Shown: piece by piece, positions 1 through 55,654 of the stretch
Layout of the letters: each line of letters starts with the position of its first letter
How positions within the stretch are numbered: the stretch's first letter is position 1
Origin: a virus
DNA: 55,654 nucleotides
Virus record (IMG/VR): IMGVR_UViG_3300024348_000044
Coordinates: 1 to 55,654 of that record
Strand: one strand, 5' to 3'
Made by a program: the position numbers and the translations under genes
The notes under the pieces: model-generated
Told to the model about the DNA's origin: nothing
The model's database searches: none
Seen by the model: only the letters and a program-made list of their open reading frames with translations

Positions 1-180
1 AAGGGGGATTAGGGGGGAACAAGGGCCAGCCTATTCAGGCCCAAACCACCATCAACATCAACATGAAAGGAACAGGTTATGCCTGCTCAATTAGCACGCC
101 TACACACTGGCGCGGCCAAGGCTATGGTCGCCCCACTGCACGACGCCGCACTGCACACGACGAACGCCAACAGGACAACG
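1..180. repeat. Terminal direct repeat, left copy
   Basis: Bases 1-180 match bases 55475-55654 with one difference (G at 127, A at 55601). The repeat begins inside a C5/G5 hairpin and runs into the 5' part of the CobS-like gene. It shows that the contig is circular or terminally redundant. The single mismatch argues against a simple assembler k-mer overlap and suggests population variation or a read error. Confidence 0.95.
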
Positions 181-2091
181 CTTCGCAAGCTGCTGCGGCA
201 GATCATAACCGACCACGTTGGCAGGGACACGAGGGACGCATTCCGCAATAGCTTTGGCATTTGGCCAAGCCAGCAGGTCGATAAGCTCTCTATGGGCGCA
301 CTGGTGGACCTCACCTTGGGCTTCGTCCTCACTTCTCTTCGTGGCGATGACGGCTTTGCCCTCGACGCTTGGGATAGACTTGTGGCGGCGATGACCCACG
401 AACACCTCTGCCACCCCAAGAAGCGGGGGGCTGGTGTGTCGGTCGGCTACAACCTTGACTGCATCGAGGGCCAAGCTGCTGCGGCAGAACTGGAGCGCGA
501 GGCCAGCCGACACGGCATCGCACTCGGCACGCCCCCAACCCCAACTGCAACTGCAACCTCAACCTCAACCTCAACTGCAACGACAGGAACAGTCACCATG
601 ACAAAATTTGCCACCCTCACTGCTGAGTCTGCTATCGGCGTCCTCGCTGCGTGCTGCGACATCCTCGGTATGGATGCGATTGATGCGTCGCTTGACGCTA
701 TGGTTAAGCAGGGCTTCGACTGCGATGACATGGAGAGCATCAAGGCCAGCGTCCGCGATATGAATGCAGACTCGAACCTGACCAGCATCGACGACCTGAG
801 CGACGACTTGGCCGAACACGTCCAGTCTATCACGTTGGCTTTGCGTGCTGCTTCTCGACCAGCATCCGCGCCGACGACAGCTCCGAAGGCCGACGCCCCT
901 ACGCTCGACCCGAACCTCGTGCCAGCGGTAGACGCATTGCTCAAGCAGGCGACGGGCGGCGCACTGTCCAGTATCGGCGGCCTGATCGCCAAGCACGGCG
1001 AGAGCCTGAGCGAGATTGCAAGCCTGACCGAAACCATTGAGCGTCTGAAAGCCAGCGCGTCGGTTGCGCCTGTGATTGCCAAGTCGGGCAAGGTCGTTGT
1101 TGACCGCGCCTCTCTCACCTACGAAGTCGTGATGCGTAAGGCTTCCGAGGTGTTTGTCGGACCGCTCGGCCAGCAGTCGCCTACGCTCGACTTTGAGATC
1201 GTGACTCTGGTTTGGCGCGATGACAACGGCAACGTCGTGTCTCACCCAGACTGCCCTGACGTCGAGCCAGCCTATCAGTTCCGCTTGCGCCACTTGCTCA
1301 AGTTCCTGAGCGCGTTCAAGTTCGGCCAGAACGCTTGGCTCCACGGTCACACAGGCACTGGCAAGACCACGCTGGCTGAGCAGATCGCGGCCCGCATCGG
1401 GTTCCCCATCGAGCGGCTTAACCTCGACAGCAACCTTGAGCGTGCTGACATTGTCGGTGCGACAGAGATTGTGATCGAGAGCGGCGCACCAGTCACCAAG
1501 TTTCGGGAGGGCATTCTGCCCCGTGCGATGCAGCAGCCTTGCATGTTTGTCCTGGACGAGATCGACGCTGGTCGGCCAGACGTTTTGTTTGTGATCCAGC
1601 GTGCGCTTGAGCGTAAGGGTCTGACCTTGACCGAGGATGGTGGCCGCACGGTGCAGCCTCACGAATTGTTCCGCTTTGTGGCTACCGCCAACAGCCGAGG
1701 CCAAGGTGATGAGCATGGCTGGTATCAGGGTGTTCGCCCGATGAACCTTGCGATGCTCAACCGTTTTGGTGCGTTCATTCACGTCGACTATCTGGACAAG
1801 GACGATGAGGAGCGCTTGCTGTCGCAGACTTACGCAGCACTTACGCCATCTGAGGTGATGGAGCTGGCTCAATTCAGCGTCGAGGTCAGGACTGCGTTCA
1901 AGTCTGGCGAGATCAGCCAGACTGTCAGCCCGCGCGGCCTTCATGCGATGGCTGAATACTACCTTCACTTCAAGCAGGTGATGCAACCGAAGCTGGCAAT
2001 GCGTGAGGCGGTCGAGACTGTCGTCATTGATGCAGCCCCAGCCGACTGCGAGCAGCGCATTCGTGAGCTTGCCGACCGTGTGTTTGCCTGA
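79..2091 (+). CDS. AAA+ ATPase, CobS/MoxR-like, with extra N-terminal domain
   Basis: A 670-residue protein. The C-terminal half is an AAA+ ATPase of the CobS/MoxR group: Walker A GHTGTGKT at residues 423-430, Walker B FVLDE ending at D493-E494, then an ATAN sensor-type segment. CobS proteins are about 330 residues; here about 380 residues precede the Walker A. Residues 1-150 are helical and unrecognised, followed by a Thr/Ala/Pro linker (about 152-172) encoded by hexanucleotide repeats. In cobalt chelatase, CobS works with CobT and CobN; no CobN is present. The next gene is a CobT-like VWA protein, so the pair probably forms a MoxR-VWA type remodelling or metal-insertion machine. The ATG at 79 has an AAAGGAAC site upstream. 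An internal ATG at 598, preceded by AGGAACAG, could give a short form. Confidence 0.8.
   Translation: MPAQLARLHTGAAKAMVAPLHDAALHTTNANRTTLRKLLRQIITDHVGRDTRDAFRNSFGIWPSQQVDKLSMGALVDLTLGFVLTSLRGDDGFALDAWDRLVAAMTHEHLCHPKKRGAGVSVGYNLDCIEGQAAAAELEREASRHGIALGTPPTPTATATSTSTSTATTGTVTMTKFATLTAESAIGVLAACCDILGMDAIDASLDAMVKQGFDCDDMESIKASVRDMNADSNLTSIDDLSDDLAEHVQSITLALRAASRPASAPTTAPKADAPTLDPNLVPAVDALLKQATGGALSSIGGLIAKHGESLSEIASLTETIERLKASASVAPVIAKSGKVVVDRASLTYEVVMRKASEVFVGPLGQQSPTLDFEIVTLVWRDDNGNVVSHPDCPDVEPAYQFRLRHLLKFLSAFKFGQNAWLHGHTGTGKTTLAEQIAARIGFPIERLNLDSNLERADIVGATEIVIESGAPVTKFREGILPRAMQQPCMFVLDEIDAGRPDVLFVIQRALERKGLTLTEDGGRTVQPHELFRFVATANSRGQGDEHGWYQGVRPMNLAMLNRFGAFIHVDYLDKDDEERLLSQTYAALTPSEVMELAQFSVEVRTAFKSGEISQTVSPRGLHAMAEYYLHFKQVMQPKLAMREAVETVVIDAAPADCEQRIRELADRVFA
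541..584 (+). repeat. Hexanucleotide low-complexity tract
   Basis: Near-tandem AACTGC/AACCTC units encode the Thr/Ala/Ser linker of the CobS-like protein. The tract may be prone to slippage. Confidence 0.75.
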
Positions 2092-2128
2092 GCAGCAGCA
2101 CACCAACAACAACCAAAGGAGACACTCA

Positions 2129-4186
2129 ATGAGCAAGATTACTTACATCGAAGAGAGCGGCGACTTGGAGGCCGAGATCATGACTGGCGCAGACCTGATG
2201 GACGCGACGACGACCGTCGTGCGGACCATTGCGCGAGACCACAAGACTGACGTGGTGTTTATGGGGGATGGCGCTGCGACCAACGGGCGCGACGTGATTT
2301 TGCCAAGCATCCCGTCTGATGCCAAGATCACGCGGAGGCAGGCGCTTGTGACGGGCGGCTATGCCAACCACGAGAGCTTGCACAAGCTGCTGACTGACTT
2401 CGAGGGGCTGTCGCCGCGCATGAAGAGATGGCACAGCGGCGGGAAGAAGCTGACCAAGCATCTGGCCAACGCGATTGAGGACATCCGCATCGAGGCTGGC
2501 GGCCAAGTGCTTTACAACGGGCTGCCCAAGAGCATCGACAAGACTGCGCGCGAGGTGAACCGCCACTTCATCGACGTGGTTTACAAGCAAGACCCCAAGT
2601 CGGTGGAAGACTTCAAGCGCATTGGGCCAGTCGCTGTGACGTGGGAGGGGCGTCGCCGCCTTGGGTATCCTGACCCTAGTATGGCCGAGGCGATGGCGTT
2701 GTTGCCAGAGGATGTGCGGAAGCGCGTCGAGAAGATCGTCGACCAAGTGATGGCCTTGCCTCACGGCGTGATCGGGATGGGTCGCGTCGACACCGAGGCT
2801 GCCCATGCGGGCAGCATCGAGGCGGCCAAGTTGGCGGAGCGGATTGCCAATGCTTACGAGCGCGAGATGAAGAAGAAGCGCGAGCAAGAGGCGGGCGAAG
2901 GCGAAGGCGAAGGCAAGGGCAAAGCCAAGTCGGAGGGCGGCGGAAAGCCAGGCGACAGCGGCGCTGGTAAAGCCCAGGCCCAGGGTAAAGGCGATGGCGA
3001 TGAGGCCGAAGGCCAAGGCCAAGGCCAAGGCCAAGGCGAGGCCGAAGGCCAAGGCGGCGAAGCTGGGCGAGGCGAGAACACTGACGACGGCGGCCAGTCG
3101 GGCGGACCCAGCGGCGGGGTCGGCGCAAGCATGGCCCAGCATGGGGGCAGCGACGACGACGTGGAGCCAGTGAGCGCTGAGCTGGGTGACGCGATGCGAA
3201 GCGTCATGTCGAACGTCCTTGGTGCGACTGGCAGCTATCGTGTGTTTGCGCCCAGTGAGGACAAGTTTGAGGAGGTGGACACGGGCAACTCTGAGCGGTC
3301 GCTTCGGTATCGCCGCGCCTATCAGGTCGCCAAGGGGGCGGTCGGCCCGCAGGTCGGCACTGTGCGGCGCAAGCTAGAGCGCGTGATGATGTCGCAAGCC
3401 CAGACCTTTTGGGAGGGCGGCAAGCGCAGTGGTCGGCTTGATGTGCGCCGCAACAGCAAGAAGATCGTGGAGCTGCGGCCTGATGTGTTCCGTCGGCGTC
3501 AGGAGGAGAGCGCCGTGAACACGGCGCTTTCCATCCTGGTAGACATGAGCGGGAGCATGAGCAGCTCCAAGATTTTTATGGCGCAGAGGGCCACGATTGC
3601 AATCTGTGAGGCGTTGGATGGGATGCGCGTGCCTCTGGAGGTTCTGGGACACCACACTGCTGCAAGCAGTGCGATGCAGGATGCGTGGTATCGGCTACCA
3701 CAAGACCGTCGGAAGATGGTGAGCAGAGTGCAGTCGATTGATATGCACTTGTTCAAGGGGTTTGACGAGCCTCTGTCGATGGCGCGGGCGAAGCTAGGCC
3801 GCATGACGCAAATGACAGACGGCGCAAACGCTGACGGCGATGCGATTGTGATGGCGGCCAAGCGCTTGATGGCGCGACGCGAGCCACGCAAGGTGATGTT
3901 GGTGCTGAGCGACGGCGAGCCTGCTTATACAGGCTATAACCGCAACATCCACAATCACACACGCGATTGCGTTAAGTGGGTGGGAGAGAACGGCATCGAG
4001 ATTGCTGGTCTTGGCATCATGAGCGCGAGCGTCACCAAGTATTATGATCGAGTTGTAGTCGTGAACAAGATCGAAGACTTCGCCACGACTTACATTGATG
4101 AGGTGGCGAAGTTGCTGACAGGCCGCAGCCTGTCGACGAGCGGTGACTTGATCGCGAGCGGGGTGCGCCGTGGAGCAAGGCTTTAA
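2129..4186 (+). CDS. CobT-like VWA-domain protein with HExxH motif
   Basis: A 685-residue protein with three parts. The N-terminal part carries HESLH at residues 81-85 and E-D-I-R-I-E at 117-122, an arrangement seen in CobT and in metallopeptidase-like VWA proteins. A Gly/Glu/Gln/Lys low-complexity linker occupies about residues 255-330. The C-terminal VWA domain has a MIDAS motif DMSGS at 472-476 and a later LSDGEP strand. In cobaltochelatase, CobT binds the CobS AAA+ ring; the gene sits 37 bp after the CobS-like gene, so the two products probably act together. The ATG at 2129 follows AAGGAGA. A longer frame reaches back to 2003 but only shadows the upstream gene. Actual chelatase activity is not shown by the sequence, and a counter-defence or chaperone role is equally possible. 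Confidence 0.8.
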   Translation: MSKITYIEESGDLEAEIMTGADLMDATTTVVRTIARDHKTDVVFMGDGAATNGRDVILPSIPSDAKITRRQALVTGGYANHESLHKLLTDFEGLSPRMKRWHSGGKKLTKHLANAIEDIRIEAGGQVLYNGLPKSIDKTAREVNRHFIDVVYKQDPKSVEDFKRIGPVAVTWEGRRRLGYPDPSMAEAMALLPEDVRKRVEKIVDQVMALPHGVIGMGRVDTEAAHAGSIEAAKLAERIANAYEREMKKKREQEAGEGEGEGKGKAKSEGGGKPGDSGAGKAQAQGKGDGDEAEGQGQGQGQGEAEGQGGEAGRGENTDDGGQSGGPSGGVGASMAQHGGSDDDVEPVSAELGDAMRSVMSNVLGATGSYRVFAPSEDKFEEVDTGNSERSLRYRRAYQVAKGAVGPQVGTVRRKLERVMMSQAQTFWEGGKRSGRLDVRRNSKKIVELRPDVFRRRQEESAVNTALSILVDMSGSMSSSKIFMAQRATIAICEALDGMRVPLEVLGHHTAASSAMQDAWYRLPQDRRKMVSRVQSIDMHLFKGFDEPLSMARAKLGRMTQMTDGANADGDAIVMAAKRLMARREPRKVMLVLSDGEPAYTGYNRNIHNHTRDCVKWVGENGIEIAGLGIMSASVTKYYDRVVVVNKIEDFATTYIDEVAKLLTGRSLSTSGDLIASGVRRGARL
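2892..3061 (+). repeat. GGCGAA/GGCCAA hexamer repeats in CobT-like gene
   Basis: Runs of GGCGAA and GGCCAA hexamers encode Gly-Glu and Gly-Gln dipeptides in the linker of the VWA protein. Length variation between relatives would be expected here. Confidence 0.8.
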
Positions 4187-4440
4187 GAAAAAGCAGCGCG
4201 TTGCCAGGGTTCCGAGCTGGTGGTTCAGCTTGTGTCCTGGGCAGCCGCTCTCGTTTTGGGTGCTTGTGTATTGGGAGTGCCGACGAAAGGGCGTTCGCAA
4301 AAACGACAGGTCGGGGGTTAGACGGGTGGTAGCATCTATGAGGGGAGGTTTTGGTTGACACCTGTCTTATAACTGTGACAACTATTATCTTTGGGTGTAA
4401 TTTTTATGAACAACGATGTGTGAGCCAGAAAGGGAAAAAA
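4187..4440 (+). other. Intergenic region between CobT-like gene and small gene
   Basis: No convincing gene is seen. A 62-codon frame from GTG 4170 overlaps the CobT-like 3' end and lacks a good ribosome binding site. The right half is AT-richer and holds an inverted repeat at 4354-4382 and promoter-like sequence, so the region is probably regulatory. Confidence 0.55.
4354..4382 (+). promoter_or_regulatory. Imperfect inverted repeat with TTGACA; possible operator/promoter
   Basis: GTTGACAC at 4354-4361 and GTGACAAC at 4375-4382 form an inverted repeat with 7 of 8 positions matching. TTGACA at 4355-4360 fits a -35 box, but no clear -10 lies at the usual distance. An octamer, TGTGACAA, is shared with the divergent control region at 12463-12470. 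This suggests a common regulator, which is inference. Confidence 0.4.
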
Positions 4441-4680
4441 ATGGGACACATTTCAAGCGGCTGGGTCGTCAAGGTGTTCGACGCGATAGCTGATAGGCGT
4501 GATTTATTGAACGATGAGGCAGGCTATGCCGAGATTACCGTGATGCTTGATGGTGGTCACACCATCCACGATGTAGAGCGGATCAAGGGGGCGGCGGGAG
4601 CCGCCCATGTGGTCATCGAGACCACGACATCAACCATCTACGTTCCTGAGCAAAACGTAGTGGCAATCGAAACCCCATAA
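4441..4680 (+). CDS. Small protein of unknown function
   Basis: A 79-residue protein not recognised. It looks like a compact alpha/beta fold with alternating hydrophobic strands near the end (HVVIETTTSTIYV). The ATG at 4441 is preceded by AGAAAGGGA. The frame extends upstream to 4351, but that part overlaps the likely promoter and is unlike coding sequence. First gene after the regulatory gap, likely cotranscribed with the next genes up to the integrase. Confidence 0.65.
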   Translation: MGHISSGWVVKVFDAIADRRDLLNDEAGYAEITVMLDGGHTIHDVERIKGAAGAAHVVIETTTSTIYVPEQNVVAIETP

Positions 4681-4693
4681 AGGAGAGACACGC

Positions 4694-5128
4694 ATGGGAA
4701 ACATCGCAACACAGATCGTAGGAAAGCAGCTTTCGGAGCTGGGCGTTGAACAAAGCAAGCCTGCACCCGCCACACGGCGGACGCAGGCAACATATGAAGA
4801 GCCTCGCCAGTATAGAGTCGAGCGGCCAAGGGCTGTGGTGACGCACAGGAAAAACGAGTGGACCAAGGACGGCGTATGTGAGCGCTTAGAGGAGGCGGCC
4901 AAAAACTGGAAGGTGGAGGGTGGCACGGCGTCGATGTCTGATCGAGACTTGGATGCTATTGTGTCTATTGCGGCCACCGACTTGGCGAATGCGCTAGAAC
5001 ACGCGGGGCTGGTGTATCGCACTGGGACGTCGCCCGCACTGCTGGCTGACATGGTGAGCGACTTCATCGTGACGCAAATGCGGGTGCTAAAGGACGGAAA
5101 GTATCTGGATATTGGAGGGTCGTCTTGA
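4694..5128 (+). CDS. Hypothetical phage protein
   Basis: A 144-residue protein not recognised. The N-terminal third is polar and probably disordered (Pro/Arg-rich). The C-terminal half is predicted helical. The start at 4694 follows AAGGAGAGAC. Its stop overlaps a TTG start of the next gene, suggesting translational coupling. Confidence 0.7.
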   Translation: MGNIATQIVGKQLSELGVEQSKPAPATRRTQATYEEPRQYRVERPRAVVTHRKNEWTKDGVCERLEEAAKNWKVEGGTASMSDRDLDAIVSIAATDLANALEHAGLVYRTGTSPALLADMVSDFIVTQMRVLKDGKYLDIGGSS

Positions 5129-5373
5129 CGCTGCCGATGAAAAAAGAGGGTCGGCGATTTGACGTTGACGCAGGAGAGGTTGGCATCGTCATCCGCAAGG
5201 GTGGCGATGTCGAAGTAATGATGAGTCTGAGTAATGAGATCGGCAAGAGCCAGTTGTTAGGGCTGGCCATTGCATGGAGTTGTGAAAGTGACGATTGGAA
5301 AACGTCAATGATGCGTCGGGCGCGTGAGCGCTTGATTCAGATCATGGACGAGGAAGGTATAAAATACGCGTGA
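5125..5373 (+). CDS. Hypothetical phage protein, TTG start
   Basis: An 82-residue protein with a TTG start in a TTGA overlap with the stop of the gene before; GGAGGG lies just upstream. An alternative ATG is at 5137. The middle contains a strand-rich segment (VGIVIRKGGDVEVMMSL) and the end is helical. Function unknown. Confidence 0.6.
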   Translation: MTLPMKKEGRRFDVDAGEVGIVIRKGGDVEVMMSLSNEIGKSQLLGLAIAWSCESDDWKTSMMRRARERLIQIMDEEGIKYA

Positions 5374-5376
5374 GTT

Positions 5377-5421
5377 GTGAGGGGGGCTTACATCTGGTGA
5401 GCAACCAGACACCCCCCTCAC
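5377..5421 (+). promoter_or_regulatory. Two-tier RNA hairpin in leader of HTH gene
   Basis: GTGAGGGGGG at 5377-5386 pairs perfectly with CCCCCCTCAC at 5412-5421. Inside it, TCTGGT at 5393-5398 pairs with ACCAGA at 5404-5409 around a five-base loop. No U-tract follows, so it is not a standard terminator. It begins right after the stop of the 82-residue gene and lies 125 bases before the likely start of the LuxR-HTH gene. Confidence 0.7.
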
Positions 5422-5546
5422 GGCGTGAGACACGCACAGCAAACGACTCAAACAGAGGCGATGCTGTAAAAACAATAAAGGAAAAAAGTGATGGCGTGAA
5501 CACTGAGAGTGAAGCGTTGGATCAGATTAGAATAAGGATAACTATT

Positions 5547-6002
5547 ATGAAAAAAGAAGAGGAAAATGTTTTGTTAAGTGAGCTTTGGGACAAGGTCGTT
5601 AGGCTTGAGGCCCAAGTAGAGCTGCTGACGCGCATGGTGAGCGGCGGCGCTGAGCCGCCAAGGGAGGCGAAGCCTGACGCCAACGACAGCGCCGTTAGTT
5701 TTTTGATGTCACACACGCCAAAGCAACACGCCGTGATGCAGATGCTGCGGGCGGGGTATGGAACAGACAGAATGGCAGAGGCTTTGGACGTCACTGAAAG
5801 CACAATAAAGGTGCATGTCAGGGGGGTCATGCAAAAGCATGGCCTGAAAACGAGGGCGCAAATTGTGATGCTGGCGGCACGCGCGGCGAGCGCGGTGTCG
5901 GAGGCCGAATACGAAGCGCTGAGTGGACTGCCGATGGACTGGGTTGAGCGCCCCAGTCACTACGCAGACGTCACCAATATGTTGAGGACCAAGTCACGGT
6001 AA
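5547..6002 (+). CDS. LuxR-type helix-turn-helix regulator
   Basis: A 151-residue protein if started at ATG 5547, which has AAGGA just upstream. The frame is open back to a GTG at 5370, but that stretch contains the strong 5377-5421 hairpin and has no family resemblance. A short coiled coil covers about residues 9-30. Residues 57-110 are a LuxR/GerE-type HTH, with TPKQ...M at its start and TESTIKVHV as recognition helix. No receiver or ligand domain is present, so it acts as a bare DNA-binding protein. It sits directly before the integrase and could govern the lysogeny switch or excision. Confidence 0.75.
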   Translation: MKKEEENVLLSELWDKVVRLEAQVELLTRMVSGGAEPPREAKPDANDSAVSFLMSHTPKQHAVMQMLRAGYGTDRMAEALDVTESTIKVHVRGVMQKHGLKTRAQIVMLAARAASAVSEAEYEALSGLPMDWVERPSHYADVTNMLRTKSR

Positions 6003-6027
6003 ATGCTAGAGCGAGGGAGACACGCAC

Positions 6028-7092
6028 ATGGCACTGAAATTAAGCAAGAAGAATGGTCACTGGTATGTGGAGGGAAGCCTTTTAGGCACGCGCGTTCGCG
6101 AGTCTACACGGCTGCCCGACGCTGCCAGCTATAAGGGTATGGCAGAGAAGGTTCGGCTGCGGATCGAGAAGGACATTATCGAGAACCACGGACGGCCAGA
6201 GGTGCAGATACGCACGTTTGGCGACGCCGCTGCTGGGTATCTGGGGTGGCGCAAGGTGGAAGAGAGATACAATCGGGCGATGGAGCTGAATGTGAGGCGC
6301 TTCAACGATGACTGGGGCGAGGTGAAACTGGAGGAGATCACGCCAGCCAGCATCCAGGCATACATTGCGGCGACATATACGAGCGTGAAGCCTGGCACTG
6401 TGAGGCGCAACATGAGTTACTTTGCGGCGATCCTGAACTGGGCCAAGGAAAATGTGGATGGCTTTGGTGGTGTGAGAGTGCCGATGCCACGAGTCGACAA
6501 TGCGAGGGACATTCACTTCGATGAGGATCAGGCAGTCGCGTTTCTGGAATGGGTGCGGGACGCCTACCCTCACTTGTTCGGCCACTTCCTGACGCTGATT
6601 GATACAGGGGTGCGGCTGGGCGAGATGCTGGCGCTGCGGCCAACGAACTTTGGGGATGGCGTTCTGAAGGTGCGGCGTAAGCTGGCGCGTAAGAGTAAGA
6701 CGCTGACGCGGGACATACCTATGACGCCTGACATGGAGGTCTGGTCTGATTCGGTGAGGTGCTTGGGGGCCACGACGCCAATCTACTGGCGCAACGGCAC
6801 GACGGGTAAGACGTGGTGCAATATGCCAAGCGTAAGCACGACGTTGAATCGGGTTCTGAAGGAGGGATGCGGCAAGATGGGGCTGCCAAACAGCGGCGAA
6901 GGGGCGATGAGGGTGCATGATTTGCGGCACACATTTGCTTATCTGACAGCGAAAGCGGGTGCAGATTTGGGCGACTTGCAATACCTGATGGGACACTCTG
7001 ACATTAGTATGACCATGCGGTATCGGGGGTTTATTCAAAGCAGGGCAAGGACTTACGTTGGACGTGCAAGACGTGTCTTGGACGTTGCCTGA
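6028..7092 (+). CDS. int: Tyrosine recombinase (phage integrase)
   Basis: A 354-residue site-specific recombinase. An N-terminal arm-binding and core-binding SAM-like region covers about residues 1-165, followed by the catalytic domain. The catalytic set can be read: R196 (TGVRLGE), H297 and R300 (HDLRH), H323 (MGHS) and nucleophile Y332 (MRYRG). The ATG follows GAGGGAGACACGCAC. The likely attP lies immediately downstream, overlapping a tRNA 3' end. This is the main evidence that the phage is temperate. Confidence 0.95.
   Translation: MALKLSKKNGHWYVEGSLLGTRVRESTRLPDAASYKGMAEKVRLRIEKDIIENHGRPEVQIRTFGDAAAGYLGWRKVEERYNRAMELNVRRFNDDWGEVKLEEITPASIQAYIAATYTSVKPGTVRRNMSYFAAILNWAKENVDGFGGVRVPMPRVDNARDIHFDEDQAVAFLEWVRDAYPHLFGHFLTLIDTGVRLGEMLALRPTNFGDGVLKVRRKLARKSKTLTRDIPMTPDMEVWSDSVRCLGATTPIYWRNGTTGKTWCNMPSVSTTLNRVLKEGCGKMGLPNSGEGAMRVHDLRHTFAYLTAKAGADLGDLQYLMGHSDISMTMRYRGFIQSRARTYVGRARRVLDVA
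7061..7071 (+). repeat. Candidate integrase arm site, left copy
   Basis: GACGTGCAAGA is repeated exactly at 7363-7373, so the two copies flank the tRNA-like core. This copy lies inside the integrase 3' end and runs into a palindrome CAAGAC-GT-GTCTTG (7067-7080). Confidence 0.45.
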
Positions 7093-7144
7093 CAGCTTTT
7101 TGACAAGGAGAGGGGGAAATAAAATGTTAAGTAGTTGATTTTAT

Positions 7145-7180
7145 TGGTAGGCCCGGCAGGACTTGAACCCGCAACCAAGG
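7145..7180 (-). other. attP: Probable attP core: tRNA 3' end fragment
   Basis: Read on the minus strand, this segment is a tRNA 3' end: a T-arm (GCGGG, TTCAAGT, CCTGC), then CGGGCCT, discriminator A and an encoded CCA. No matching 5' tRNA half is present, so it is not a working tRNA gene. It lies 53 bp after the integrase stop, where tyrosine integrases that use tRNA genes keep attP. The host isoacceptor cannot be named from this fragment. Confidence 0.85.
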
Positions 7181-7475
7181 GGTAGTCTAAGACGTCTTGA
7201 CATATCTGGGCCAGAGTTGCGTGTGAAAGTGCGTGACTTTTTCATTTGGTTTCATGCGGTTGCGCTGGTTTAGCGTGGACGTGTTGGAGCATAAGTTGAA
7301 CATCTCTATACATATCTTGGGCGCGAATATGACAAGGCAGGTTATGTCTTAAATTGTTGACAGACGTGCAAGATATGTTAGCCACAGGTAGCGAAACGAA
7401 GTTTCGTGGTGTGCTGGAATGAGCGCCAGCGCGGAGATGCACGGCAAACATTAAGCAATGGGAAGGGCAATTAGA
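7181..7475. other. Non-coding attP arm and early control region
   Basis: No gene is seen here. The AT-rich stretch holds the palindrome AAGACGTCTT (7189-7198), an inverted pair ACATATCTTG (7310-7319) and CAAGATATGT (7369-7378), and the second arm-type repeat (7363-7373). These fit integrase, excisionase or repressor binding sites. Confidence 0.5.
7363..7373 (+). repeat. Candidate integrase arm site, right copy
   Basis: Second exact copy of GACGTGCAAGA, on the other side of the tRNA-like core. It overlaps the inverted repeat CAAGATATGT. Confidence 0.45.
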
Positions 7476-7709
7476 ATGCCACCAAGAGAACATTCAGGAG
7501 ACCTCAGAACACACCCAATTATACGGGTCTTGTTTGAGCAGATGGAAGAGAGAGGCCAGACGTTCGACAGCCTCTCGACGCAGAGCGGAGTAAGCCGCTC
7601 GACGATACATAGCTGGAAGAGCTGGGGAAACCCAAACCTGGTGAGCCTTGAGGCAGTCGCTGGGGCTTTGGACTTGGAACTCTCAATCACAAAGAGGGGA
7701 GAGCAGTAA
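7476..7709 (+). CDS. XRE-family HTH regulator
   Basis: A 77-residue protein from ATG 7476, which has GGAAGGG at a good distance. An ATG at 7458 would add six residues but has no clear site. The sequence reads as one Cro/CI-type HTH: FDSLSTQSGVS, then RSTIHSWKSWG as recognition helix, followed by helices typical of the family (LVSLEAVAGALDLEL). It is the first gene after attP and may be a repressor, Cro or excisionase-like factor. The stop overlaps the next ATG as TAATG. Confidence 0.75.
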   Translation: MPPREHSGDLRTHPIIRVLFEQMEERGQTFDSLSTQSGVSRSTIHSWKSWGNPNLVSLEAVAGALDLELSITKRGEQ

Positions 7710-7906
7710 TGGAGGGCGTGGACGTGACGAGAGTAGTGGGCGACGTGGACATCGTCGGGATTTACTTGGGCAGGATCGAGAGGAAAGCCGACAACCTGAT
7801 TGCAGATGCGAAGCGTAAGGGTCTTGCGGTTGGCGACTTTGAGGAGATCAAGACGCTGACGGAAAACTTGAAGGCTGCGATTGCACGGAAGGAGGCAGTG
7901 AAATGA
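7709..7906 (+). CDS. Small helical protein of unknown function
   Basis: A 65-residue protein, mostly predicted helical and charged (RIERKADNLIADAKRKG and EEIKTLTENLKAAIARKE). It is coupled to its neighbours by TAATG at the start and ATGA at the stop. No family recognised. Confidence 0.6.
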   Translation: MEGVDVTRVVGDVDIVGIYLGRIERKADNLIADAKRKGLAVGDFEEIKTLTENLKAAIARKEAVK

Positions 7907-8058
7907 GTAACCCATATCATGAGGAATACGGACTGCCGCACGAGAAGCGCATCGAAGTCTTGAAGGACGCCGAAAGGCTGGGGATCATTACGGCTGGGGC
8001 TATACACAATGTGTCGATCAGCGCGATCTACAGATGGCAGAAGGATGGTGTGAAATGA
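7903..8058 (+). CDS. Short HTH-like protein
   Basis: A 51-residue protein: ATG in an ATGA overlap with the previous gene and stop in an ATGA overlap with the next. Its second half (AERLGIITAGAIHNVS, ISAIYRWQKDG) reads like a minimal helix-turn-helix of the kind found in transposase or excisionase N-termini (x-IYRW-x-K). An excisionase role is possible given the integrase nearby; this is inference. Confidence 0.6.
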   Translation: MSNPYHEEYGLPHEKRIEVLKDAERLGIITAGAIHNVSISAIYRWQKDGVK

Positions 8059-8285
8059 GCTGCGAAACGTGCAAGTTTTGGTTGGAAGTTGACTGCCACG
8101 CCGACTTTATCGGGAAGGCCGTGGCGACGTGGGGAATTTGTCGGCGGTATCCACCGAGGGTGTTCGACGGGAGCAGTGCGGATACTGGATATGGCTTCGA
8201 GTCAGACGCGCCAGGAGGATGGCCAGTTACGGACGGCACTGATTGGTGCGGAGAGTTTGTCGTGGCCGACGCTACAGGCGCTTAG
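8055..8285 (+). CDS. Small cysteine-rich protein
   Basis: A 76-residue protein starting MSCETCKFW. Cysteines lie in CETC near the N-terminus and in GICRRYPP and DWCGEF further on, with conserved Trp and Gly. This pattern fits a small family common in alphaproteobacterial phages and is probably zinc-binding. Last gene of the rightward block; its 3' end overlaps the convergent HNH gene by 14 bp. Confidence 0.65.
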   Translation: MSCETCKFWLEVDCHADFIGKAVATWGICRRYPPRVFDGSSADTGYGFESDAPGGWPVTDGTDWCGEFVVADATGA

Positions 8286-8775
8286 ACAGCGTTTCTACTA
8301 TCATGATTGACTGCTCAAGGAGGGCGCGCTCGGTGAGTGCGCCCTTCATCCTGTTGGCAGTGGCGGTCACAAGCTGGATGTTGTCGCGGCAGTAGCTAAG
8401 GGAGTTGTCGATGCGGTCAATCGAGGCCGCCGAGGAGAGCGCCCTGCGGTCGCCGTCTGGAACAGTGTGGAATGTGAGGGGGACGCCAGTCAAAGCGCAG
8501 AGGCCAGACTGCGCCTCAAGGAGAGACACGAGGTCGCTGGTCGTGAGGTCCGATGGAAACGGCGAGCCGCGATTTTGTGCGCGGTAGCGTGCGTTGCTCA
8601 ACAAACGTGATAGGCGCTTGGTCGGTGTCGTGAACGCACTGGCCACGCGCGCGCATTCTTTACATGTTGAGCGCAGCCCGTCTTCGCCAGAACCACTTCT
8701 GGCGCGGCGGGGGTAGAAGCTGGAAGTCGGCAGGGTGAACTTGCAAATGCTACACCGCTTGGTTGCGTGCTTCAC
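8272..8775 (-). CDS. HNH endonuclease, GTG start
   Basis: A 167-residue protein if started at GTG 8775, which overlaps the stop of the upstream 49-residue gene as GTGA. A longer ATG start at 8877 would run through that gene. The N-terminal part has two CxxC pairs (CSICKF and CKEC), as in endonuclease VII-like zinc binding. The C-terminal part has the HNH/ENDO VII core: CALTG, then SIDRIDN and NIQLV. It could be a resolving or nicking enzyme for packaging, or a free-standing homing endonuclease. Confidence 0.8.
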   Translation of the reverse strand: MKHATKRCSICKFTLPTSSFYPRRARSGSGEDGLRSTCKECARVASAFTTPTKRLSRLLSNARYRAQNRGSPFPSDLTTSDLVSLLEAQSGLCALTGVPLTFHTVPDGDRRALSSAASIDRIDNSLSYCRDNIQLVTATANRMKGALTERALLEQSIMIVETLSKRL

Positions 8776-8921
8776 TTTAGGGGCTGGACCGTCTTGCGCG
8801 TGGGCTTCGTCACCGTGATCGTTTTTGACATAGCGGCTAATTGCTGGGACGCTTGGGCGCGGGGCGTCATTTGGCATCCAGACTTAGCGCAAGCGGCGGG
8901 GGTTGGGCAATCGTCACACAT
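8772..8921 (-). CDS. Tiny cysteine-containing protein
   Basis: A 49-residue protein with AAGGAGCG before the ATG. Three cysteines near the N-terminus (MCDDC, AAC) and a fourth at residue 16 could bind a metal. The rest is Thr/Lys-rich. It couples to the HNH gene through GTGA, which supports it being translated. Function unknown. Confidence 0.55.
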   Translation of the reverse strand: MCDDCPTPAACAKSGCQMTPRAQASQQLAAMSKTITVTKPTRKTVQPLK

Positions 8922-8931
8922 AGTGCGCTCC

Positions 8932-9114
8932 TTATGTTGGTTGGCCTGCAAGGACGCAGACAGATTGGTAAATGTATTCAGGCCAGCGGCGCTCGGCCAA
9001 GGCGATGGTGTAGTCGGCGGTGGCACGGCACTCGGTGAAAGATGGGAGGTCCGTGTCGCCAGTCGTGGCCATGCAAGCAGTGGGGGTGCATATGAAGAAT
9101 AGCATTGTCCACAT
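8932..9114 (-). CDS. Small protein with hydrophobic N-terminus
   Basis: A 60-residue protein. The first 15 residues are hydrophobic (MWTMLFFICTPTACM) and may form a signal or membrane segment. Cysteines at 29 and 53 could pair in the periplasm. GAGGA precedes the ATG. Function unknown; position between nuclease genes suggests it is only cotranscribed. Confidence 0.5.
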   Translation of the reverse strand: MWTMLFFICTPTACMATTGDTDLPSFTECRATADYTIALAERRWPEYIYQSVCVLAGQPT

Positions 9115-9118
9115 GGCG

Positions 9119-9607
9119 TTAGTCCTCGCGAGTGTTTCGAGGGGAGAATGCCACGACTTTGTTATCCGCGTCGTCCGATGTCTTCAGGATCGCGTGCAAC
9201 TCATCGAGAGGGTCGGTGGGGTCTGGGATGTCATGTCCTATGTAGACCAAGTAGGCTCCGTAAAGATTTAGCCAGTCAGACATACGCATGACGACGAGAG
9301 AGTTCGCGTCAGTAATCCGAGAGCGGCGGGATATGACCACGGGCATGTCAGTGGTTCGAGAGGCCGCGATGCCGCGCTCTGCCTGGGCCATCGCCTCGTA
9401 GGGCTGGAAGCGCTCGGTGCGCTTAGCCTCGACCCAAACGTCTGGGGTGCCAGATAGGTCGGCGCGTCCACCGCCGCCAATGTTGCGCCCCCCTCCAGAG
9501 AGGGGAGCGCGGAAGACCTGGCCGCGACCGCCGAACAAGACATTGTCCATGAGCTTGGCCAGGTCGCGCTCGTATTTATCGCCTTTGGCTTTTTGTGGTG
9601 AAGTCAT
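9119..9607 (-). CDS. PD-(D/E)XK resolvase-like endonuclease
   Basis: A 162-residue protein starting MTSPQKAKGDKYERD. The layout matches small Hjc/VRR-type Holliday-junction resolvases: KGDKYERDLA with the first acidic residue, then GTPDVWVEAKR giving D and E-x-K catalytic residues, then a helix with Q. The ATG shares its A with the TGA of the upstream gene (TGATG). A longer frame to 9730 is a shadow of that gene. Likely role: resolving branched replication and recombination intermediates before packaging. Confidence 0.75.
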   Translation of the reverse strand: MTSPQKAKGDKYERDLAKLMDNVLFGGRGQVFRAPLSGGGRNIGGGGRADLSGTPDVWVEAKRTERFQPYEAMAQAERGIAASRTTDMPVVISRRSRITDANSLVVMRMSDWLNLYGAYLVYIGHDIPDPTDPLDELHAILKTSDDADNKVVAFSPRNTRED

Positions 9608-9930
9608 CAGTCCATCTCCAGCCATGAGTCTGGAACGCCAGAAGGAGCGCCAGACTTGCATGGGTCGCAAATATATTGCCACTTTGGACGAGGGGTGGTC
9701 GTCCTGCACTTGATGCAGGGACGAGACCATGTTTTCTCTGACTTGGCTGGAGCGACTGCGTATTTTGCCCCTTCAAATTCGGCAATGCCTTCGCGCATAA
9801 GGATGCGCTTTAGAGTATCTGTGCAGACGCCCACTCGCTGGGCCATTGCACGGTAAGTGTATTTGTTATCTAGCATATACCGCAGAAGGTCTCGCTCCTG
9901 ATTTGTGAGCGGCCTGCGGTGTATCTTCAC
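9607..9930 (-). CDS. HTH and zinc-ribbon DNA-binding protein
   Basis: A 107-residue protein. Residues about 9-50 form a helix-turn-helix (TYRAMAQRVGVCTDTLKRIL). The C-terminal part has CIKC and CDPC, a probable zinc ribbon. The combination suggests a small transcription factor. It heads the four downstream nuclease and small genes and may control them. Family not identified. Confidence 0.7.
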   Translation of the reverse strand: MKIHRRPLTNQERDLLRYMLDNKYTYRAMAQRVGVCTDTLKRILMREGIAEFEGAKYAVAPAKSEKTWSRPCIKCRTTTPRPKWQYICDPCKSGAPSGVPDSWLEMD

Positions 9931-9945
9931 GGGGTAATTCCTCCT

Positions 9946-10218
9946 CTATATGTGGTAGTCAATGACAGGAACGCCCCCCGAAAAGGGGGGGCGCTCAATG
10001 GATGCAGCTTGGGTGGAGATCAACTCTTCTGACACAAACACGATTGTGGGTTGACTGACCAAAAACGAACCCTTAACAATCCCTTTAGAACTAGATAGTT
10101 TCGATTGAGGAAAAGCCTGTTCGGCTTTTCTTCCTGTCATTGTAGAATTAGCTAGTAAGCTAGTAGGTTCTATATAGGTCGGCTCACTTTTTTTCGCGGC
10201 GCTTTCAAGCTCGATCAT
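9946..10218 (-). CDS. Doubtful ORF after the primase gene
   Basis: A 90-codon frame whose ATG overlaps the primase stop as ATGA. Against it: the frame contains two strong hairpins (10110-10130 and 9972-9993), Ser-rich low-information sequence and no family resemblance. It may be an untranslated spacer with terminator and attenuator elements. Confidence 0.3.
   Translation of the reverse strand: MIELESAAKKSEPTYIEPTSLLANSTMTGRKAEQAFPQSKLSSSKGIVKGSFLVSQPTIVFVSEELISTQAASIERPPFSGGVPVIDYHI
9972..9993. terminator. C6/G6 hairpin before HTH-zinc gene
   Basis: CGCCCCCC at 9972-9979 pairs with GGGGGGCG at 9986-9993 around GAAAAG. No T-tract follows on either strand, so its role may be pausing, attenuation or mRNA protection. 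Confidence 0.45.
10110..10130 (-). terminator. Probable rho-independent terminator after primase gene
   Basis: GAAAAGCC at 10110-10117 pairs with GGCTTTTC at 10123-10130 over a five-base loop. The A-stem-T layout can work in both directions. It lies 85 bp after the primase-helicase stop. Confidence 0.5.
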
Positions 10219-12197
10219 GCGACCCACCTCCGCACTTCATACAACGGCATACTCAGCTTGCGGGCGATGTTTTCTGGCGTCTCGCCTCGCGATGAAAGGA
10301 TGGCGGCCTTCTGCTTAGCGGACGCGGTGGACACTACATATTGTGACCCGTCCATCAGGCGCTCTGCCCAACCGATGTAATGCGTCTGGTGCATCTCGGT
10401 CTGCTGGCGCACCTTCCCGAAGCTGATCTGGCTCACCATCTTCAAGCGGCTGTCAGGCTCAAGGCGCTGCTCAAGGTATCCGTATGGGGTCCATTCGCGA
10501 TCAGCCATGTCCAAGACGTTCAGGTCGCTGTCTAATAGGCCAGCCTTAGTCTTAGCGTCGGTCTTGTCGCGGAACACCTGAGTGACCATGACCTGCGTGT
10601 CGATGTCTGTGAGCTGCGCCGTAGAGCCTGCCTCGCGGCCAAGGCCGCCCTCCCCAGGCTTGTTGCGGTGGTGGACCAAGACAACGCTGGCGCGGTGGAG
10701 GTTGCGAACTGTCTTAGCGACGTGGTTCACCTTGAACCACTCTTGAGGGCTGGCCTCGTCCATCCCACCAAACGCGTTGCGGACAGTGTCAATCACAAGG
10801 ATGTCTGGGTCGACAACGTCGAGCCAATTCCCCAGCGTCTTAAAGCCATTCTCAGTCGCGAGGTTCATCTCGCCACCTTCCTCTGGCGGTATCAGTGTCG
10901 GCGTCCATAAGCCGAACCGCTCTCCAGTGTCGCCAAACATTTTATTAAAGCCACCGAGGCGGTGCAGCACTGTGCGAGCAGGGTTGTCGTAATCTAAATA
11001 AAACACCTTTGCAGGCTTTGGCGTGTCGTATGGCCCGAACGCAGGGCGACCAGCAGCCATCGAAGTCAGTAGTGCTGCCAAGAAAAACGACTTCCCGTGG
11101 CCGTTGTAGCCGACAACCTGTGTAATAGTCTCAGCAGCAATCAGAGGGTCTGCCCAGTATGCCGTGTCCCCCAAGGTATCCAGCAGACGTTGAACGTCGC
11201 CAGAGTAGACTGGCCTCAACAAACCGCTTGGCTTCGCTGGCTCAGGAGCTTTCACTTTTCGAGCGCCGCTTGAGTCGTAATCCTCTGGGTAATTGCGGCG
11301 ATCCATATCAGTCGCGCTGCGTAAAACTGTAGCAACCTCACCGTCATCGAGGTGGTCGCTGAAAAACTCGTCCATGTATTTGCCGACAACGAGCAAAAGA
11401 TCATCGCCAGTCAGCCCCGCGCGGACCTTCTGACCAGCGAAGCGGACCAGCCAGTTGTTTCTCCCGTCCCCATCGCTGAGCTTTCGGCCAAGCAAGGCCA
11501 CACGCACGCGCGTCTGCTCGTATATACTAGCGCCATCCAGTGGGCTGGATACTTTCACGCTGGATAAGTCCAACGCGCCGAATGAAAACTCTTCCTGTGA
11601 GACCTCCACATTGGTCGGATTCCCCCGCCAAGGGAATGACTCTAAGTCGTCCCAGTCAAGGCCAGCCCCTATCTCCCACTCATATTGGTGGACCACGCTG
11701 CCCTCTGATAGCTTCAAGCTGGGGGGCATTAGTGCGTAGCCGCCGTCACCCCTAAAGTCTAAGCCGATTACATCTGGCCAGTCGCGACCTGATCCGCCCA
11801 CCTTGTTGGCGAACCTCTTCCCATGTCCTGGATGCCGGAAATAAAAGTGGCGTCCGCGTGTTGTCTGAACGCTGAATGGAGTTGTCCAGCCAGCCTTTGA
11901 CGCGTGCTTCAAGGCGTCCTCGTTGTCGCAGTCTAAGATAAGAATGCCACTGATAGAGCCTGTCACGACGCCCAAGTTGAAAGGGGCTATCCGCTGGCCG
12001 CTTGCGCTTGGCACACCGTTGTCGAACCAGTCGTCTAGCTCGTCTATTGTTAGTGTGCGGCTCTGCAAGTCGAGCCATTTGATAATAGGCTTCTTGCTGT
12101 TTATGCTGATCGGTATCAGGTTCCAGCCGCGATCCAAGGCGGCAACCGCCTCGTCACGCAGGCGGGCAACCCATTCAGCTTTCTGCTGCTGTTTCAT
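10215..12197 (-). CDS. Primase-polymerase / RepA-like helicase fusion
   Basis: A 660-residue replication protein. The N-terminal domain is a primase-polymerase: D89-x-D91 in LDCDN, then TRGRHFYF and DFRGDGGYALMPPS, the usual PrimPol strands and metal-binding positions. The C-terminal domain is a RecA-fold helicase: Walker A GYNGHGKS at 363-370, a DILVIDT Walker B strand and VLVHHRNK. A C-terminal helix-turn-helix (PENIARKLSMPLYEVRRW) may bind origin DNA. This is the only replication enzyme in the phage. The start MKQQQK at 12197 has GAGGAAA upstream; the first seven codons of the longer frame lie in the previous gene. Confidence 0.88.
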   Translation of the reverse strand: MKQQQKAEWVARLRDEAVAALDRGWNLIPISINSKKPIIKWLDLQSRTLTIDELDDWFDNGVPSASGQRIAPFNLGVVTGSISGILILDCDNEDALKHASKAGWTTPFSVQTTRGRHFYFRHPGHGKRFANKVGGSGRDWPDVIGLDFRGDGGYALMPPSLKLSEGSVVHQYEWEIGAGLDWDDLESFPWRGNPTNVEVSQEEFSFGALDLSSVKVSSPLDGASIYEQTRVRVALLGRKLSDGDGRNNWLVRFAGQKVRAGLTGDDLLLVVGKYMDEFFSDHLDDGEVATVLRSATDMDRRNYPEDYDSSGARKVKAPEPAKPSGLLRPVYSGDVQRLLDTLGDTAYWADPLIAAETITQVVGYNGHGKSFFLAALLTSMAAGRPAFGPYDTPKPAKVFYLDYDNPARTVLHRLGGFNKMFGDTGERFGLWTPTLIPPEEGGEMNLATENGFKTLGNWLDVVDPDILVIDTVRNAFGGMDEASPQEWFKVNHVAKTVRNLHRASVVLVHHRNKPGEGGLGREAGSTAQLTDIDTQVMVTQVFRDKTDAKTKAGLLDSDLNVLDMADREWTPYGYLEQRLEPDSRLKMVSQISFGKVRQQTEMHQTHYIGWAERLMDGSQYVVSTASAKQKAAILSSRGETPENIARKLSMPLYEVRRWVA

Positions 12198-12390
12198 TGG
12201 TTTCCTCGAAATAATCATGAAGGTTAAGGTGCGGATGTTGAGCCAGCAGACGCGCCAGCGTTGGGGTTCCGAGATACCCAGTATTTATAGCTCGGTAAGG
12301 AGCTGTCCTTGTTTTGCCCAAGCACTGAGCGAAGGCAGAAACACCACCGCAGTCCTCTACAAGCCTTGCCGCGTTGAAGCGCAGTCCCAT
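12175..12390 (-). CDS. Cro-like HTH protein
   Basis: A 71-residue protein with AAGGAG before the ATG. It reads as a small HTH: FNAARLVEDCGGVSAFAQCLGKTRTAPYRAINTGY, where a sensing helix is followed by a recognition helix, as in Cro or YdaS-type regulators. It is first in the leftward replication transcript, next to a divergent control region holding TGTCAC/GTGACA half-sites. It overlaps the primase start by 23 bp. Likely the local repressor or antirepressor. Confidence 0.65.
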   Translation of the reverse strand: MGLRFNAARLVEDCGGVSAFAQCLGKTRTAPYRAINTGYLGTPTLARLLAQHPHLNLHDYFEETNETAAES

Positions 12391-12551
12391 CTTTTTTCTC
12401 CTTACTAATAGGGCAATACTTATTGGGGCTGTCACGTCTGGTAAACATCTGTGTCACCTTTGTGTGACAAAACGGATGCCTAATGGTTGCTTGAGATATG
12501 TCTTGGATATAGCTTGTCCCTATCAACTTTAACTTTAACGGGAGAAAGCCA
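12391..12551. promoter_or_regulatory. Divergent control region of replication and recombination operons
   Basis: A 161-bp gap between the leftward Cro-like gene and the rightward recombination operon. It holds a TGTCAC palindrome (12452-12469), another TGTCAC at 12430-12435 and AT-rich stretches. Leftward TTGTCA (complement of 12465-12470), then 17 bases, then TGTTTA is a possible promoter. No convincing rightward -35/-10 pair was found. Confidence 0.5.
12452..12469. promoter_or_regulatory. Palindromic operator candidate
   Basis: TGTCAC at 12452-12457 and GTGACA at 12464-12469 form a perfect 6-bp dyad with a six-base spacer. The octamer TGTGACAA here recurs at 4374-4381 near the other candidate operator. 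Confidence 0.55.
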
Positions 12552-12959
12552 ATGTCCGACTGGGACACCTACATAAACATCTCGAACCGATCAGACCTTG
12601 AGCGCATGGCTGAAGAGTTCCTCGCGCTGAGCCGCGAGCTTGAGAATACAAAGGACAAGCTGGAGAAACTTTCAGACGGCTTGTCGACAGAATTTTCCGA
12701 CGAGTCTGGTGAGGCTGTTTTGGTCGTGGGCGGGAAGTATGCTGTGATTTGCAACCGCCCTGAACGCTGGCAGTGGGACACCGAAATCCTTGAGGAAATC
12801 CTAGAGGAACACCCAAGCCTTCCAGATCACGTCAAACGCTCTTTGTCCGTCGACAAGCGTAGGTTTCAGCAGCTCGACGATGCAGAGCAAAAGGCTTTGC
12901 TGCCAGCGCTGACGCGCAAGGCGGGCAAGGCGCAGATCAAAGTAGCGGAGGTAGCGTAA
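12552..12959 (+). CDS. Hypothetical protein heading the recombination operon
   Basis: A 135-residue acidic protein. A coiled coil covers about residues 12-45 (MAEEFLALSRELENTKDKLEKL). A short strand segment follows (AVLVVGGKYAVICNRP), then helices. It is followed without gap by the Sak4-like ATPase gene, so it may work with annealing or SSB proteins. Family not recognised. Confidence 0.65.
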   Translation: MSDWDTYINISNRSDLERMAEEFLALSRELENTKDKLEKLSDGLSTEFSDESGEAVLVVGGKYAVICNRPERWQWDTEILEEILEEHPSLPDHVKRSLSVDKRRFQQLDDAEQKALLPALTRKAGKAQIKVAEVA

Positions 12960-13790
12960 ATGTTTGCACCCCTTAACACGAAGGACCACACGACATCTTA
13001 TCGGAAGTGTCTCCTGTATGGCCACCACGGCTGGGGAAAGACCACGCAGTTTAAGCATTATCAGGACCACTATGGCCCAGGCTTCATCGTGAGCGGCGAG
13101 TCAGGTCTTTCGTCGATCAGGTCTGCGGGGATTGACTACTTGCCATTCTCCTCATGGGACGGCGGCTCCGATGCGGACAACGGCATCTTCAGCTTTGTGG
13201 ACATTTTTAAGTGGACGCGGACAGACGACTTTAAGTCTCGCGGCTACAAGTGGATTGGCATCGACAGCCTCACTGAGCTGAGTGACCACTCAATGAAGGC
13301 CGCAGAGATCGAAGCACAAGAAAGCGCTAAGCGCCAAGGTAAGAAAAACGCCAACGGCTTCGAGGTGTGGGGCAACCATGCGGCGCAGTTAGTTGGGGCG
13401 TGTAAGGCGGTTCGCGACATGCCTATGCACGTCTTGGTCACGGCACTCGCCAAAGAAAACCAAGACGACAACGGCAACACCGAATACTGGCCAATGGTGG
13501 GCGGCAAAGCCACCATGCAGCAGCTCCCTGGCATCTTTGACTGCGTTTTTTGCGGCGTCAGATCGACCTCTGGGGACAGTAAGACTGGCCAGAAAGTCCT
13601 TAGATACGTCGTCACAGAAGAAGTGAAGGGGTGGAAAGGCAAAGTGCGTGACGAGAACCGCAGGCTTCGGGCGGTCGAGCGCACTGGCAACATTGTCGAC
13701 TTGTTCCGCCGAATGGACATGGACGACGCAACCTTTGTTGCTTGGAAAGAAGCGCAGTCACCTGAAACAAACCAGCCAAGCGAGGAGTGA
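12960..13790 (+). CDS. Sak4-like RecA-fold ATPase (phage annealing/recombination)
   Basis: A 276-residue P-loop ATPase. Walker A GHHGWGKT is near residues 20-27, a Walker B strand KWIGIDSLTEL is central, and HVLVTALAKE forms the next strand. This is the AAA_24/Sak4 group of phage nucleotide-binding proteins, which act in single-strand annealing with an SSB. GGAGG lies 8 bases before the ATG. The SSB-like gene and a nuclease follow, the usual partners. Confidence 0.8.
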   Translation: MFAPLNTKDHTTSYRKCLLYGHHGWGKTTQFKHYQDHYGPGFIVSGESGLSSIRSAGIDYLPFSSWDGGSDADNGIFSFVDIFKWTRTDDFKSRGYKWIGIDSLTELSDHSMKAAEIEAQESAKRQGKKNANGFEVWGNHAAQLVGACKAVRDMPMHVLVTALAKENQDDNGNTEYWPMVGGKATMQQLPGIFDCVFCGVRSTSGDSKTGQKVLRYVVTEEVKGWKGKVRDENRRLRAVERTGNIVDLFRRMDMDDATFVAWKEAQSPETNQPSEE

Positions 13791-13794
13791 TCTC

Positions 13795-14295
13795 ATGGCA
13801 TTTTCATTTAACGAACTCAATCTTTCGGGCGTCGAGGTGCGTCAGTCTTCCATGCTACAGCCTGGAAAATATCTCTGCGTCGTGGAATCTGCCGCGTTGC
13901 GGGACACGCGACAAAATGGCAAGCAGGTTGAGGTGGTCTTGAAGGACACCGCTTCTGAAGCGACGATCAAGACTTGGATCAACGTCCACGTCCCGTCCTC
14001 GCATGATGCGACCCGCATTGGTCGTGAGCAGCTCAAAGCTCTTCTTGTCCACGGCGGCCACCCGAACCCCGACAAGCCAGGCGACGTGTCGTCCATGAGC
14101 GGTCTAAGGGTCGGAGTTGCTGTAAAGGCAGACAGCTACGAAAAAAACGGCGAGACGAAGACTGGTTCGGCGGTCCACTATTTCTTTGCCCCATCGGAGC
14201 TTGGCTCTCAGGCGGGTGCGGTGACTAAAGATAACTTTCAAGCGCCCCCAGCGACTGGCGGCGGTATGAAGTTGGACGACGACATCCCGTTTTGA
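13795..14295 (+). CDS. SSB-like protein (DUF669-type)
   Basis: A 166-residue protein. The body resembles DUF669 phage proteins, an OB-fold group (GKYLCVVESAALRDTRQNGKQVEVVLK). The C-terminus ends MKLDDDIPF, the acidic tip with terminal Phe used by SSB proteins to recruit partners. The gene starts 4 bp after the Sak4-like gene. Likely coats single-stranded DNA in replication and recombination. Confidence 0.8.
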   Translation: MAFSFNELNLSGVEVRQSSMLQPGKYLCVVESAALRDTRQNGKQVEVVLKDTASEATIKTWINVHVPSSHDATRIGREQLKALLVHGGHPNPDKPGDVSSMSGLRVGVAVKADSYEKNGETKTGSAVHYFFAPSELGSQAGAVTKDNFQAPPATGGGMKLDDDIPF

Positions 14296-14304
14296 GGAAC
14301 AACA

Positions 14305-15096
14305 ATGACCGACATCAGTGGCAAAATCAGAGACGCATACTCCAACGAGCCGAGAGGCGAGGCGAGAGCATACATTGGCGCATCTGGTGTCGGTCAAAGT
14401 TGCGAGGCGAGCATCGCTTTCAGCTTTCGGGGATACCCAGATACCCCACCCAGCGAGCAACTGAAGCGTATTTTCCGTGACGGACACCGCATTGAATATC
14501 TTGTCGTGAAGGACATGGCCAAAGGCGGCGTCCACGTCATGGAGAAAGACCCTATGACTGGGAAGCAGTGGCGCTACACGGCCTATGGCGGTCACGCCAT
14601 TGGCCACGCAGATGGGCTAACTGAGATCGACGACAAGGTTGTCGGTGTCGAGATCAAATCTATGAACGATAACAAGTTCAACGAGTTTGCGAAGAAAGGC
14701 GTGAAGGTCTCACACGCAAATTACTATGACCAAATGCAGTTCATGATGGGGATGTCTGGCATCGAGCGGTTCGTCCTCGTCGCTTACAACAAGAACAACA
14801 GCGCATACCATCACGAGTATGTCGACTTTGACGTCTTCCGCTTTGAGTCTTTGAACCTCAAGGTCGAGCGAGTTCTTTCTAATATGGCCGCAAAGTGCAG
14901 CATTGATGAGAGTGACTGGCGTTGCAGAGGATGCTTCAAGGTTGACGCCTGCTGGCGTGGAGAGCTTCCGAAAGAAAGAAGCGTCAGGACTTGTGGGCGC
15001 TCTACAGGAAATCACGACGGGACATTTGCCTGCGAAACATGCGGGGGCGACGTCTGCTCTAGCTGGATGCCATATACACCACTGGATAAAAAGTAA
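14305..15096 (+). CDS. Cas4/RecB-like PD-(D/E)XK nuclease with Cys cluster
   Basis: A 263-residue nuclease. The catalytic core shows G-H-R-I-E early, GHADG giving the aspartate, VEIKS giving E-x-K, and a Q-containing helix YYDQMQFMMG. The C-terminus has many cysteines (WRCRGCFKVDACW and CETCGGDVC), suggesting a zinc or iron-sulfur site as in Cas4-type exonucleases. Placed after Sak4 and SSB genes, it is the probable exonuclease that prepares single-stranded ends. Confidence 0.82.
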   Translation: MTDISGKIRDAYSNEPRGEARAYIGASGVGQSCEASIAFSFRGYPDTPPSEQLKRIFRDGHRIEYLVVKDMAKGGVHVMEKDPMTGKQWRYTAYGGHAIGHADGLTEIDDKVVGVEIKSMNDNKFNEFAKKGVKVSHANYYDQMQFMMGMSGIERFVLVAYNKNNSAYHHEYVDFDVFRFESLNLKVERVLSNMAAKCSIDESDWRCRGCFKVDACWRGELPKERSVRTCGRSTGNHDGTFACETCGGDVCSSWMPYTPLDKK

Positions 15097-15338
15097 TGAA
15101 GACACCTCACACAAAGCTGGAAATAACGAAACGGATCATTGAGGTAGAGTCTCAGATGACGAGCTGCCGCGACAGGATTCGTGATGTCGAGTGGCTTATT
15201 GAGCAGGTCGCTGACGACGACAGCATAAACTCAAAGCAATTGGATGACCGACGCAAGGCGATGGACAAGTTGCGCTGGCTTTCTGCTGAACTTCTTGCAC
15301 TCAGGTTGGCACTTGCTGACAAGGAGGACGGCAAATGA
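15096..15338 (+). CDS. Small coiled-coil protein
   Basis: An 80-residue, almost wholly helical protein with heptad-like Leu/Ile spacing (EVESQMTSCRDRIRDVEWLI). It overlaps its neighbours as TAATG and ATGA. Function unknown. Confidence 0.65.
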   Translation: MKTPHTKLEITKRIIEVESQMTSCRDRIRDVEWLIEQVADDDSINSKQLDDRRKAMDKLRWLSAELLALRLALADKEDGK

Positions 15339-15904
15339 TCCCAAGTCTGATAGGTTTTTCAGGGCGTATGGGCAGCGGGAAATCTTATGCTGCACAATAC
15401 CTACATGAGAAATATAACTATGAGGTTTTGAAGTTTGCTGGGCCACTGAAAGACATGCTTCGTGGCTTTGGGCTGACAGAGGACCACATCGAAGGGAAGC
15501 TGAAGGAGCTACCATGCGACTTGCTATGCGGAAAGACGCCCCGATTTGCAATGCAGACGCTGGGGACGGAATGGGGTCGGGACATAATCGGCGGCGATCT
15601 TTGGGGGGCCATGTGGCAGCACAAGGCGCAAGCGATGATGGACAGTGGCCAGTTGGTAGTGACGGACGACGTGAGGTTCTTCAACGAGGGCCAACGGATA
15701 AAGTCGATGGGCGGAATAGTCATTTCACTATCGACCCAGGACGAGCCGCCAGACGCAACTCACTCAAGTGAAATAAACGAAATTGCTCCCACCATCTCAA
15801 TCGTCAACGACACAAGAATAGATGGCGGGCTGGAGAAGACGCTCGACTTCATAATAGGGAGCGTTGCCGCCGCCACTTACAGGAAAAATCAGCGCTCCTC
15901 TTGA
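15335..15904 (+). CDS. Deoxynucleoside monophosphate kinase
   Basis: A 189-residue protein of the phage dNMP kinase group (T4 gene 1 and related). P-loop GRMGSGKS at residues 10-17, an LGTEWGRD segment and VVTDDVRFFNE, a conserved LID-side motif. It phosphorylates dNMPs to supply dNTP precursors for phage DNA synthesis. Last gene of the rightward block; its end overlaps the convergent gene by 16 bp. Confidence 0.88.
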   Translation: MIPSLIGFSGRMGSGKSYAAQYLHEKYNYEVLKFAGPLKDMLRGFGLTEDHIEGKLKELPCDLLCGKTPRFAMQTLGTEWGRDIIGGDLWGAMWQHKAQAMMDSGQLVVTDDVRFFNEGQRIKSMGGIVISLSTQDEPPDATHSSEINEIAPTISIVNDTRIDGGLEKTLDFIIGSVAAATYRKNQRSS

Positions 15905-16125
15905 TCGCCGTGGTATTCGCGGAACGACTTAGCGCAGTGTATGCGACCGAACACTCTTACCCAACACATCCAAAATTTGCTTTGCCCCCGTAGCCTCCAA
16001 GCGCGGGAGCAAAGACTTTCAGATGGGCCGTCAAAGAGGCAGTTGTTTGCAACTCGACTCAAGGAGGTTACCCACCCGCTCAGTCTATCACCAAGCCCTT
16101 TTACCCATTGCAGATTGCTTCCCAT
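15889..16125 (-). CDS. Conserved small prophage protein
   Basis: A 78-residue protein. It follows a pattern seen in many proteobacterial prophages near lysis genes: RLSGWVTSLSRVAN at the start, DGPSESLCSRAWRL in the middle, then WCWVRVFGRIHCAKSFREY near the end (ESxxxRAWR and HCxxSxxxE). Function is not known to me. It overlaps the spanin-like gene upstream by 25 bp and the dNMP kinase gene on the other strand. Base use is coding-like, and the family pattern argues it is real. Confidence 0.65.
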   Translation of the reverse strand: MGSNLQWVKGLGDRLSGWVTSLSRVANNCLFDGPSESLCSRAWRLRGQSKFWMCWVRVFGRIHCAKSFREYHGDQEER

Positions 16126-16298
16126 TTTTCATTCTCTGTAACAATTCCACGGAGTAGGTCTTGGTCGTTTTGGCCAAGCCATTCGACTGTTTCGCCGCTC
16201 CCAAAAAGAAGTGGCTTGTGAATGTCACAGTAATTTCCAGACGGGTTAGCGCACCCACTTACCAGCGCGATCACGCAAGTCAGTATCAGAAAGCGCAT
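16101..16298 (-). CDS. Rz1-like outer-membrane spanin lipoprotein
   Basis: A 65-residue lipoprotein. The ATG at 16298 has AAAGGAG upstream. The signal peptide MRFLILTCVIALVSGC ends in a lipobox (LVSGC) with the lipidated Cys at residue 16. The mature part is about 50 residues. It overlaps the upstream membrane-protein gene in another frame, like Rz/Rz1. Expected to span the periplasm with the inner partner and disrupt the outer membrane at lysis. Confidence 0.7.
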   Translation of the reverse strand: MRFLILTCVIALVSGCANPSGNYCDIHKPLLFGSGETVEWLGQNDQDLLRGIVTENEKWEAICNG

Positions 16299-16467
16299 CG
16301 ACGCTCCTTTCAATTTTATTTGCTTCGAGTGCAGCGTTGAGCCTGGCTGAGTCTATCTTCGACTCGACCTTTGCGACGCCATCTCTGACGCCGCGCCAAT
16401 ACACACCGACAACCGCCAACACTATGGCAGTTGCGAAAAGAGCGTAGGAGTGGAGCTTAGTAAGCAT
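16246..16467 (-). CDS. Small membrane protein, Rz-like inner spanin candidate
   Basis: A 73-residue protein with one transmembrane segment (YALFATAIVLAVVGVYW) and a helical tail ending SDTDLRDRAGKWVR, a tail typical of small proteins next to endolysins. The start overlaps the amidase stop as TAATG. It is shorter than classical Rz, so the assignment rests on position and topology. Confidence 0.6.
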   Translation of the reverse strand: MLTKLHSYALFATAIVLAVVGVYWRGVRDGVAKVESKIDSARLNAALEANKIERSVDALSDTDLRDRAGKWVR

Positions 16468-17135
16468 TACCGATCCCCACGCCTCCATTTCTTCAAGCGC
16501 TCCAAGTCAATAATCCCAGTCGCGAGCAAGATTATCAGAGTGAACGCGCCCATGACTGCCAGTGTTTGCCACGGGACGTTAGAGAACATCCCGACAATCG
16601 GGCTTGCCACCGCCGCCACCTTGGCAACTTGCGAAGCCTGGATCGTCTTAGACTCGGAAATACTCGCTCGCTGACTGCGCTCGGAGTTTGCCAGCCAGTC
16701 TGAAACCTTAAATCCAGGGCAGGCTTTTTGGGCGTAGTCGTTATGGCCGCTGATTTTTACGCTGCCGTAACGCGCCTTAACCTCGCCAAGCAAGCGGAGA
16801 AGCGAGCGCTCTTGCTCTGGGGTGAAGTTGTCAGAAAACTTGTCGGTTGCTTTCGACCCGTGTCCACCCAGCAGGCAAACCCCGATTGAGTTTGTATTGT
16901 GGCCGACGGCGTGCGCCCCAATCTCTTCCCATGTGTCACCGTCGTTGTCAGTGTCTCTGCCAGGGTAGCGAGTGCCGTCCCTGTCAATGATCTCGGCATA
17001 TCCGATGTCCTTCCAGCCGCGTTCCTTGACGTGCCAACGCCGAATTTCAGCGACTTTCTCCGCTGTCGGGCGGCCAGACATCCAGTCTGGGCGCGTATCC
17101 GAACAATGGATAATCACTTCGTTTTTTTGTGCCAT
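16467..17135 (-). CDS. N-acetylmuramoyl-L-alanine amidase with C-terminal membrane segment
   Basis: A 222-residue endolysin. The N-terminal amidase_2 domain shows the zinc ligands: H in IIHCSDT, H in the SGHND segment and C in KACPGF, with the supporting Lys. It cuts the bond between MurNAc and L-Ala. After residue 160 a linker leads to hydrophobic stretches, VAAVASPIVGMF and WQTLAVMGAFTLIILLATGII, with a basic tail. This would anchor the enzyme in the inner membrane. Start chosen at ATG 17135 after AAAGG; ATG 17138 and TTG 17150 are alternatives. Confidence 0.85.
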   Translation of the reverse strand: MAQKNEVIIHCSDTRPDWMSGRPTAEKVAEIRRWHVKERGWKDIGYAEIIDRDGTRYPGRDTDNDGDTWEEIGAHAVGHNTNSIGVCLLGGHGSKATDKFSDNFTPEQERSLLRLLGEVKARYGSVKISGHNDYAQKACPGFKVSDWLANSERSQRASISESKTIQASQVAKVAAVASPIVGMFSNVPWQTLAVMGAFTLIILLATGIIDLERLKKWRRGDR

Positions 17136-17146
17136 CATGTTGCCTT

Positions 17147-20100
17147 TCAAAACCCGTTCTTGAAGCCAGAGCCGAAGCCTGACGAGAAGCTGGAGCCTGT
17201 GCCTGTGTTTGTCTTAGTCCCAGTTGGGTCGCCTCCAAGGTCTGCGGCGGTCTCGCGGAAGTCACCGACACCACCTAAGATCGGAACCCTGCCAGCTACA
17301 GTTCGCAGAGCTTGGCGAGTCTTGCCTGGGCTTGTCCCGCCAAACGCGGCCTCAGACACGCCGCCCGCCACGTCCATCGCGGCAGGGATAAGCGATGCGC
17401 TAGGCCCAAGGACGTAAGACATCATCCGCGTCTGCCCGTATGCACCGTTGTCAGCTTGCTCTGCGGCTTGGAAGAAGAAGTCGCCAAGCAGGCCGATGCC
17501 ACCGACAGCCATCATGGACTGAAGATACCAGCCGAGGGCGGCGTCAGTGTTGCTGTCTTCTGGAATGCCGACTGCTGCCGCAAGGCCAGGGAACATTTGG
17601 CTTAGCCTGCGCTCGCGGACCTCGCGCTGGCGGTTGTCATCGCCCCCACGACTTTGGACGACGTCCTTAACCGAGAGTGCGATAGCGCCAAACCCAACGC
17701 CTGCCGTCGCGAGGTAGGCCAGCGGCTTCATGTTGCCCTTCTTGGCTTCCCCAAACACGTCGTTTGTCAGGCGCATCATCATGAGAGGATACGACTTGAG
17801 CTGGAACACGACGCTGCCCCAAGGCGTGTTGGCCCACTGCGGGATGTCGTTCGAGCTTGGCATGAACAGAGACTCGTTGACGAACCTGAGTGTAGCAAGT
17901 TGCACAGCCTTATGGGCCGCTCCGTCCGAGCTGCTTACATCTAGGGCCACCGCGCCTGGCTTCATGAAGTCGTATGAAGCGCCTTGCCCAGTCAGGCCGT
18001 AGCGCTCTAGGAAGCGCATTGAGGTTCTGTAAGACGCAGAGTTGGTCTTGCCCTCACGCCGCAGGCGTGTCGCTTTCCCAAGCTCAGCACGCATTGCCTC
18101 ATACCCCACCATAGCGCCGACTTCGCGCTGGACGTTTGTCCAGCCAGTCAGCATGGTAAAGTTGAAGAAGGCGTTGCTGAACCTTTGCGAACCCTCGCCT
18201 CCGATCTCTGCCATCTTCTGGTGCAGCAGGTTGTCGATGCCAACCCCCAAGTTTTTGGAAGCGCGGCGGTAGTCTGGGTCAGCCATGTAGTTCTTCCAGG
18301 CTTTAGCAAATGCGCCAAAGTTGCCGCTGCGGATAAGAGGCAGCGCGGTATCTGGAATGGACGTCAACGTGGTGAAGCCGAGAAGCGTTACAGAGTTAAA
18401 CGCCTTGAGTCGGCGCGTTACGACGTGCGACATGCCTGTCCCGTTGCCCTCAATCGGACGACGGTTCAGAAGGTTGTTCATGCCCGCAATCTCCGACAGT
18501 GCCTGACGGCTGATCGGGCGGCTATTAAAGTCTGACATCGCATTGACGATGGCATCTACTCTCTTCAAGAACTGAGGCTCTGTGCGGAAGGCAGCATCCT
18601 GAAGATTGACCAGGATGTTCCGAGCTTGCGACTTGGAAGCCGCGTTCTTTTTATCTGCCAGAATGCGCTTTGCCTCTGTTAGCGCTCGCGTGATTGTCTC
18701 CTTGCTTGCCGCTATGCGCGGAACCGTCACGTCCTCCACTGCGGCGAAACCAGCTCGCGTGCCTTGCTTGGTGTTCGCGCTGATTTTGTTCTGAGACAGG
18801 ATGTCAGCGGCGGCCTCGATCCCGCCTTCAGCGACGCGCTCATAAGCCAGAAGTGCGTGACCGTTTACGCCAATGCGTTCAGTCAAGACGCGCTTTCGTG
18901 CGGTGCGGTCAAAATACTTCACAATCAGACCTTCAAGGTCGTTGACCATAAAGCCATCAATGTCCTTGTAGTCGCCTGGCTGAAGGCGAATGATCCGCGA
19001 GTAGAACGGGTCGGACATGACCGTGCGTGCTGAGTCAATCGCGTTCACAAAGTCGCCATCAGTGTCCAGCATACGCTGGACCATTTTCTCTACGCGGCCC
19101 TTGATAGCATCAACGCTTTCGCGGCCACTCGTAAAGTCTGGTGTCGCCTGCTCTCGCATGAACACGCGGGTCATAGACTCGATGAAGGCCGATGGGTTGT
19201 CGCGGATTGCCTCTATGTTCCACACTTGTGGCAAGTAGAAATCACTTTGGCCGCGAGCATCGCCAACGTGAATGCCCATGTCTTTCATGCGCTTCAGCTC
19301 TTCGTCGAACGACTTAACGATTTTGTAGGCCACAATACGCTCATCTGGTTTCAGGTTCGCGACTGCCGCTCTCCCCTGACGAATAGCATCCAAGATGCGG
19401 CGGTGGCTTGCAGGCTGCGCCACGCTGCCCCAGAACTTGTTGCGGTTCATCCAGCGCTTTGCGTAGTTGGTGGCATCTGGGAGGGTGTTCAGCGCGACGT
19501 CGCCTTTGCGTGTTCCGTTCAATACGGAAGCAAGGACGCGACCCATCTCGGCGGAGTGCGCTTCTTGCACTCCAGCGCCATTGGTCGGCTTGATGACATC
19601 AGCGAACCAGTTGGCACCCATCTTGCGAAGGCGCACTGAGTTTTCCGAGAAGAAGTTTCGGACGCTAGAAAACTCGTTCACGCGCTCGACGTCCGCGCTG
19701 GACAGCTCGCGGCCTTTCAGCATCTTGCGAACAGGCTTGATGATCGCCTCGGGGACGCCTGCGTTTTGCAAGTCGACAGTGATTGCGACCGACGCGCCTG
19801 AGCGGATCGGAGCGTTGTTGAATGACATTTCCTCAAGAACGTCGATGGAAGTCTTGCCGCCATAAGAAGCTGGGCGACCCTCCATCTCGGCAAAGTCATT
19901 GAACCGATCTTGCAGCGGGCGGACAGAACCCATGTCAAAGGCAACAGCGCCCTCGTCTGTGATAATGCTGTCGTAGCCGTTATCGCGAAGGTGTTGGTTG
20001 AGGCGGTCTCGTGCATTGACCCCGTCAATGGAGTCGCCATGCAGGTGCATGATCCCTCCGACATCGCTTGTAAGGGCTTCGTAGAGCTGGCGGCCAGAGA

Positions 20101-23100
20101 AACTGGACGGCAGGTTTTGTTGCAGGCTCTCTAGGCCACGCCGCGACACCAGCCCATTGTCCATCAGACTGACGAGGAGGTGGTCGATGTTTACGTTGCC
20201 AGCACCAAGCGTGTATTTTGACTTGCTGCTCACATCGAACGCGTCGCTCAAGCGTGCAAACACGGGCATTACGTCTTTGCTGTGTGCGTTCTGCGACGCT
20301 GCCTTTGCGATAGCCCAGTTTGCCTTGATTGACTGGAGGACTGATTGAATTTCATCTGGGCCAGCGCCGCGTGCCGCGACTTGCAGCAGGCGCTCGCGGA
20401 GCGAGATGATCTCTTTCGCTGCGTCCAGGCCAGCGCGTGCCATGTCAGGAGATGCCGCATCCTTAGAGATGCTGTTCTCAAGGTCGCTTTTGTATCCCAT
20501 AGCGTCGTAACCGTCATCGGCCTTGCGCTTCAGGTAAACACCACGCCCATACACACCAGACTCGGTTTGCGTGACCCCGCGAACTTCTCCTTCTTCAGTC
20601 ACGACATGATACACGCTGCGTGTCAGGTCTGCTTTGTCGTCAACGCCCAAGAACCTACGAGCGCCTTTGTCGGCGGAAGGCGACATGCTACCCACGATTT
20701 CGCGGGCCACACGCGCAGCAATAGACGGGTGGACGCTGTCTTTTGAGACAGAGAATGCTGCGTTGGCGAATGGGGTGCGGCGTCGCATTGCGGCGTAGAT
20801 GTCGCCGTAGGCCGCAAACATTACAAAGCCATCGCTGCTTGAGCCGTCGCGCACGTCGCGAAGGACGTGGATGACGCGGTCTTGGCTCTCTTTCACCAGA
20901 CGCGCGAGGGTCTCGCCTCCGTTCTGAGAGCGGAAGTTGTCCATCAGGAGCTGTCCGCGCAAAGACTTGTAGAGTAGAGCGTTGTGCATTTCACGGCCAG
21001 AGATGCCGCTGGCTTTGCCAATCTTTGAGAACGCGCCCTGCTCGCTAGGAGACATGATCGAATACCCGAAGTTGGAGACAAAATCGACTGCGTCCTCGAC
21101 GCGGCCCTGCTCAAGCGACGCGGCAACCGAGCGGAAGGCTCCTCTCATGTTGTTGTAAAGGTCGCTGTCTGTTGGCAGGGCGACGTCGTCTTGGAAATTG
21201 TCTAGGTCTGAGCGGCCAAGGATTTGGGCTGCATCGTATGGCGTCAGCATGAGAGGCTCAGCGCCAGTTAGCTCTGCTTCCGAATACAGGTGGTGCATCA
21301 TGTTTGTGAACAACCGCCCAATCTTGTCTTTGATCTTGGGGTTGCGATGCGTGACAAGGTTTGCGTAATCACGCAGGCCAGAGGGCAGACTTGCGTCCAA
21401 GCCGTCCTCGTCCAATACGCCGCTGTTCAAGGCGTCCGAAAGCTCTACCGCTTTGCTGACCTTTGGGCTGGTCACTGCCACTGGGTTCTCAACACCCCAG
21501 TTTTCGCGTGCGATGAGAGAGGTGATCTCAATCATCCGCGGGTCGCCCAGCATAAGCGCTTGGTTCAGAGCCTCGCGAGAGTTTGCTTCGCTCTGCCGTG
21601 CGAAAGCGACTATTTTTGCTTGGTCATCTGTCAGCTCAGCCATGACTTTCGTCAGGTCAAGGATCGGCATGTTGCGGCTGCGAAGCTCATTGGCAAGCTC
21701 CGCGCTGCGTGCGGCGTTTTCTTGCACATTGATGCCAGCGAGAAGCTCTGCGCTCGTCATCTTGCGTGGCGACTTGGCGTTGCCACGGCCCATGTCCAGA
21801 AGCTGTTCATCCGTCAGGTCGGACAGCACGTCGCGCAGCCCAGCTTGGTTGAGCGCATCCACAATAGACTGCGCCGCCTCGACTGTGGCTTTTTCCTGTG
21901 CGGCCTGAGCAGCGTTCAACCGCATGTAACGCTGGCTCTTCTGGTTGCCACGCGTTGTAAACGCGCTGCCGTCCAGTCTGACCATAACTCCAGCGCCGCG
22001 AGCGGATCGCGGCATTGCTTTGTTGAACTCTGACAGCTTCGACTTGATGTCTTTCTCCAGAGCGTAGAGGACGTTTCGGCCCAGGCGGCGAAGGTGATCC
22101 ATAGCTTCACGGTCCAGCCCATCGAGGCCAGCCTTGCGGATCGAGGCAGCAGCCATCGCGTCCGCTTCAAAAGCCCCGCCATCGAGCGACCGCGTCTGGT
22201 TTTCAATTGTGTCGTAGATGCTGTTCACGGCACTTACTTCCATCCCGTCTGGGAGTAGGGACGTGCGCCCATTCGCTACGGCTGAGCGGTTAGCCTCAAA
22301 GCCTGCGTCTTTCAACTGGTTGATAAAGGCGTAAAGGTCAGCCTGAGCAGCGTTCACTATGCGTGCAGTCGGGCTTCTGTCGGAAGAATACATCCGCGAG
22401 AAGCCGCTTGCGCCCTCACGGCCAGAGGTGGTTTTGTGCTGCGCGGTCCCAGTTTTGCCACCGTAGAGGCCATACAGTTTAGCCGCGACTTCTTCCAGCG
22501 ATGTCGCAAGGCGCAGACTGTCGCCGCTGGTTACTCCAACGTGCAGAGCTGCCAGTGCCTTGGCCCTGACCTCGTCAAGCTGCGCGAGCTGTCGGCCCTT
22601 GAACTGTGCCTGGTTCATCGTAGCGCCAGGGACAGACGACGGCTTTCCGTGGAGCTTGCCTACTTCTTCAAGCCCAGCGAAGCGGCTCACGCCGCCCGTC
22701 AGAAGGCCAGTCTCAGGGTCCACGTCAAGCGGGGGCATGTGCCGCATGAAGATTGGCAGAATGTCAGCGTCGATCTCGAAGTCTTCTTCACCGCGCACGA
22801 TACGGCGAAGCAAAGTGACCGCCATCTTGGCAACCTTTTTCCAGATCGACATGTCAATCTGGTTGGTCTTCATGGTGTATGCCATGAACTGGTTTGCAAA
22901 GAACTCGGCTGGAGACGCAAGCTCGTTATCGAATACAGCGCCAGAGCCGCGCTTTAGCGCAGCGAAATCTACACCAGACTCGTTCACGAACTTACGCATC
23001 GCCTGCCAGAAAGCGAGCTTGTCGCTCTCATCGAGGAGGTTTTGGTAAATCCAATGGCCAGTCTCGTGAACCAGAGTGGCGCTGGTTGGAAGATACTTGC

Positions 23101-26100
23101 GCCCGCTCGCGTCGACAGCGTTGAGCGCGTCGTCGCCCAGAATGATGCGACCAACATTGTCGTCGTTGATCTGCGTCCCTGGGTAGACTCGGCTCGCGCC
23201 ATTTTTGGCTGTTGGTGCAGCGGCTGGTGCATATGCAGGCCGACCTGTCGCAGTGGTCATCAGTGGCACGCGGCGGCTGTCCAGGCCAGAGACTCTCATC
23301 AGGAAGCCGATGGCTGACTCGATCTCTTCTGGTGCGCGAGACCCCATAATTTCTCTGAGCTGGCCTTCTGCCGACCTCATCGTCTGGTCGATCTTCTGAA
23401 CGCCTTGCGGGGCGTGGCGCTGCATCGCTTGGCCGACCTCGATGCGGTGAGCAATAAACTCATCCATCAGCTTTGGCGAACTGAGGCGGCCAAAGTCGAT
23501 GTTCTCAAGGCGCAAAAGGTAGTTGTGCAGGTCTGCCACCGAGCGCATTTCTGACAGCTTGACGCCCCACTCTGGGACTGGCGATTTGAACTCCGCCCCA
23601 GCCTCGATTGGCTTCTTGTGCAAAGCATCCAGAGACAGCGGCTTGTTCACACGCGCACGCGGAGACTGCGCCAAGGTTTGCGCTTGCGATGGCATGGCCT
23701 CAAAGTCCGAGCTGCGGACGGGAACCCTGCTGTTGAATGGCACCATGACGTCATCGCTGCTGAGCGGGCGGAACGTGCGCTGTGCGCCAGCAGAGCCTGA
23801 CTTGAACTGTGCATCGACGTAACCGATTGTGAACTCGTGGGAGGCAGACGCTTTGAGGACTTGCCCCAGGCTCTGCTTCCCGACTGGAACGCGCACGGTG
23901 CCAAATGTCTTTTGGTTCGGGTCTACAAACTGAACCGCCAGCCGCTTGCCAGCGGGGATGTCGAAGTTATCTTCCGTCTGAGACATCAAGTCGTCAGCAC
24001 GGCCCAAGACTTGAGGGTCATTGATCGGGTCAGAAATCTGCTCTGCGACCACTGATCTCTGCGCTTCTCCAGCGTAGGTGCCTGAGTCGTTCCAAGGAAC
24101 AGTGTATTCGTAGCCAATCTCGTCTGGCGTCTCGTCGAAGAGCTGCGTGCCAGCCTGCTTCTCCTTCACGCGACCGATGAACTCGCGAGCGATAAAGTCT
24201 CGGACTTGGTTGGCGTCTTGGAAAAGTCGGATGTCGCGGCTTACGTTCGGGCTGGCGTCGGCCAGCTTTTCAAACGTGACGCCAGCATCATCTGGCAGCC
24301 GCTTGATAACGCCAAGCTCGACGTCGTCAAAGCGGACGGACGTCCCAGTCTCGCCTTTGATGAACTTGAAGTCGTTGTTGACGTCGATCTCAATGCCATC
24401 AACCTTGCGGATGTATGGCGGGTATTTCGCGCTGGCGGGTGGCTGGTCTGGCTGCTGGTCGTTGGACTGGATGCGCTTCAGCTTAGACTGAAGGTCTGCC
24501 ACCATCGCCTGCAACTCAGCACGGCTTTTGCCCATGAGCGCTTCGCTGTTGATCGCTTCTTGCCCAGACTTTTCAGCCGAGGCCAAGCGCATTTGTTTGT
24601 CCGCGCTCAACTGTGCGGAAGCCAGGTCTTCGGCATACTCTGTGGGGTCGACAGGCTCTCCGTAAAAACGCGCCCAGTCTTCCTCTGTCATAACGCTGAT
24701 CTCGCCGTCGGAGAGGCGAGACTGCATGATGTTTTCTGCCATAGCATTGCGACGCGCCGCACGCTCTGCACGCAACGCAGACTTCATGGGCTTCATAGCG
24801 GACCGTGACGCGGCGTCTGCCGACCGAACCTCTGACTTCAGCTCGACTGTCAATCGCGCGAAGTCATCGCGCAGCTTTGCGTATGTCTCCAGTTCTTTTC
24901 CACTAAGGTCTTCAGCGCGACGGCCTGAGAGGAGATCGCGCATCTCGGCGGCGATGCGGTTGCCGCGAGCTGCAATCTCTTTGGTGCGGATCGTGTCGGC
25001 AAGGTTCTTGCGAACCTCTTCCTCCACGTTCGCAGAAGCCTCTTGCTCGGTGGAGCGAACGTATTGCTCCATCTTGCGCTTGATGGCCGCGACAGGGTTG
25101 CCGCTCGACGCCTCAATCTCGCCAGCCGTGACAAAGCCTTTCGACTTGGCTTTGTTGATCGTCTCGCTGAGCGCCGCCATTGCTTCGTCCAGCTTGCCAG
25201 ACAGCGTGTCTGCGGCCTCTGGCTTTGCATTGCGGTCCAGCGCACGCTGTGCGGACTTGACGCGATTGTCAGCCTTTTGGATGTCGTCGATGGCAGCCTC
25301 GTGTCCTACGACATCGAACGCTCTGCCAGTTGTGTCTGCTTCAAACGCGTCAATGGAGCGCTGACGCTTGATCGCATCAGCAGTCATTCGGTTCTTGCTG
25401 TTCTTTAGGCGCTGCGCTTCAAGGGTTTCCATGAGGCTTGTTACGATGGCGTTTTCGCGAACGGTCTGGCCATTCGCGTCTACGCTGCGGCGAGACCGTA
25501 GCAGCTTGCCAGTGTAGCCAAACGAGTTGGACTTGCGGAGGACTGACTGCACCGACGTAGGTGCGCCACCTTCAACAACTCGACCGTTCTGCGTGTAAGA
25601 GCCGTAGCCTTGGCGCTGCGTCTTGCCCATGTGGGTGGCGTTGCCCGCCGCACCCTCGCCAACGGAGATGTCGCGGGACAGGCGCACCTGGTTTGGCGCG
25701 TCTACCCGTTGCGCTTTACCTCGGCCAGCCTCGACGCGGGAGACACGGCGCTCCAACATGTCGATGGCCGTGCCGATTGGCACATCAGCGGGGATGCTGA
25801 AGGCAGCATACAGCTCGCGCTGCTTTGCACGAGCGTTGGCAGCAATGGCTTCCGCCTCAGTCTTCCCTTCACCAGCCTCAAAAAGAAACTGGGTGTAATT
25901 TTGCTTTGTGGTCTCCAGCTTGTCGCGAAGCTCAAGGAGCTTGACGCGCTCTTGGCCAGTCAAGTCTTCTTGATTGCGGCCAGACAGGAGCGAGCGCATC
26001 TCGCCCTGAACCTTCTCATCACGGCGAACTTTTTCGGAGCGCGTGACTTTGGGTCGCTCGCTCCGAGTTGTTGCAAACACGCCGTTCATTTCTTGGCGAG

Positions 26101-28948
26101 CCGTGCGAAGCGCCTCTTGTGCAGACTTCAGGCGCTGAATGTTTCCATCAACAACTGCGTTGTCGACAACAAAGGAGTTGCCCACGTTCCGTGCTTCAGT
26201 CTCTGCGCGCTCAATCGCGATCTTGCGTGCGACTTCGAGAGCTTTTGCCTCTGACATCTGCCCGCTTTGCAGCATGGCGTTGTAGACTTTTTCCTGCATA
26301 GCCGTGACGCGGGCCGCCGCGTCCGCTGGAAGCTCCGCAAGAATTTTATCCAGGCTCGACTTCGGTATCCCAGCGAACTGAAGGAAGCCGTCATCACTCA
26401 GGGCCAAGATGTCGGATGCGATAGCGCCAATCTCGTCGCCGTAAATGGACGAAATTTCGTCGACTACGTTCGCGAAGTTGTAGTTGTGCGCCTCTAGTCG
26501 CGGCAGGATCAACCCTTCGAGAGCCTGCTGGCGCACAAAGCCATAATAGGCGTCAGTGGCTTCGGCGCGGATTGCCTCTGGGAATGTGTCAATGGTGGCC
26601 AGCATACGGTTGGCGTGGAAAGCCATCGCTGGATCAGACGCAGCGACTGCATCAATGGTGTCGGAAAGGAACACGTCTACGACGGCTTTGCGGACAGCAT
26701 CACGCATGAACTTTGCACGGGCTTCACGGCCAGCACGCTTGCGTCCATCACCGAGGGTTCGCAAGACAGCTTTCATTTCTTTGGCGTCATACCCAAGACC
26801 AGTCAGAAACTCGACTTGGGTTTCGACTTTCCCCCCGTTGGCACCAGCAAGGAGTGCGTCAATGGCGTTGTATGCCTCACCCAAAGTGCGGGACAGGACG
26901 TCTTCCTGCGACAGCACTGGCTCCGAAGCAACCTCTGCAACAGTGTCGCTCGCATCCGCGCCGATCACGGTGCCGCTCTTGCTCGGCGTCGCCGCAACAA
27001 CGTCTGCGGCTTCGACGGAAACTTCAGGCTCGCTTGGCATTGCGTTGCGCTGTGCGTAGCGCTCTTCGATTGTTTGCGCCTCTGCACGCTTTGCTTTCGC
27101 AGAGCTGACGGCTTCGGAGCGGCGTGTATCAAGCTCTGATACCTGAGCCTCAAAATCGGCAGCAGCCTGCTCGTTGCCCACATTGCGCTGACGAGTGGCG
27201 CGGTTTTTTAGCCCCTTGATCTGGTTGCTAAGGGTCGCGACTTCTCCATCCAGCGCATCCGCTTCCGTTTGCAGCTTGGCGATTGAGTCGCGGTTGTCTA
27301 CGACAGGGGTCGGAGCTGCATCTGGCGCGTCAGCTACAGGCGCGACGTCAGTTGCGGCTTCGCCGCCAGTTGGGCGGAACTCTTGGCCTTTAAGACTTGG
27401 CATGATAGCCGCATCGCGAAGGCGCGTTGTCTCTGCCTCATAAGGAGTTTGCGCCCGCGTCGGAGAGCCGTCTGGCATTGTCCCCGTGCTTGCAGGCCCG
27501 TTCGGGTCGTATGTGATTTGCCGAACGGCTTCGACTTGGTTCGTGTCGATTTGCTGCGTGCGTTGTGCCGTCGCGACTGCGGCATCAACCCCGACATCTG
27601 GCGTGTCGATCTCTACCTGACCGTTGACGATTTTCTGGAAGCGCTCCCGAATGATCGCGGCGTCGCGCTCTGCGTTGTTCGCTGCGTCAGCGTAAACACG
27701 AGACTCCGACTGGATGCGGCTGACAGCCTTTGTGGCGTCGCCGCTTGTTGGAGCGCCAGTGCCTTCTGTAGAGATTTGCGCTGCACGCTGCCGAAACATC
27801 TCGGCCTGAGACTTACGCAATTCGTAGGCGCTGATCTGTTCGGCCAGTCGGTCTTGAGGTGCCTTGATGCGAGCGGGCGCTTGCTCGCCATCAGCCAACT
27901 GCACTGGAAGCTCTTGATTGATGCGGGCCTCGGCAGCAACGGTGTCGACTTCTGGATCGCTCAAGTTGCTGTGCAACGTCTTGATGTCGTCAAGAATGCT
28001 ATCGCCGCTTGGGTCCGTAATGCCACGCGCAGCAGCGCTTGCCGCTTGCTCGTCCACTCGCAGAGCGGCGCTGTCCGCTCGGCGGGTATCGACGCCTTGG
28101 CGCAGGCCAGCCTGGATGTTGTTCTGCATATTGCCAGTCGGAGCGCCAAGGATTGTCGAGTTGCGGCCTCCGAGGCCAGTGGTGCGGTTCATCGGGTTAG
28201 GCAGCACCGCGCCAGCAGCGCCCATGACGCCGCCGATGGGGGCGGAGATTGCAGCCCCAACAAGGCCAGCGGTCGCCGCCTGCGTCAGACTAACTTCGTC
28301 TTGAGTGCCAAGTGCCACGTTTCGGTTCTGGATGCCGTAATCAAAGCCTGCTTCCGTGATGCCAGACGCAAGCGCTTCGTCTCGCGCACCCGCCTTGACA
28401 GCCGCCGTGACGCCAATGCGTGTTGCCTCGCCGCGCCCCAGTCGGGCTGCACCAACGCGGGCAGCCGCGACCGCCGATTTTGCGGCAGCGCCACCAGAGC
28501 CGAAGCCGACAAGGTTGATTGGGTCGAGGACATTTGCGGCTACGTTTTCTGCAAGCCCAGCAACGCCAGAGCCACCTTCTTCGTAGAAGTTCGGGAGCTG
28601 GTCAAAGACTGTTTGGAGACGCGCCAGGCGCTGGCCCTGCATATCGCTTTGCGTGTTTACGTCGTAAAGGTCACGAGCAAGACTGATCGAGTTGTTGTTG
28701 CGCCAGCGGCGGTCAGACATAAAGTAGTCAACCGCTTCATCATGGTTGGAAAACGTCTTGCCGTCCCGCTGGCGGTAGTATTCCGAGATGTCGCTGAATG
28801 CTTCGGAGCTGTTGAGCGCGGCGCGGGCAGTATCAGTGTCCCCTACATTTCGCGCCCACCCCAGCGGGTCTGCGCTTGAGGCCGCTGGGGCCGATATAGA
28901 AGACAAAGATGCTTGAAATCTTTTGCGTGCGTCACGAATGCTTTCCAC
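17147..28948 (-). CDS. Giant polyvalent virion/ejection protein (3,933 aa)
   Basis: The largest gene, over a fifth of the genome. The N-terminal third is long helical and coiled-coil sequence, with repeated segments such as RNQEDLTGQERVKLLELRDKL and GRRAEDLSGKELETYAKLRDD. A zincin-type protease motif HETGH is at 1961-1965, with a Glu-containing helix ASPAEFFANQ about 48 residues later. Residues about 2778-3000 look like an ADP-ribosyltransferase of the polyvalent-protein type (VYHVVT, YGRGVYL, then GYDSIITDEG and VAFDMG). The C-terminus holds hydrophobic segments (about 3744-3762 and 3811-3826). Position after gp14- and gp15-like genes matches T7 gp16. No N4-type RNA polymerase motif was found. 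GTG start with GGAGA upstream. Confidence 0.82.
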   Translation of the reverse strand: MESIRDARKRFQASLSSISAPAASSADPLGWARNVGDTDTARAALNSSEAFSDISEYYRQRDGKTFSNHDEAVDYFMSDRRWRNNNSISLARDLYDVNTQSDMQGQRLARLQTVFDQLPNFYEEGGSGVAGLAENVAANVLDPINLVGFGSGGAAAKSAVAAARVGAARLGRGEATRIGVTAAVKAGARDEALASGITEAGFDYGIQNRNVALGTQDEVSLTQAATAGLVGAAISAPIGGVMGAAGAVLPNPMNRTTGLGGRNSTILGAPTGNMQNNIQAGLRQGVDTRRADSAALRVDEQAASAAARGITDPSGDSILDDIKTLHSNLSDPEVDTVAAEARINQELPVQLADGEQAPARIKAPQDRLAEQISAYELRKSQAEMFRQRAAQISTEGTGAPTSGDATKAVSRIQSESRVYADAANNAERDAAIIRERFQKIVNGQVEIDTPDVGVDAAVATAQRTQQIDTNQVEAVRQITYDPNGPASTGTMPDGSPTRAQTPYEAETTRLRDAAIMPSLKGQEFRPTGGEAATDVAPVADAPDAAPTPVVDNRDSIAKLQTEADALDGEVATLSNQIKGLKNRATRQRNVGNEQAAADFEAQVSELDTRRSEAVSSAKAKRAEAQTIEERYAQRNAMPSEPEVSVEAADVVAATPSKSGTVIGADASDTVAEVASEPVLSQEDVLSRTLGEAYNAIDALLAGANGGKVETQVEFLTGLGYDAKEMKAVLRTLGDGRKRAGREARAKFMRDAVRKAVVDVFLSDTIDAVAASDPAMAFHANRMLATIDTFPEAIRAEATDAYYGFVRQQALEGLILPRLEAHNYNFANVVDEISSIYGDEIGAIASDILALSDDGFLQFAGIPKSSLDKILAELPADAAARVTAMQEKVYNAMLQSGQMSEAKALEVARKIAIERAETEARNVGNSFVVDNAVVDGNIQRLKSAQEALRTARQEMNGVFATTRSERPKVTRSEKVRRDEKVQGEMRSLLSGRNQEDLTGQERVKLLELRDKLETTKQNYTQFLFEAGEGKTEAEAIAANARAKQRELYAAFSIPADVPIGTAIDMLERRVSRVEAGRGKAQRVDAPNQVRLSRDISVGEGAAGNATHMGKTQRQGYGSYTQNGRVVEGGAPTSVQSVLRKSNSFGYTGKLLRSRRSVDANGQTVRENAIVTSLMETLEAQRLKNSKNRMTADAIKRQRSIDAFEADTTGRAFDVVGHEAAIDDIQKADNRVKSAQRALDRNAKPEAADTLSGKLDEAMAALSETINKAKSKGFVTAGEIEASSGNPVAAIKRKMEQYVRSTEQEASANVEEEVRKNLADTIRTKEIAARGNRIAAEMRDLLSGRRAEDLSGKELETYAKLRDDFARLTVELKSEVRSADAASRSAMKPMKSALRAERAARRNAMAENIMQSRLSDGEISVMTEEDWARFYGEPVDPTEYAEDLASAQLSADKQMRLASAEKSGQEAINSEALMGKSRAELQAMVADLQSKLKRIQSNDQQPDQPPASAKYPPYIRKVDGIEIDVNNDFKFIKGETGTSVRFDDVELGVIKRLPDDAGVTFEKLADASPNVSRDIRLFQDANQVRDFIAREFIGRVKEKQAGTQLFDETPDEIGYEYTVPWNDSGTYAGEAQRSVVAEQISDPINDPQVLGRADDLMSQTEDNFDIPAGKRLAVQFVDPNQKTFGTVRVPVGKQSLGQVLKASASHEFTIGYVDAQFKSGSAGAQRTFRPLSSDDVMVPFNSRVPVRSSDFEAMPSQAQTLAQSPRARVNKPLSLDALHKKPIEAGAEFKSPVPEWGVKLSEMRSVADLHNYLLRLENIDFGRLSSPKLMDEFIAHRIEVGQAMQRHAPQGVQKIDQTMRSAEGQLREIMGSRAPEEIESAIGFLMRVSGLDSRRVPLMTTATGRPAYAPAAAPTAKNGASRVYPGTQINDDNVGRIILGDDALNAVDASGRKYLPTSATLVHETGHWIYQNLLDESDKLAFWQAMRKFVNESGVDFAALKRGSGAVFDNELASPAEFFANQFMAYTMKTNQIDMSIWKKVAKMAVTLLRRIVRGEEDFEIDADILPIFMRHMPPLDVDPETGLLTGGVSRFAGLEEVGKLHGKPSSVPGATMNQAQFKGRQLAQLDEVRAKALAALHVGVTSGDSLRLATSLEEVAAKLYGLYGGKTGTAQHKTTSGREGASGFSRMYSSDRSPTARIVNAAQADLYAFINQLKDAGFEANRSAVANGRTSLLPDGMEVSAVNSIYDTIENQTRSLDGGAFEADAMAAASIRKAGLDGLDREAMDHLRRLGRNVLYALEKDIKSKLSEFNKAMPRSARGAGVMVRLDGSAFTTRGNQKSQRYMRLNAAQAAQEKATVEAAQSIVDALNQAGLRDVLSDLTDEQLLDMGRGNAKSPRKMTSAELLAGINVQENAARSAELANELRSRNMPILDLTKVMAELTDDQAKIVAFARQSEANSREALNQALMLGDPRMIEITSLIARENWGVENPVAVTSPKVSKAVELSDALNSGVLDEDGLDASLPSGLRDYANLVTHRNPKIKDKIGRLFTNMMHHLYSEAELTGAEPLMLTPYDAAQILGRSDLDNFQDDVALPTDSDLYNNMRGAFRSVAASLEQGRVEDAVDFVSNFGYSIMSPSEQGAFSKIGKASGISGREMHNALLYKSLRGQLLMDNFRSQNGGETLARLVKESQDRVIHVLRDVRDGSSSDGFVMFAAYGDIYAAMRRRTPFANAAFSVSKDSVHPSIAARVAREIVGSMSPSADKGARRFLGVDDKADLTRSVYHVVTEEGEVRGVTQTESGVYGRGVYLKRKADDGYDAMGYKSDLENSISKDAASPDMARAGLDAAKEIISLRERLLQVAARGAGPDEIQSVLQSIKANWAIAKAASQNAHSKDVMPVFARLSDAFDVSSKSKYTLGAGNVNIDHLLVSLMDNGLVSRRGLESLQQNLPSSFSGRQLYEALTSDVGGIMHLHGDSIDGVNARDRLNQHLRDNGYDSIITDEGAVAFDMGSVRPLQDRFNDFAEMEGRPASYGGKTSIDVLEEMSFNNAPIRSGASVAITVDLQNAGVPEAIIKPVRKMLKGRELSSADVERVNEFSSVRNFFSENSVRLRKMGANWFADVIKPTNGAGVQEAHSAEMGRVLASVLNGTRKGDVALNTLPDATNYAKRWMNRNKFWGSVAQPASHRRILDAIRQGRAAVANLKPDERIVAYKIVKSFDEELKRMKDMGIHVGDARGQSDFYLPQVWNIEAIRDNPSAFIESMTRVFMREQATPDFTSGRESVDAIKGRVEKMVQRMLDTDGDFVNAIDSARTVMSDPFYSRIIRLQPGDYKDIDGFMVNDLEGLIVKYFDRTARKRVLTERIGVNGHALLAYERVAEGGIEAAADILSQNKISANTKQGTRAGFAAVEDVTVPRIAASKETITRALTEAKRILADKKNAASKSQARNILVNLQDAAFRTEPQFLKRVDAIVNAMSDFNSRPISRQALSEIAGMNNLLNRRPIEGNGTGMSHVVTRRLKAFNSVTLLGFTTLTSIPDTALPLIRSGNFGAFAKAWKNYMADPDYRRASKNLGVGIDNLLHQKMAEIGGEGSQRFSNAFFNFTMLTGWTNVQREVGAMVGYEAMRAELGKATRLRREGKTNSASYRTSMRFLERYGLTGQGASYDFMKPGAVALDVSSSDGAAHKAVQLATLRFVNESLFMPSSNDIPQWANTPWGSVVFQLKSYPLMMMRLTNDVFGEAKKGNMKPLAYLATAGVGFGAIALSVKDVVQSRGGDDNRQREVRERRLSQMFPGLAAAVGIPEDSNTDAALGWYLQSMMAVGGIGLLGDFFFQAAEQADNGAYGQTRMMSYVLGPSASLIPAAMDVAGGVSEAAFGGTSPGKTRQALRTVAGRVPILGGVGDFRETAADLGGDPTGTKTNTGTGSSFSSGFGSGFKNGF

Positions 28949-28998
28949 GTTCGGTTCTCCAGTTTCCGAAGTTATCGGGTGGAGGATACCGAACGTGG
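28945..28998 (-). promoter_or_regulatory. Nested hairpin enclosing RBS and start codon of the giant gene
   Basis: On the minus-strand mRNA, CCACGTTCGGT pairs perfectly with ACCGAACGTGG (11 bp). Inside, CTCCA pairs with TGGAG, and CCGA with TCGG. The GTG start codon (28948-28946) lies in the outer 3' arm and the GGAG ribosome site in the middle stem. The fold fills most of the 66-bp gap after the upstream gene. It should block initiation until opened by a ribosome, a protein or RNA processing. Confidence 0.8.
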
Positions 28999-29014
28999 GG
29001 TCTGCTAGTCGTCC

Positions 29015-32000
29015 TTACTGGGGGCTTACGTTTGCTGCTACACGCGGCGGAGCCGCGCGGCCAGTCTTCGCAAGACGCTGCCAAGCCAAAGGATCGCGGT
29101 ATAGCAAATCTCGCGTGCCTGGGTATGTTGCCAAGAACTCGGCTGCCTCACGGGTTTGCATGAAGTAACGCAGTTCGTTTACTTCGGCACGCTGAAGTCT
29201 TTCTTCTTCAGTCCCCGTAAAGTAACCCCATGCTCTTGCTAATGGGCTTCCGCTTGGAAGGTCTGTGTAGCCAGTTGAGATTCTGGAATTAAGCTGAAGA
29301 AGTTCAGTTTTCGCAGCGCTCAGTTTCGTCACGCCTAACATGGCGTTGATGTCGTTTGTAAACCCAGAGTTATTTGGGTCTTCTGGGTAAGCAGGTCCAA
29401 GTGGATCAACTGCTAGGCCGACGCTTGCTGGGGCGACGCTTGCTGGGGCCAAAGCGATTGGGCTGTTTAGGTCGGCCTGCGGCAACCCGCCAGGGCTTGT
29501 TTGGAACTTATATGTCCCTGGTGCCGCGCCTTGCGCGTTACCTGGAGCAAGCGTCACAGTCCCATCGCCATTGTCTTTTACGCCGCGCGAGACAGCTTTT
29601 GGAGTAGCGGCATTGAGGCGGTCTATGGCGGCTTGGACATTTGCTGCGGCATTCGTGAACATGCTATTCAAAGCAGCAGGGTTTGTCTGCGCGTAGTCCA
29701 AGACGTAGCGATAGCCACCTTCTCGGACGTTTTGCTCAACAGCCGCGAGCATTGCAGGGGCAGCAGCGAGAATGTCGTCGCGAATTGCAGCAATTTCGGT
29801 TGGGTCCGCGTCTGTCGGCAATAGTTCGATTGCAGCGATGGCTTGCTCGATGCCGCCGTTAATGTCACCAACTTGGCCATCGACAAAGTTAATAGCTGAC
29901 GTCCCGTATGTAACGGCTGCCCACTCTTCCCCGCCGACAAGACTAGCCTGGTTTATCGTCTCATATGCAAGAGCGTTTGCCTTGCTCGGCAGACCAAGCG
30001 CAGCAGCCAATTGCTCCGCTGCGACCGATTGCGCGTTTACGTCACCCTTCTCGATAGCATCTCGAATGTCTGGGTGGGTCTCTAAGTAATTGTATGCAGC
30101 ATTGACAACTGCGCCCGCTTGCATTGTGCCGAGATAGTAGTTTGTGTCGATTCCACCACCTACCAGTCTGTAGACAGCGCTTTTGGTGTCCTGGCCAATC
30201 AAGACTTGGGCAAGGCCGCGCGACTGGTTTGCTGTATTTGCGGATACTGCGGCGTTAGCCGCAGCAGCGACAGCAGCAGTGACGCGAACTGTCTCTGCCT
30301 TTGCCGCGCCGCGCATCATATTGTCAGCGCGCGCTAGATCAGCTTTGAACTCAGGGTCAGCGGTGCTGCTGTATGGGTCCATACCCAAAGACTCACGGTG
30401 GGAGTTCATGACGCCAAGGACTTCCGCTTCCCCGTTCGCCAAAGCTCTTACCATGTCATTCTTGAACGCTTGAACCCCTTCGGCAGAGTTTCCGTTTAGG
30501 TCATGGCCCAACACAAGCGCTGTCCACTGTGCGGCGTCGCGGTCGACTTCGTCGTTACGCGAGACGGATGCCATCCCCAAAACACTCGAATAAAGGCTCG
30601 CTGTCTCGGCAGGACTCATGGTGCTTATGTCAACTCCAAGAGTGGCGACAAAGGCAGCGGCCTCGTCAGTTGTCTGAACATTTTGAAGACGCACATTGGC
30701 AGCGCTGTTGTTGCTGATAATCTCGCCAATTTTGGTGTTGACGTCGTTGCGTGCCACGAGCGCAGCCGCTTGATATTCTTCTGCTCGGCTGGTGTCTCGG
30801 TTTGTGCGAGCTTGGCCAGCGGCGGTTTGGATATACGAGACCAAGTCAGCCAGTTCGGCATCAGTTACACGAGAGGTGTTTTGGCCAAACTGAGCGATGA
30901 AGGCTTCAGCTTGAGCTGGTGTTGTGATTGCACGAAGCGCAGCAGATTGGTCTGAGTCTGGACCCTGAAGAATAGTTGCCACGCTTGCTTTAATGTTGCC
31001 GACCGTAGTAGCCGATACCGCGCCTGCTTGTCGCGAAGCGCGAGCCGAGACTGCATTGGCGGCCAGATCGACCTGCTCGTCTGTCGGCATCGGGATGCCA
31101 GACGCAACAAGCTGAGCGCGAACCGTGTCGCGAAGGGCGGTCGGGTCTCGGCTTAACTCTAAAGCCGCTTGATTGCTTATGAGTGTTTCACCGTTAAACA
31201 ACGCAATAGCTTGCCGCTCGGCGACGGTTGTGTTGCCCTTCATAAATGCTTCAAATGCGGCCTTTGTCGCGGCTGCAACGGCAGGGTCTTTTCCGAGGTC
31301 AGAAACCGCAGCGGCGGCGTTATAAGCTGCAAGCGCAGCCACAGTGTCACCGCCCCCAGCGGTAGAGTATGCGTTGAAATTTTGAGTCAAGATGGCTGCT
31401 GCGGCCTGTGAGTCGTCGGTGTTTTTTTGGTTGTCTCTTGCAGTGAACAGGTTTGTGACGGCGGTTCGCTGGGCTGGTGGAAGATTAGCGATGAACGGCT
31501 GCGCGGCTTGCAGAGTTGTGATCCCATTGCCAGCCATCGTGGTCACAAAACTTGTAGCGCTTGTGTTCGTGTTGGCGTTAATCATGCCAGGAAGAAGGGG
31601 CGAAAACGCAGAAGTGTCTTTGATGCCAAACTGCCTTAGCGCCATTTGAGACAGTTGGGTTTGACCCGCCTCTGATGTTAGGTCGACACCAGCGTTTGCG
31701 AGCGTCGTGACCAATCCTGTGTATCCTTTAAACTCGGCCTCTGCGCGAGCAAGACTAGCCGCCCTTGCAGCGTTGGCAGCAGCCGCTTCGCGGCGTGCAA
31801 CCTCTACGTTGATTTGGCGAGCTTGTGATTGAACGGCAGTCTCGCTCGGCAAGAACGCGTTCATGTAAGGATTGGTCGCAAGGTTGTTGCGGAACTTTTC
31901 AAAGTCTGCGGCGTTCACGCGAGCGCCAGACGCCTTCTGCGTTTCTACAAAAGCGTTGTAGGCTTGAAGGTTTTCGCTGCGAAGTTTTCGCTGCCGATCT

Positions 32001-32041
32001 ACTTCAGAGTTGCGAGCATTAACAAAGTTTGCACCGAGCAT
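29015..32041 (-). CDS. Internal virion / ejection protein, gp15-like
   Basis: A 1,008-residue, Ala-rich, almost fully helical protein without signal peptide. Composition and length fit the second inner-core protein of T7-like podoviruses, which forms a tube for DNA ejection. It sits between a 295-residue gp14-like gene and the giant gp16-like gene, in the T7 order. Sequence similarity to T7 gp15 itself is not evident by eye, so the role is inferred from context. It starts 3 bp after the gp14-like stop. Confidence 0.65.
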   Translation of the reverse strand: MLGANFVNARNSEVDRQRKLRSENLQAYNAFVETQKASGARVNAADFEKFRNNLATNPYMNAFLPSETAVQSQARQINVEVARREAAAANAARAASLARAEAEFKGYTGLVTTLANAGVDLTSEAGQTQLSQMALRQFGIKDTSAFSPLLPGMINANTNTSATSFVTTMAGNGITTLQAAQPFIANLPPAQRTAVTNLFTARDNQKNTDDSQAAAAILTQNFNAYSTAGGGDTVAALAAYNAAAAVSDLGKDPAVAAATKAAFEAFMKGNTTVAERQAIALFNGETLISNQAALELSRDPTALRDTVRAQLVASGIPMPTDEQVDLAANAVSARASRQAGAVSATTVGNIKASVATILQGPDSDQSAALRAITTPAQAEAFIAQFGQNTSRVTDAELADLVSYIQTAAGQARTNRDTSRAEEYQAAALVARNDVNTKIGEIISNNSAANVRLQNVQTTDEAAAFVATLGVDISTMSPAETASLYSSVLGMASVSRNDEVDRDAAQWTALVLGHDLNGNSAEGVQAFKNDMVRALANGEAEVLGVMNSHRESLGMDPYSSTADPEFKADLARADNMMRGAAKAETVRVTAAVAAAANAAVSANTANQSRGLAQVLIGQDTKSAVYRLVGGGIDTNYYLGTMQAGAVVNAAYNYLETHPDIRDAIEKGDVNAQSVAAEQLAAALGLPSKANALAYETINQASLVGGEEWAAVTYGTSAINFVDGQVGDINGGIEQAIAAIELLPTDADPTEIAAIRDDILAAAPAMLAAVEQNVREGGYRYVLDYAQTNPAALNSMFTNAAANVQAAIDRLNAATPKAVSRGVKDNGDGTVTLAPGNAQGAAPGTYKFQTSPGGLPQADLNSPIALAPASVAPASVGLAVDPLGPAYPEDPNNSGFTNDINAMLGVTKLSAAKTELLQLNSRISTGYTDLPSGSPLARAWGYFTGTEEERLQRAEVNELRYFMQTREAAEFLATYPGTRDLLYRDPLAWQRLAKTGRAAPPRVAANVSPQ

Positions 32042-32044
32042 GGC

Positions 32045-32932
32045 TTACCCCGCCACTGAAGCGCGAAGACGCGCATTTTCTGCCTGAAGGTCCGCAATAG
32101 TCTTGGCAGACGGATCGACAAACGAACCGCGCCCGCTCACAGCGTAGCCAAAGTTTGGCGCGACAGTTTCTGTAAAGCGGCCAACCGCATCGCCAAGATA
32201 TGTCTGCGAGTCTGCCGCAGCAGAGGCCAAATTGTTGGCCATTGTGCCTTGGTTTGTGATGGCAGCGCCAGAAATGGTAGGCCCATTGTTTGGCATTAAG
32301 TTGGTTTCGTATTGGATTGGCGAGCCATAGACGTCGCTCATCTCCTTTAGGGTGTCGGTCCTACCATAATTAACAGCGTCTGCATATTGAGTGCTTCGCG
32401 CTATGGCGGCGTCATATGCTGACTGCTGGAGCTTCGGGATGTTTGCCGCTGCCGCATCCGCAAGCGCTCGGCGCTCATCTGTCATTTGAGTAGATGAGTC
32501 CATGCCACGTCGGATGGCGTCTGCGTAGCCTTGGGACGAGATGCGGTCGAGAGACTTGTTGTAGTCATCCATGATTTGAGTGCGGAACAGATCGTAGTTT
32601 TGAGCAATGTCGCCAGGGTTCACGCCAGCGCGTGCGCCTAAATTGTTGAGTGTCGCCTTCAGAGCGCCGTCTAGCTGAGAGACGCGGCTAAGAACGCGCT
32701 CGCGGATCGCTCTCTCGTCGGCATACTGAGCCTGGCCCATTGCGACTTGGTTATCTATCAGAGCCTGCTGCGCTTGAGCCGCCGCGTTTGCACGGTTGTT
32801 GGCGCTTATGTATTGAAACGCACCAATGCCGACGTCTGCTAAACCACCAATAGAACTGGCCAGGGCGGCTTGCTGCGACCCTGGCTCGTAGAAACTTCCG
32901 ATTGCTGTGGCAAGAGCTTCACCAAACGCCAT
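32045..32932 (-). CDS. Internal virion protein, gp14-like
   Basis: A 295-residue protein. The N-terminal region has Gly/Ala-rich, mildly hydrophobic stretches (ASSIGGLADVGIGAFQYI) that could enter a membrane. A long Ala/Gln-rich helical part follows, and the end reads IADLQAENARLRASVAG, a short coiled coil. This fits the smallest ejection protein of T7-like phages, which inserts in the outer membrane. GGAG lies 8 bases before the ATG. Assigned by layout more than by sequence. Confidence 0.6.
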   Translation of the reverse strand: MAFGEALATAIGSFYEPGSQQAALASSIGGLADVGIGAFQYISANNRANAAAQAQQALIDNQVAMGQAQYADERAIRERVLSRVSQLDGALKATLNNLGARAGVNPGDIAQNYDLFRTQIMDDYNKSLDRISSQGYADAIRRGMDSSTQMTDERRALADAAAANIPKLQQSAYDAAIARSTQYADAVNYGRTDTLKEMSDVYGSPIQYETNLMPNNGPTISGAAITNQGTMANNLASAAADSQTYLGDAVGRFTETVAPNFGYAVSGRGSFVDPSAKTIADLQAENARLRASVAG

Positions 32933-32944
32933 GAGATACGCTCC

Positions 32945-33706
32945 TCAGTTGAACCGACGACCGTAACCTGTGCGTGCTGCTGACAGGTTGCGCGAGATTG
33001 GGCCGCCTGGAGCGGCGGCGACGCGCGGATCGTTCTGAATGAAGCCCTGAATACCTTGGGCCGAGATCGGCATGTTGTATTGCTGGTCAACAATGTAAGC
33101 GGTGTTTGGGCCAGGCTCAACATAGTTGGGGTCAGCCGCGACGTCGCTCGGCGCTTGAGCCGCTGGGGCGCTTGCGTCGTTTGAAACATAAGACTGCGGG
33201 TCAGCGGCTGACACAATTGTCGCGTCCGCGCCGACAAGCGCCCTACGGCCAAAGCCTTGCTCTCCAACGCCAGGTGCGCCGCCGCCAACTGCGGGGGCAT
33301 TGGGCTGGTTTTCGACTACGACACTAACCCCAGGGACTTCTGCCCCTCCACCACGACGGTTATAAAATTTGTCGCCGTTCGGGATTTCATTAAAGGGGCT
33401 GGTGCCACGGAACTCCCCGCCGCCGTCGCCGCGAGTGGCGTCGAAGAATTGCTTCGTGTCCTTCGCTGTGGCGGTCGCGGCTTGTGGCTCCGAGGCTGTC
33501 GAAGCAATGCGTCTTTGCTCGCTTTGACGCACGTTTTGACTTTGCGTCACACTAGGGGCTGGTTGCTGTCCGACAACAGCCCCGTCCGCACCGACAAAAG
33601 AAGAAGGCGTAGCTTGCGCCGCAGCGGCAGGCGTTGCCGCACGAGCGGGCGCTGGTGTTGGTCTCGCTGCTGGGGCCGAACCCCGACTTCCGCCGCTAAA
33701 ACACAT
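32945..33706 (-). CDS. Virion-associated protein with GYGRR C-terminus
   Basis: A 253-residue protein, disordered in its first 100 residues (Ala/Pro/Thr-rich after MCFSGG). The end, SAARTGYGRRFN, shares a G-Y/F-G-x-R pattern with the ends of two other proteins in this cluster. Function unknown; placed with tail and ejection genes. Confidence 0.6.
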   Translation of the reverse strand: MCFSGGSRGSAPAARPTPAPARAATPAAAAQATPSSFVGADGAVVGQQPAPSVTQSQNVRQSEQRRIASTASEPQAATATAKDTKQFFDATRGDGGGEFRGTSPFNEIPNGDKFYNRRGGGAEVPGVSVVVENQPNAPAVGGGAPGVGEQGFGRRALVGADATIVSAADPQSYVSNDASAPAAQAPSDVAADPNYVEPGPNTAYIVDQQYNMPISAQGIQGFIQNDPRVAAAPGGPISRNLSAARTGYGRRFN

Positions 33707-33716
33707 GTTTCTATCC

Positions 33717-35483
33717 TTATCCGATTACGGTGCCGACAATGCGATCACCAAACCCAGCCCTTCGAGCGCTTTTCCACGCGTCTTGACTGTTTGCTTTTGC
33801 CCAAGTTACGCCGCCGTCTGTGCGCTGTCGTCCCGCAGTCAAGTAGTTGACACCTGAAGGCGGCTGATAGAACAGCGGGTTAAGTTCGTAGTTTGCGGCC
33901 ACGTTCCCCGCCAAGTCTGTCGGCTGGACTGAAGACCCTGTCAGGTTGCCAGCGTTCTGCTCGATGAACGCAGAAGAGTTGAAGCTCGATGTGTCCGTTG
34001 ACCCTGGAGATGTAAGGTTCGCGCCAACGTCCGCGCCAGTCGTTGACTGGACGGACGCCCTCATTGTTGGGGCGGCGGTGAGGCCAGATGTGGCTGAGCC
34101 GCTGGCATCAGGTGCGGCGTTGACACCGCCAGGGCCGCCGTTGCCGTTGCCGTTGCCAGCGTCAGCGCCAGCACGAGAGCTAAAGCCAGATGGTTGCGCG
34201 GCACTTGCGCCTAAAGCTACGGCGTTTGACTCTGGAGTGGAGCCGCCAAAGCTACCGAGCGTCATCGGGCTAGATATATTACCGACCGCATTCTCCGCCA
34301 GTTTACCCGCTACGGTTCCGAGGCCGACACCACCAGCAACGCCCAGCCCTAAAGCCATGTTTGCGTTTGAGCCGTTGTAGGTCGCCTTCGCAATCGCTGG
34401 GACAGCAGCGCTTGCGACACCACTCATCACCAGAGACCCAGCCGCGCGGGACGGATCGAACGACAGCGTGGTTGTCGCTGGGGAATACATGTTGTCGTAA
34501 GGCGTTGTGGAGCTGAGCTGAACGCCGCTTGCCACCGCGCCCAGAGCGGGATTGATTGCGCCAAGGCCAAAGCCAGCAATCGTAGAGCCAATAGCGTTTA
34601 CTGCGCGGCTGCCGCCAGAGCTAAAACCAACATTCCCCGCAGCATCAATTTCCAAGTCTCGACCGCCAATGCCGCCGAGTGTGCCAGTCGCTTTGTTGTA
34701 GCCGCTGGCTAAATTCGCTGCATACTCATCGGCCTTTGTGTTGGTGCCGAGCATGTTCGCGTTGCCAGCAATGTTCGGGGCCATAAGGTTTCCCATAGGG
34801 TCAGCGTAAGAAGAGCCAGGTGCCTTTGATGTTGCGAGCGCACGCCCCAAGTCAACCTGGGCTTTCGCTATTTGCTCTGCTGTCAGGTTGGTGTTTTTGC
34901 CAGTAGCATTGTCAATCAGCGTCTGGTCGACAGTCGGCAGGCGATCCGTTGCCATGTGATAATTGATCTGGTTCCTATTGTCCGCGTATGCTGCGCCAGC
35001 AGGAGTTGCGCCATATTCCATAGCTGCTTTGTTCATGGCAGACTGCGCTGCGGCACTTAGGGGCGAGTAAACTTCATTGGTTTTCGGGTCTGTAACTGTG
35101 TAGTTTGCATACCGATTAGAAGAAGTAATGCCAGCCGCAGACAGCGAGTTTTCAATAAAAGCCTGCCGATCCTGTTCCGCCTGGTGCATTGCCACAAGAT
35201 TGTCAGGCCGACTGATAGGGCGGCTGGATACGGTTGGTGCGCTTGAGCTTAGTGTGGAACGGTCGGAGACGGTTGAAGATACGGAGCCGCTTGAGCTTGC
35301 GCCCTTGCCGCCGCCATCAAACATGTCAGCGACGCTCTCCATAAAGCCAACCTTGCCATCACCGTTTGTGTCTTGGCCCCACCCTTTGGATGGAGCGGTT
35401 CCGCCGTTGCTCGTGCTGGGGTTGGAGCCGAACTCACTGTCAGACCCATTGCCGCCACCGTTAGAACCTCCTTCAGCACACAT
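33717..35483 (-). CDS. Gly/Ala-rich virion protein with EF-hand loop
   Basis: A 588-residue protein starting MCAEGG. Residues 38-49 (DTNGDGKVGFME) match a canonical 12-residue EF-hand calcium loop, with D at 1, N at 3, D at 5 and E at 12. The middle is Gly/Ala-rich with hydrophobic stretches that may be membrane-active (about residues 300-400). The C-terminus, GVNYLTAGRQR followed by RRAGFGDR, resembles the end of the 325-residue protein two genes upstream. Probably a minor virion or ejected protein. Confidence 0.6.
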   Translation of the reverse strand: MCAEGGSNGGGNGSDSEFGSNPSTSNGGTAPSKGWGQDTNGDGKVGFMESVADMFDGGGKGASSSGSVSSTVSDRSTLSSSAPTVSSRPISRPDNLVAMHQAEQDRQAFIENSLSAAGITSSNRYANYTVTDPKTNEVYSPLSAAAQSAMNKAAMEYGATPAGAAYADNRNQINYHMATDRLPTVDQTLIDNATGKNTNLTAEQIAKAQVDLGRALATSKAPGSSYADPMGNLMAPNIAGNANMLGTNTKADEYAANLASGYNKATGTLGGIGGRDLEIDAAGNVGFSSGGSRAVNAIGSTIAGFGLGAINPALGAVASGVQLSSTTPYDNMYSPATTTLSFDPSRAAGSLVMSGVASAAVPAIAKATYNGSNANMALGLGVAGGVGLGTVAGKLAENAVGNISSPMTLGSFGGSTPESNAVALGASAAQPSGFSSRAGADAGNGNGNGGPGGVNAAPDASGSATSGLTAAPTMRASVQSTTGADVGANLTSPGSTDTSSFNSSAFIEQNAGNLTGSSVQPTDLAGNVAANYELNPLFYQPPSGVNYLTAGRQRTDGGVTWAKANSQDAWKSARRAGFGDRIVGTVIG

Positions 35484-35488
35484 TTGAA

Positions 35489-35935
35489 TTAGCTCCTTTT
35501 ATGGAACACATATCCAACGTGTTCGTAGCCAAGACTTTCGCAAAACTTCAGCCAGCGGTCGTCCTTGCCGTTGTTTGACGTTGAGAACGCTATGCACTTC
35601 GGGTTGAACTGCGCGGCCCACGACTCGAAAGACTTGAGCAACTTAATGGCAGCCATGCCGCCGCGAGCAGACTTGCGGACGAAGTAGCCATTCTGGACCG
35701 CGATGTCGTCACCGCCAAAATAATGCTGGTCCATGTGGCCAAAGATCGCGCCGTCGATTGAACCTTTGTTCTCGTAAACAAACCCGCACGAGCCTGTCTT
35801 GTCCACATAGCGCTCAATGTGCATTGAGAGCTTGACGCTGTTGAAGTCGTAGGGGCTGTAAACGCCTTCTTTGTGCATCAAGGCGGCTAGAGATACGACC
35901 TGTGGAATGTCGTCATAACGGATCGGTCGTATCAT
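35489..35935 (-). CDS. GNAT-family N-acetyltransferase
   Basis: A 148-residue acetyltransferase. It begins MIRPIRYDDIPQVVSLA, a typical GNAT beta1-alpha1. YFVRKSARGGMAAIKLL is the acetyl-CoA-binding strand and P-loop-like turn (R-x-x-G-G/A), and the C-terminal SLGYEHVGYVFHK is the usual last strand pair. The ATG at 35935 has GAGG upstream; a GTG at 35947 overlapping the previous stop is possible. Such genes occur among podovirus structural genes and may modify virion or host proteins. Confidence 0.8.
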   Translation of the reverse strand: MIRPIRYDDIPQVVSLAALMHKEGVYSPYDFNSVKLSMHIERYVDKTGSCGFVYENKGSIDGAIFGHMDQHYFGGDDIAVQNGYFVRKSARGGMAAIKLLKSFESWAAQFNPKCIAFSTSNNGKDDRWLKFCESLGYEHVGYVFHKRS

Positions 35936-35943
35936 GTATCGCC

Positions 35944-36921
35944 TCACAAAATCATTCGGCTTCCAAACCCGCCACGGCGGCTGGACATTTCGTTTACCGC
36001 TCGGCTGAACGGGCTGCTTGATGTGTCGTTGACGTATTCCATCTGGCCAGTGTCGCGGTTGCGGACAGCCGATAGGTAATTGATGCCCTGCGGTGTCGTG
36101 GGTGCGATTGGCAGGTCTTGCGGGACAACAGCCGATACATTCGCAGCCTCGTTGGCACCGATGGTGTTCAACACGTCAGGCGCGGTTGAAGTCGGGATGT
36201 TTGTCAACGTGCTGGGCGCATTGGGGTCAAACTGGGGGATGTTTACTTTTGGTGTTGGGGCAAGCGCGTAGCCAACGGTTCCGCCAAGACCAGCGCCAGT
36301 CAGCGCCATCTTGTTGCCGAACATTTCGCTGCCCAAATTGCCAAACGCTTCCCCGACCGTAGAAGACTTGTAAGCCGTAGGGTTTTTGAGCGCGGCCAAC
36401 TGCGTGTCATAAGATTGCTGGTTGATCTTGTTCGCTTCGAGGTCTGCGGTCAGCGCCTTCTGCGCCTGATTATTGGAGAGGTAGTCCCCGAACATGTCGC
36501 CAGCATAGTAGCCAAGTCCAGAGCCGAGGCCCGTGGCGAGTGCTTGCTTGCCTGAAGCCCCAGTCAGCTTGGCAATCGCGGCAGACCCAAGGCCACTGAT
36601 GGCTGCTTGGCCAACTCGATTGTTGGCAAGCCAGTCTACTGTATTAGATAGCCAGTTGAACTGCTGCGCCCCCGTCTTGTCATGGTAGTTGCCATCTTGG
36701 GAACCCACGACATACTGGCTTGGGTTGCCGCCAGCGTCTTTGATTGCTGAAAGCGCAGCCATTGCGATGGTCGGGTATTTTTTCTGGATTTCAACTGGGA
36801 TGACAATCTCCCCAGTCTGGGCGTAGGCGAGCGTGTCGTCACCACCAGTCATATTTGACTGGTGGCGTCTCATTTCGACGAGGCTCTGACGTGTGGGGAT
36901 GCTGTCATATGTTCCAGGCAT
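35944..36921 (-). CDS. Virion-associated protein with GFGSR C-terminus
   Basis: A 325-residue protein. The N-terminal third contains DDTLAYAQTGEIVIP, a motif common in phage minor structural proteins. The middle is Gly/Ala-rich and weakly hydrophobic. The C-terminal GINYLSAVRNRDTG and RRGGFGSR parallel the end of the 588-residue protein. The start overlaps the fiber stop as TAATG. Function unknown. Confidence 0.6.
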   Translation of the reverse strand: MPGTYDSIPTRQSLVEMRRHQSNMTGGDDTLAYAQTGEIVIPVEIQKKYPTIAMAALSAIKDAGGNPSQYVVGSQDGNYHDKTGAQQFNWLSNTVDWLANNRVGQAAISGLGSAAIAKLTGASGKQALATGLGSGLGYYAGDMFGDYLSNNQAQKALTADLEANKINQQSYDTQLAALKNPTAYKSSTVGEAFGNLGSEMFGNKMALTGAGLGGTVGYALAPTPKVNIPQFDPNAPSTLTNIPTSTAPDVLNTIGANEAANVSAVVPQDLPIAPTTPQGINYLSAVRNRDTGQMEYVNDTSSSPFSRAVNEMSSRRGGFGSRMIL

Positions 36922-38765
36922 TAGACGTTCACCGTTGCTGCGGCGAGACCGACCTCTAGGGTCTGTGCGCCTGATGCGTTGGTCGTGACAATCTCGATGC
37001 GGCGGCTTGTTTGAGTCGCGACGATCTCAATCACGGTGTTCAGGTCGTATTGCTGTGCAGTCGTAGTGACAGAATACGTCGGGCCGACAGCCACGCCATC
37101 TACCGAAAGCTGGATCGTGCAAGTCCCCGCATTGAGCTTGAAGGAAATTCCGTCAATGCGGATGGTCTGCTTATAGATACGACTTACAAAGTAGGTCTTG
37201 TTCCCAATCACAGCTTGGCTGTCTTCCCAGACCGACAAGAACGGTATTGTGGTCGTGGAGAAGGTTTCGGGAAGCTGGTTGATCGGCAGCTTGCCAGCCG
37301 TATCGAGGGTGGCCACGCCGTTTGCCGCACCCATGTAGGTCTTTGGGACAAGGGACGAAAAGTCGATGTCGCCATACTCAAGCGCGGTGCCAGTCCCGTT
37401 CACGCGCACATACTGCCCAGCGTTGGACTGGATGAATGTCGGGAGGGAAGACTCAGGCGATGTTTCAAGCCACTGCGTGCCGTCGTAGAACTTCAAAATG
37501 GCAGGGACGCGAGAGATGTCCAGCCACAAGTCTTTGGTCAACGGCGAGGTTGGGGAGTTGGATTGTGCAACAATGTTTGCTTTGTTGCCAAGAGAGCCAG
37601 CCAGGTTGGCGACCTTGGATTGAGGGATTTCATCTTCCTGGATGGAGAGCTTGGCGTAGCGGATGAAGCCTTGAGCGTCGGTGTATTCATCCTCAAACAT
37701 GAGGCCACCGATTGTCTTCAGGGCTTGGTTCTCTACGGTGATGATGGTGATTTTGTCACCGCTGCTCAGACCAGCCTGGTCCAAGAAGGTGATGGTGTTG
37801 GCCGCTGGAGACGTCAGGTAGTCGGCGCTGCCACCGTCTTCTTGAAGGATACCGTTCCGCCACACGAGGATTTTCTCTTCCGCGCTGTGGACAAATGGCA
37901 CCGTCGATGTGGATGCAGTGATCTCGACGTCGTTGCGTCGATAGTTTGTGACCGACTGAGAGCGCACGGAGTAGATGGTGATCTTGTCGCCAAGAGCAAC
38001 CGCGACCGACGCATCGACTGTGATCGTATCTGCCGCTGGGTTGGAGACATATTCAGACGTTCCGACAGAGGTCAGCTCGGACAGCAGGAGGCCGTTCTTG
38101 TAGACCACGACGTCGTCTGTGTCCGCGTCAAACGTATATGGCAAGACGTTTGCGGCTGCGCCAACGGCAGCCATCGTCGGTGTGCCAGTGGCGATTGTGC
38201 CTTGCGCGTTTGCGGGTGCCGAGATTGTGACAGTTGGCGCGGACAGGTAGCCAGAGCCTTGAGATGTGATGGTGACGCTGTCGACTTCGCCATTGGCGTT
38301 GATCGTTGTGACGGCAGTCGGTCTGACGCCATCTGAGTCGTTCGGGGCGCTGAAGGTCACAGTGGGCGCGGAGGCATAAAGCGTGCCGCCAGAAGTTACC
38401 GCGATGGACTCGACGCCTGTCGTGATGACCACGTCTTGGCGGTTATAGAAGAACGGGCCTTCAATCGTGCCAGCATTGGAGCCAGAAGGGCCACGCAGCG
38501 AACCGATGTCGACCAGGTCTTGCCAGCCGACAGCCTCGGATTGATACATGCCAACGCGGAACTGGAGGCCAGACTGAGCGTCAACGCGCATCTGGATCGG
38601 GCCACGGAAGACGCCTTCCTCATTGAACAGGATCGACAAAAGCTCACCAACTGTCTTGTTCCCAAGCTCAGCGGCGTTCGTGTAACGGATCAAGTTTTCA
38701 AATTCGGTGTGGATGTTGCCCGAATTTACATAGTTCTGCGGATGCTGCTGTCTCAGACGGGCCAT
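36921..38765 (-). CDS. Tail fiber protein
   Basis: A 614-residue fiber. Residues about 20-95 form a tail-attachment module also present in the 229-residue protein of 47868-48557. Next come GSGYLSAPTVT-type beta repeats (about 110-195). Two T7 fiber-like repeats follow (VVVYKNGLLL...DKITIYSV and ILVWRNGILQ...DKITIITV, about 205-345). The C-terminal beta part (AANGVATLDTAGKLPINQLP then a sandwich-like end) is common to fiber tips. Likely binds the host surface. Confidence 0.82.
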   Translation of the reverse strand: MARLRQQHPQNYVNSGNIHTEFENLIRYTNAAELGNKTVGELLSILFNEEGVFRGPIQMRVDAQSGLQFRVGMYQSEAVGWQDLVDIGSLRGPSGSNAGTIEGPFFYNRQDVVITTGVESIAVTSGGTLYASAPTVTFSAPNDSDGVRPTAVTTINANGEVDSVTITSQGSGYLSAPTVTISAPANAQGTIATGTPTMAAVGAAANVLPYTFDADTDDVVVYKNGLLLSELTSVGTSEYVSNPAADTITVDASVAVALGDKITIYSVRSQSVTNYRRNDVEITASTSTVPFVHSAEEKILVWRNGILQEDGGSADYLTSPAANTITFLDQAGLSSGDKITIITVENQALKTIGGLMFEDEYTDAQGFIRYAKLSIQEDEIPQSKVANLAGSLGNKANIVAQSNSPTSPLTKDLWLDISRVPAILKFYDGTQWLETSPESSLPTFIQSNAGQYVRVNGTGTALEYGDIDFSSLVPKTYMGAANGVATLDTAGKLPINQLPETFSTTTIPFLSVWEDSQAVIGNKTYFVSRIYKQTIRIDGISFKLNAGTCTIQLSVDGVAVGPTYSVTTTAQQYDLNTVIEIVATQTSRRIEIVTTNASGAQTLEVGLAAATVNV

Positions 38766-38766
38766 C

Positions 38767-40257
38767 TTATGTCCTCACGGTCACGGCAAAGCCGATGATT
38801 TTCAACAAGCCTTTGCCTCGCGTCGTGAAGCGGAATTGCACTCCACGATAGCGATGCTCAAACTTGCGTTCGTATTGTCTTTGTAGGGGAACATCGGGGA
38901 AGTTGTCGTCCGCCCCGCTTGGGTCGATAAGGAACTGCATCGCTGAGAGGTAGCGACCGCGCTCGTCAAACGCCTCGACCTGAAGCTCGCCCTTGCCTGT
39001 TGCTTGAAGGATGAAAGAGTAGCTTTCTTTCGTGTCGTTGATTGCGCCCTGCCATAGAATGGGGGTGCTGATAACCATCTCAGGGCTGAAGCTGGTCTCG
39101 TCCTCAATGCGCTTGCGCTCCCAGATGCCGCCAGGCGTCCCGATGAGGGTTTTGCCGCCAAGCGCGGTGCCGCAAGTTGCGTTAAGAAAGTCGCCAGTCG
39201 ACCACTTGGACTCGCCGCCAGCGACTGGAGACACTGAAAGCGTCAGGCGCTTGGTGATCTTCTCTGAGAGCGGGAAGAAGACATGGTATTGTCCTTCGTC
39301 CTGGTCGTAGTATGCGCTGATCTTTTCGTGGTCAGAAACATTCCGCAACATTGCGCGGTATGTCAGGTCGATCTTATTCGACATGGGGATGTTGTAGATC
39401 GTGATGCCATTCGTCTCGGAGCGGCGGATCGAGTAAATGCCGTCGCGAGAACAGAACAGAAGGTCAGCGCCAGCCTGCACGACAGTGTTGTGTGATATGG
39501 TTCCAACCTTGATGTTGGCTTTGTCGTCGATTTGCCACTGCGTCAGGTCAGGGTGCAGTAGGTAAATTAGGGTTTGGTCGTTTGTGAACACGGCCAAACG
39601 GCTGTTCTCGAAAACACCAATACCTTTGATCTCGTCGGCTGTGCCGATGATGTTGGCGACGTCGATGTCGGCGGCTTTCGTGACTTGCGTGGCGGTCGGC
39701 TCTTCGTCCGCAGTGAAGACGCCTTCATTGTCCACTCGGCTGAAGTCGATGATGGTTCTGCGGCCAGGTGCGCCTGCCGTAGCGAGGCGGCGCTGGATTG
39801 AGGCCACAAAGGCTGGCCGAGGGTCGCTGCCCGCTTTGATTTCTTCCCACGAGAAGCCATCGTATTGATACATGGGATAGTCGCGCGACGCGAAAATAAC
39901 CTTGTTGTTGTAAACCGTAGAGGTCACGACGGCTGACTTTGGGTAAACTTCAGGCAGGATGTGGTCTCGCTCAGACTTGAGGGTGGTCCCACCGCCATCA
40001 ATCTGCGCCCATACGGCCAAGTCGCGGCCAAAGAAGTTGAGGTGCTTGATGTATTTATTGCCTTCAGTCCGAGGCTCAGCGCCTGGGTCGCGCACCAGCG
40101 AGCCGCGCCAGTCAGCAAAGCCATTGCGGATTTCGACCATGTGTTGCTTTTGGCCAGTGTCGAGTGCGCCGACATCACGCGAAGCGTCGATGCCCTGAAA
40201 ATCCTCGTATGGGTAAACCTTGATTTTTACGCCAGATGGAGCTTGTGTCGTCGACAT
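38767..40257 (-). CDS. Tail hub / nozzle protein (P22 gp10 / T7 gp12-like)
   Basis: A 496-residue beta-rich protein. Early segments GIDASRD, then FADWRGSLVRDPG, and repeated blade-like strands (VYNNKVIFAS, RLAVFTNDQTLIYL, LLFCSRDGIYSIRR) fit a beta-propeller tail nozzle. It lies between the adaptor and fiber genes, as in podoviruses. The adaptor gene stop and this start overlap by one base. Confidence 0.75.
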   Translation of the reverse strand: MSTTQAPSGVKIKVYPYEDFQGIDASRDVGALDTGQKQHMVEIRNGFADWRGSLVRDPGAEPRTEGNKYIKHLNFFGRDLAVWAQIDGGGTTLKSERDHILPEVYPKSAVVTSTVYNNKVIFASRDYPMYQYDGFSWEEIKAGSDPRPAFVASIQRRLATAGAPGRRTIIDFSRVDNEGVFTADEEPTATQVTKAADIDVANIIGTADEIKGIGVFENSRLAVFTNDQTLIYLLHPDLTQWQIDDKANIKVGTISHNTVVQAGADLLFCSRDGIYSIRRSETNGITIYNIPMSNKIDLTYRAMLRNVSDHEKISAYYDQDEGQYHVFFPLSEKITKRLTLSVSPVAGGESKWSTGDFLNATCGTALGGKTLIGTPGGIWERKRIEDETSFSPEMVISTPILWQGAINDTKESYSFILQATGKGELQVEAFDERGRYLSAMQFLIDPSGADDNFPDVPLQRQYERKFEHRYRGVQFRFTTRGKGLLKIIGFAVTVRT

Positions 40258-40889
40258 TATGTTCTCCGCGCGTCATATGGCTGCGACCCAGATGGAAGCT
40301 GAGACTTGTCAAACGGGGACATCTCTATTTTCCCAGAGCCGTATTTGCGCTGGTAAAGGACGCGGTTCATCATCTTGAAATACATCGGGCCATAGGCTTC
40401 GATCTTGTTGGATTGCTGCTGCACAGAGTAGTGATAGAGCAAGCCAGACACGATGATGTTGTCTGGGATCGCACGCCATTCGGAGGCGTGAATGTAGTAG
40501 TCTATCTCTGGGTTGTCCCAGTATGGGTGGCCCCGCAAGTCTTCGATGACGAGGTTCGCAAATTCGATGAACATCATCATGACTTCGCCGTCGACCGTGC
40601 CAGGGTGCATGTCCCCGTAGCGGCGCAACGACTGAAGGACCAGCGTCTCCAGAGGGGAGTATGGTGCGCGAATGTGGGGCTGGTTTGAAGAGAAGCGGTT
40701 GCGATGCTCTCGCGCACGCTCGTTGTCGCGCCAAGACGCGTCGGCTTCTTGAGCCACATTGGCGTTGACCGTCGCCTTGAGGTCAATGGCCCCCACGCTT
40801 GAAGAGCCGTCAGCCTCAACGTGACGAGGGTCGTCGTTCTCTGGAAGCTCACCTTCGATGAGGTCATATGTGCGCGGGGGAGTTGCCAT
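40257..40889 (-). CDS. Head-tail adaptor (T7 gp11 / P22 gp4-like)
   Basis: A 210-residue protein. The first 65 residues look disordered. Residues about 75-185 are helical (LETLVLQSLRRYGDMHPG, MMMFIEFANLVIEDL, PDNIIVSGLLYHYS), as in adaptor proteins that ring the portal. Gene order capsid - small protein - adaptor - nozzle supports it. Confidence 0.7.
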   Translation of the reverse strand: MATPPRTYDLIEGELPENDDPRHVEADGSSSVGAIDLKATVNANVAQEADASWRDNERAREHRNRFSSNQPHIRAPYSPLETLVLQSLRRYGDMHPGTVDGEVMMMFIEFANLVIEDLRGHPYWDNPEIDYYIHASEWRAIPDNIIVSGLLYHYSVQQQSNKIEAYGPMYFKMMNRVLYQRKYGSGKIEMSPFDKSQLPSGSQPYDARRT

Positions 40890-40892
40890 GAC

Positions 40893-41180
40893 TTACTTCT
40901 CTTTCTTGATGCGTCCCTTGACGACAAACTCATGAGCAGAGAAGCGCTCGACAAGGTCGACGGGGACAGACCAGATCAGATGCTCGCGCTTTTCATCCCA
41001 GAACGGGCTTATGCGCGTTCCAACCACGATAATGTCAAAGCGAACGGTCTCTTCTTCGCTCGACACGAACAAGATGTGGCCAGAGCGCTTCGGCGTCGCG
41101 GCAGCCACGTCGTCGGCAGTCTCTGCCTTGACGGATCGAACCGCCTTTTGCCTTACAGCGTTACGGTCAGTTGACGTCAT
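40893..41180 (-). CDS. Small protein next to capsid gene
   Basis: A 95-residue protein. A beta segment is seen (GHILFVSSEEETVRFDIIVVG) and a basic end (KGRIKKEK). It lies after the capsid terminator, so it starts the tail transcription unit. It may be a head-completion or decoration protein; family not identified. Confidence 0.6.
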   Translation of the reverse strand: MTSTDRNAVRQKAVRSVKAETADDVAAATPKRSGHILFVSSEEETVRFDIIVVGTRISPFWDEKREHLIWSVPVDLVERFSAHEFVVKGRIKKEK

Positions 41181-41195
41181 GTCTAGTCTCCAGAA

Positions 41196-41224
41196 AACGA
41201 AAGGGGCGGGATTGCTCCCGCCCC
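41196..41224 (-). terminator. Rho-independent terminator after capsid gene
   Basis: GGGGCGGG (41203-41210) and CCCGCCCC (41217-41224) form a perfect 8-bp GC stem with a six-base loop. On the minus strand it is followed by TTTCGTTTTC. Confidence 0.9.
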
Positions 41225-41258
41225 AGTCTATGCTCTTGGGATGTCGTGGGTCGTCCTC

Positions 41259-42440
41259 TTAGGAGACCGCCGACCAGCCCTTGATGCGGTGGTGGACTTT
41301 GGCTTGGGTCATTTCGAGACCAGCTTCAGTCTGATACATGTGCTTCACGCCGTCGAAGTCGGGTGCTTCGATGTTGCGGATCAGCGAAGTATCGCGGCCT
41401 TGCATGTGGCGATACTTCAGCTCAGCCATATCGAGGACGATCATCTCTTCTGCCATGCCAGGCACCTGACGGAACATCGGGTGCATCATCACCAGCAGGT
41501 CGCCTGCGTAGGTGGTGTAGCGCGACAGCGAAACGCCGTAGGCGTTGTCGATCTGGGTGGGCTGCCAGCGGTTCTTGCCGATTTCCATCATGTTGGAAAT
41601 TACGCGAGGGCCACAGAAAGCCACCTTCTCGGCAGAGCCGTAAGCGAAGATGTCTTCGATCAACAGACGGTCGAACTCTTTCTCGGTGATGACGTTTGCC
41701 GAAGCACCGTAGCTTGCGCCGTCGGTGACGTTCGGGATCATCGAGGTCAGACCGCCAGTGTAGCGAGTCGGAGCCGAGGTAGCCGCATTGGCTTCGTGAC
41801 GACGACCGAAGAAGAACGCCCGCTCGATGTCCGACATGTGCAGCTTGAGAGCTTTGGTAAGCTGCTCTTGCTCTTTGTCGCCAGTGCGAAGGAAGGTGTT
41901 CTGCAAGGTGCCGCTCACGGAGACCGACGTCTTGAAGATTTGGGTGAAGTTGTAGTCAGTGGTCGGATCGAACGAGATCGCGGTGGGCGAAGAGCCACCT
42001 TCCGACGATGCAAAACCTGCAATGATGAGGTTTGCGTTGTCAGCAATCTGGTGCGACGTGCCACCAATGTTGCGCTCGACAGTCAGGGTGTGCGTAGAAG
42101 GGTTGGCGTCAGCGGTTGCCCGCATCATCTCGCCAGTCTCTACGTTCACAAGGATCGCACCAGCGACCACAAAGCCTTCATCATCCGAGGCGTCAACCAC
42201 GATGGAAGCAGTCGAAGTCGATGCAACAGCACCGTTTACCGACAGCTTACGATCAGGAAGTTCGTCGCGGAAGTGGTTGAACTTGGGGTCATCGGTGGAT
42301 TCAGACGAAGCCATCGAGAGGAGAGCTTGCAGCGGTGCGGTGCCGTTAGGCTCCATCAGCGTGAAAAGCTCGCGGTAGTTTGTGGGGCGGAAGTCAGTGT
42401 TAAACTGACCAGTCCCACGAAGACCAGTGATAGCAGCCAT
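41259..42440 (-). CDS. Major capsid protein (SU10/DUF5309-like)
   Basis: A 393-residue HK97-fold candidate. The N-terminal region (GTGQFNTDF then YRELFTLMEPNGTAPLQALL) matches the DUF5309 group of phage capsid proteins. A beta-rich insert covers about residues 75-150, and the rest includes DYNFTQIFK, GRRHEAN and GSAEKVAFCGPRVIS. GGAG sits before the ATG. It is a single gene bounded by terminators on both sides, consistent with high separate expression. Confidence 0.85.
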   Translation of the reverse strand: MAAITGLRGTGQFNTDFRPTNYRELFTLMEPNGTAPLQALLSMASSESTDDPKFNHFRDELPDRKLSVNGAVASTSTASIVVDASDDEGFVVAGAILVNVETGEMMRATADANPSTHTLTVERNIGGTSHQIADNANLIIAGFASSEGGSSPTAISFDPTTDYNFTQIFKTSVSVSGTLQNTFLRTGDKEQEQLTKALKLHMSDIERAFFFGRRHEANAATSAPTRYTGGLTSMIPNVTDGASYGASANVITEKEFDRLLIEDIFAYGSAEKVAFCGPRVISNMMEIGKNRWQPTQIDNAYGVSLSRYTTYAGDLLVMMHPMFRQVPGMAEEMIVLDMAELKYRHMQGRDTSLIRNIEAPDFDGVKHMYQTEAGLEMTQAKVHHRIKGWSAVS

Positions 42441-42458
42441 GATGTTTCTCCTTTGGCG

Positions 42459-42557
42459 CTAGGTGTCCGTGTTGAGGGCAGTCACTTGTCCTCTGGCTTT
42501 CCATCCTAAGAAGACTTGTTCGTTGCCGTGGGTGACTTCATGGGGCCGTAGCGCCAT
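42459..42557 (-). CDS. Possible 32-residue leader ORF before capsid gene
   Basis: ATG at 42557 gives a short frame, MALRPHEVTHGNEQVF and on, ending 18 bp before the capsid start. The ribosome site (AAGG, only 3-4 bases away) is weak. It lies between the scaffold terminator and the capsid gene and could be an untranslated leader. Confidence 0.25.
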   Translation of the reverse strand: MALRPHEVTHGNEQVFLGWKARGQVTALNTDT

Positions 42558-42608
42558 CACCTTGAGGGCCAGTTTGCACTCTGCTTGCGGCGTCTGTCGT
42601 CCACACAA

Positions 42609-42647
42609 TAAAAAATGGCGCACACCAGGGAGGATTGGTGTGCGCCA
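42609..42647 (-). terminator. Rho-independent terminator between scaffold and capsid genes
   Basis: TGGCGCACACCA (42616-42627) pairs with TGGTGTGCGCCA (42636-42647), a perfect 12-bp stem with an eight-base loop. On the minus strand it is followed by TTTTTTATTG. A strong terminator. Confidence 0.93.
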
Positions 42648-42717
42648 AAGGTGGGCAGTCATGGCGGGAGTGGCCTGACTGGTTTATATTTTACACGCCA
42701 AAATGGCGGCGTCGTCC

Positions 42718-43779
42718 TCAACGCATACCGCGTTTTGCCATCGCCTTGTCAGCCAATTGGTTCATGAAGGCTTCGTCGTTGCTGAGCTTTTGCGGGGTTC
42801 CAGACGCGGCTGGGGTCGCGTTGACAGAGCCAGTGAAGGCTTGGCGGCGCTGGTTGAGTGCGCGAAGGCGCTCCATTTCTGGCGTGGCTCGGTTGTTGGA
42901 GAAATCTTGCATGACGCGCATGGTCAGGTCGCGGTCGATGAAGTCTTCAACGGCGTATCCACGGCCAAACGCGAAGTCGAAGAAGTCTTGCTCCGCGTCG
43001 TCTGGTAGCTGAAGCTGAGCCTGAGCCGCGTTGAGGTTGTTCGCGGCCTGCTGGCGATACGCCTGCTCCGAGGACATTTGCGCGTTCTCAACATGCTGGC
43101 GTGACTCTTGGTTCACTTGGCCAGCCTGTTGGAGAAGCTGCGCGACAACCGTCTTCATCTGCTGGTTCTCAGCCTGCATCTGGTTCATCATCTTTGCGGC
43201 ATTGCGATACATGGGCGGCACGCTTACGGCGTTTTCCTGCTCCCATTGTGCAAGCTCTTTTTCAAACTGACCGTCAATCTCGTCGTAACCCGCTGGGGTG
43301 TCTGGGGTGGCGTCGCGCTGCCCACCCATTTGGGGCTTGGACGTGTAGCCCTGAATAGCGGCCTGGATAAAGCCAGCCAACTCATCGCCAGAGACTTCCT
43401 GCCCGCTGGCGCGAGCCTGTTCCATGATCTGCTCCATGAGGCCAATGGCAGGCTCAAGGGGCTTGTAGCGTGTCGCGTTCTTGTGGTTGAGGTCTTTGTA
43501 TCGCGTGGTGAGGCCAGCGATTTGAGAAGACGACATAACCTCTTTGCGGCCATTTCCGAAGTCAACTTCGATGAATGCGTCTTCGCGAGCCTTGTCGCCT
43601 TCAGTCTGAGGGCTGATTTTTGCGGTCGCTGACTCAGTGTTCGTTGGCGGGTTGTCCGCTTTTGGGTCTGCGCGAGGATCGGGCGCAGCTTGCGGTGCAG
43701 CTTGCGGCGCAACGCCGAGCTGTTGCGAAGATACCTGTTGGATGAGAGCTTGATCCATCTCTGGGTTTTGAGTTGCCAT
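42718..43779 (-). CDS. Scaffolding protein
   Basis: A 353-residue protein. The first 70 residues are Gln/Pro/Ala-rich and probably disordered. A long helical, Gln-rich middle follows (EQIMEQARASGQEV and MMNQMQAENQQMKTVV), then a basic C-terminus (NQLADKAMAKRGMR). This fits a phage scaffold whose basic end docks on capsid subunits. It lies directly before the capsid gene. Start MATQNP at 43779, 8 bases after GGAG; ATG 43785 is too close. Confidence 0.75.
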   Translation of the reverse strand: MATQNPEMDQALIQQVSSQQLGVAPQAAPQAAPDPRADPKADNPPTNTESATAKISPQTEGDKAREDAFIEVDFGNGRKEVMSSSQIAGLTTRYKDLNHKNATRYKPLEPAIGLMEQIMEQARASGQEVSGDELAGFIQAAIQGYTSKPQMGGQRDATPDTPAGYDEIDGQFEKELAQWEQENAVSVPPMYRNAAKMMNQMQAENQQMKTVVAQLLQQAGQVNQESRQHVENAQMSSEQAYRQQAANNLNAAQAQLQLPDDAEQDFFDFAFGRGYAVEDFIDRDLTMRVMQDFSNNRATPEMERLRALNQRRQAFTGSVNATPAASGTPQKLSNDEAFMNQLADKAMAKRGMR

Positions 43780-43830
43780 GTTCATTTCTCCTTGCCAGCC
43801 GTAGCGGGCGTTTGTGGGGCCGTAGCGCCG

Positions 43831-44127
43831 TTACAAGTCGTCAGTCTTTGAGGCCGCAGCGGAGGCGTCCGCTTCGGCTTTGAGCGCTGCGTCCATCAGC
43901 AGCTCGTTTTCTAGGATCGCTTTGATCTGTGTCGGGAGGTCGAGAAAACGTCTCGCCGCCCACATTGACCCACGACGGAAATGAATTTCCTCAAGGGCCA
44001 TCCCGCGCTGGTCAACCATTTGATAGGCTGCCTGTAGTATCGCGGTTTCCATTTGCTCCTGCAAAATCTTCCATCCAGGTGATTTGAGGAGTTTTTCAAG
44101 TTCAGCGTGCTTTGTTTTGTTGCTCAT
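43831..44127 (-). CDS. Hypothetical protein upstream of scaffold
   Basis: A 98-residue helical protein. It begins MSNKTKHAELEKLL at ATG 44127, overlapping the previous stop as ATGA. A longer frame to 44187 only repeats the neighbour in another frame. Ala/Glu-rich end. Function unknown; possibly a head assembly factor. Confidence 0.6.
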   Translation of the reverse strand: MSNKTKHAELEKLLKSPGWKILQEQMETAILQAAYQMVDQRGMALEEIHFRRGSMWAARRFLDLPTQIKAILENELLMDAALKAEADASAAASKTDDL

Positions 44128-44384
44128 TTGCCCAGTGTTACATACGCGCCAGCAGACAGCGCCCCAAGTAGGAGCATGACCAGCCACTTAACGAATGTCC
44201 TTGTTGCGGTGCTGCGAATATCGCGCCAGCTCAGAAGAAGCTGGCGCAAGTCACGAATGTCGTTTCCCGCACCGTCGTCGTGCAGGCCGACTTGAGATAA
44301 TGCTTCTTTTGCGCCGCGACGCGCGGCACGCTCTAGCATCGCTTCCAGCTCGGCGGGGCTGATAGTAAAGGTTTGTTCAGCCAC
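44124..44384 (-). CDS. DUF6127-like small membrane protein (holin candidate)
   Basis: An 86-residue protein with GTG start and AAAGGA upstream. The N-terminal part (AELEAMLERAARRGAKEALSQVGL) and RDLRQLLLSWRDIR match DUF6127. The C-terminus is a single transmembrane segment (WLVMLLLGALSAGAYVTL). Small membrane proteins of this kind are often taken as holins; here it sits among head genes, far from the endolysin, so holin is only one possibility. Confidence 0.7.
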   Translation of the reverse strand: MAEQTFTISPAELEAMLERAARRGAKEALSQVGLHDDGAGNDIRDLRQLLLSWRDIRSTATRTFVKWLVMLLLGALSAGAYVTLGK

Positions 44385-44468
44385 CGCTAAGTCCTTTCGT
44401 TGCGGCGCAGCATTTGCTGCGGGTTTGCTTGACTAGGTTATAAAATTACACCGACGCGTTCGTCCCGA

Positions 44469-46154
44469 TTAGAAGATTACTGGGCCAGGGACGAACCAAT
44501 TGTCAGCGTCATCGTCCGTGTTCTGGTTGTTGCCTCCAGACCCAGAAATGTAGAGCTGGCCGTCGTCCAGAAGGAACTGGGAAATCATTGCCGACTCTGG
44601 CCCAGAAAGGCCGAAGTCCACAACGGAGCGGCGGTGGATAAGGACAGGTCGGAAGTAGGTGCTTGTCGACAGGTTATTGCCGTTACCAAGGACGCCTGTT
44701 GCATTGTAACCAAGACCCCAGCAGATGTTGTTGGCGTCCTTCAGGATAACGTTAGGGGTCGCGTTGCCAGATGGAGAAAGATCAACGACGCCCGTCATGG
44801 GGCTGGTTGTCACGCCATCGTCTTCTGTCTTGAGGCATGGTGCAAAATTTGCGTAGTGTGTGGTCGTTGCATCTACACCAAGACCTGAATACACATTCGA
44901 CCCGCAAGCCCAGAGCGACCCATCCGTTTTAACAATGTATGTGCGCCTCCCGCTGGACGACACCCCCATCGCATAGACTTGTGCAACGTCAGTGGCGACA
45001 AGAACTGGGGTCAGGCGGTCAATCGTATCCCCAGTGCCGAGGTTGCCGTAAGTCGTGTTCTCTCCAACTGCGTAGAGGTCGCCATTGTCTGCAAGGAAGC
45101 AGGCATGTTCGCCAGCCACTGACATCGAGACGATGTTGATGCCATTGAGAGTGGCTATCTTGTTCGGGATCGTCAGGTTCGACGTCGACCCGTGGCCGAG
45201 AATGTTCCCGCCACCGTTACCCCAAGAGTAGACTTCTCCAGAAGCGTTTAGCGCAAAGACGGCTGTGTAGCGTCCGCGACCAGCCTGAAGGTCAACGATG
45301 TTGTTGATGATGTTGATCTGAGAATACCAGTATTTATCGGTGGTGCTACCGTCCCCTAGCTGGCCATAAGCATTGTAGCCGCAGGCGTGGACCGTGCCGT
45401 CTGTGCAGAGGACATGCGTGGACTCATACTGGTCCGCGCTGATCTTCGTGGCGACCTTGACGACTTGCTTGCCGTAAAGCGAGTTCTGAATATCGTTGAT
45501 GGCAGTGACGCAAAGGGGCGTATAAACGTCAGTGTTTATAACACCCATGCCGATGGTGCCGTAGTCATTGCCCCCCCAGGCCCAAAAGCCCCCGTTGGCG
45601 TCAATAGCGTAGGTGTTGTTGTAGTAGTCGTTGAACAACTTCTCGATTGCTGGAGCGCCGTTGGGGAAGGCCACCGTGGAGGGGTAAGTCCTGTTCGACG
45701 TGGTTGCGCCGATACCAAGCTGGTAGACGCCATTTGCCCCCCAAGCGCGGACACTGCCGTCCTCCATGATGCAGAACGTGGAGTAGTTAGAGAAGCCACG
45801 GCACTTGGAGAGAGCCTTCACGCGGAGAGCTGGTCTGTTCCCACTTAGGCCAAAGGCAGGCATACCCTGAGCGCCAACCGTCAGGACGTCTCCGACGTTG
45901 CCGACTGGGATGTCCACAAAAGACGTGCCGTCGAATGCCACGAGACTTCCGACAGAAAGGTTTGAGGGGTCGATGCCAGCGGCGAACTGGCTCCAATTTG
46001 ACGTGTTGAGGGGGTCTGTGCCTGTCGTGTTGTCGACCGTGCAAACATACGACGACCCAAGATACGTCACAATGTCTTGTGAAGCGTAGGTATCAGACGC
46101 GCTGTAAGCACCGCGATACTTGAAGGCAATTTTTCCGAGAGAGACTGTAGCCAT
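44469..46154 (-). CDS. RCC1 beta-propeller tail protein 2
   Basis: A 561-residue protein. A small N-terminal module (KYRGAYSASDTYASQDIVTY) resembles carbohydrate-binding or tail-fiber attachment modules. From about residue 125 on, seven RCC1-type repeats are visible, with W/C/V-G-x-N-x-x-G-x-L-G cores such as AWGANGVYQLG, ACGYNAYGQLG and GLGYNATGVLG. This predicts a seven-bladed propeller. It is a paralogue of the next upstream gene. Probably a receptor-binding or tail decoration protein. Confidence 0.8.
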   Translation of the reverse strand: MATVSLGKIAFKYRGAYSASDTYASQDIVTYLGSSYVCTVDNTTGTDPLNTSNWSQFAAGIDPSNLSVGSLVAFDGTSFVDIPVGNVGDVLTVGAQGMPAFGLSGNRPALRVKALSKCRGFSNYSTFCIMEDGSVRAWGANGVYQLGIGATTSNRTYPSTVAFPNGAPAIEKLFNDYYNNTYAIDANGGFWAWGGNDYGTIGMGVINTDVYTPLCVTAINDIQNSLYGKQVVKVATKISADQYESTHVLCTDGTVHACGYNAYGQLGDGSTTDKYWYSQINIINNIVDLQAGRGRYTAVFALNASGEVYSWGNGGGNILGHGSTSNLTIPNKIATLNGINIVSMSVAGEHACFLADNGDLYAVGENTTYGNLGTGDTIDRLTPVLVATDVAQVYAMGVSSSGRRTYIVKTDGSLWACGSNVYSGLGVDATTTHYANFAPCLKTEDDGVTTSPMTGVVDLSPSGNATPNVILKDANNICWGLGYNATGVLGNGNNLSTSTYFRPVLIHRRSVVDFGLSGPESAMISQFLLDDGQLYISGSGGNNQNTDDDADNWFVPGPVIF

Positions 46155-46164
46155 TTTGGTTTCC

Positions 46165-47871
46165 TCAAGTTAGCACAATGCTGGGCGCGGAGCGGGTGTC
46201 ACCGTCATCGTCGTTCCCAAGCTGGTAGTATCCGCCATGACCTGACGTGTAGATGCTGCCGTCGCTCAAAAGGAACGTCGACATAATCATGTTGCCGCCT
46301 GGGTAGACCCAAGTGTCGCCCTGGAGCGTGACGTCGATAATGTTGCCACGGAGCAAGACGTCACCACGGTAGCCTCCCTCTGGCCTGCCATTGGCGTTTT
46401 GCCCCATCTGGGCATTGCCAAATACAGCGGCGGTGCCGTTGGGCTTCAGGACGGCAATGGTCTTGTTGTATTGGCCGCCCATGCCAACCATGCGTGTGTT
46501 GTTGCTGCCCAGCTCAGTGAGCTGTTGCCAGACATTCTCGTTGAGGTATGCGGTGGTGGCGTAGGGGTTCGTCGCGCCGCCCTGCATGATGTCTTGCTTG
46601 TATCCGCAAGCCCAGATCGTTCCGTCTTTTTTGAGAGCGACCATAGTCTCGTTCTGGCCAGAGAAGCACAGCAGTTGGGCCACATCGCTGATGCGGTCGT
46701 CGGGGGTGTAGCGGGCGCTCTGATACGACGGGTGCGTCGTATCGACCAACGACATTGAGTATGCGGACTGCTTTGTCTGAATGCCGCCGTCCGCGTGAAC
46801 CACGGCATAGAAATAGTATTGGGTGGAATAAGCGGATGTGTTGACGTAGGCGCATGAATTGGCAATCGAGAAGTCGACGACTGGGCGCTGGATTGACTCG
46901 TTCCACAGGACATGGCGAGGGGCCGTTCCACTTTGGTTGTTCGAGTAATCTGTGAAGAAGGCGTGGCCAGCAAAGTAGCAATGACCTTGAGGGTTCAGGA
47001 GCGCCGTGCCTGGGTAGGAGCCTTCATTGCAAACAAAGGCTTTCGCAACGAAGAAATCTACAGGGATGCGCCGCCAAGACAGGATGTTCTCAGACGCGTT
47101 GTTGTCATTTATGCCAGCCATGTTCACGGCGTTATAACCCGCGAAGTAAGCATTTCCGTTCGCGGTTAGTGCGATGACGCCCTGGTTGCCAGAGTAATGA
47201 GCGCTGTAGGCAATATCGACTACTTGCTCTGAGTCTGGCAGCTCGCCGCTGCCACTGGACAAGACTGGTGTGTATCTTGTGGTCGTGTCGCCAACGCCGA
47301 GCTGGCCCTGGTTGTTGTAACCCCACGCCCAAAGGCGACCGAACTCGTCGATAGCCATGTAGGAGCCTGCGTAAAGCGCAAACAATTTGGACATGCCTGG
47401 AGCGTTTGAGAAGCCGACGCGACCTGGCAGCGTTCGGTTGATCTGGGTTGTGGTTCCGTTGCCGAGGCAGCCGTTTTGGTTCAAGCCCCACGTCATGACG
47501 CCGCCGTCCGACATGATGGCAGCGTTCGAGAAATTGCCGTTGTAGCGCTCTGGGTTGGACCAGAAGGTCTTGGCGAGCGCGACAGCGCCAGTCGACCGAC
47601 GGCCAGAGTCAAACTGGTATTCTGGGCCGTTCGCAGACCACTTCAGGTTCTGGCCAGGGATGCCAGTCGGGATGGACGGGCCAGAGCCTGACGCGATTGC
47701 GCCGAGCTGGTGGCCAGAAGCTGCAAGGGGGCCACTCATTGGGGTGAATGCCGCGCCGTTGTGACGGTGGGGAATGCCGTTAAGCATCACCACGTCGCCT
47801 TTGCCATAAGTGGCTAAGGGGTTGTGAGCGCCACGCCACTTGTAACCGATGTTTTTTGTGTCAACAGTCAT
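46165..47871 (-). CDS. RCC1 beta-propeller tail protein 1
   Basis: A 568-residue protein from ATG 47871, which overlaps the upstream stop as ATGA. The N-terminal module (KWRGAHNPLATYGKGDVVML) and the RCC1 repeats (TWGLNQNGCLG, AWGYNNQGQLG, ACGYKQD, SGHGGYYQLG) match those of the 561-residue protein; both carry NRT-x-P before a PG/NAP-containing segment. Some middle blades are more diverged. Likely a second receptor-binding protein or a hetero-oligomer partner. Confidence 0.8.
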   Translation of the reverse strand: MTVDTKNIGYKWRGAHNPLATYGKGDVVMLNGIPHRHNGAAFTPMSGPLAASGHQLGAIASGSGPSIPTGIPGQNLKWSANGPEYQFDSGRRSTGAVALAKTFWSNPERYNGNFSNAAIMSDGGVMTWGLNQNGCLGNGTTTQINRTLPGRVGFSNAPGMSKLFALYAGSYMAIDEFGRLWAWGYNNQGQLGVGDTTTRYTPVLSSGSGELPDSEQVVDIAYSAHYSGNQGVIALTANGNAYFAGYNAVNMAGINDNNASENILSWRRIPVDFFVAKAFVCNEGSYPGTALLNPQGHCYFAGHAFFTDYSNNQSGTAPRHVLWNESIQRPVVDFSIANSCAYVNTSAYSTQYYFYAVVHADGGIQTKQSAYSMSLVDTTHPSYQSARYTPDDRISDVAQLLCFSGQNETMVALKKDGTIWACGYKQDIMQGGATNPYATTAYLNENVWQQLTELGSNNTRMVGMGGQYNKTIAVLKPNGTAAVFGNAQMGQNANGRPEGGYRGDVLLRGNIIDVTLQGDTWVYPGGNMIMSTFLLSDGSIYTSGHGGYYQLGNDDDGDTRSAPSIVLT

Positions 47872-48557
47872 AGGACATTCACCAGTTCGTTGTTGCGGAT
47901 GCCAAAAGTGAAGCCGATGTCGAGGACAGCCCATCCGTCAAAATCAGAAGGTCGATAGTCGTCGCTTGTGCCGTAGACCAACTCCAGCTCTGTCTCGTCT
48001 GCCGACAGACGGAAGCCAAAAAAAGCAGGCTTCGCCGCCGAGTTTACGAGCTGGTAGCCATCTTCGCCTGGGCGGACCTGTAGGAACTTCAGCTTGTTGC
48101 CGACCAGCTCCGCATCTTCGACGGGAATGCGGCCAGCGACGCCGTTGATGAGGGTCATAACTTGGTTGGCGACTGGGCCGCCAGACGCCGAGGTGTGCGC
48201 CTCGATGACCATGAACAGCGAAGACTGGTAAAGGAACAGGTCGTGGACCTGGTAGTCAGTGCCAGCAGCCCAAGTGCCGCGAGGGCGGAAGAAGTAGCCA
48301 GACGGGACATCCACCCAGTTTGAGTTCTGGTTGAGATAGACACCGCGACGGGTTTGCAGCGCGTAGGTGCTGGGGTCGACGCGGAACTCGAAGATGTCGT
48401 CCCGTAGATTGCCATCGCTCTGGAAGATGTCGTTCAGAAGATCGGGGATCGTTCTGTCACCGAACTCTGCGCTCTCAAGGTAGGTGTCAAGCGAATGGGT
48501 TCCCGTCCGAGAGGACCGAAACTCTACCTGTTCTAGCTTTGGGCGCGTCTGAGACAT
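47868..48557 (-). CDS. Tail-fiber anchor protein
   Basis: A 229-residue protein. Residues 20-95 (ESAEFGDRTIPDLLNDIFQSDG and following, FRVD, NWVDV) parallel the N-terminal module of the 614-residue fiber (AAELGNKTVGELLSILFNEEG, MRVD, GWQDL). Then comes another small module (PRGTWAAGTDYQVHDLFLYQSS) like the one starting the RCC1 proteins. It may hold the RCC1 proteins on the tail. The start overlaps the previous stop as TAATG. Confidence 0.7.
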   Translation of the reverse strand: MSQTRPKLEQVEFRSSRTGTHSLDTYLESAEFGDRTIPDLLNDIFQSDGNLRDDIFEFRVDPSTYALQTRRGVYLNQNSNWVDVPSGYFFRPRGTWAAGTDYQVHDLFLYQSSLFMVIEAHTSASGGPVANQVMTLINGVAGRIPVEDAELVGNKLKFLQVRPGEDGYQLVNSAAKPAFFGFRLSADETELELVYGTSDDYRPSDFDGWAVLDIGFTFGIRNNELVNVL

Positions 48558-48859
48558 TACTCAATCCCGTGTTTTTTTAGAAGCTCGACTACTTTTGCCT
48601 TGGTCAGCGAGTAGCGCTCATCGTCGTTTTTGGTCGCTTCAAGGTATTCGATGCGTCTGGTCAAGTCGTCCACACGAGACGCACAAGAGCAGGTCGGAAC
48701 AACTTGGGACGGACTGGAAAGCTGCACCTCAATCTTGGAGGCTAAGGCCGCCGAGATGCGCTCAAGACGCTCGTCGACATAAGTCTTGACCCAGGAGCGG
48801 GCGTTCGGCGGGAGCAAAGATGCTTGCTCAAGTTGCGAGGCGTTAGGTTTTGTGGCCAT
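48557..48859 (-). CDS. Hypothetical protein after portal gene
   Basis: A 100-residue, mainly helical protein. The start MATKPNAS at 48859 follows the portal stop with a one-base gap; the extra 16 codons of the longer frame overlap the portal gene. A short Cys pair (TCSCAS) and a coiled coil (RVDDLTRRIEYLEAT) are seen. Function unknown. Confidence 0.6.
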   Translation of the reverse strand: MATKPNASQLEQASLLPPNARSWVKTYVDERLERISAALASKIEVQLSSPSQVVPTCSCASRVDDLTRRIEYLEATKNDDERYSLTKAKVVELLKKHGIE

Positions 48860-48860
48860 G

Positions 48861-50747
48861 TCAGGCTCCCATCGGTTTGAGGTTGCCAGCCTTGACTTGC
48901 TGCTCAAGCTGGTCTTGAGGCATGACAGATGCGCCGCGCATCTTTTCCATCATCGACATGCGCTGAGATGGAGACATGCCCTGGTCCTGCTCCTGCTTGG
49001 AGATTTTGAACTGGTCCAAGTCGCTTACGCCCATCGCGCGGATGGCCTCTTCAGCAATCTTGCCAGTCTTGTATTCCATGTTGAGGCCAGTGTTGTTCAT
49101 GACTTGGAGCATGTTCATCCAAGTCTCCGCGTTCCGCGCAGGCTCCACGGGGAGCGTGCCGTCCACGACAAGGTAGTCAATGTCGCCCTGGATCATGCCA
49201 ATGTTGAAGTCGATGTAGTCGTCTTTCACGAGGCCAGAGAGCTGGCCTGGGCTGTCGCCAGCGCCAACGCGCAGGGAGCCTTCGTATTCGAGGGCGTCTT
49301 GGAGGTTGGATACCATCATGCGGACCAGCGGGCGGACAGTCGTGGCAGACATCAAGCGACTGATGACGCCAAGGCGCTGAGAGCCGAGCTGGGTAAGGCG
49401 CTGGATTTCCGTGGCCGTGCGGATGCCGTCTGCGGTCGGCATACCCTGCTGGGCGTCGGAAGCGGCGGAAAGGCGCTGCTTGAGGTCTGACATAGCGCCA
49501 ATGTCGTTCCAGTGGCCGCGCGTCACGTCGGGGACTTCGGCAATGAAGACGCCGTCACCAGGCTTCGTGCCAGGCAAGGTTCGGACCACGCCCCACGGGT
49601 TGCGGTCGATGAGGTCGGGGACAGAGACTGAGGTCGGGTCTACAAAGATGAGGTTGTTGAGGGCGGCCTGCACGTTGTCGATGCGTGAGCGAAGCAGCCA
49701 AGTCGAGATTTCATGCAGGGGCAGCAGCAAGTCGTAAAGCGACTGGGCATACGTCTTGTGGCTGTCGTGATAGAGGCCACCGATGGCGATAGGGAATTGG
49801 CGGCCATACGGGTTGAGCTGGAAGCGAATGACCGCAGACTCGTCAAGAATTGTCACGAGGAGCCAGACCTGCTCAAGCTGCGGCAGGTTCACTTCGTAGC
49901 CGTTGAGCCGTATCCACGCCTCGTCAACTACACGCGACTGGTCGAGAGAGAAGTGCGCCGCGTTCTCGACCGCGCCCTTGTCCTCTGGGTTGATGTTGAG
50001 GCCGCGACCCTCCTCCTTGGCCCACTTGTGGCCAGGCCACGAGCCGTTCGAGTTCGACATGCGGCGGCGCAGGCCAGGGTATTTGGAGACCTTGGGGTAA
50101 AGCTGCGAACCGATAAGGGCCGATGTGGACATGTGATCCGTGAAAACCATGAACTGCATACGATCCCAGTCGCCCCAGTTGACGCGAGGGTCTGGGAAGG
50201 CGCGGCGAGGGTCGAAGTTCACGATGTCGTTGGTCTTGGTGACGGGGTTCCAAACGCACTTGGTGGGCGCAAAACCATAGCGGATCGAGTCCATCAGCAT
50301 CTGAGCAATGCGGGCCTCGCCCGCAGTGCGACGCATGTGCTGGTGGAGAAGGCGCTCAAGGATCATGGATGATTGGCGAGACTTGCGGTTGAGACCCTCA
50401 AGCTGGAACATAGGATTGCGGCCAGTCAGGGCCGACATCAGGTAGGTCAGGACGGTGTCAGCGATGGCGCGGGTGTCCGCAATGACCGCCTTCTCGCGGA
50501 ACTTGGTGGAGTCGGCTGGCACCCAGACGTCATGAGCGCGGTCTGCGTCGCGCCAGTGGCCGTAGCGGCGGCTGATGCGGTCGTGGGACATTTTCATGCA
50601 GGCGCGGACGTAGTCGATCAGCTTCTGCTCTTGCTTGTCAGACAGCATGTCAGAGATGTCTTCGTATTCCATCAAGGGACGGGTGAGGTCCGACAGGTCT
50701 ACAATCACTTCTGAAGAGGCAGCCTCGGTCTGTTGTTTGTAGTGCAT
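48861..50747 (-). CDS. Portal protein
   Basis: A 628-residue protein. It has a helical stem region (LLPLHEISTWLLRSRIDNVQAALN) and a conserved wing/clip section (PNLI-type segment FVDPTSVSVPDLIDRNPWGVVR, then AASDAQQGMPTADGIRTATE). A Gln/Met-rich tail follows (QEQDQGMSPSQRMSMM). It directly follows the terminase genes. It forms the dodecameric DNA channel at the capsid vertex. Confidence 0.85.
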   Translation of the reverse strand: MHYKQQTEAASSEVIVDLSDLTRPLMEYEDISDMLSDKQEQKLIDYVRACMKMSHDRISRRYGHWRDADRAHDVWVPADSTKFREKAVIADTRAIADTVLTYLMSALTGRNPMFQLEGLNRKSRQSSMILERLLHQHMRRTAGEARIAQMLMDSIRYGFAPTKCVWNPVTKTNDIVNFDPRRAFPDPRVNWGDWDRMQFMVFTDHMSTSALIGSQLYPKVSKYPGLRRRMSNSNGSWPGHKWAKEEGRGLNINPEDKGAVENAAHFSLDQSRVVDEAWIRLNGYEVNLPQLEQVWLLVTILDESAVIRFQLNPYGRQFPIAIGGLYHDSHKTYAQSLYDLLLPLHEISTWLLRSRIDNVQAALNNLIFVDPTSVSVPDLIDRNPWGVVRTLPGTKPGDGVFIAEVPDVTRGHWNDIGAMSDLKQRLSAASDAQQGMPTADGIRTATEIQRLTQLGSQRLGVISRLMSATTVRPLVRMMVSNLQDALEYEGSLRVGAGDSPGQLSGLVKDDYIDFNIGMIQGDIDYLVVDGTLPVEPARNAETWMNMLQVMNNTGLNMEYKTGKIAEEAIRAMGVSDLDQFKISKQEQDQGMSPSQRMSMMEKMRGASVMPQDQLEQQVKAGNLKPMGA

Positions 50748-50750
50748 CGC

Positions 50751-52370
50751 TTACAATTCCCCCCAGCCTTTGAAATCAGACTGGCTCTTCAGTTTTGTGT
50801 GGTGGCTTTGGCCCCAGTTGCTCGCCATCTGGCTGTTGAGCGACATCCCCATCTCGATAGGCCCAGTCATCATCTGGCTCGCTGGGCCGCCCATGCGGGA
50901 AATAGCGTCCAGGCCGATAGTGAGGGCGTCGATCATGTCGTCATGCTTGCCATTCGGGAACGATTGGGCCTCGTCCATAAAGTCGTCGAGCCACTCTGCC
51001 TCACGGGGAAGAAAAACTCGTCCCCCCTCGATGAGCGGAGAGACTGCGTTCAGGCGGGCAACTTTGTCAGTCGTGACCTTTACTGGGATGACGCTGACAC
51101 CAGACTGGTTCCGAAGCTCTTGGATCAGCGACTGGCCTGACGCCTTGTCCTCGATGTAGAGGCCGCGAAGGCCGCGACCACGCCACTTGGCGTTCTGGGT
51201 GATGGTGGCACGCTTTAGTTCGGGGAAATCATAGCGGTTGCGAACGACGTCCAAGATGTGGATGTCGCCAGCATGGTCCATGCCCAAAACCATGAGGACA
51301 GAGTAGTCGGCGGTCTCGGTCTTCTTGAAGGCAGTGTCGGCGGCGATGATGACCGTTTGGCACTCAGGCGCTTCGTCGGGAGGGACCGTCTTCCACCATG
51401 TGGTCTTAATTAGGTTGCCGCCCTTGATGAAAGGCTGTTGTTGGTAGAGAGCCGCAAACTCGCGCTGGTCGAGGCGCTCGGTTTTTTTGAGTTCTTCGAG
51501 GGGGAAGCGGTCAGCCCAGAGGGCAGCCTCAACCTCTTGGTAGAAGTGGCGCTTGCCAGGCGCGACGCTGGAGAGCTTGCCCGCTGGGACGTATCGCGGG
51601 TCTTCTTCAGGGAGCGTGGCCACTGATGCTTTGACGTTGGACTTCTTGCGGGTGATGGCGGGGAAGTTGATGTGGTGCCACGCGCCCTCCGCCCAATCTT
51701 CCGTGGCCATGATGCGGCCCGCAAGGTCGTCTGGGTGCCAGCGCGTCATGATGAGGATTTCGATGGCGGGGTCGCCGTTGACTTCGGGCTGCTTACGCGT
51801 GCGAAGAGCAGAGAGGTAGTAGGACCAGGTCTTGTTGCGCTGAGTGGCGGAGTCAGCCTCTTCGCGTGCCTTGACGGGGTCGTCGGTGAGAAGAAGGTTT
51901 GCAGCGCGGCCAGTGGTCGAGCCGCCGATGCCCGTGGCGAAGTAAGAGCCGCCAAGGGTGGTCTTCCAGTCATCGGCAGCCTTCGAGACGTCAGACATGG
52001 AGAAGTCTGGGAATGCTTGCGAGATGATAGGCTCTTGGGCGCGGTCGCGCGTCTCGCGGCCAAACGTCTTGGCGAGGTCTTGGTTGTAGGAAGTGGCGAG
52101 GACTTGGCGCTGTGGGCGGCGGGCCAAGTAGTAGACGGGGAAGAGGGTTGAAGCGATCCACGACTTCCCGTGACGAGGGGGCATGTTGATGAGAAGTCGG
52201 CTCTTGCCCAGTGTGCCTTTTTCAAGGCGGTCCAAAGCGTCGATCAGCTCAAGCTGGAAATCCGCCAACTGGAACTCTGGGTGAAGGGCGCGGACAAACC
52301 CCTCGAAGCTGTCGCGGGCCTGCTGAATGAGAAGAAGGCGCTTAGCTGCTTGTGCTGGTGTCAGACTCAT
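50751..52370 (-). CDS. terL: Terminase large subunit
   Basis: A 539-residue packaging ATPase-nuclease. The ATPase part has the Walker A-like NMPPRHGKSW and a Walker B strand LLLTDDP. The RNase H-like nuclease part has IIAADTAFK with the first Asp, LYIEDKASG and HDDMIDALT. The start MSLTPAQ at 52370 has GGAGGT upstream; extra codons of the longer frame lie within the small-subunit gene. Overlaps that gene by 29 bp. Confidence 0.93.
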   Translation of the reverse strand: MSLTPAQAAKRLLLIQQARDSFEGFVRALHPEFQLADFQLELIDALDRLEKGTLGKSRLLINMPPRHGKSWIASTLFPVYYLARRPQRQVLATSYNQDLAKTFGRETRDRAQEPIISQAFPDFSMSDVSKAADDWKTTLGGSYFATGIGGSTTGRAANLLLTDDPVKAREEADSATQRNKTWSYYLSALRTRKQPEVNGDPAIEILIMTRWHPDDLAGRIMATEDWAEGAWHHINFPAITRKKSNVKASVATLPEEDPRYVPAGKLSSVAPGKRHFYQEVEAALWADRFPLEELKKTERLDQREFAALYQQQPFIKGGNLIKTTWWKTVPPDEAPECQTVIIAADTAFKKTETADYSVLMVLGMDHAGDIHILDVVRNRYDFPELKRATITQNAKWRGRGLRGLYIEDKASGQSLIQELRNQSGVSVIPVKVTTDKVARLNAVSPLIEGGRVFLPREAEWLDDFMDEAQSFPNGKHDDMIDALTIGLDAISRMGGPASQMMTGPIEMGMSLNSQMASNWGQSHHTKLKSQSDFKGWGEL

Positions 52371-52716
52371 CTTGGACCTCCTCTGCGTCCTCGGCTTCCC
52401 CCTCGCGAAGAGCCTGGGCCGCGATGGCCTGAAGCTCGTCGTAGGTGAGTTCGTTCTCGGACTTGTTTTCAATTGTGTGTTCGTTGAAGGAGTGGTGAAG
52501 GTCGGGCATGACCTTGTTCAACATCATGCCGAATAGGCGAACCTGCTGGTTTGACCAGTTGCGGTTTCCGTCCAAGACCTCGCGGACTTGGTAGATGTTT
52601 TTTCTGACTACATCGAGAACGGATCGGCGCACTCGGTCGACTTCGACTGGAGTTACGGCTGGAAGCCCGCCAGTTCCACCCTTCGTCTTGCTTGGAGTTT
52701 TTCGGTAGTCGGCCAT
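52342..52716 (-). CDS. terS: Terminase small subunit (putative)
   Basis: A 124-residue protein. It starts with a basic, polar N-terminus, then helices (VDRVRRSVLDVVRKNIYQVREVL), and ends acidic and Ser/Thr-rich. Size, fold type and position before terL fit a small terminase that recognises phage DNA, although no DNA-binding motif is evident by eye. First gene of the long leftward operon. Confidence 0.65.
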   Translation of the reverse strand: MADYRKTPSKTKGGTGGLPAVTPVEVDRVRRSVLDVVRKNIYQVREVLDGNRNWSNQQVRLFGMMLNKVMPDLHHSFNEHTIENKSENELTYDELQAIAAQALREGEAEDAEEVQDESDTSTSS

Positions 52717-52829
52717 TAGTCACCCATTACTGACAGTGATTTCAAATTTTGGTGCGAAATTTCGGTTGGCAGGGTGACGGCTACCAGCAGACCGACGGCG
52801 GGATGGGGGGGTATCCCCCCCCATAAGAC

Positions 52830-52847
52830 CACCTTCGGTGATGTTTT
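52830..52847 (+). terminator. Weak terminator-like hairpin
   Basis: CACC-TTC-GGTG, a four-pair stem, then ATGTTTTT on the plus strand. Preceded by the G7/C7 hairpin. Weak, listed as a candidate. Confidence 0.35.
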
Positions 52848-53041
52848 TCGTCGCGAAACTGACAAATCCCTACCTAAGTTCTTGTTATTGTTGAGGTTGT
52901 AACCCCTAACTACGGTGTCTTACTGGTGTTGTTGGTCTGTTGTTCAAGGGTTGTTTTGAGAAACCCCTCACAAGTTGACGTAACATCAGGGTATTTAGAC
53001 ACCCCATAAGTCATACCAAAGGTTTGAGATGTGAGTCGTCC

Positions 53042-53069
53042 GCCCCCCAAAGGGGGGCTGGGGGGGAAC
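53042..53069 (+). repeat. C6/G6 hairpin plus G-run element, copy 1
   Basis: GCCCCCC-AAA-GGGGGGC (53042-53058) is followed by TG, a G-run and AACA. The same layout, CCCCC-AAA-GGGGG then a G-run and GAACA, occurs at 55469-55495. Each copy lies 50-80 bases before the first gene of a rightward set, so it is a candidate early control element. Confidence 0.7.
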
Positions 53070-53132
53070 AGGATGGGCCGACAGCGGCAGTCGCTGATCG
53101 GTTTAACCTAACCTCTCAGAAGGAATATCACT

Positions 53133-53531
53133 ATGACCACTATCACAATCAAAGACCTGTTCACCAACACCACACGCAAGCACGGCAACCCCATCATGGG
53201 CATTGGCAGCAAAGCTGCCGTTGATGCCGTGATTGCCTACGGCAACGACTGCAAAGACCCTACGGCCTTTACGGAGTTCGGAAATCGCGTCGCGTCTTCC
53301 CTTCGGGAACGTCTCGCCAATTACATCGACGCTGGCCAAACGGCCAAGTCCGCCCGCGTCAAGATGACCACCTCCGCGATTGCGAACCTCGAAGGGTTCC
53401 TTGCGACGTTCTCGGTCTCCCCTGAGCCACAGCCGAAGGCTGCCCCTGTCACGAAGCCCGCGTCTCGCATGACCAAGGCTGACCTCATGGCTCAGATCGA
53501 GTTCCTCACAGCGCAGCTCTCGGCTCGCTAA
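53133..53531 (+). CDS. Hypothetical early protein
   Basis: A 132-residue protein. GAAGGAATATCACT precedes the ATG. A helical body (AAVDAVIAYGNDC, FGNRVASSLRERLANYIDA) is followed by a Pro/Ala linker (about 95-110) and a C-terminal helix (TKADLMAQIEFLTAQL). Function unknown. First gene after the control region. Confidence 0.65.
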   Translation: MTTITIKDLFTNTTRKHGNPIMGIGSKAAVDAVIAYGNDCKDPTAFTEFGNRVASSLRERLANYIDAGQTAKSARVKMTTSAIANLEGFLATFSVSPEPQPKAAPVTKPASRMTKADLMAQIEFLTAQLSAR

Positions 53532-53556
53532 TCGCAACGCATCAGGAGTTTTTACC

Positions 53557-53787
53557 ATGTCCGTTACAATCACACGGCGCGAAGAGCGCCCACTTCACCC
53601 CAATGCCAAGAGCGCCCTTCGTGGCGCTCTTTCCTTTCATGGCTACGACGATGACGACGCGATGTTGATTTGCGACAGCGTCGACGACTGCGCGTGGGTC
53701 ATGCTGCCGAACGGTCGCCGCGAGCTTCGCGACACGATGGACGACATCGGCCTGTTCGCTTTCGTAACCGTGACAGTGGAGGGCTGA
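53557..53787 (+). CDS. Small acidic early protein
   Basis: A 76-residue protein with CAGGAG upstream. A helix (HPNAKSALRGALSFHGY) and a run of Asp (YDDDDAMLICDSVDDC) stand out, followed by strands. Acidic small early proteins sometimes mimic DNA or inhibit host enzymes; no specific evidence here. Confidence 0.6.
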   Translation: MSVTITRREERPLHPNAKSALRGALSFHGYDDDDAMLICDSVDDCAWVMLPNGRRELRDTMDDIGLFAFVTVTVEG

Positions 53788-53791
53788 GAGC

Positions 53792-54028
53792 ATGACAAGC
53801 TGGGCAAACACCGAGTCTCGCGCTGCACGCCGTCGTCGCCGCATTCGTGGCGAGACAGTCCTCGAAACAATCGCTTTGGCTGCCATGAGGGCGGCCACGG
53901 TGATGCTCATGTCGTCGCTGACGGCATGGGTTCTCATCAACTGGATGGCTGGCTGTGGCGAGACATTCCAAACCTCTACTGGGGTCTACGAGCGTGGCGA
54001 ATGCGTCATGGTTCCGTGGGCGCAGTGA
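53792..54028 (+). CDS. Small single-pass membrane protein
   Basis: A 78-residue protein. A basic N-terminus (SRAARRRRRIRG) is followed by a hydrophobic segment (AATVMLMSSLTAWVLINWM), giving an N-in topology. The short outer part has two Cys (AGC, GEC) that may pair. Could be a superinfection-exclusion or other host-envelope factor. Confidence 0.6.
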   Translation: MTSWANTESRAARRRRRIRGETVLETIALAAMRAATVMLMSSLTAWVLINWMAGCGETFQTSTGVYERGECVMVPWAQ

Positions 54029-54050
54029 TGTCTCACAAGGAAGGAAAGAC

Positions 54051-54266
54051 ATGAACGACATGGCGCAATTTAACCGCGTGACCAAGCGGCTTGCCGATGC
54101 GGAACTCAAGATCACACAACTGCAACGGCAAGTTTCATCGCTGCAATCCAAGGCGGCGGTTCAGCGCAACGAGCTGGCGCGTCTAACGCAGCTCTCGGAG
54201 CGCCTCGTCAAAGAACGGGGCGACCTCCTCTCTGACATCAAGTGGCTTCGTGGCGAAGTCGCATAA
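54051..54266 (+). CDS. Small coiled-coil protein
   Basis: A 71-residue protein, a near-continuous coiled coil (KRLADAELKITQLQRQVSSL and on). AAGGAAGGAAAGAC precedes the ATG. Probably oligomeric; function unknown. Confidence 0.6.
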   Translation: MNDMAQFNRVTKRLADAELKITQLQRQVSSLQSKAAVQRNELARLTQLSERLVKERGDLLSDIKWLRGEVA

Positions 54267-54282
54267 CATGAAAGGAAACATC

Positions 54283-54441
54283 ATGAACGTAACACTGGAA
54301 AACTACTCACGGAGCGAGGCCGCATGGCTTTGCGAGATGATCGCCGAGAAGCTGGCCGAGATGGGACACGAGGACGTTGGGAGCTTTAGCTACAGCATCG
54401 AGGTCGAGTTTGAACCCGCAGAGGAGGAAGAGGATGCCTAG
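54283..54441 (+). CDS. Small acidic early protein
   Basis: A 52-residue protein from ATG 54283 (AAAGGAAACATC upstream). Amphipathic helix (SEAAWLCEMIAEKLAEMG) then a strand and a tail of Glu residues. It overlaps the next gene by 8 bp. Function unknown. Confidence 0.5.
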   Translation: MNVTLENYSRSEAAWLCEMIAEKLAEMGHEDVGSFSYSIEVEFEPAEEEEDA

Positions 54442-54646
54442 AGTATGGATCAGCGCAACGATGGAAACATACCTGACGTGGGAGGGAGACATACCAGATG
54501 ACATCCCCGAAGACGAGCGCAGGCAATGGATCAAGGAGAACGTGGATGGTGGCGAGTTCGTGGAGGATGGCGGCTTGTTCAGTGGCGACTGGCACTTGGG
54601 CCACGAGGTTCACTTGGTCGTGGGTGATGACGAGGTGGTGTCATGA
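54434..54646 (+). CDS. Small acidic early protein
   Basis: A 70-residue protein; ATG at 54434 after GAGGAGGAAGAGG. Trp/Asp/Glu-rich (TWEGDIPDDIPEDERRQW). Ends in ATGA overlap with the next gene. Function unknown. Confidence 0.55.
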   Translation: MPRVWISATMETYLTWEGDIPDDIPEDERRQWIKENVDGGEFVEDGGLFSGDWHLGHEVHLVVGDDEVVS

Positions 54647-54858
54647 GCAAGGACATCGGCAACGCCTGCACCGAATGCGGGTGCGACACGTCGTTCGGCC
54701 ACGGCAACTTCGTGGACCGCATACCGTCTGACAACGGTGAGGTATCAGGATACCTCTGCGCTGGCTGCCAATGCGTCGAGTGTGACAAGTGCGGGGCCAG
54801 CACTCTGGAGTATGAGACCACTGCGTTCGGGGACATCTGGTGCAGTGATTGTCTCTAA
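54643..54858 (+). CDS. Small zinc-binding protein
   Basis: A 71-residue protein with ten Cys in CxxCxC, CxxCxCxxCxxC and CxxC patterns (CTECGC, CAGCQCVECDKC, CSDC). At least two structural zinc sites are likely. Such small proteins often bind nucleic acid or protein partners; none can be named. Confidence 0.6.
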   Translation: MSKDIGNACTECGCDTSFGHGNFVDRIPSDNGEVSGYLCAGCQCVECDKCGASTLEYETTAFGDIWCSDCL

Positions 54859-54862
54859 CTCG

Positions 54863-54891
54863 TTGACGGCTGCGAAATGCCCGTCTAACAT
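54863..54891 (+). promoter_or_regulatory. Sigma70-type promoter
   Basis: TTGACG (54863-54868), 17-base spacer, TAACAT (54886-54891). It lies in a 71-bp gap, 38 bases before the next ATG. The best promoter match in the window. Confidence 0.6.
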
Positions 54892-54929
54892 CCGTGACAC
54901 ATCAACCACATCCAAGGAAGGAGCAACCT

Positions 54930-55238
54930 ATGGATACACAATGTGAAGACACAAAGCAGCGCTGGTGGGCGTGGCACAAGGAAAACCCCCGCGTTTACGA
55001 ACTGTTCGACAAGTTCACACGAGAGGCCATCGAGTTGGGCCACAGACACCTGAGCGCATGGCTCATCGTGAACCGCATTCGCTGGGAGACCAGCGTCGTG
55101 ACGATGGGCGAAGACTTCAAGGTGAGCAACGACTTCATCGCTTACTACGCCCGCCTCTTCATGGCGCTCAACCCCGACTACGACGGGTTCTTTCGCATCA
55201 AGACGCTCAAGTCAGAGCGCGAACAGGAGGCAGCATGA
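54930..55238 (+). CDS. Conserved hypothetical phage protein
   Basis: A 102-residue protein; AAGGAAGGAG precedes the ATG. It follows a pattern frequent in phages: W-x-x-F/H-x-x-x-NPRVYELF-x-x-FT, then RIRWET-x-x-x-T, a D-F-K-x-x-N block and YARLFMALNPDYDGFF. The role of this family is unknown to me. It overlaps the next gene as ATGA. Confidence 0.7.
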   Translation: MDTQCEDTKQRWWAWHKENPRVYELFDKFTREAIELGHRHLSAWLIVNRIRWETSVVTMGEDFKVSNDFIAYYARLFMALNPDYDGFFRIKTLKSEREQEAA

Positions 55239-55453
55239 CCGTCACAATCAAGCCATCGCTTCAATCGGCTGCGAGCTTCACGCTCGCGATTGGTGAGCTG
55301 CCAGACGAGATGACAGGCGAAGACCTCGCCTGCTTCGTGAATGGCATCTTCAACGCTTACAACATGAGCGAAGAGCTGCGCCTGAACGTGCTGATGCTGC
55401 TTCTCGGATCGTCATGCGACTGCGAGATCATCACGAGCGACGCTTTACACTGA
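55235..55453 (+). CDS. Hypothetical early protein
   Basis: A 72-residue protein with AGGAGG upstream. Helical core (GEDLACFVNGIFNAYNMSEEL, LNVLMLLLGSSC). Last gene before the circle junction; the CobS-like gene follows about 100 bp on. Function unknown. Confidence 0.55.
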   Translation: MTVTIKPSLQSAASFTLAIGELPDEMTGEDLACFVNGIFNAYNMSEELRLNVLMLLLGSSCDCEIITSDALH

Positions 55454-55465
55454 CCCTCCCGCGCA

Positions 55466-55495
55466 AATCCCCCAAAGGGGGATTAGGGGGGAACA
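55466..55495 (+). repeat. C5/G5 hairpin plus G-run element, copy 2
   Basis: AATCCCCC (55466-55473), AAA, GGGGGATT (55477-55484) form a perfect 8-bp stem, followed by A, a six-G run and AACA. Second copy of the element at 53042. It precedes the CobS-like gene across the circle junction, and the terminal repeat begins inside it. Confidence 0.7.
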
Positions 55496-55654
55496 AGGGC
55501 CAGCCTATTCAGGCCCAAACCACCATCAACATCAACATGAAAGGAACAGGTTATGCCTGCTCAATTAGCACGCCTACACACTGGCGCGGCCAAGGCTATG
55601 ATCGCCCCACTGCACGACGCCGCACTGCACACGACGAACGCCAACAGGACAACG
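55475..55654. repeat. Terminal direct repeat, right copy
   Basis: Second copy of bases 1-180, with A at 55601 in place of G. In the CobS-like frame this changes a Val codon (GTC) to Ile (ATC). Confidence 0.95.

Follow-up and report, generated by a model that had tools for sequence, protein, structure and literature searches.

Genes e, soc, 49 and I-TevI of phage T4 are the textbook precedent for a lock that silences readthrough transcripts (PMC3014915; McPheeters et al., 1986, cited therein). On long transcripts from upstream, the Shine-Dalgarno sequence and/or the start codon of these genes is held in a helix, and the DNA for the 5′ strand of this helix contains a late promoter, which yields a transcript lacking that strand. 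In this study, the same arrangement was found, by computation for the helix and by prediction for the shortened transcript, in a 55,654-nt stretch of viral DNA (IMG/VR record IMGVR_UViG_3300024348_000044), the whole of which is referred to as the window. The best explanation of the locus, to which we assign a probability of about 0.75, is that the CRP-810-type phage family has independently combined a late promoter with a readthrough lock like that of T4 genes e, soc, 49 and I-TevI, at an ejection-protein gene of ~12 kb. The original prediction had claimed that no such switch is described for a phage ejection protein; as far as the literature was searched, this holds, as nothing relevant was found on the promoter motif or on a lock for an ejection protein, while the mechanism itself is known from T4 (PMC3014915).

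The giant virion gene and its phage

Two genes flank the locus:

17147–28948, minus strand: gene of the giant virion (ejection) protein, GTG start, 3933 codons (3933 aa), assigned from N-terminal similarity and C-terminal identity to CRP-810 gp34
29015–32041, minus strand: upstream late gene (open reading frame), 1008 aa; the lock is part of its readthrough mRNA

The giant protein was identified as an ejection protein by its ~250 N-terminal residues, which are similar to annotated internal virion protein D (T7 gp16) sequences of pelagiphages and Roseobacter phage CRP-810; its C-terminal 880 aa were 36% identical to CRP-810 gp34. It is about three times as long as the HTVC019P homologue (1265 aa, from coordinates), and the full-length protein had no match among PHROG families (0.001) or among Pfam families at their curated cut-offs. 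Portal (68%), major capsid (64%) and terminase (57%) identities to CRP-810, together with a common gene order, place the phage in the CRP-810-type family. CRP-810 itself carries the box, the −10 element, the lock and the GTG start as in the window; a word search of the paper on this phage family (PMC11288001) found no mention of promoter, hairpin, terminator or frameshift. The phage of the window also encodes a LuxR-type regulator (5370–6002).

A nested hairpin in front of the giant gene

The hairpin and the ribosome site comprise the following elements:

28988–28998, minus strand: 5′ arm of the outer stem, CCACGTTCGGT, lying before the predicted transcription start and thus expected in readthrough RNA only
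28980–28984, minus strand: anti-Shine-Dalgarno strand CTCCA of the middle stem, likewise ahead of the predicted start, with arm-to-own-partner fit in 50 relatives
28957–28960, minus strand: Shine-Dalgarno sequence GGAG of the giant gene, with a lower computed opening cost on promoter-started RNA
28945–28955, minus strand: 3′ arm of the outer stem, ACCGAACGTGG, located by pairing, with the GTG start inside

Three nested stems of 11, 5 and 4 bp had been predicted here, and the pairing was confirmed base by base. On the minus strand, the outer stem joins 28998–28988 with 28955–28945 perfectly, the middle stem joins CTCCA (28984–28980) with TGGAG (28961–28957), and the inner stem joins CCGA with TCGG. 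The predicted burial of the start codon (GTG, 28948–28946) in the outer 3′ arm and of GGAG (28960–28957) in the middle stem was equally correct, and the hairpin does lie between two genes, in a gap measured at 66 nt. RNA folding, proposed with the original prediction as a check, gave −37.7 kcal/mol for the 121-nt RNA vs. −25.4 ± 3.3 for dinucleotide shuffles (z −3.7), with the native fold better than all 200 of them. In a near-identical relative (L001) all stem bases are kept, and the sole difference in the hairpin, C to T at 28978, is unpaired. No match to the hairpin region was found in Rfam 15 at the gathering score.

A candidate late promoter overlaps the hairpin

The stop codon of the upstream gene (TAA, 29017–29015) abuts a GGACGAC box, which opens a candidate promoter:

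29008–29014, minus strand: GGACGAC, −35-like or activator box of the predicted late promoter
28983–28988, minus strand: TATCCT, −10 box (TAnnnT), separated from GGACGAC by 19 nt, with a spacing of 18 or 19 nt in most relatives
28976, minus strand: predicted transcription start, 7 nt past the −10 box (±3 nt) and placed from it, giving a leader of ~28 nt

A blastn search of the region against INPHARED returned no match; the upstream protein as sole query found one near-identical locus and the giant protein three, and the wider family was reached through portal and stabilisation-protein alignments. Fifty relatives were compared, most of them found by motif pattern, which inflates motif conservation, and 20 lineages gathered by protein similarity alone form the only set free of this bias. 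In 19 of these 20, GGAYGAY was followed exactly 18–19 nt downstream by TAnnnT before the same giant gene, so that all 19 boxed lineages collected without the motif have the −10 element at this distance. One lineage, L166, lacks the box. Among the 50 elements, TAnnnT stood 17–20 nt after the box in 40, always at 18 or 19, vs. 4.6 ± 2.0 by chance (maximum 13 in 2000 shuffles), shuffle statistics for this set being optimistic because it contains related sequences. In most relatives the box lies 2–6 nt past the upstream stop. In intergenic late regions, TAnnnT followed the box at 17–20 nt in 87 of 172 sites, compared with 17 and 14 at control offsets. Because the motif also stands at further boundaries between late genes in these phages, we read GGACGAC-N18/19-TAnnnT as their probable late promoter.

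RNA started at the promoter is predicted to lose the lock

The −10 box (28988–28983) overlaps the 5′ arms of the hairpin. Since it lies within the 5′ strand, the predicted transcript, starting near 28976, would lack the anti-Shine-Dalgarno arm. In the window, the computed cost of opening GGAG was 7.1 kcal/mol on readthrough RNA and 0.5 on promoter RNA, and the lock was lost for any start downstream of the −10 box, so the result is robust to shifts of the start. Over the 50 elements, the mean cost was 6.9 kcal/mol on readthrough RNA, 1.2 on promoter RNA and 2.4 with the upstream segment shuffled (Wilcoxon p = 2e-12 and 7e-11 for the differences). The same phages supplied 47 other late promoters as controls, and these showed no difference (2.1, 2.0 and 2.4 kcal/mol, respectively).

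The upstream arm paired with its own Shine-Dalgarno/start strand at −14.1 kcal/mol vs. −11.5 with swapped partners (50 relatives; z −8.5, 0 of 5000); the fit of arm to own partner gave z −5.8 when GC-matched and z −3.2 in the 12 most divergent lineages. The lock was missing or weak (readthrough minus promoter <2 kcal/mol) in 11 of the 50 elements and, among the protein-derived lineages, in 8 of 20; these keep the promoter except for L166. The promoter thus appears nearly universal among lineages, whereas between about one and two fifths of them seem to have no lock. The original prediction had looked to relatives for compensatory changes and had counted intact genes without pairing as contrary evidence; the arms do covary across 50 divergent relatives, but a minority of lineages have an intact giant gene without the pairing, and therefore the lock is best described as common but not universal.

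A local hairpin excludes the long one

A second structure was found around the ribosome site:

28950–28970, minus strand: local hairpin TTCGG AAACTGGAGAA CCGAA, with GGAG in an 11-nt loop, supported by covariation

The two hairpins are mutually exclusive, the local one forming only without the long one. Double-sided changes occurred at all five pairs of the local stem (24 cells vs. 11.2 shuffled, 0 of 500), and the flank swap gave z 5.8. The loop AAACUGGAGWA was invariant over nine bases in 39 aligned elements, many of which had been picked with a search pattern containing the loop; it is kept in L166 despite the missing box, and the variant GTAATGGAG occurs in L105 and L108. The 11-nt loop is more conserved than the promoter-lock model requires.

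Alternative explanations

An invariant loop in a covarying stem may be a dedicated binding site, which together with the promoter-embedded lock would make a bistable, ligand- or protein-controlled switch metering the giant protein; we regard this as doubtful. A regulated RNA switch proper, in which a phage or host protein or a metabolite binds the loop and toggles the two structures on one mRNA, is unlikely. It would suit the covariation in both helices and the nine loop bases conserved in a partly pattern-selected alignment and retained in the box-less lineage, but Rfam gave no match, loop variants occur, the loop holds the Shine-Dalgarno sequence, and the promoter model accounts for the long helix without a ligand. 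A hairpin that sets a constitutively low rate, or that is opened by ribosomes finishing the upstream gene, seems very unlikely: although the stop codon is only 66 nt away and the box follows it closely in most relatives, the 5′ arm in the window starts 17 nt past the stop, farther than a terminating ribosome is expected to reach, the stop-to-start distance exceeds the usual reinitiation range, and the fixed-spacing promoter motif is left unexplained.

The overlap with the promoter and the LuxR-type regulator would fit an inverted repeat that acts in the DNA, for instance as a repressor or activator operator, with the RNA pairing incidental, and the G-U vs. A-C count does not discriminate between pairing in RNA and in DNA. 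However, the arms differ freely in sequence from one lineage to the next but still pair with their own Shine-Dalgarno strand, unlike an operator for one protein, and other promoters with the same box show no comparable fit of their upstream segment, making this highly improbable. Processing of the mRNA at this site by RNase III or a similar enzyme, or transcription termination, is hardly credible despite the long, near-perfect intergenic stem, which is followed by AAAGC rather than a U-run, was absent from the scan for intrinsic terminators, and is interrupted or short in many relatives. Two further candidates were rejected. A hammerhead or other ribozyme (GGACGAC...GAAAC) is contradicted by unsuitable bases at the core positions and by several relatives that have lost GAAA. 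A pair of GGA motifs ~50 nt apart suggested CsrA-type binding, but a promoter element found again elsewhere is the better account of the box.

Discussion

Under the promoter-lock model, mRNA from the upstream late genes would hold both hairpin strands, so that GGAG and GTG are buried and the giant gene is hardly translated. Polymerase at GGACGAC-N19-TATCCT would initiate near 28976, inside the hairpin, and make RNA without the 5′ strand, whose leader could form at most a small hairpin with GGAG in the loop and would permit ribosome loading. Translation of the giant gene would then come from its own promoter only, independent of the heavy upstream transcription of capsid and tail genes, and its purpose is probably low copy number or timing of the giant protein. 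Across a large marine phage family, this protein is probably made only from its own promoter. Folding, covariation in 50 relatives and the control promoters support the earlier reading that the ribosome site and start are buried; the opening by coupling, a protein or cleavage that it invoked is not needed, nor is a ligand, because a promoter-started transcript would simply miss the blocking strand.

If this is true, phages of an abundant marine family arrived at the T4 gene e trick on their own and use it for a different problem, uncoupling a ~12-kb virion gene from its neighbours' strong transcription within one late operon. The candidate late-promoter motif also makes the transcription programme of the CRP-810-type family testable in a cultured phage–host pair.

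The locus has in common with the T4 locks a ribosome site buried in a helix of the long transcript (computed), a candidate promoter in the segment of the 5′ strand (motif conserved and recurrent) and promoter-started RNA without the lock (computed). However, the phages are unrelated, and the T4 promoter TATAAATA differs from GGACGAC-N18/19-TAnnnT; since the latter is the conserved motif here, the locus works like the T4 set without being a member of it. Here the gene encodes a giant virion protein inside a late operon, and therefore its lock would divide one late transcription from another, rather than early from late.

The nested hairpin and its gene junction

The original prediction had placed a nested hairpin at 28945-28998 (minus strand), burying both the ribosome site and the start codon of the giant gene (3,933 aa, GTG start, 17147-28948, minus strand), and this position proved exact. 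The GTG is part of the outer 3′ arm, and the Shine-Dalgarno (SD) GGAG (28960-28957) is part of the middle stem. All structures and start sites were computed. The 121-nt RNA folded at -37.7 kcal/mol, and none of 200 dinucleotide shuffles was equally good. In the window, the giant gene and the upstream 1008-aa late gene are 66 nt apart. A recombination joint was recognized at the element (28920-28978), because the window and its near-identical relative L001 show only ~7 differences over ~7 kb upstream, and then abruptly diverge at ~17% of bases directly past the hairpin.

The window shares 68, 64, and 57% identity in portal, major capsid protein, and terminase, respectively, and the same gene order, with Roseobacter phage CRP-810, the defining phage of a recently described temperate family (PMC11288001); a word search of that family paper found no mention of a promoter or hairpin. 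At its N-terminus, the giant protein is similar to pelagiphage internal virion protein D; its C-terminus aligns with CRP-810 gp34. It is encoded by a single 3933-aa frame in the window and by three overlapping ORFs in CRP-810 (gp34-gp36, locus L007 6571-16211), for which sequencing errors, frameshifting, and true splitting are candidate causes. A metalloprotease-like HExxH motif (VHETGHWIY) was found within residues 1952-2073 of the giant protein, and CRP-810 gp35 keeps a matching HExxH.

Conservation and covariation among relatives

Using portal and stabilisation-protein alignments, 160 IMG/VR loci were gathered, among which ~20 distinct lineages cover the giant gene start and the gap upstream. 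The gene junction is kept in all of them, and most share two blocks: the upstream stop codon is accompanied by GGAYGAY, and the start codon is preceded by AAACTGGAG. With further elements from a pattern scan, the collection reached 74 unique elements; the proteins encoded downstream of them all belong to a single homology group. From these, 50 representatives with <80% identity were retained. Across the retrieved loci, the paired motif occurs essentially once per genome, ahead of the giant gene. Locus L166 (~14052-14110), devoid of the GGACGAC box, carries in its place a strong hairpin and then a T-rich stretch (GGCCACGGTGGCAATACCACCGTGGCCTTCTTCTT) ahead of the shared AAACTGGAGTA loop.

Comparison of the 50 elements supported the pairing, as the strand between the blocks fits its own SD-to-start strand better (mean -14.1 kcal/mol) than swapped partners (-11.5) or shuffled strands (-8.2), with z of -8.5 and 0/5000 for own vs. 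swapped. The z was -5.8 under GC-matched swapping, -3.2 in the 12 highly divergent lineages alone, and 6.6 for a Watson-Crick-only count. A second, local hairpin (3-6 bp stem, 11-nt loop containing GGAG), mutually exclusive with the long one, covaries too. In the 39 elements with one flank register (11 with shifted register or duplicate sequence excluded), 24 double-changed cells were counted vs. 11.2 in shuffles (0/500); since stems slid by +2 and +3 still gave 22 and 18, the paired percentage (74.9 vs. ≤41.5 slid) and covariation score (0.299 vs. ≤0.193 slid) are the stronger numbers.

A putative late promoter within the element

TAnnnT lies 18 or 19 nt past GGACGAC in 40 of the 50 elements (null 4.6 ± 2.0). 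In the protein-derived set, 20 lineages collected by protein similarity alone, every one of the 19 lineages with the box shows this spacing. The pair was also found elsewhere on the late strand; for intergenic GGACGAC outside the element, TAnnnT stands at 17-20 nt in 87 of 172 cases, vs. 17 and 14 at control offsets. GGACGAC favors the late strand by 377 to 49, a bias to which codon usage may add. It recurs in the window at:

42717, before the capsid gene
41256, after the capsid gene

Based on the conserved spacing, the recurrence of the pair, and the strand preference, we conclude from these sequence patterns that GGACGAC plus TAnnnT is the probable late promoter of the CRP-810-type family. 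A LuxR/GerE-type regulator (5370-6002, plus strand) adjoins an integrase (6028-7092), and a LuxR-type protein occurs in 6 of 10 related records (CRP-810 and five others); by inference, it is a candidate that may activate or recognize the late promoters. The portal gene promoter reads TATTCT-TATCCC-ATG in L007 (CRP-810) at 2709 as numbered on the reverse strand (~39985 in plus coordinates) and in locus L084 at 674, so a leaderless portal mRNA is predicted.

Predicted loss of the lock on promoter-initiated RNA

Transcription is predicted to start ~7 nt past the -10 box, inside the hairpin. Because the -10 box (28988-28983) lies in the hairpin 5′ strand, such a transcript would be devoid of both anti-SD arms. 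In the window, the computed cost of opening GGAG was 7.1 kcal/mol on readthrough RNA arriving from the upstream gene and 0.5 on promoter RNA, and that of opening GGAG through GTG was 21.0 and 5.6 kcal/mol, respectively; with starts at or beyond 28982, most of the lock was gone (≤1.9 kcal/mol). Over the 50 elements, opening GGAG cost 6.9 kcal/mol on readthrough RNA, 1.2 on promoter RNA, and 2.4 with the upstream segment shuffled, and the readthrough-promoter difference exceeded 2 kcal/mol in 39. A set of 47 further late promoters from these phages, serving as internal control, showed no such difference (2.1, 2.0, and 2.4 kcal/mol, respectively), so the lock is a feature of the giant gene and not of promoters generally.

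Pairing is not universal where the gene is intact: the lock is weak or absent in 8 of the 20 protein-derived lineages, whereas 19 carry the promoter, indicating that the hairpin is an extra layer on a conserved promoter, retained in some lineages and not in others. The original prediction was half right: burial of the SD and start is supported; for its opening, which had been ascribed to coupling, a protein, or cleavage, promoter choice is the most likely mechanism.

Comparison with known systems

About 20 relatives carry a late promoter with an intrinsic terminator immediately behind it, the 5′ arm of which starts 0-2 nt past the -10 box:

41256-41200, minus strand, window, just after the capsid gene
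L015 16205, L034 11381, L094 3141, L100 2761, L142 8090, and others, related loci

A start 7 nt past the -10 box would remove most of the terminator 5′ arm, and therefore the same start-inside-hairpin logic may stop readthrough during transcription.

The mechanism proposed for the giant-gene lock is documented for the T4 genes e, soc, 49, and I-TevI (PMC3014915). The lock in the window would work like the T4 locks without being a member of that set, differing in its unrelated promoter, its giant virion gene, and its operation within late transcription.
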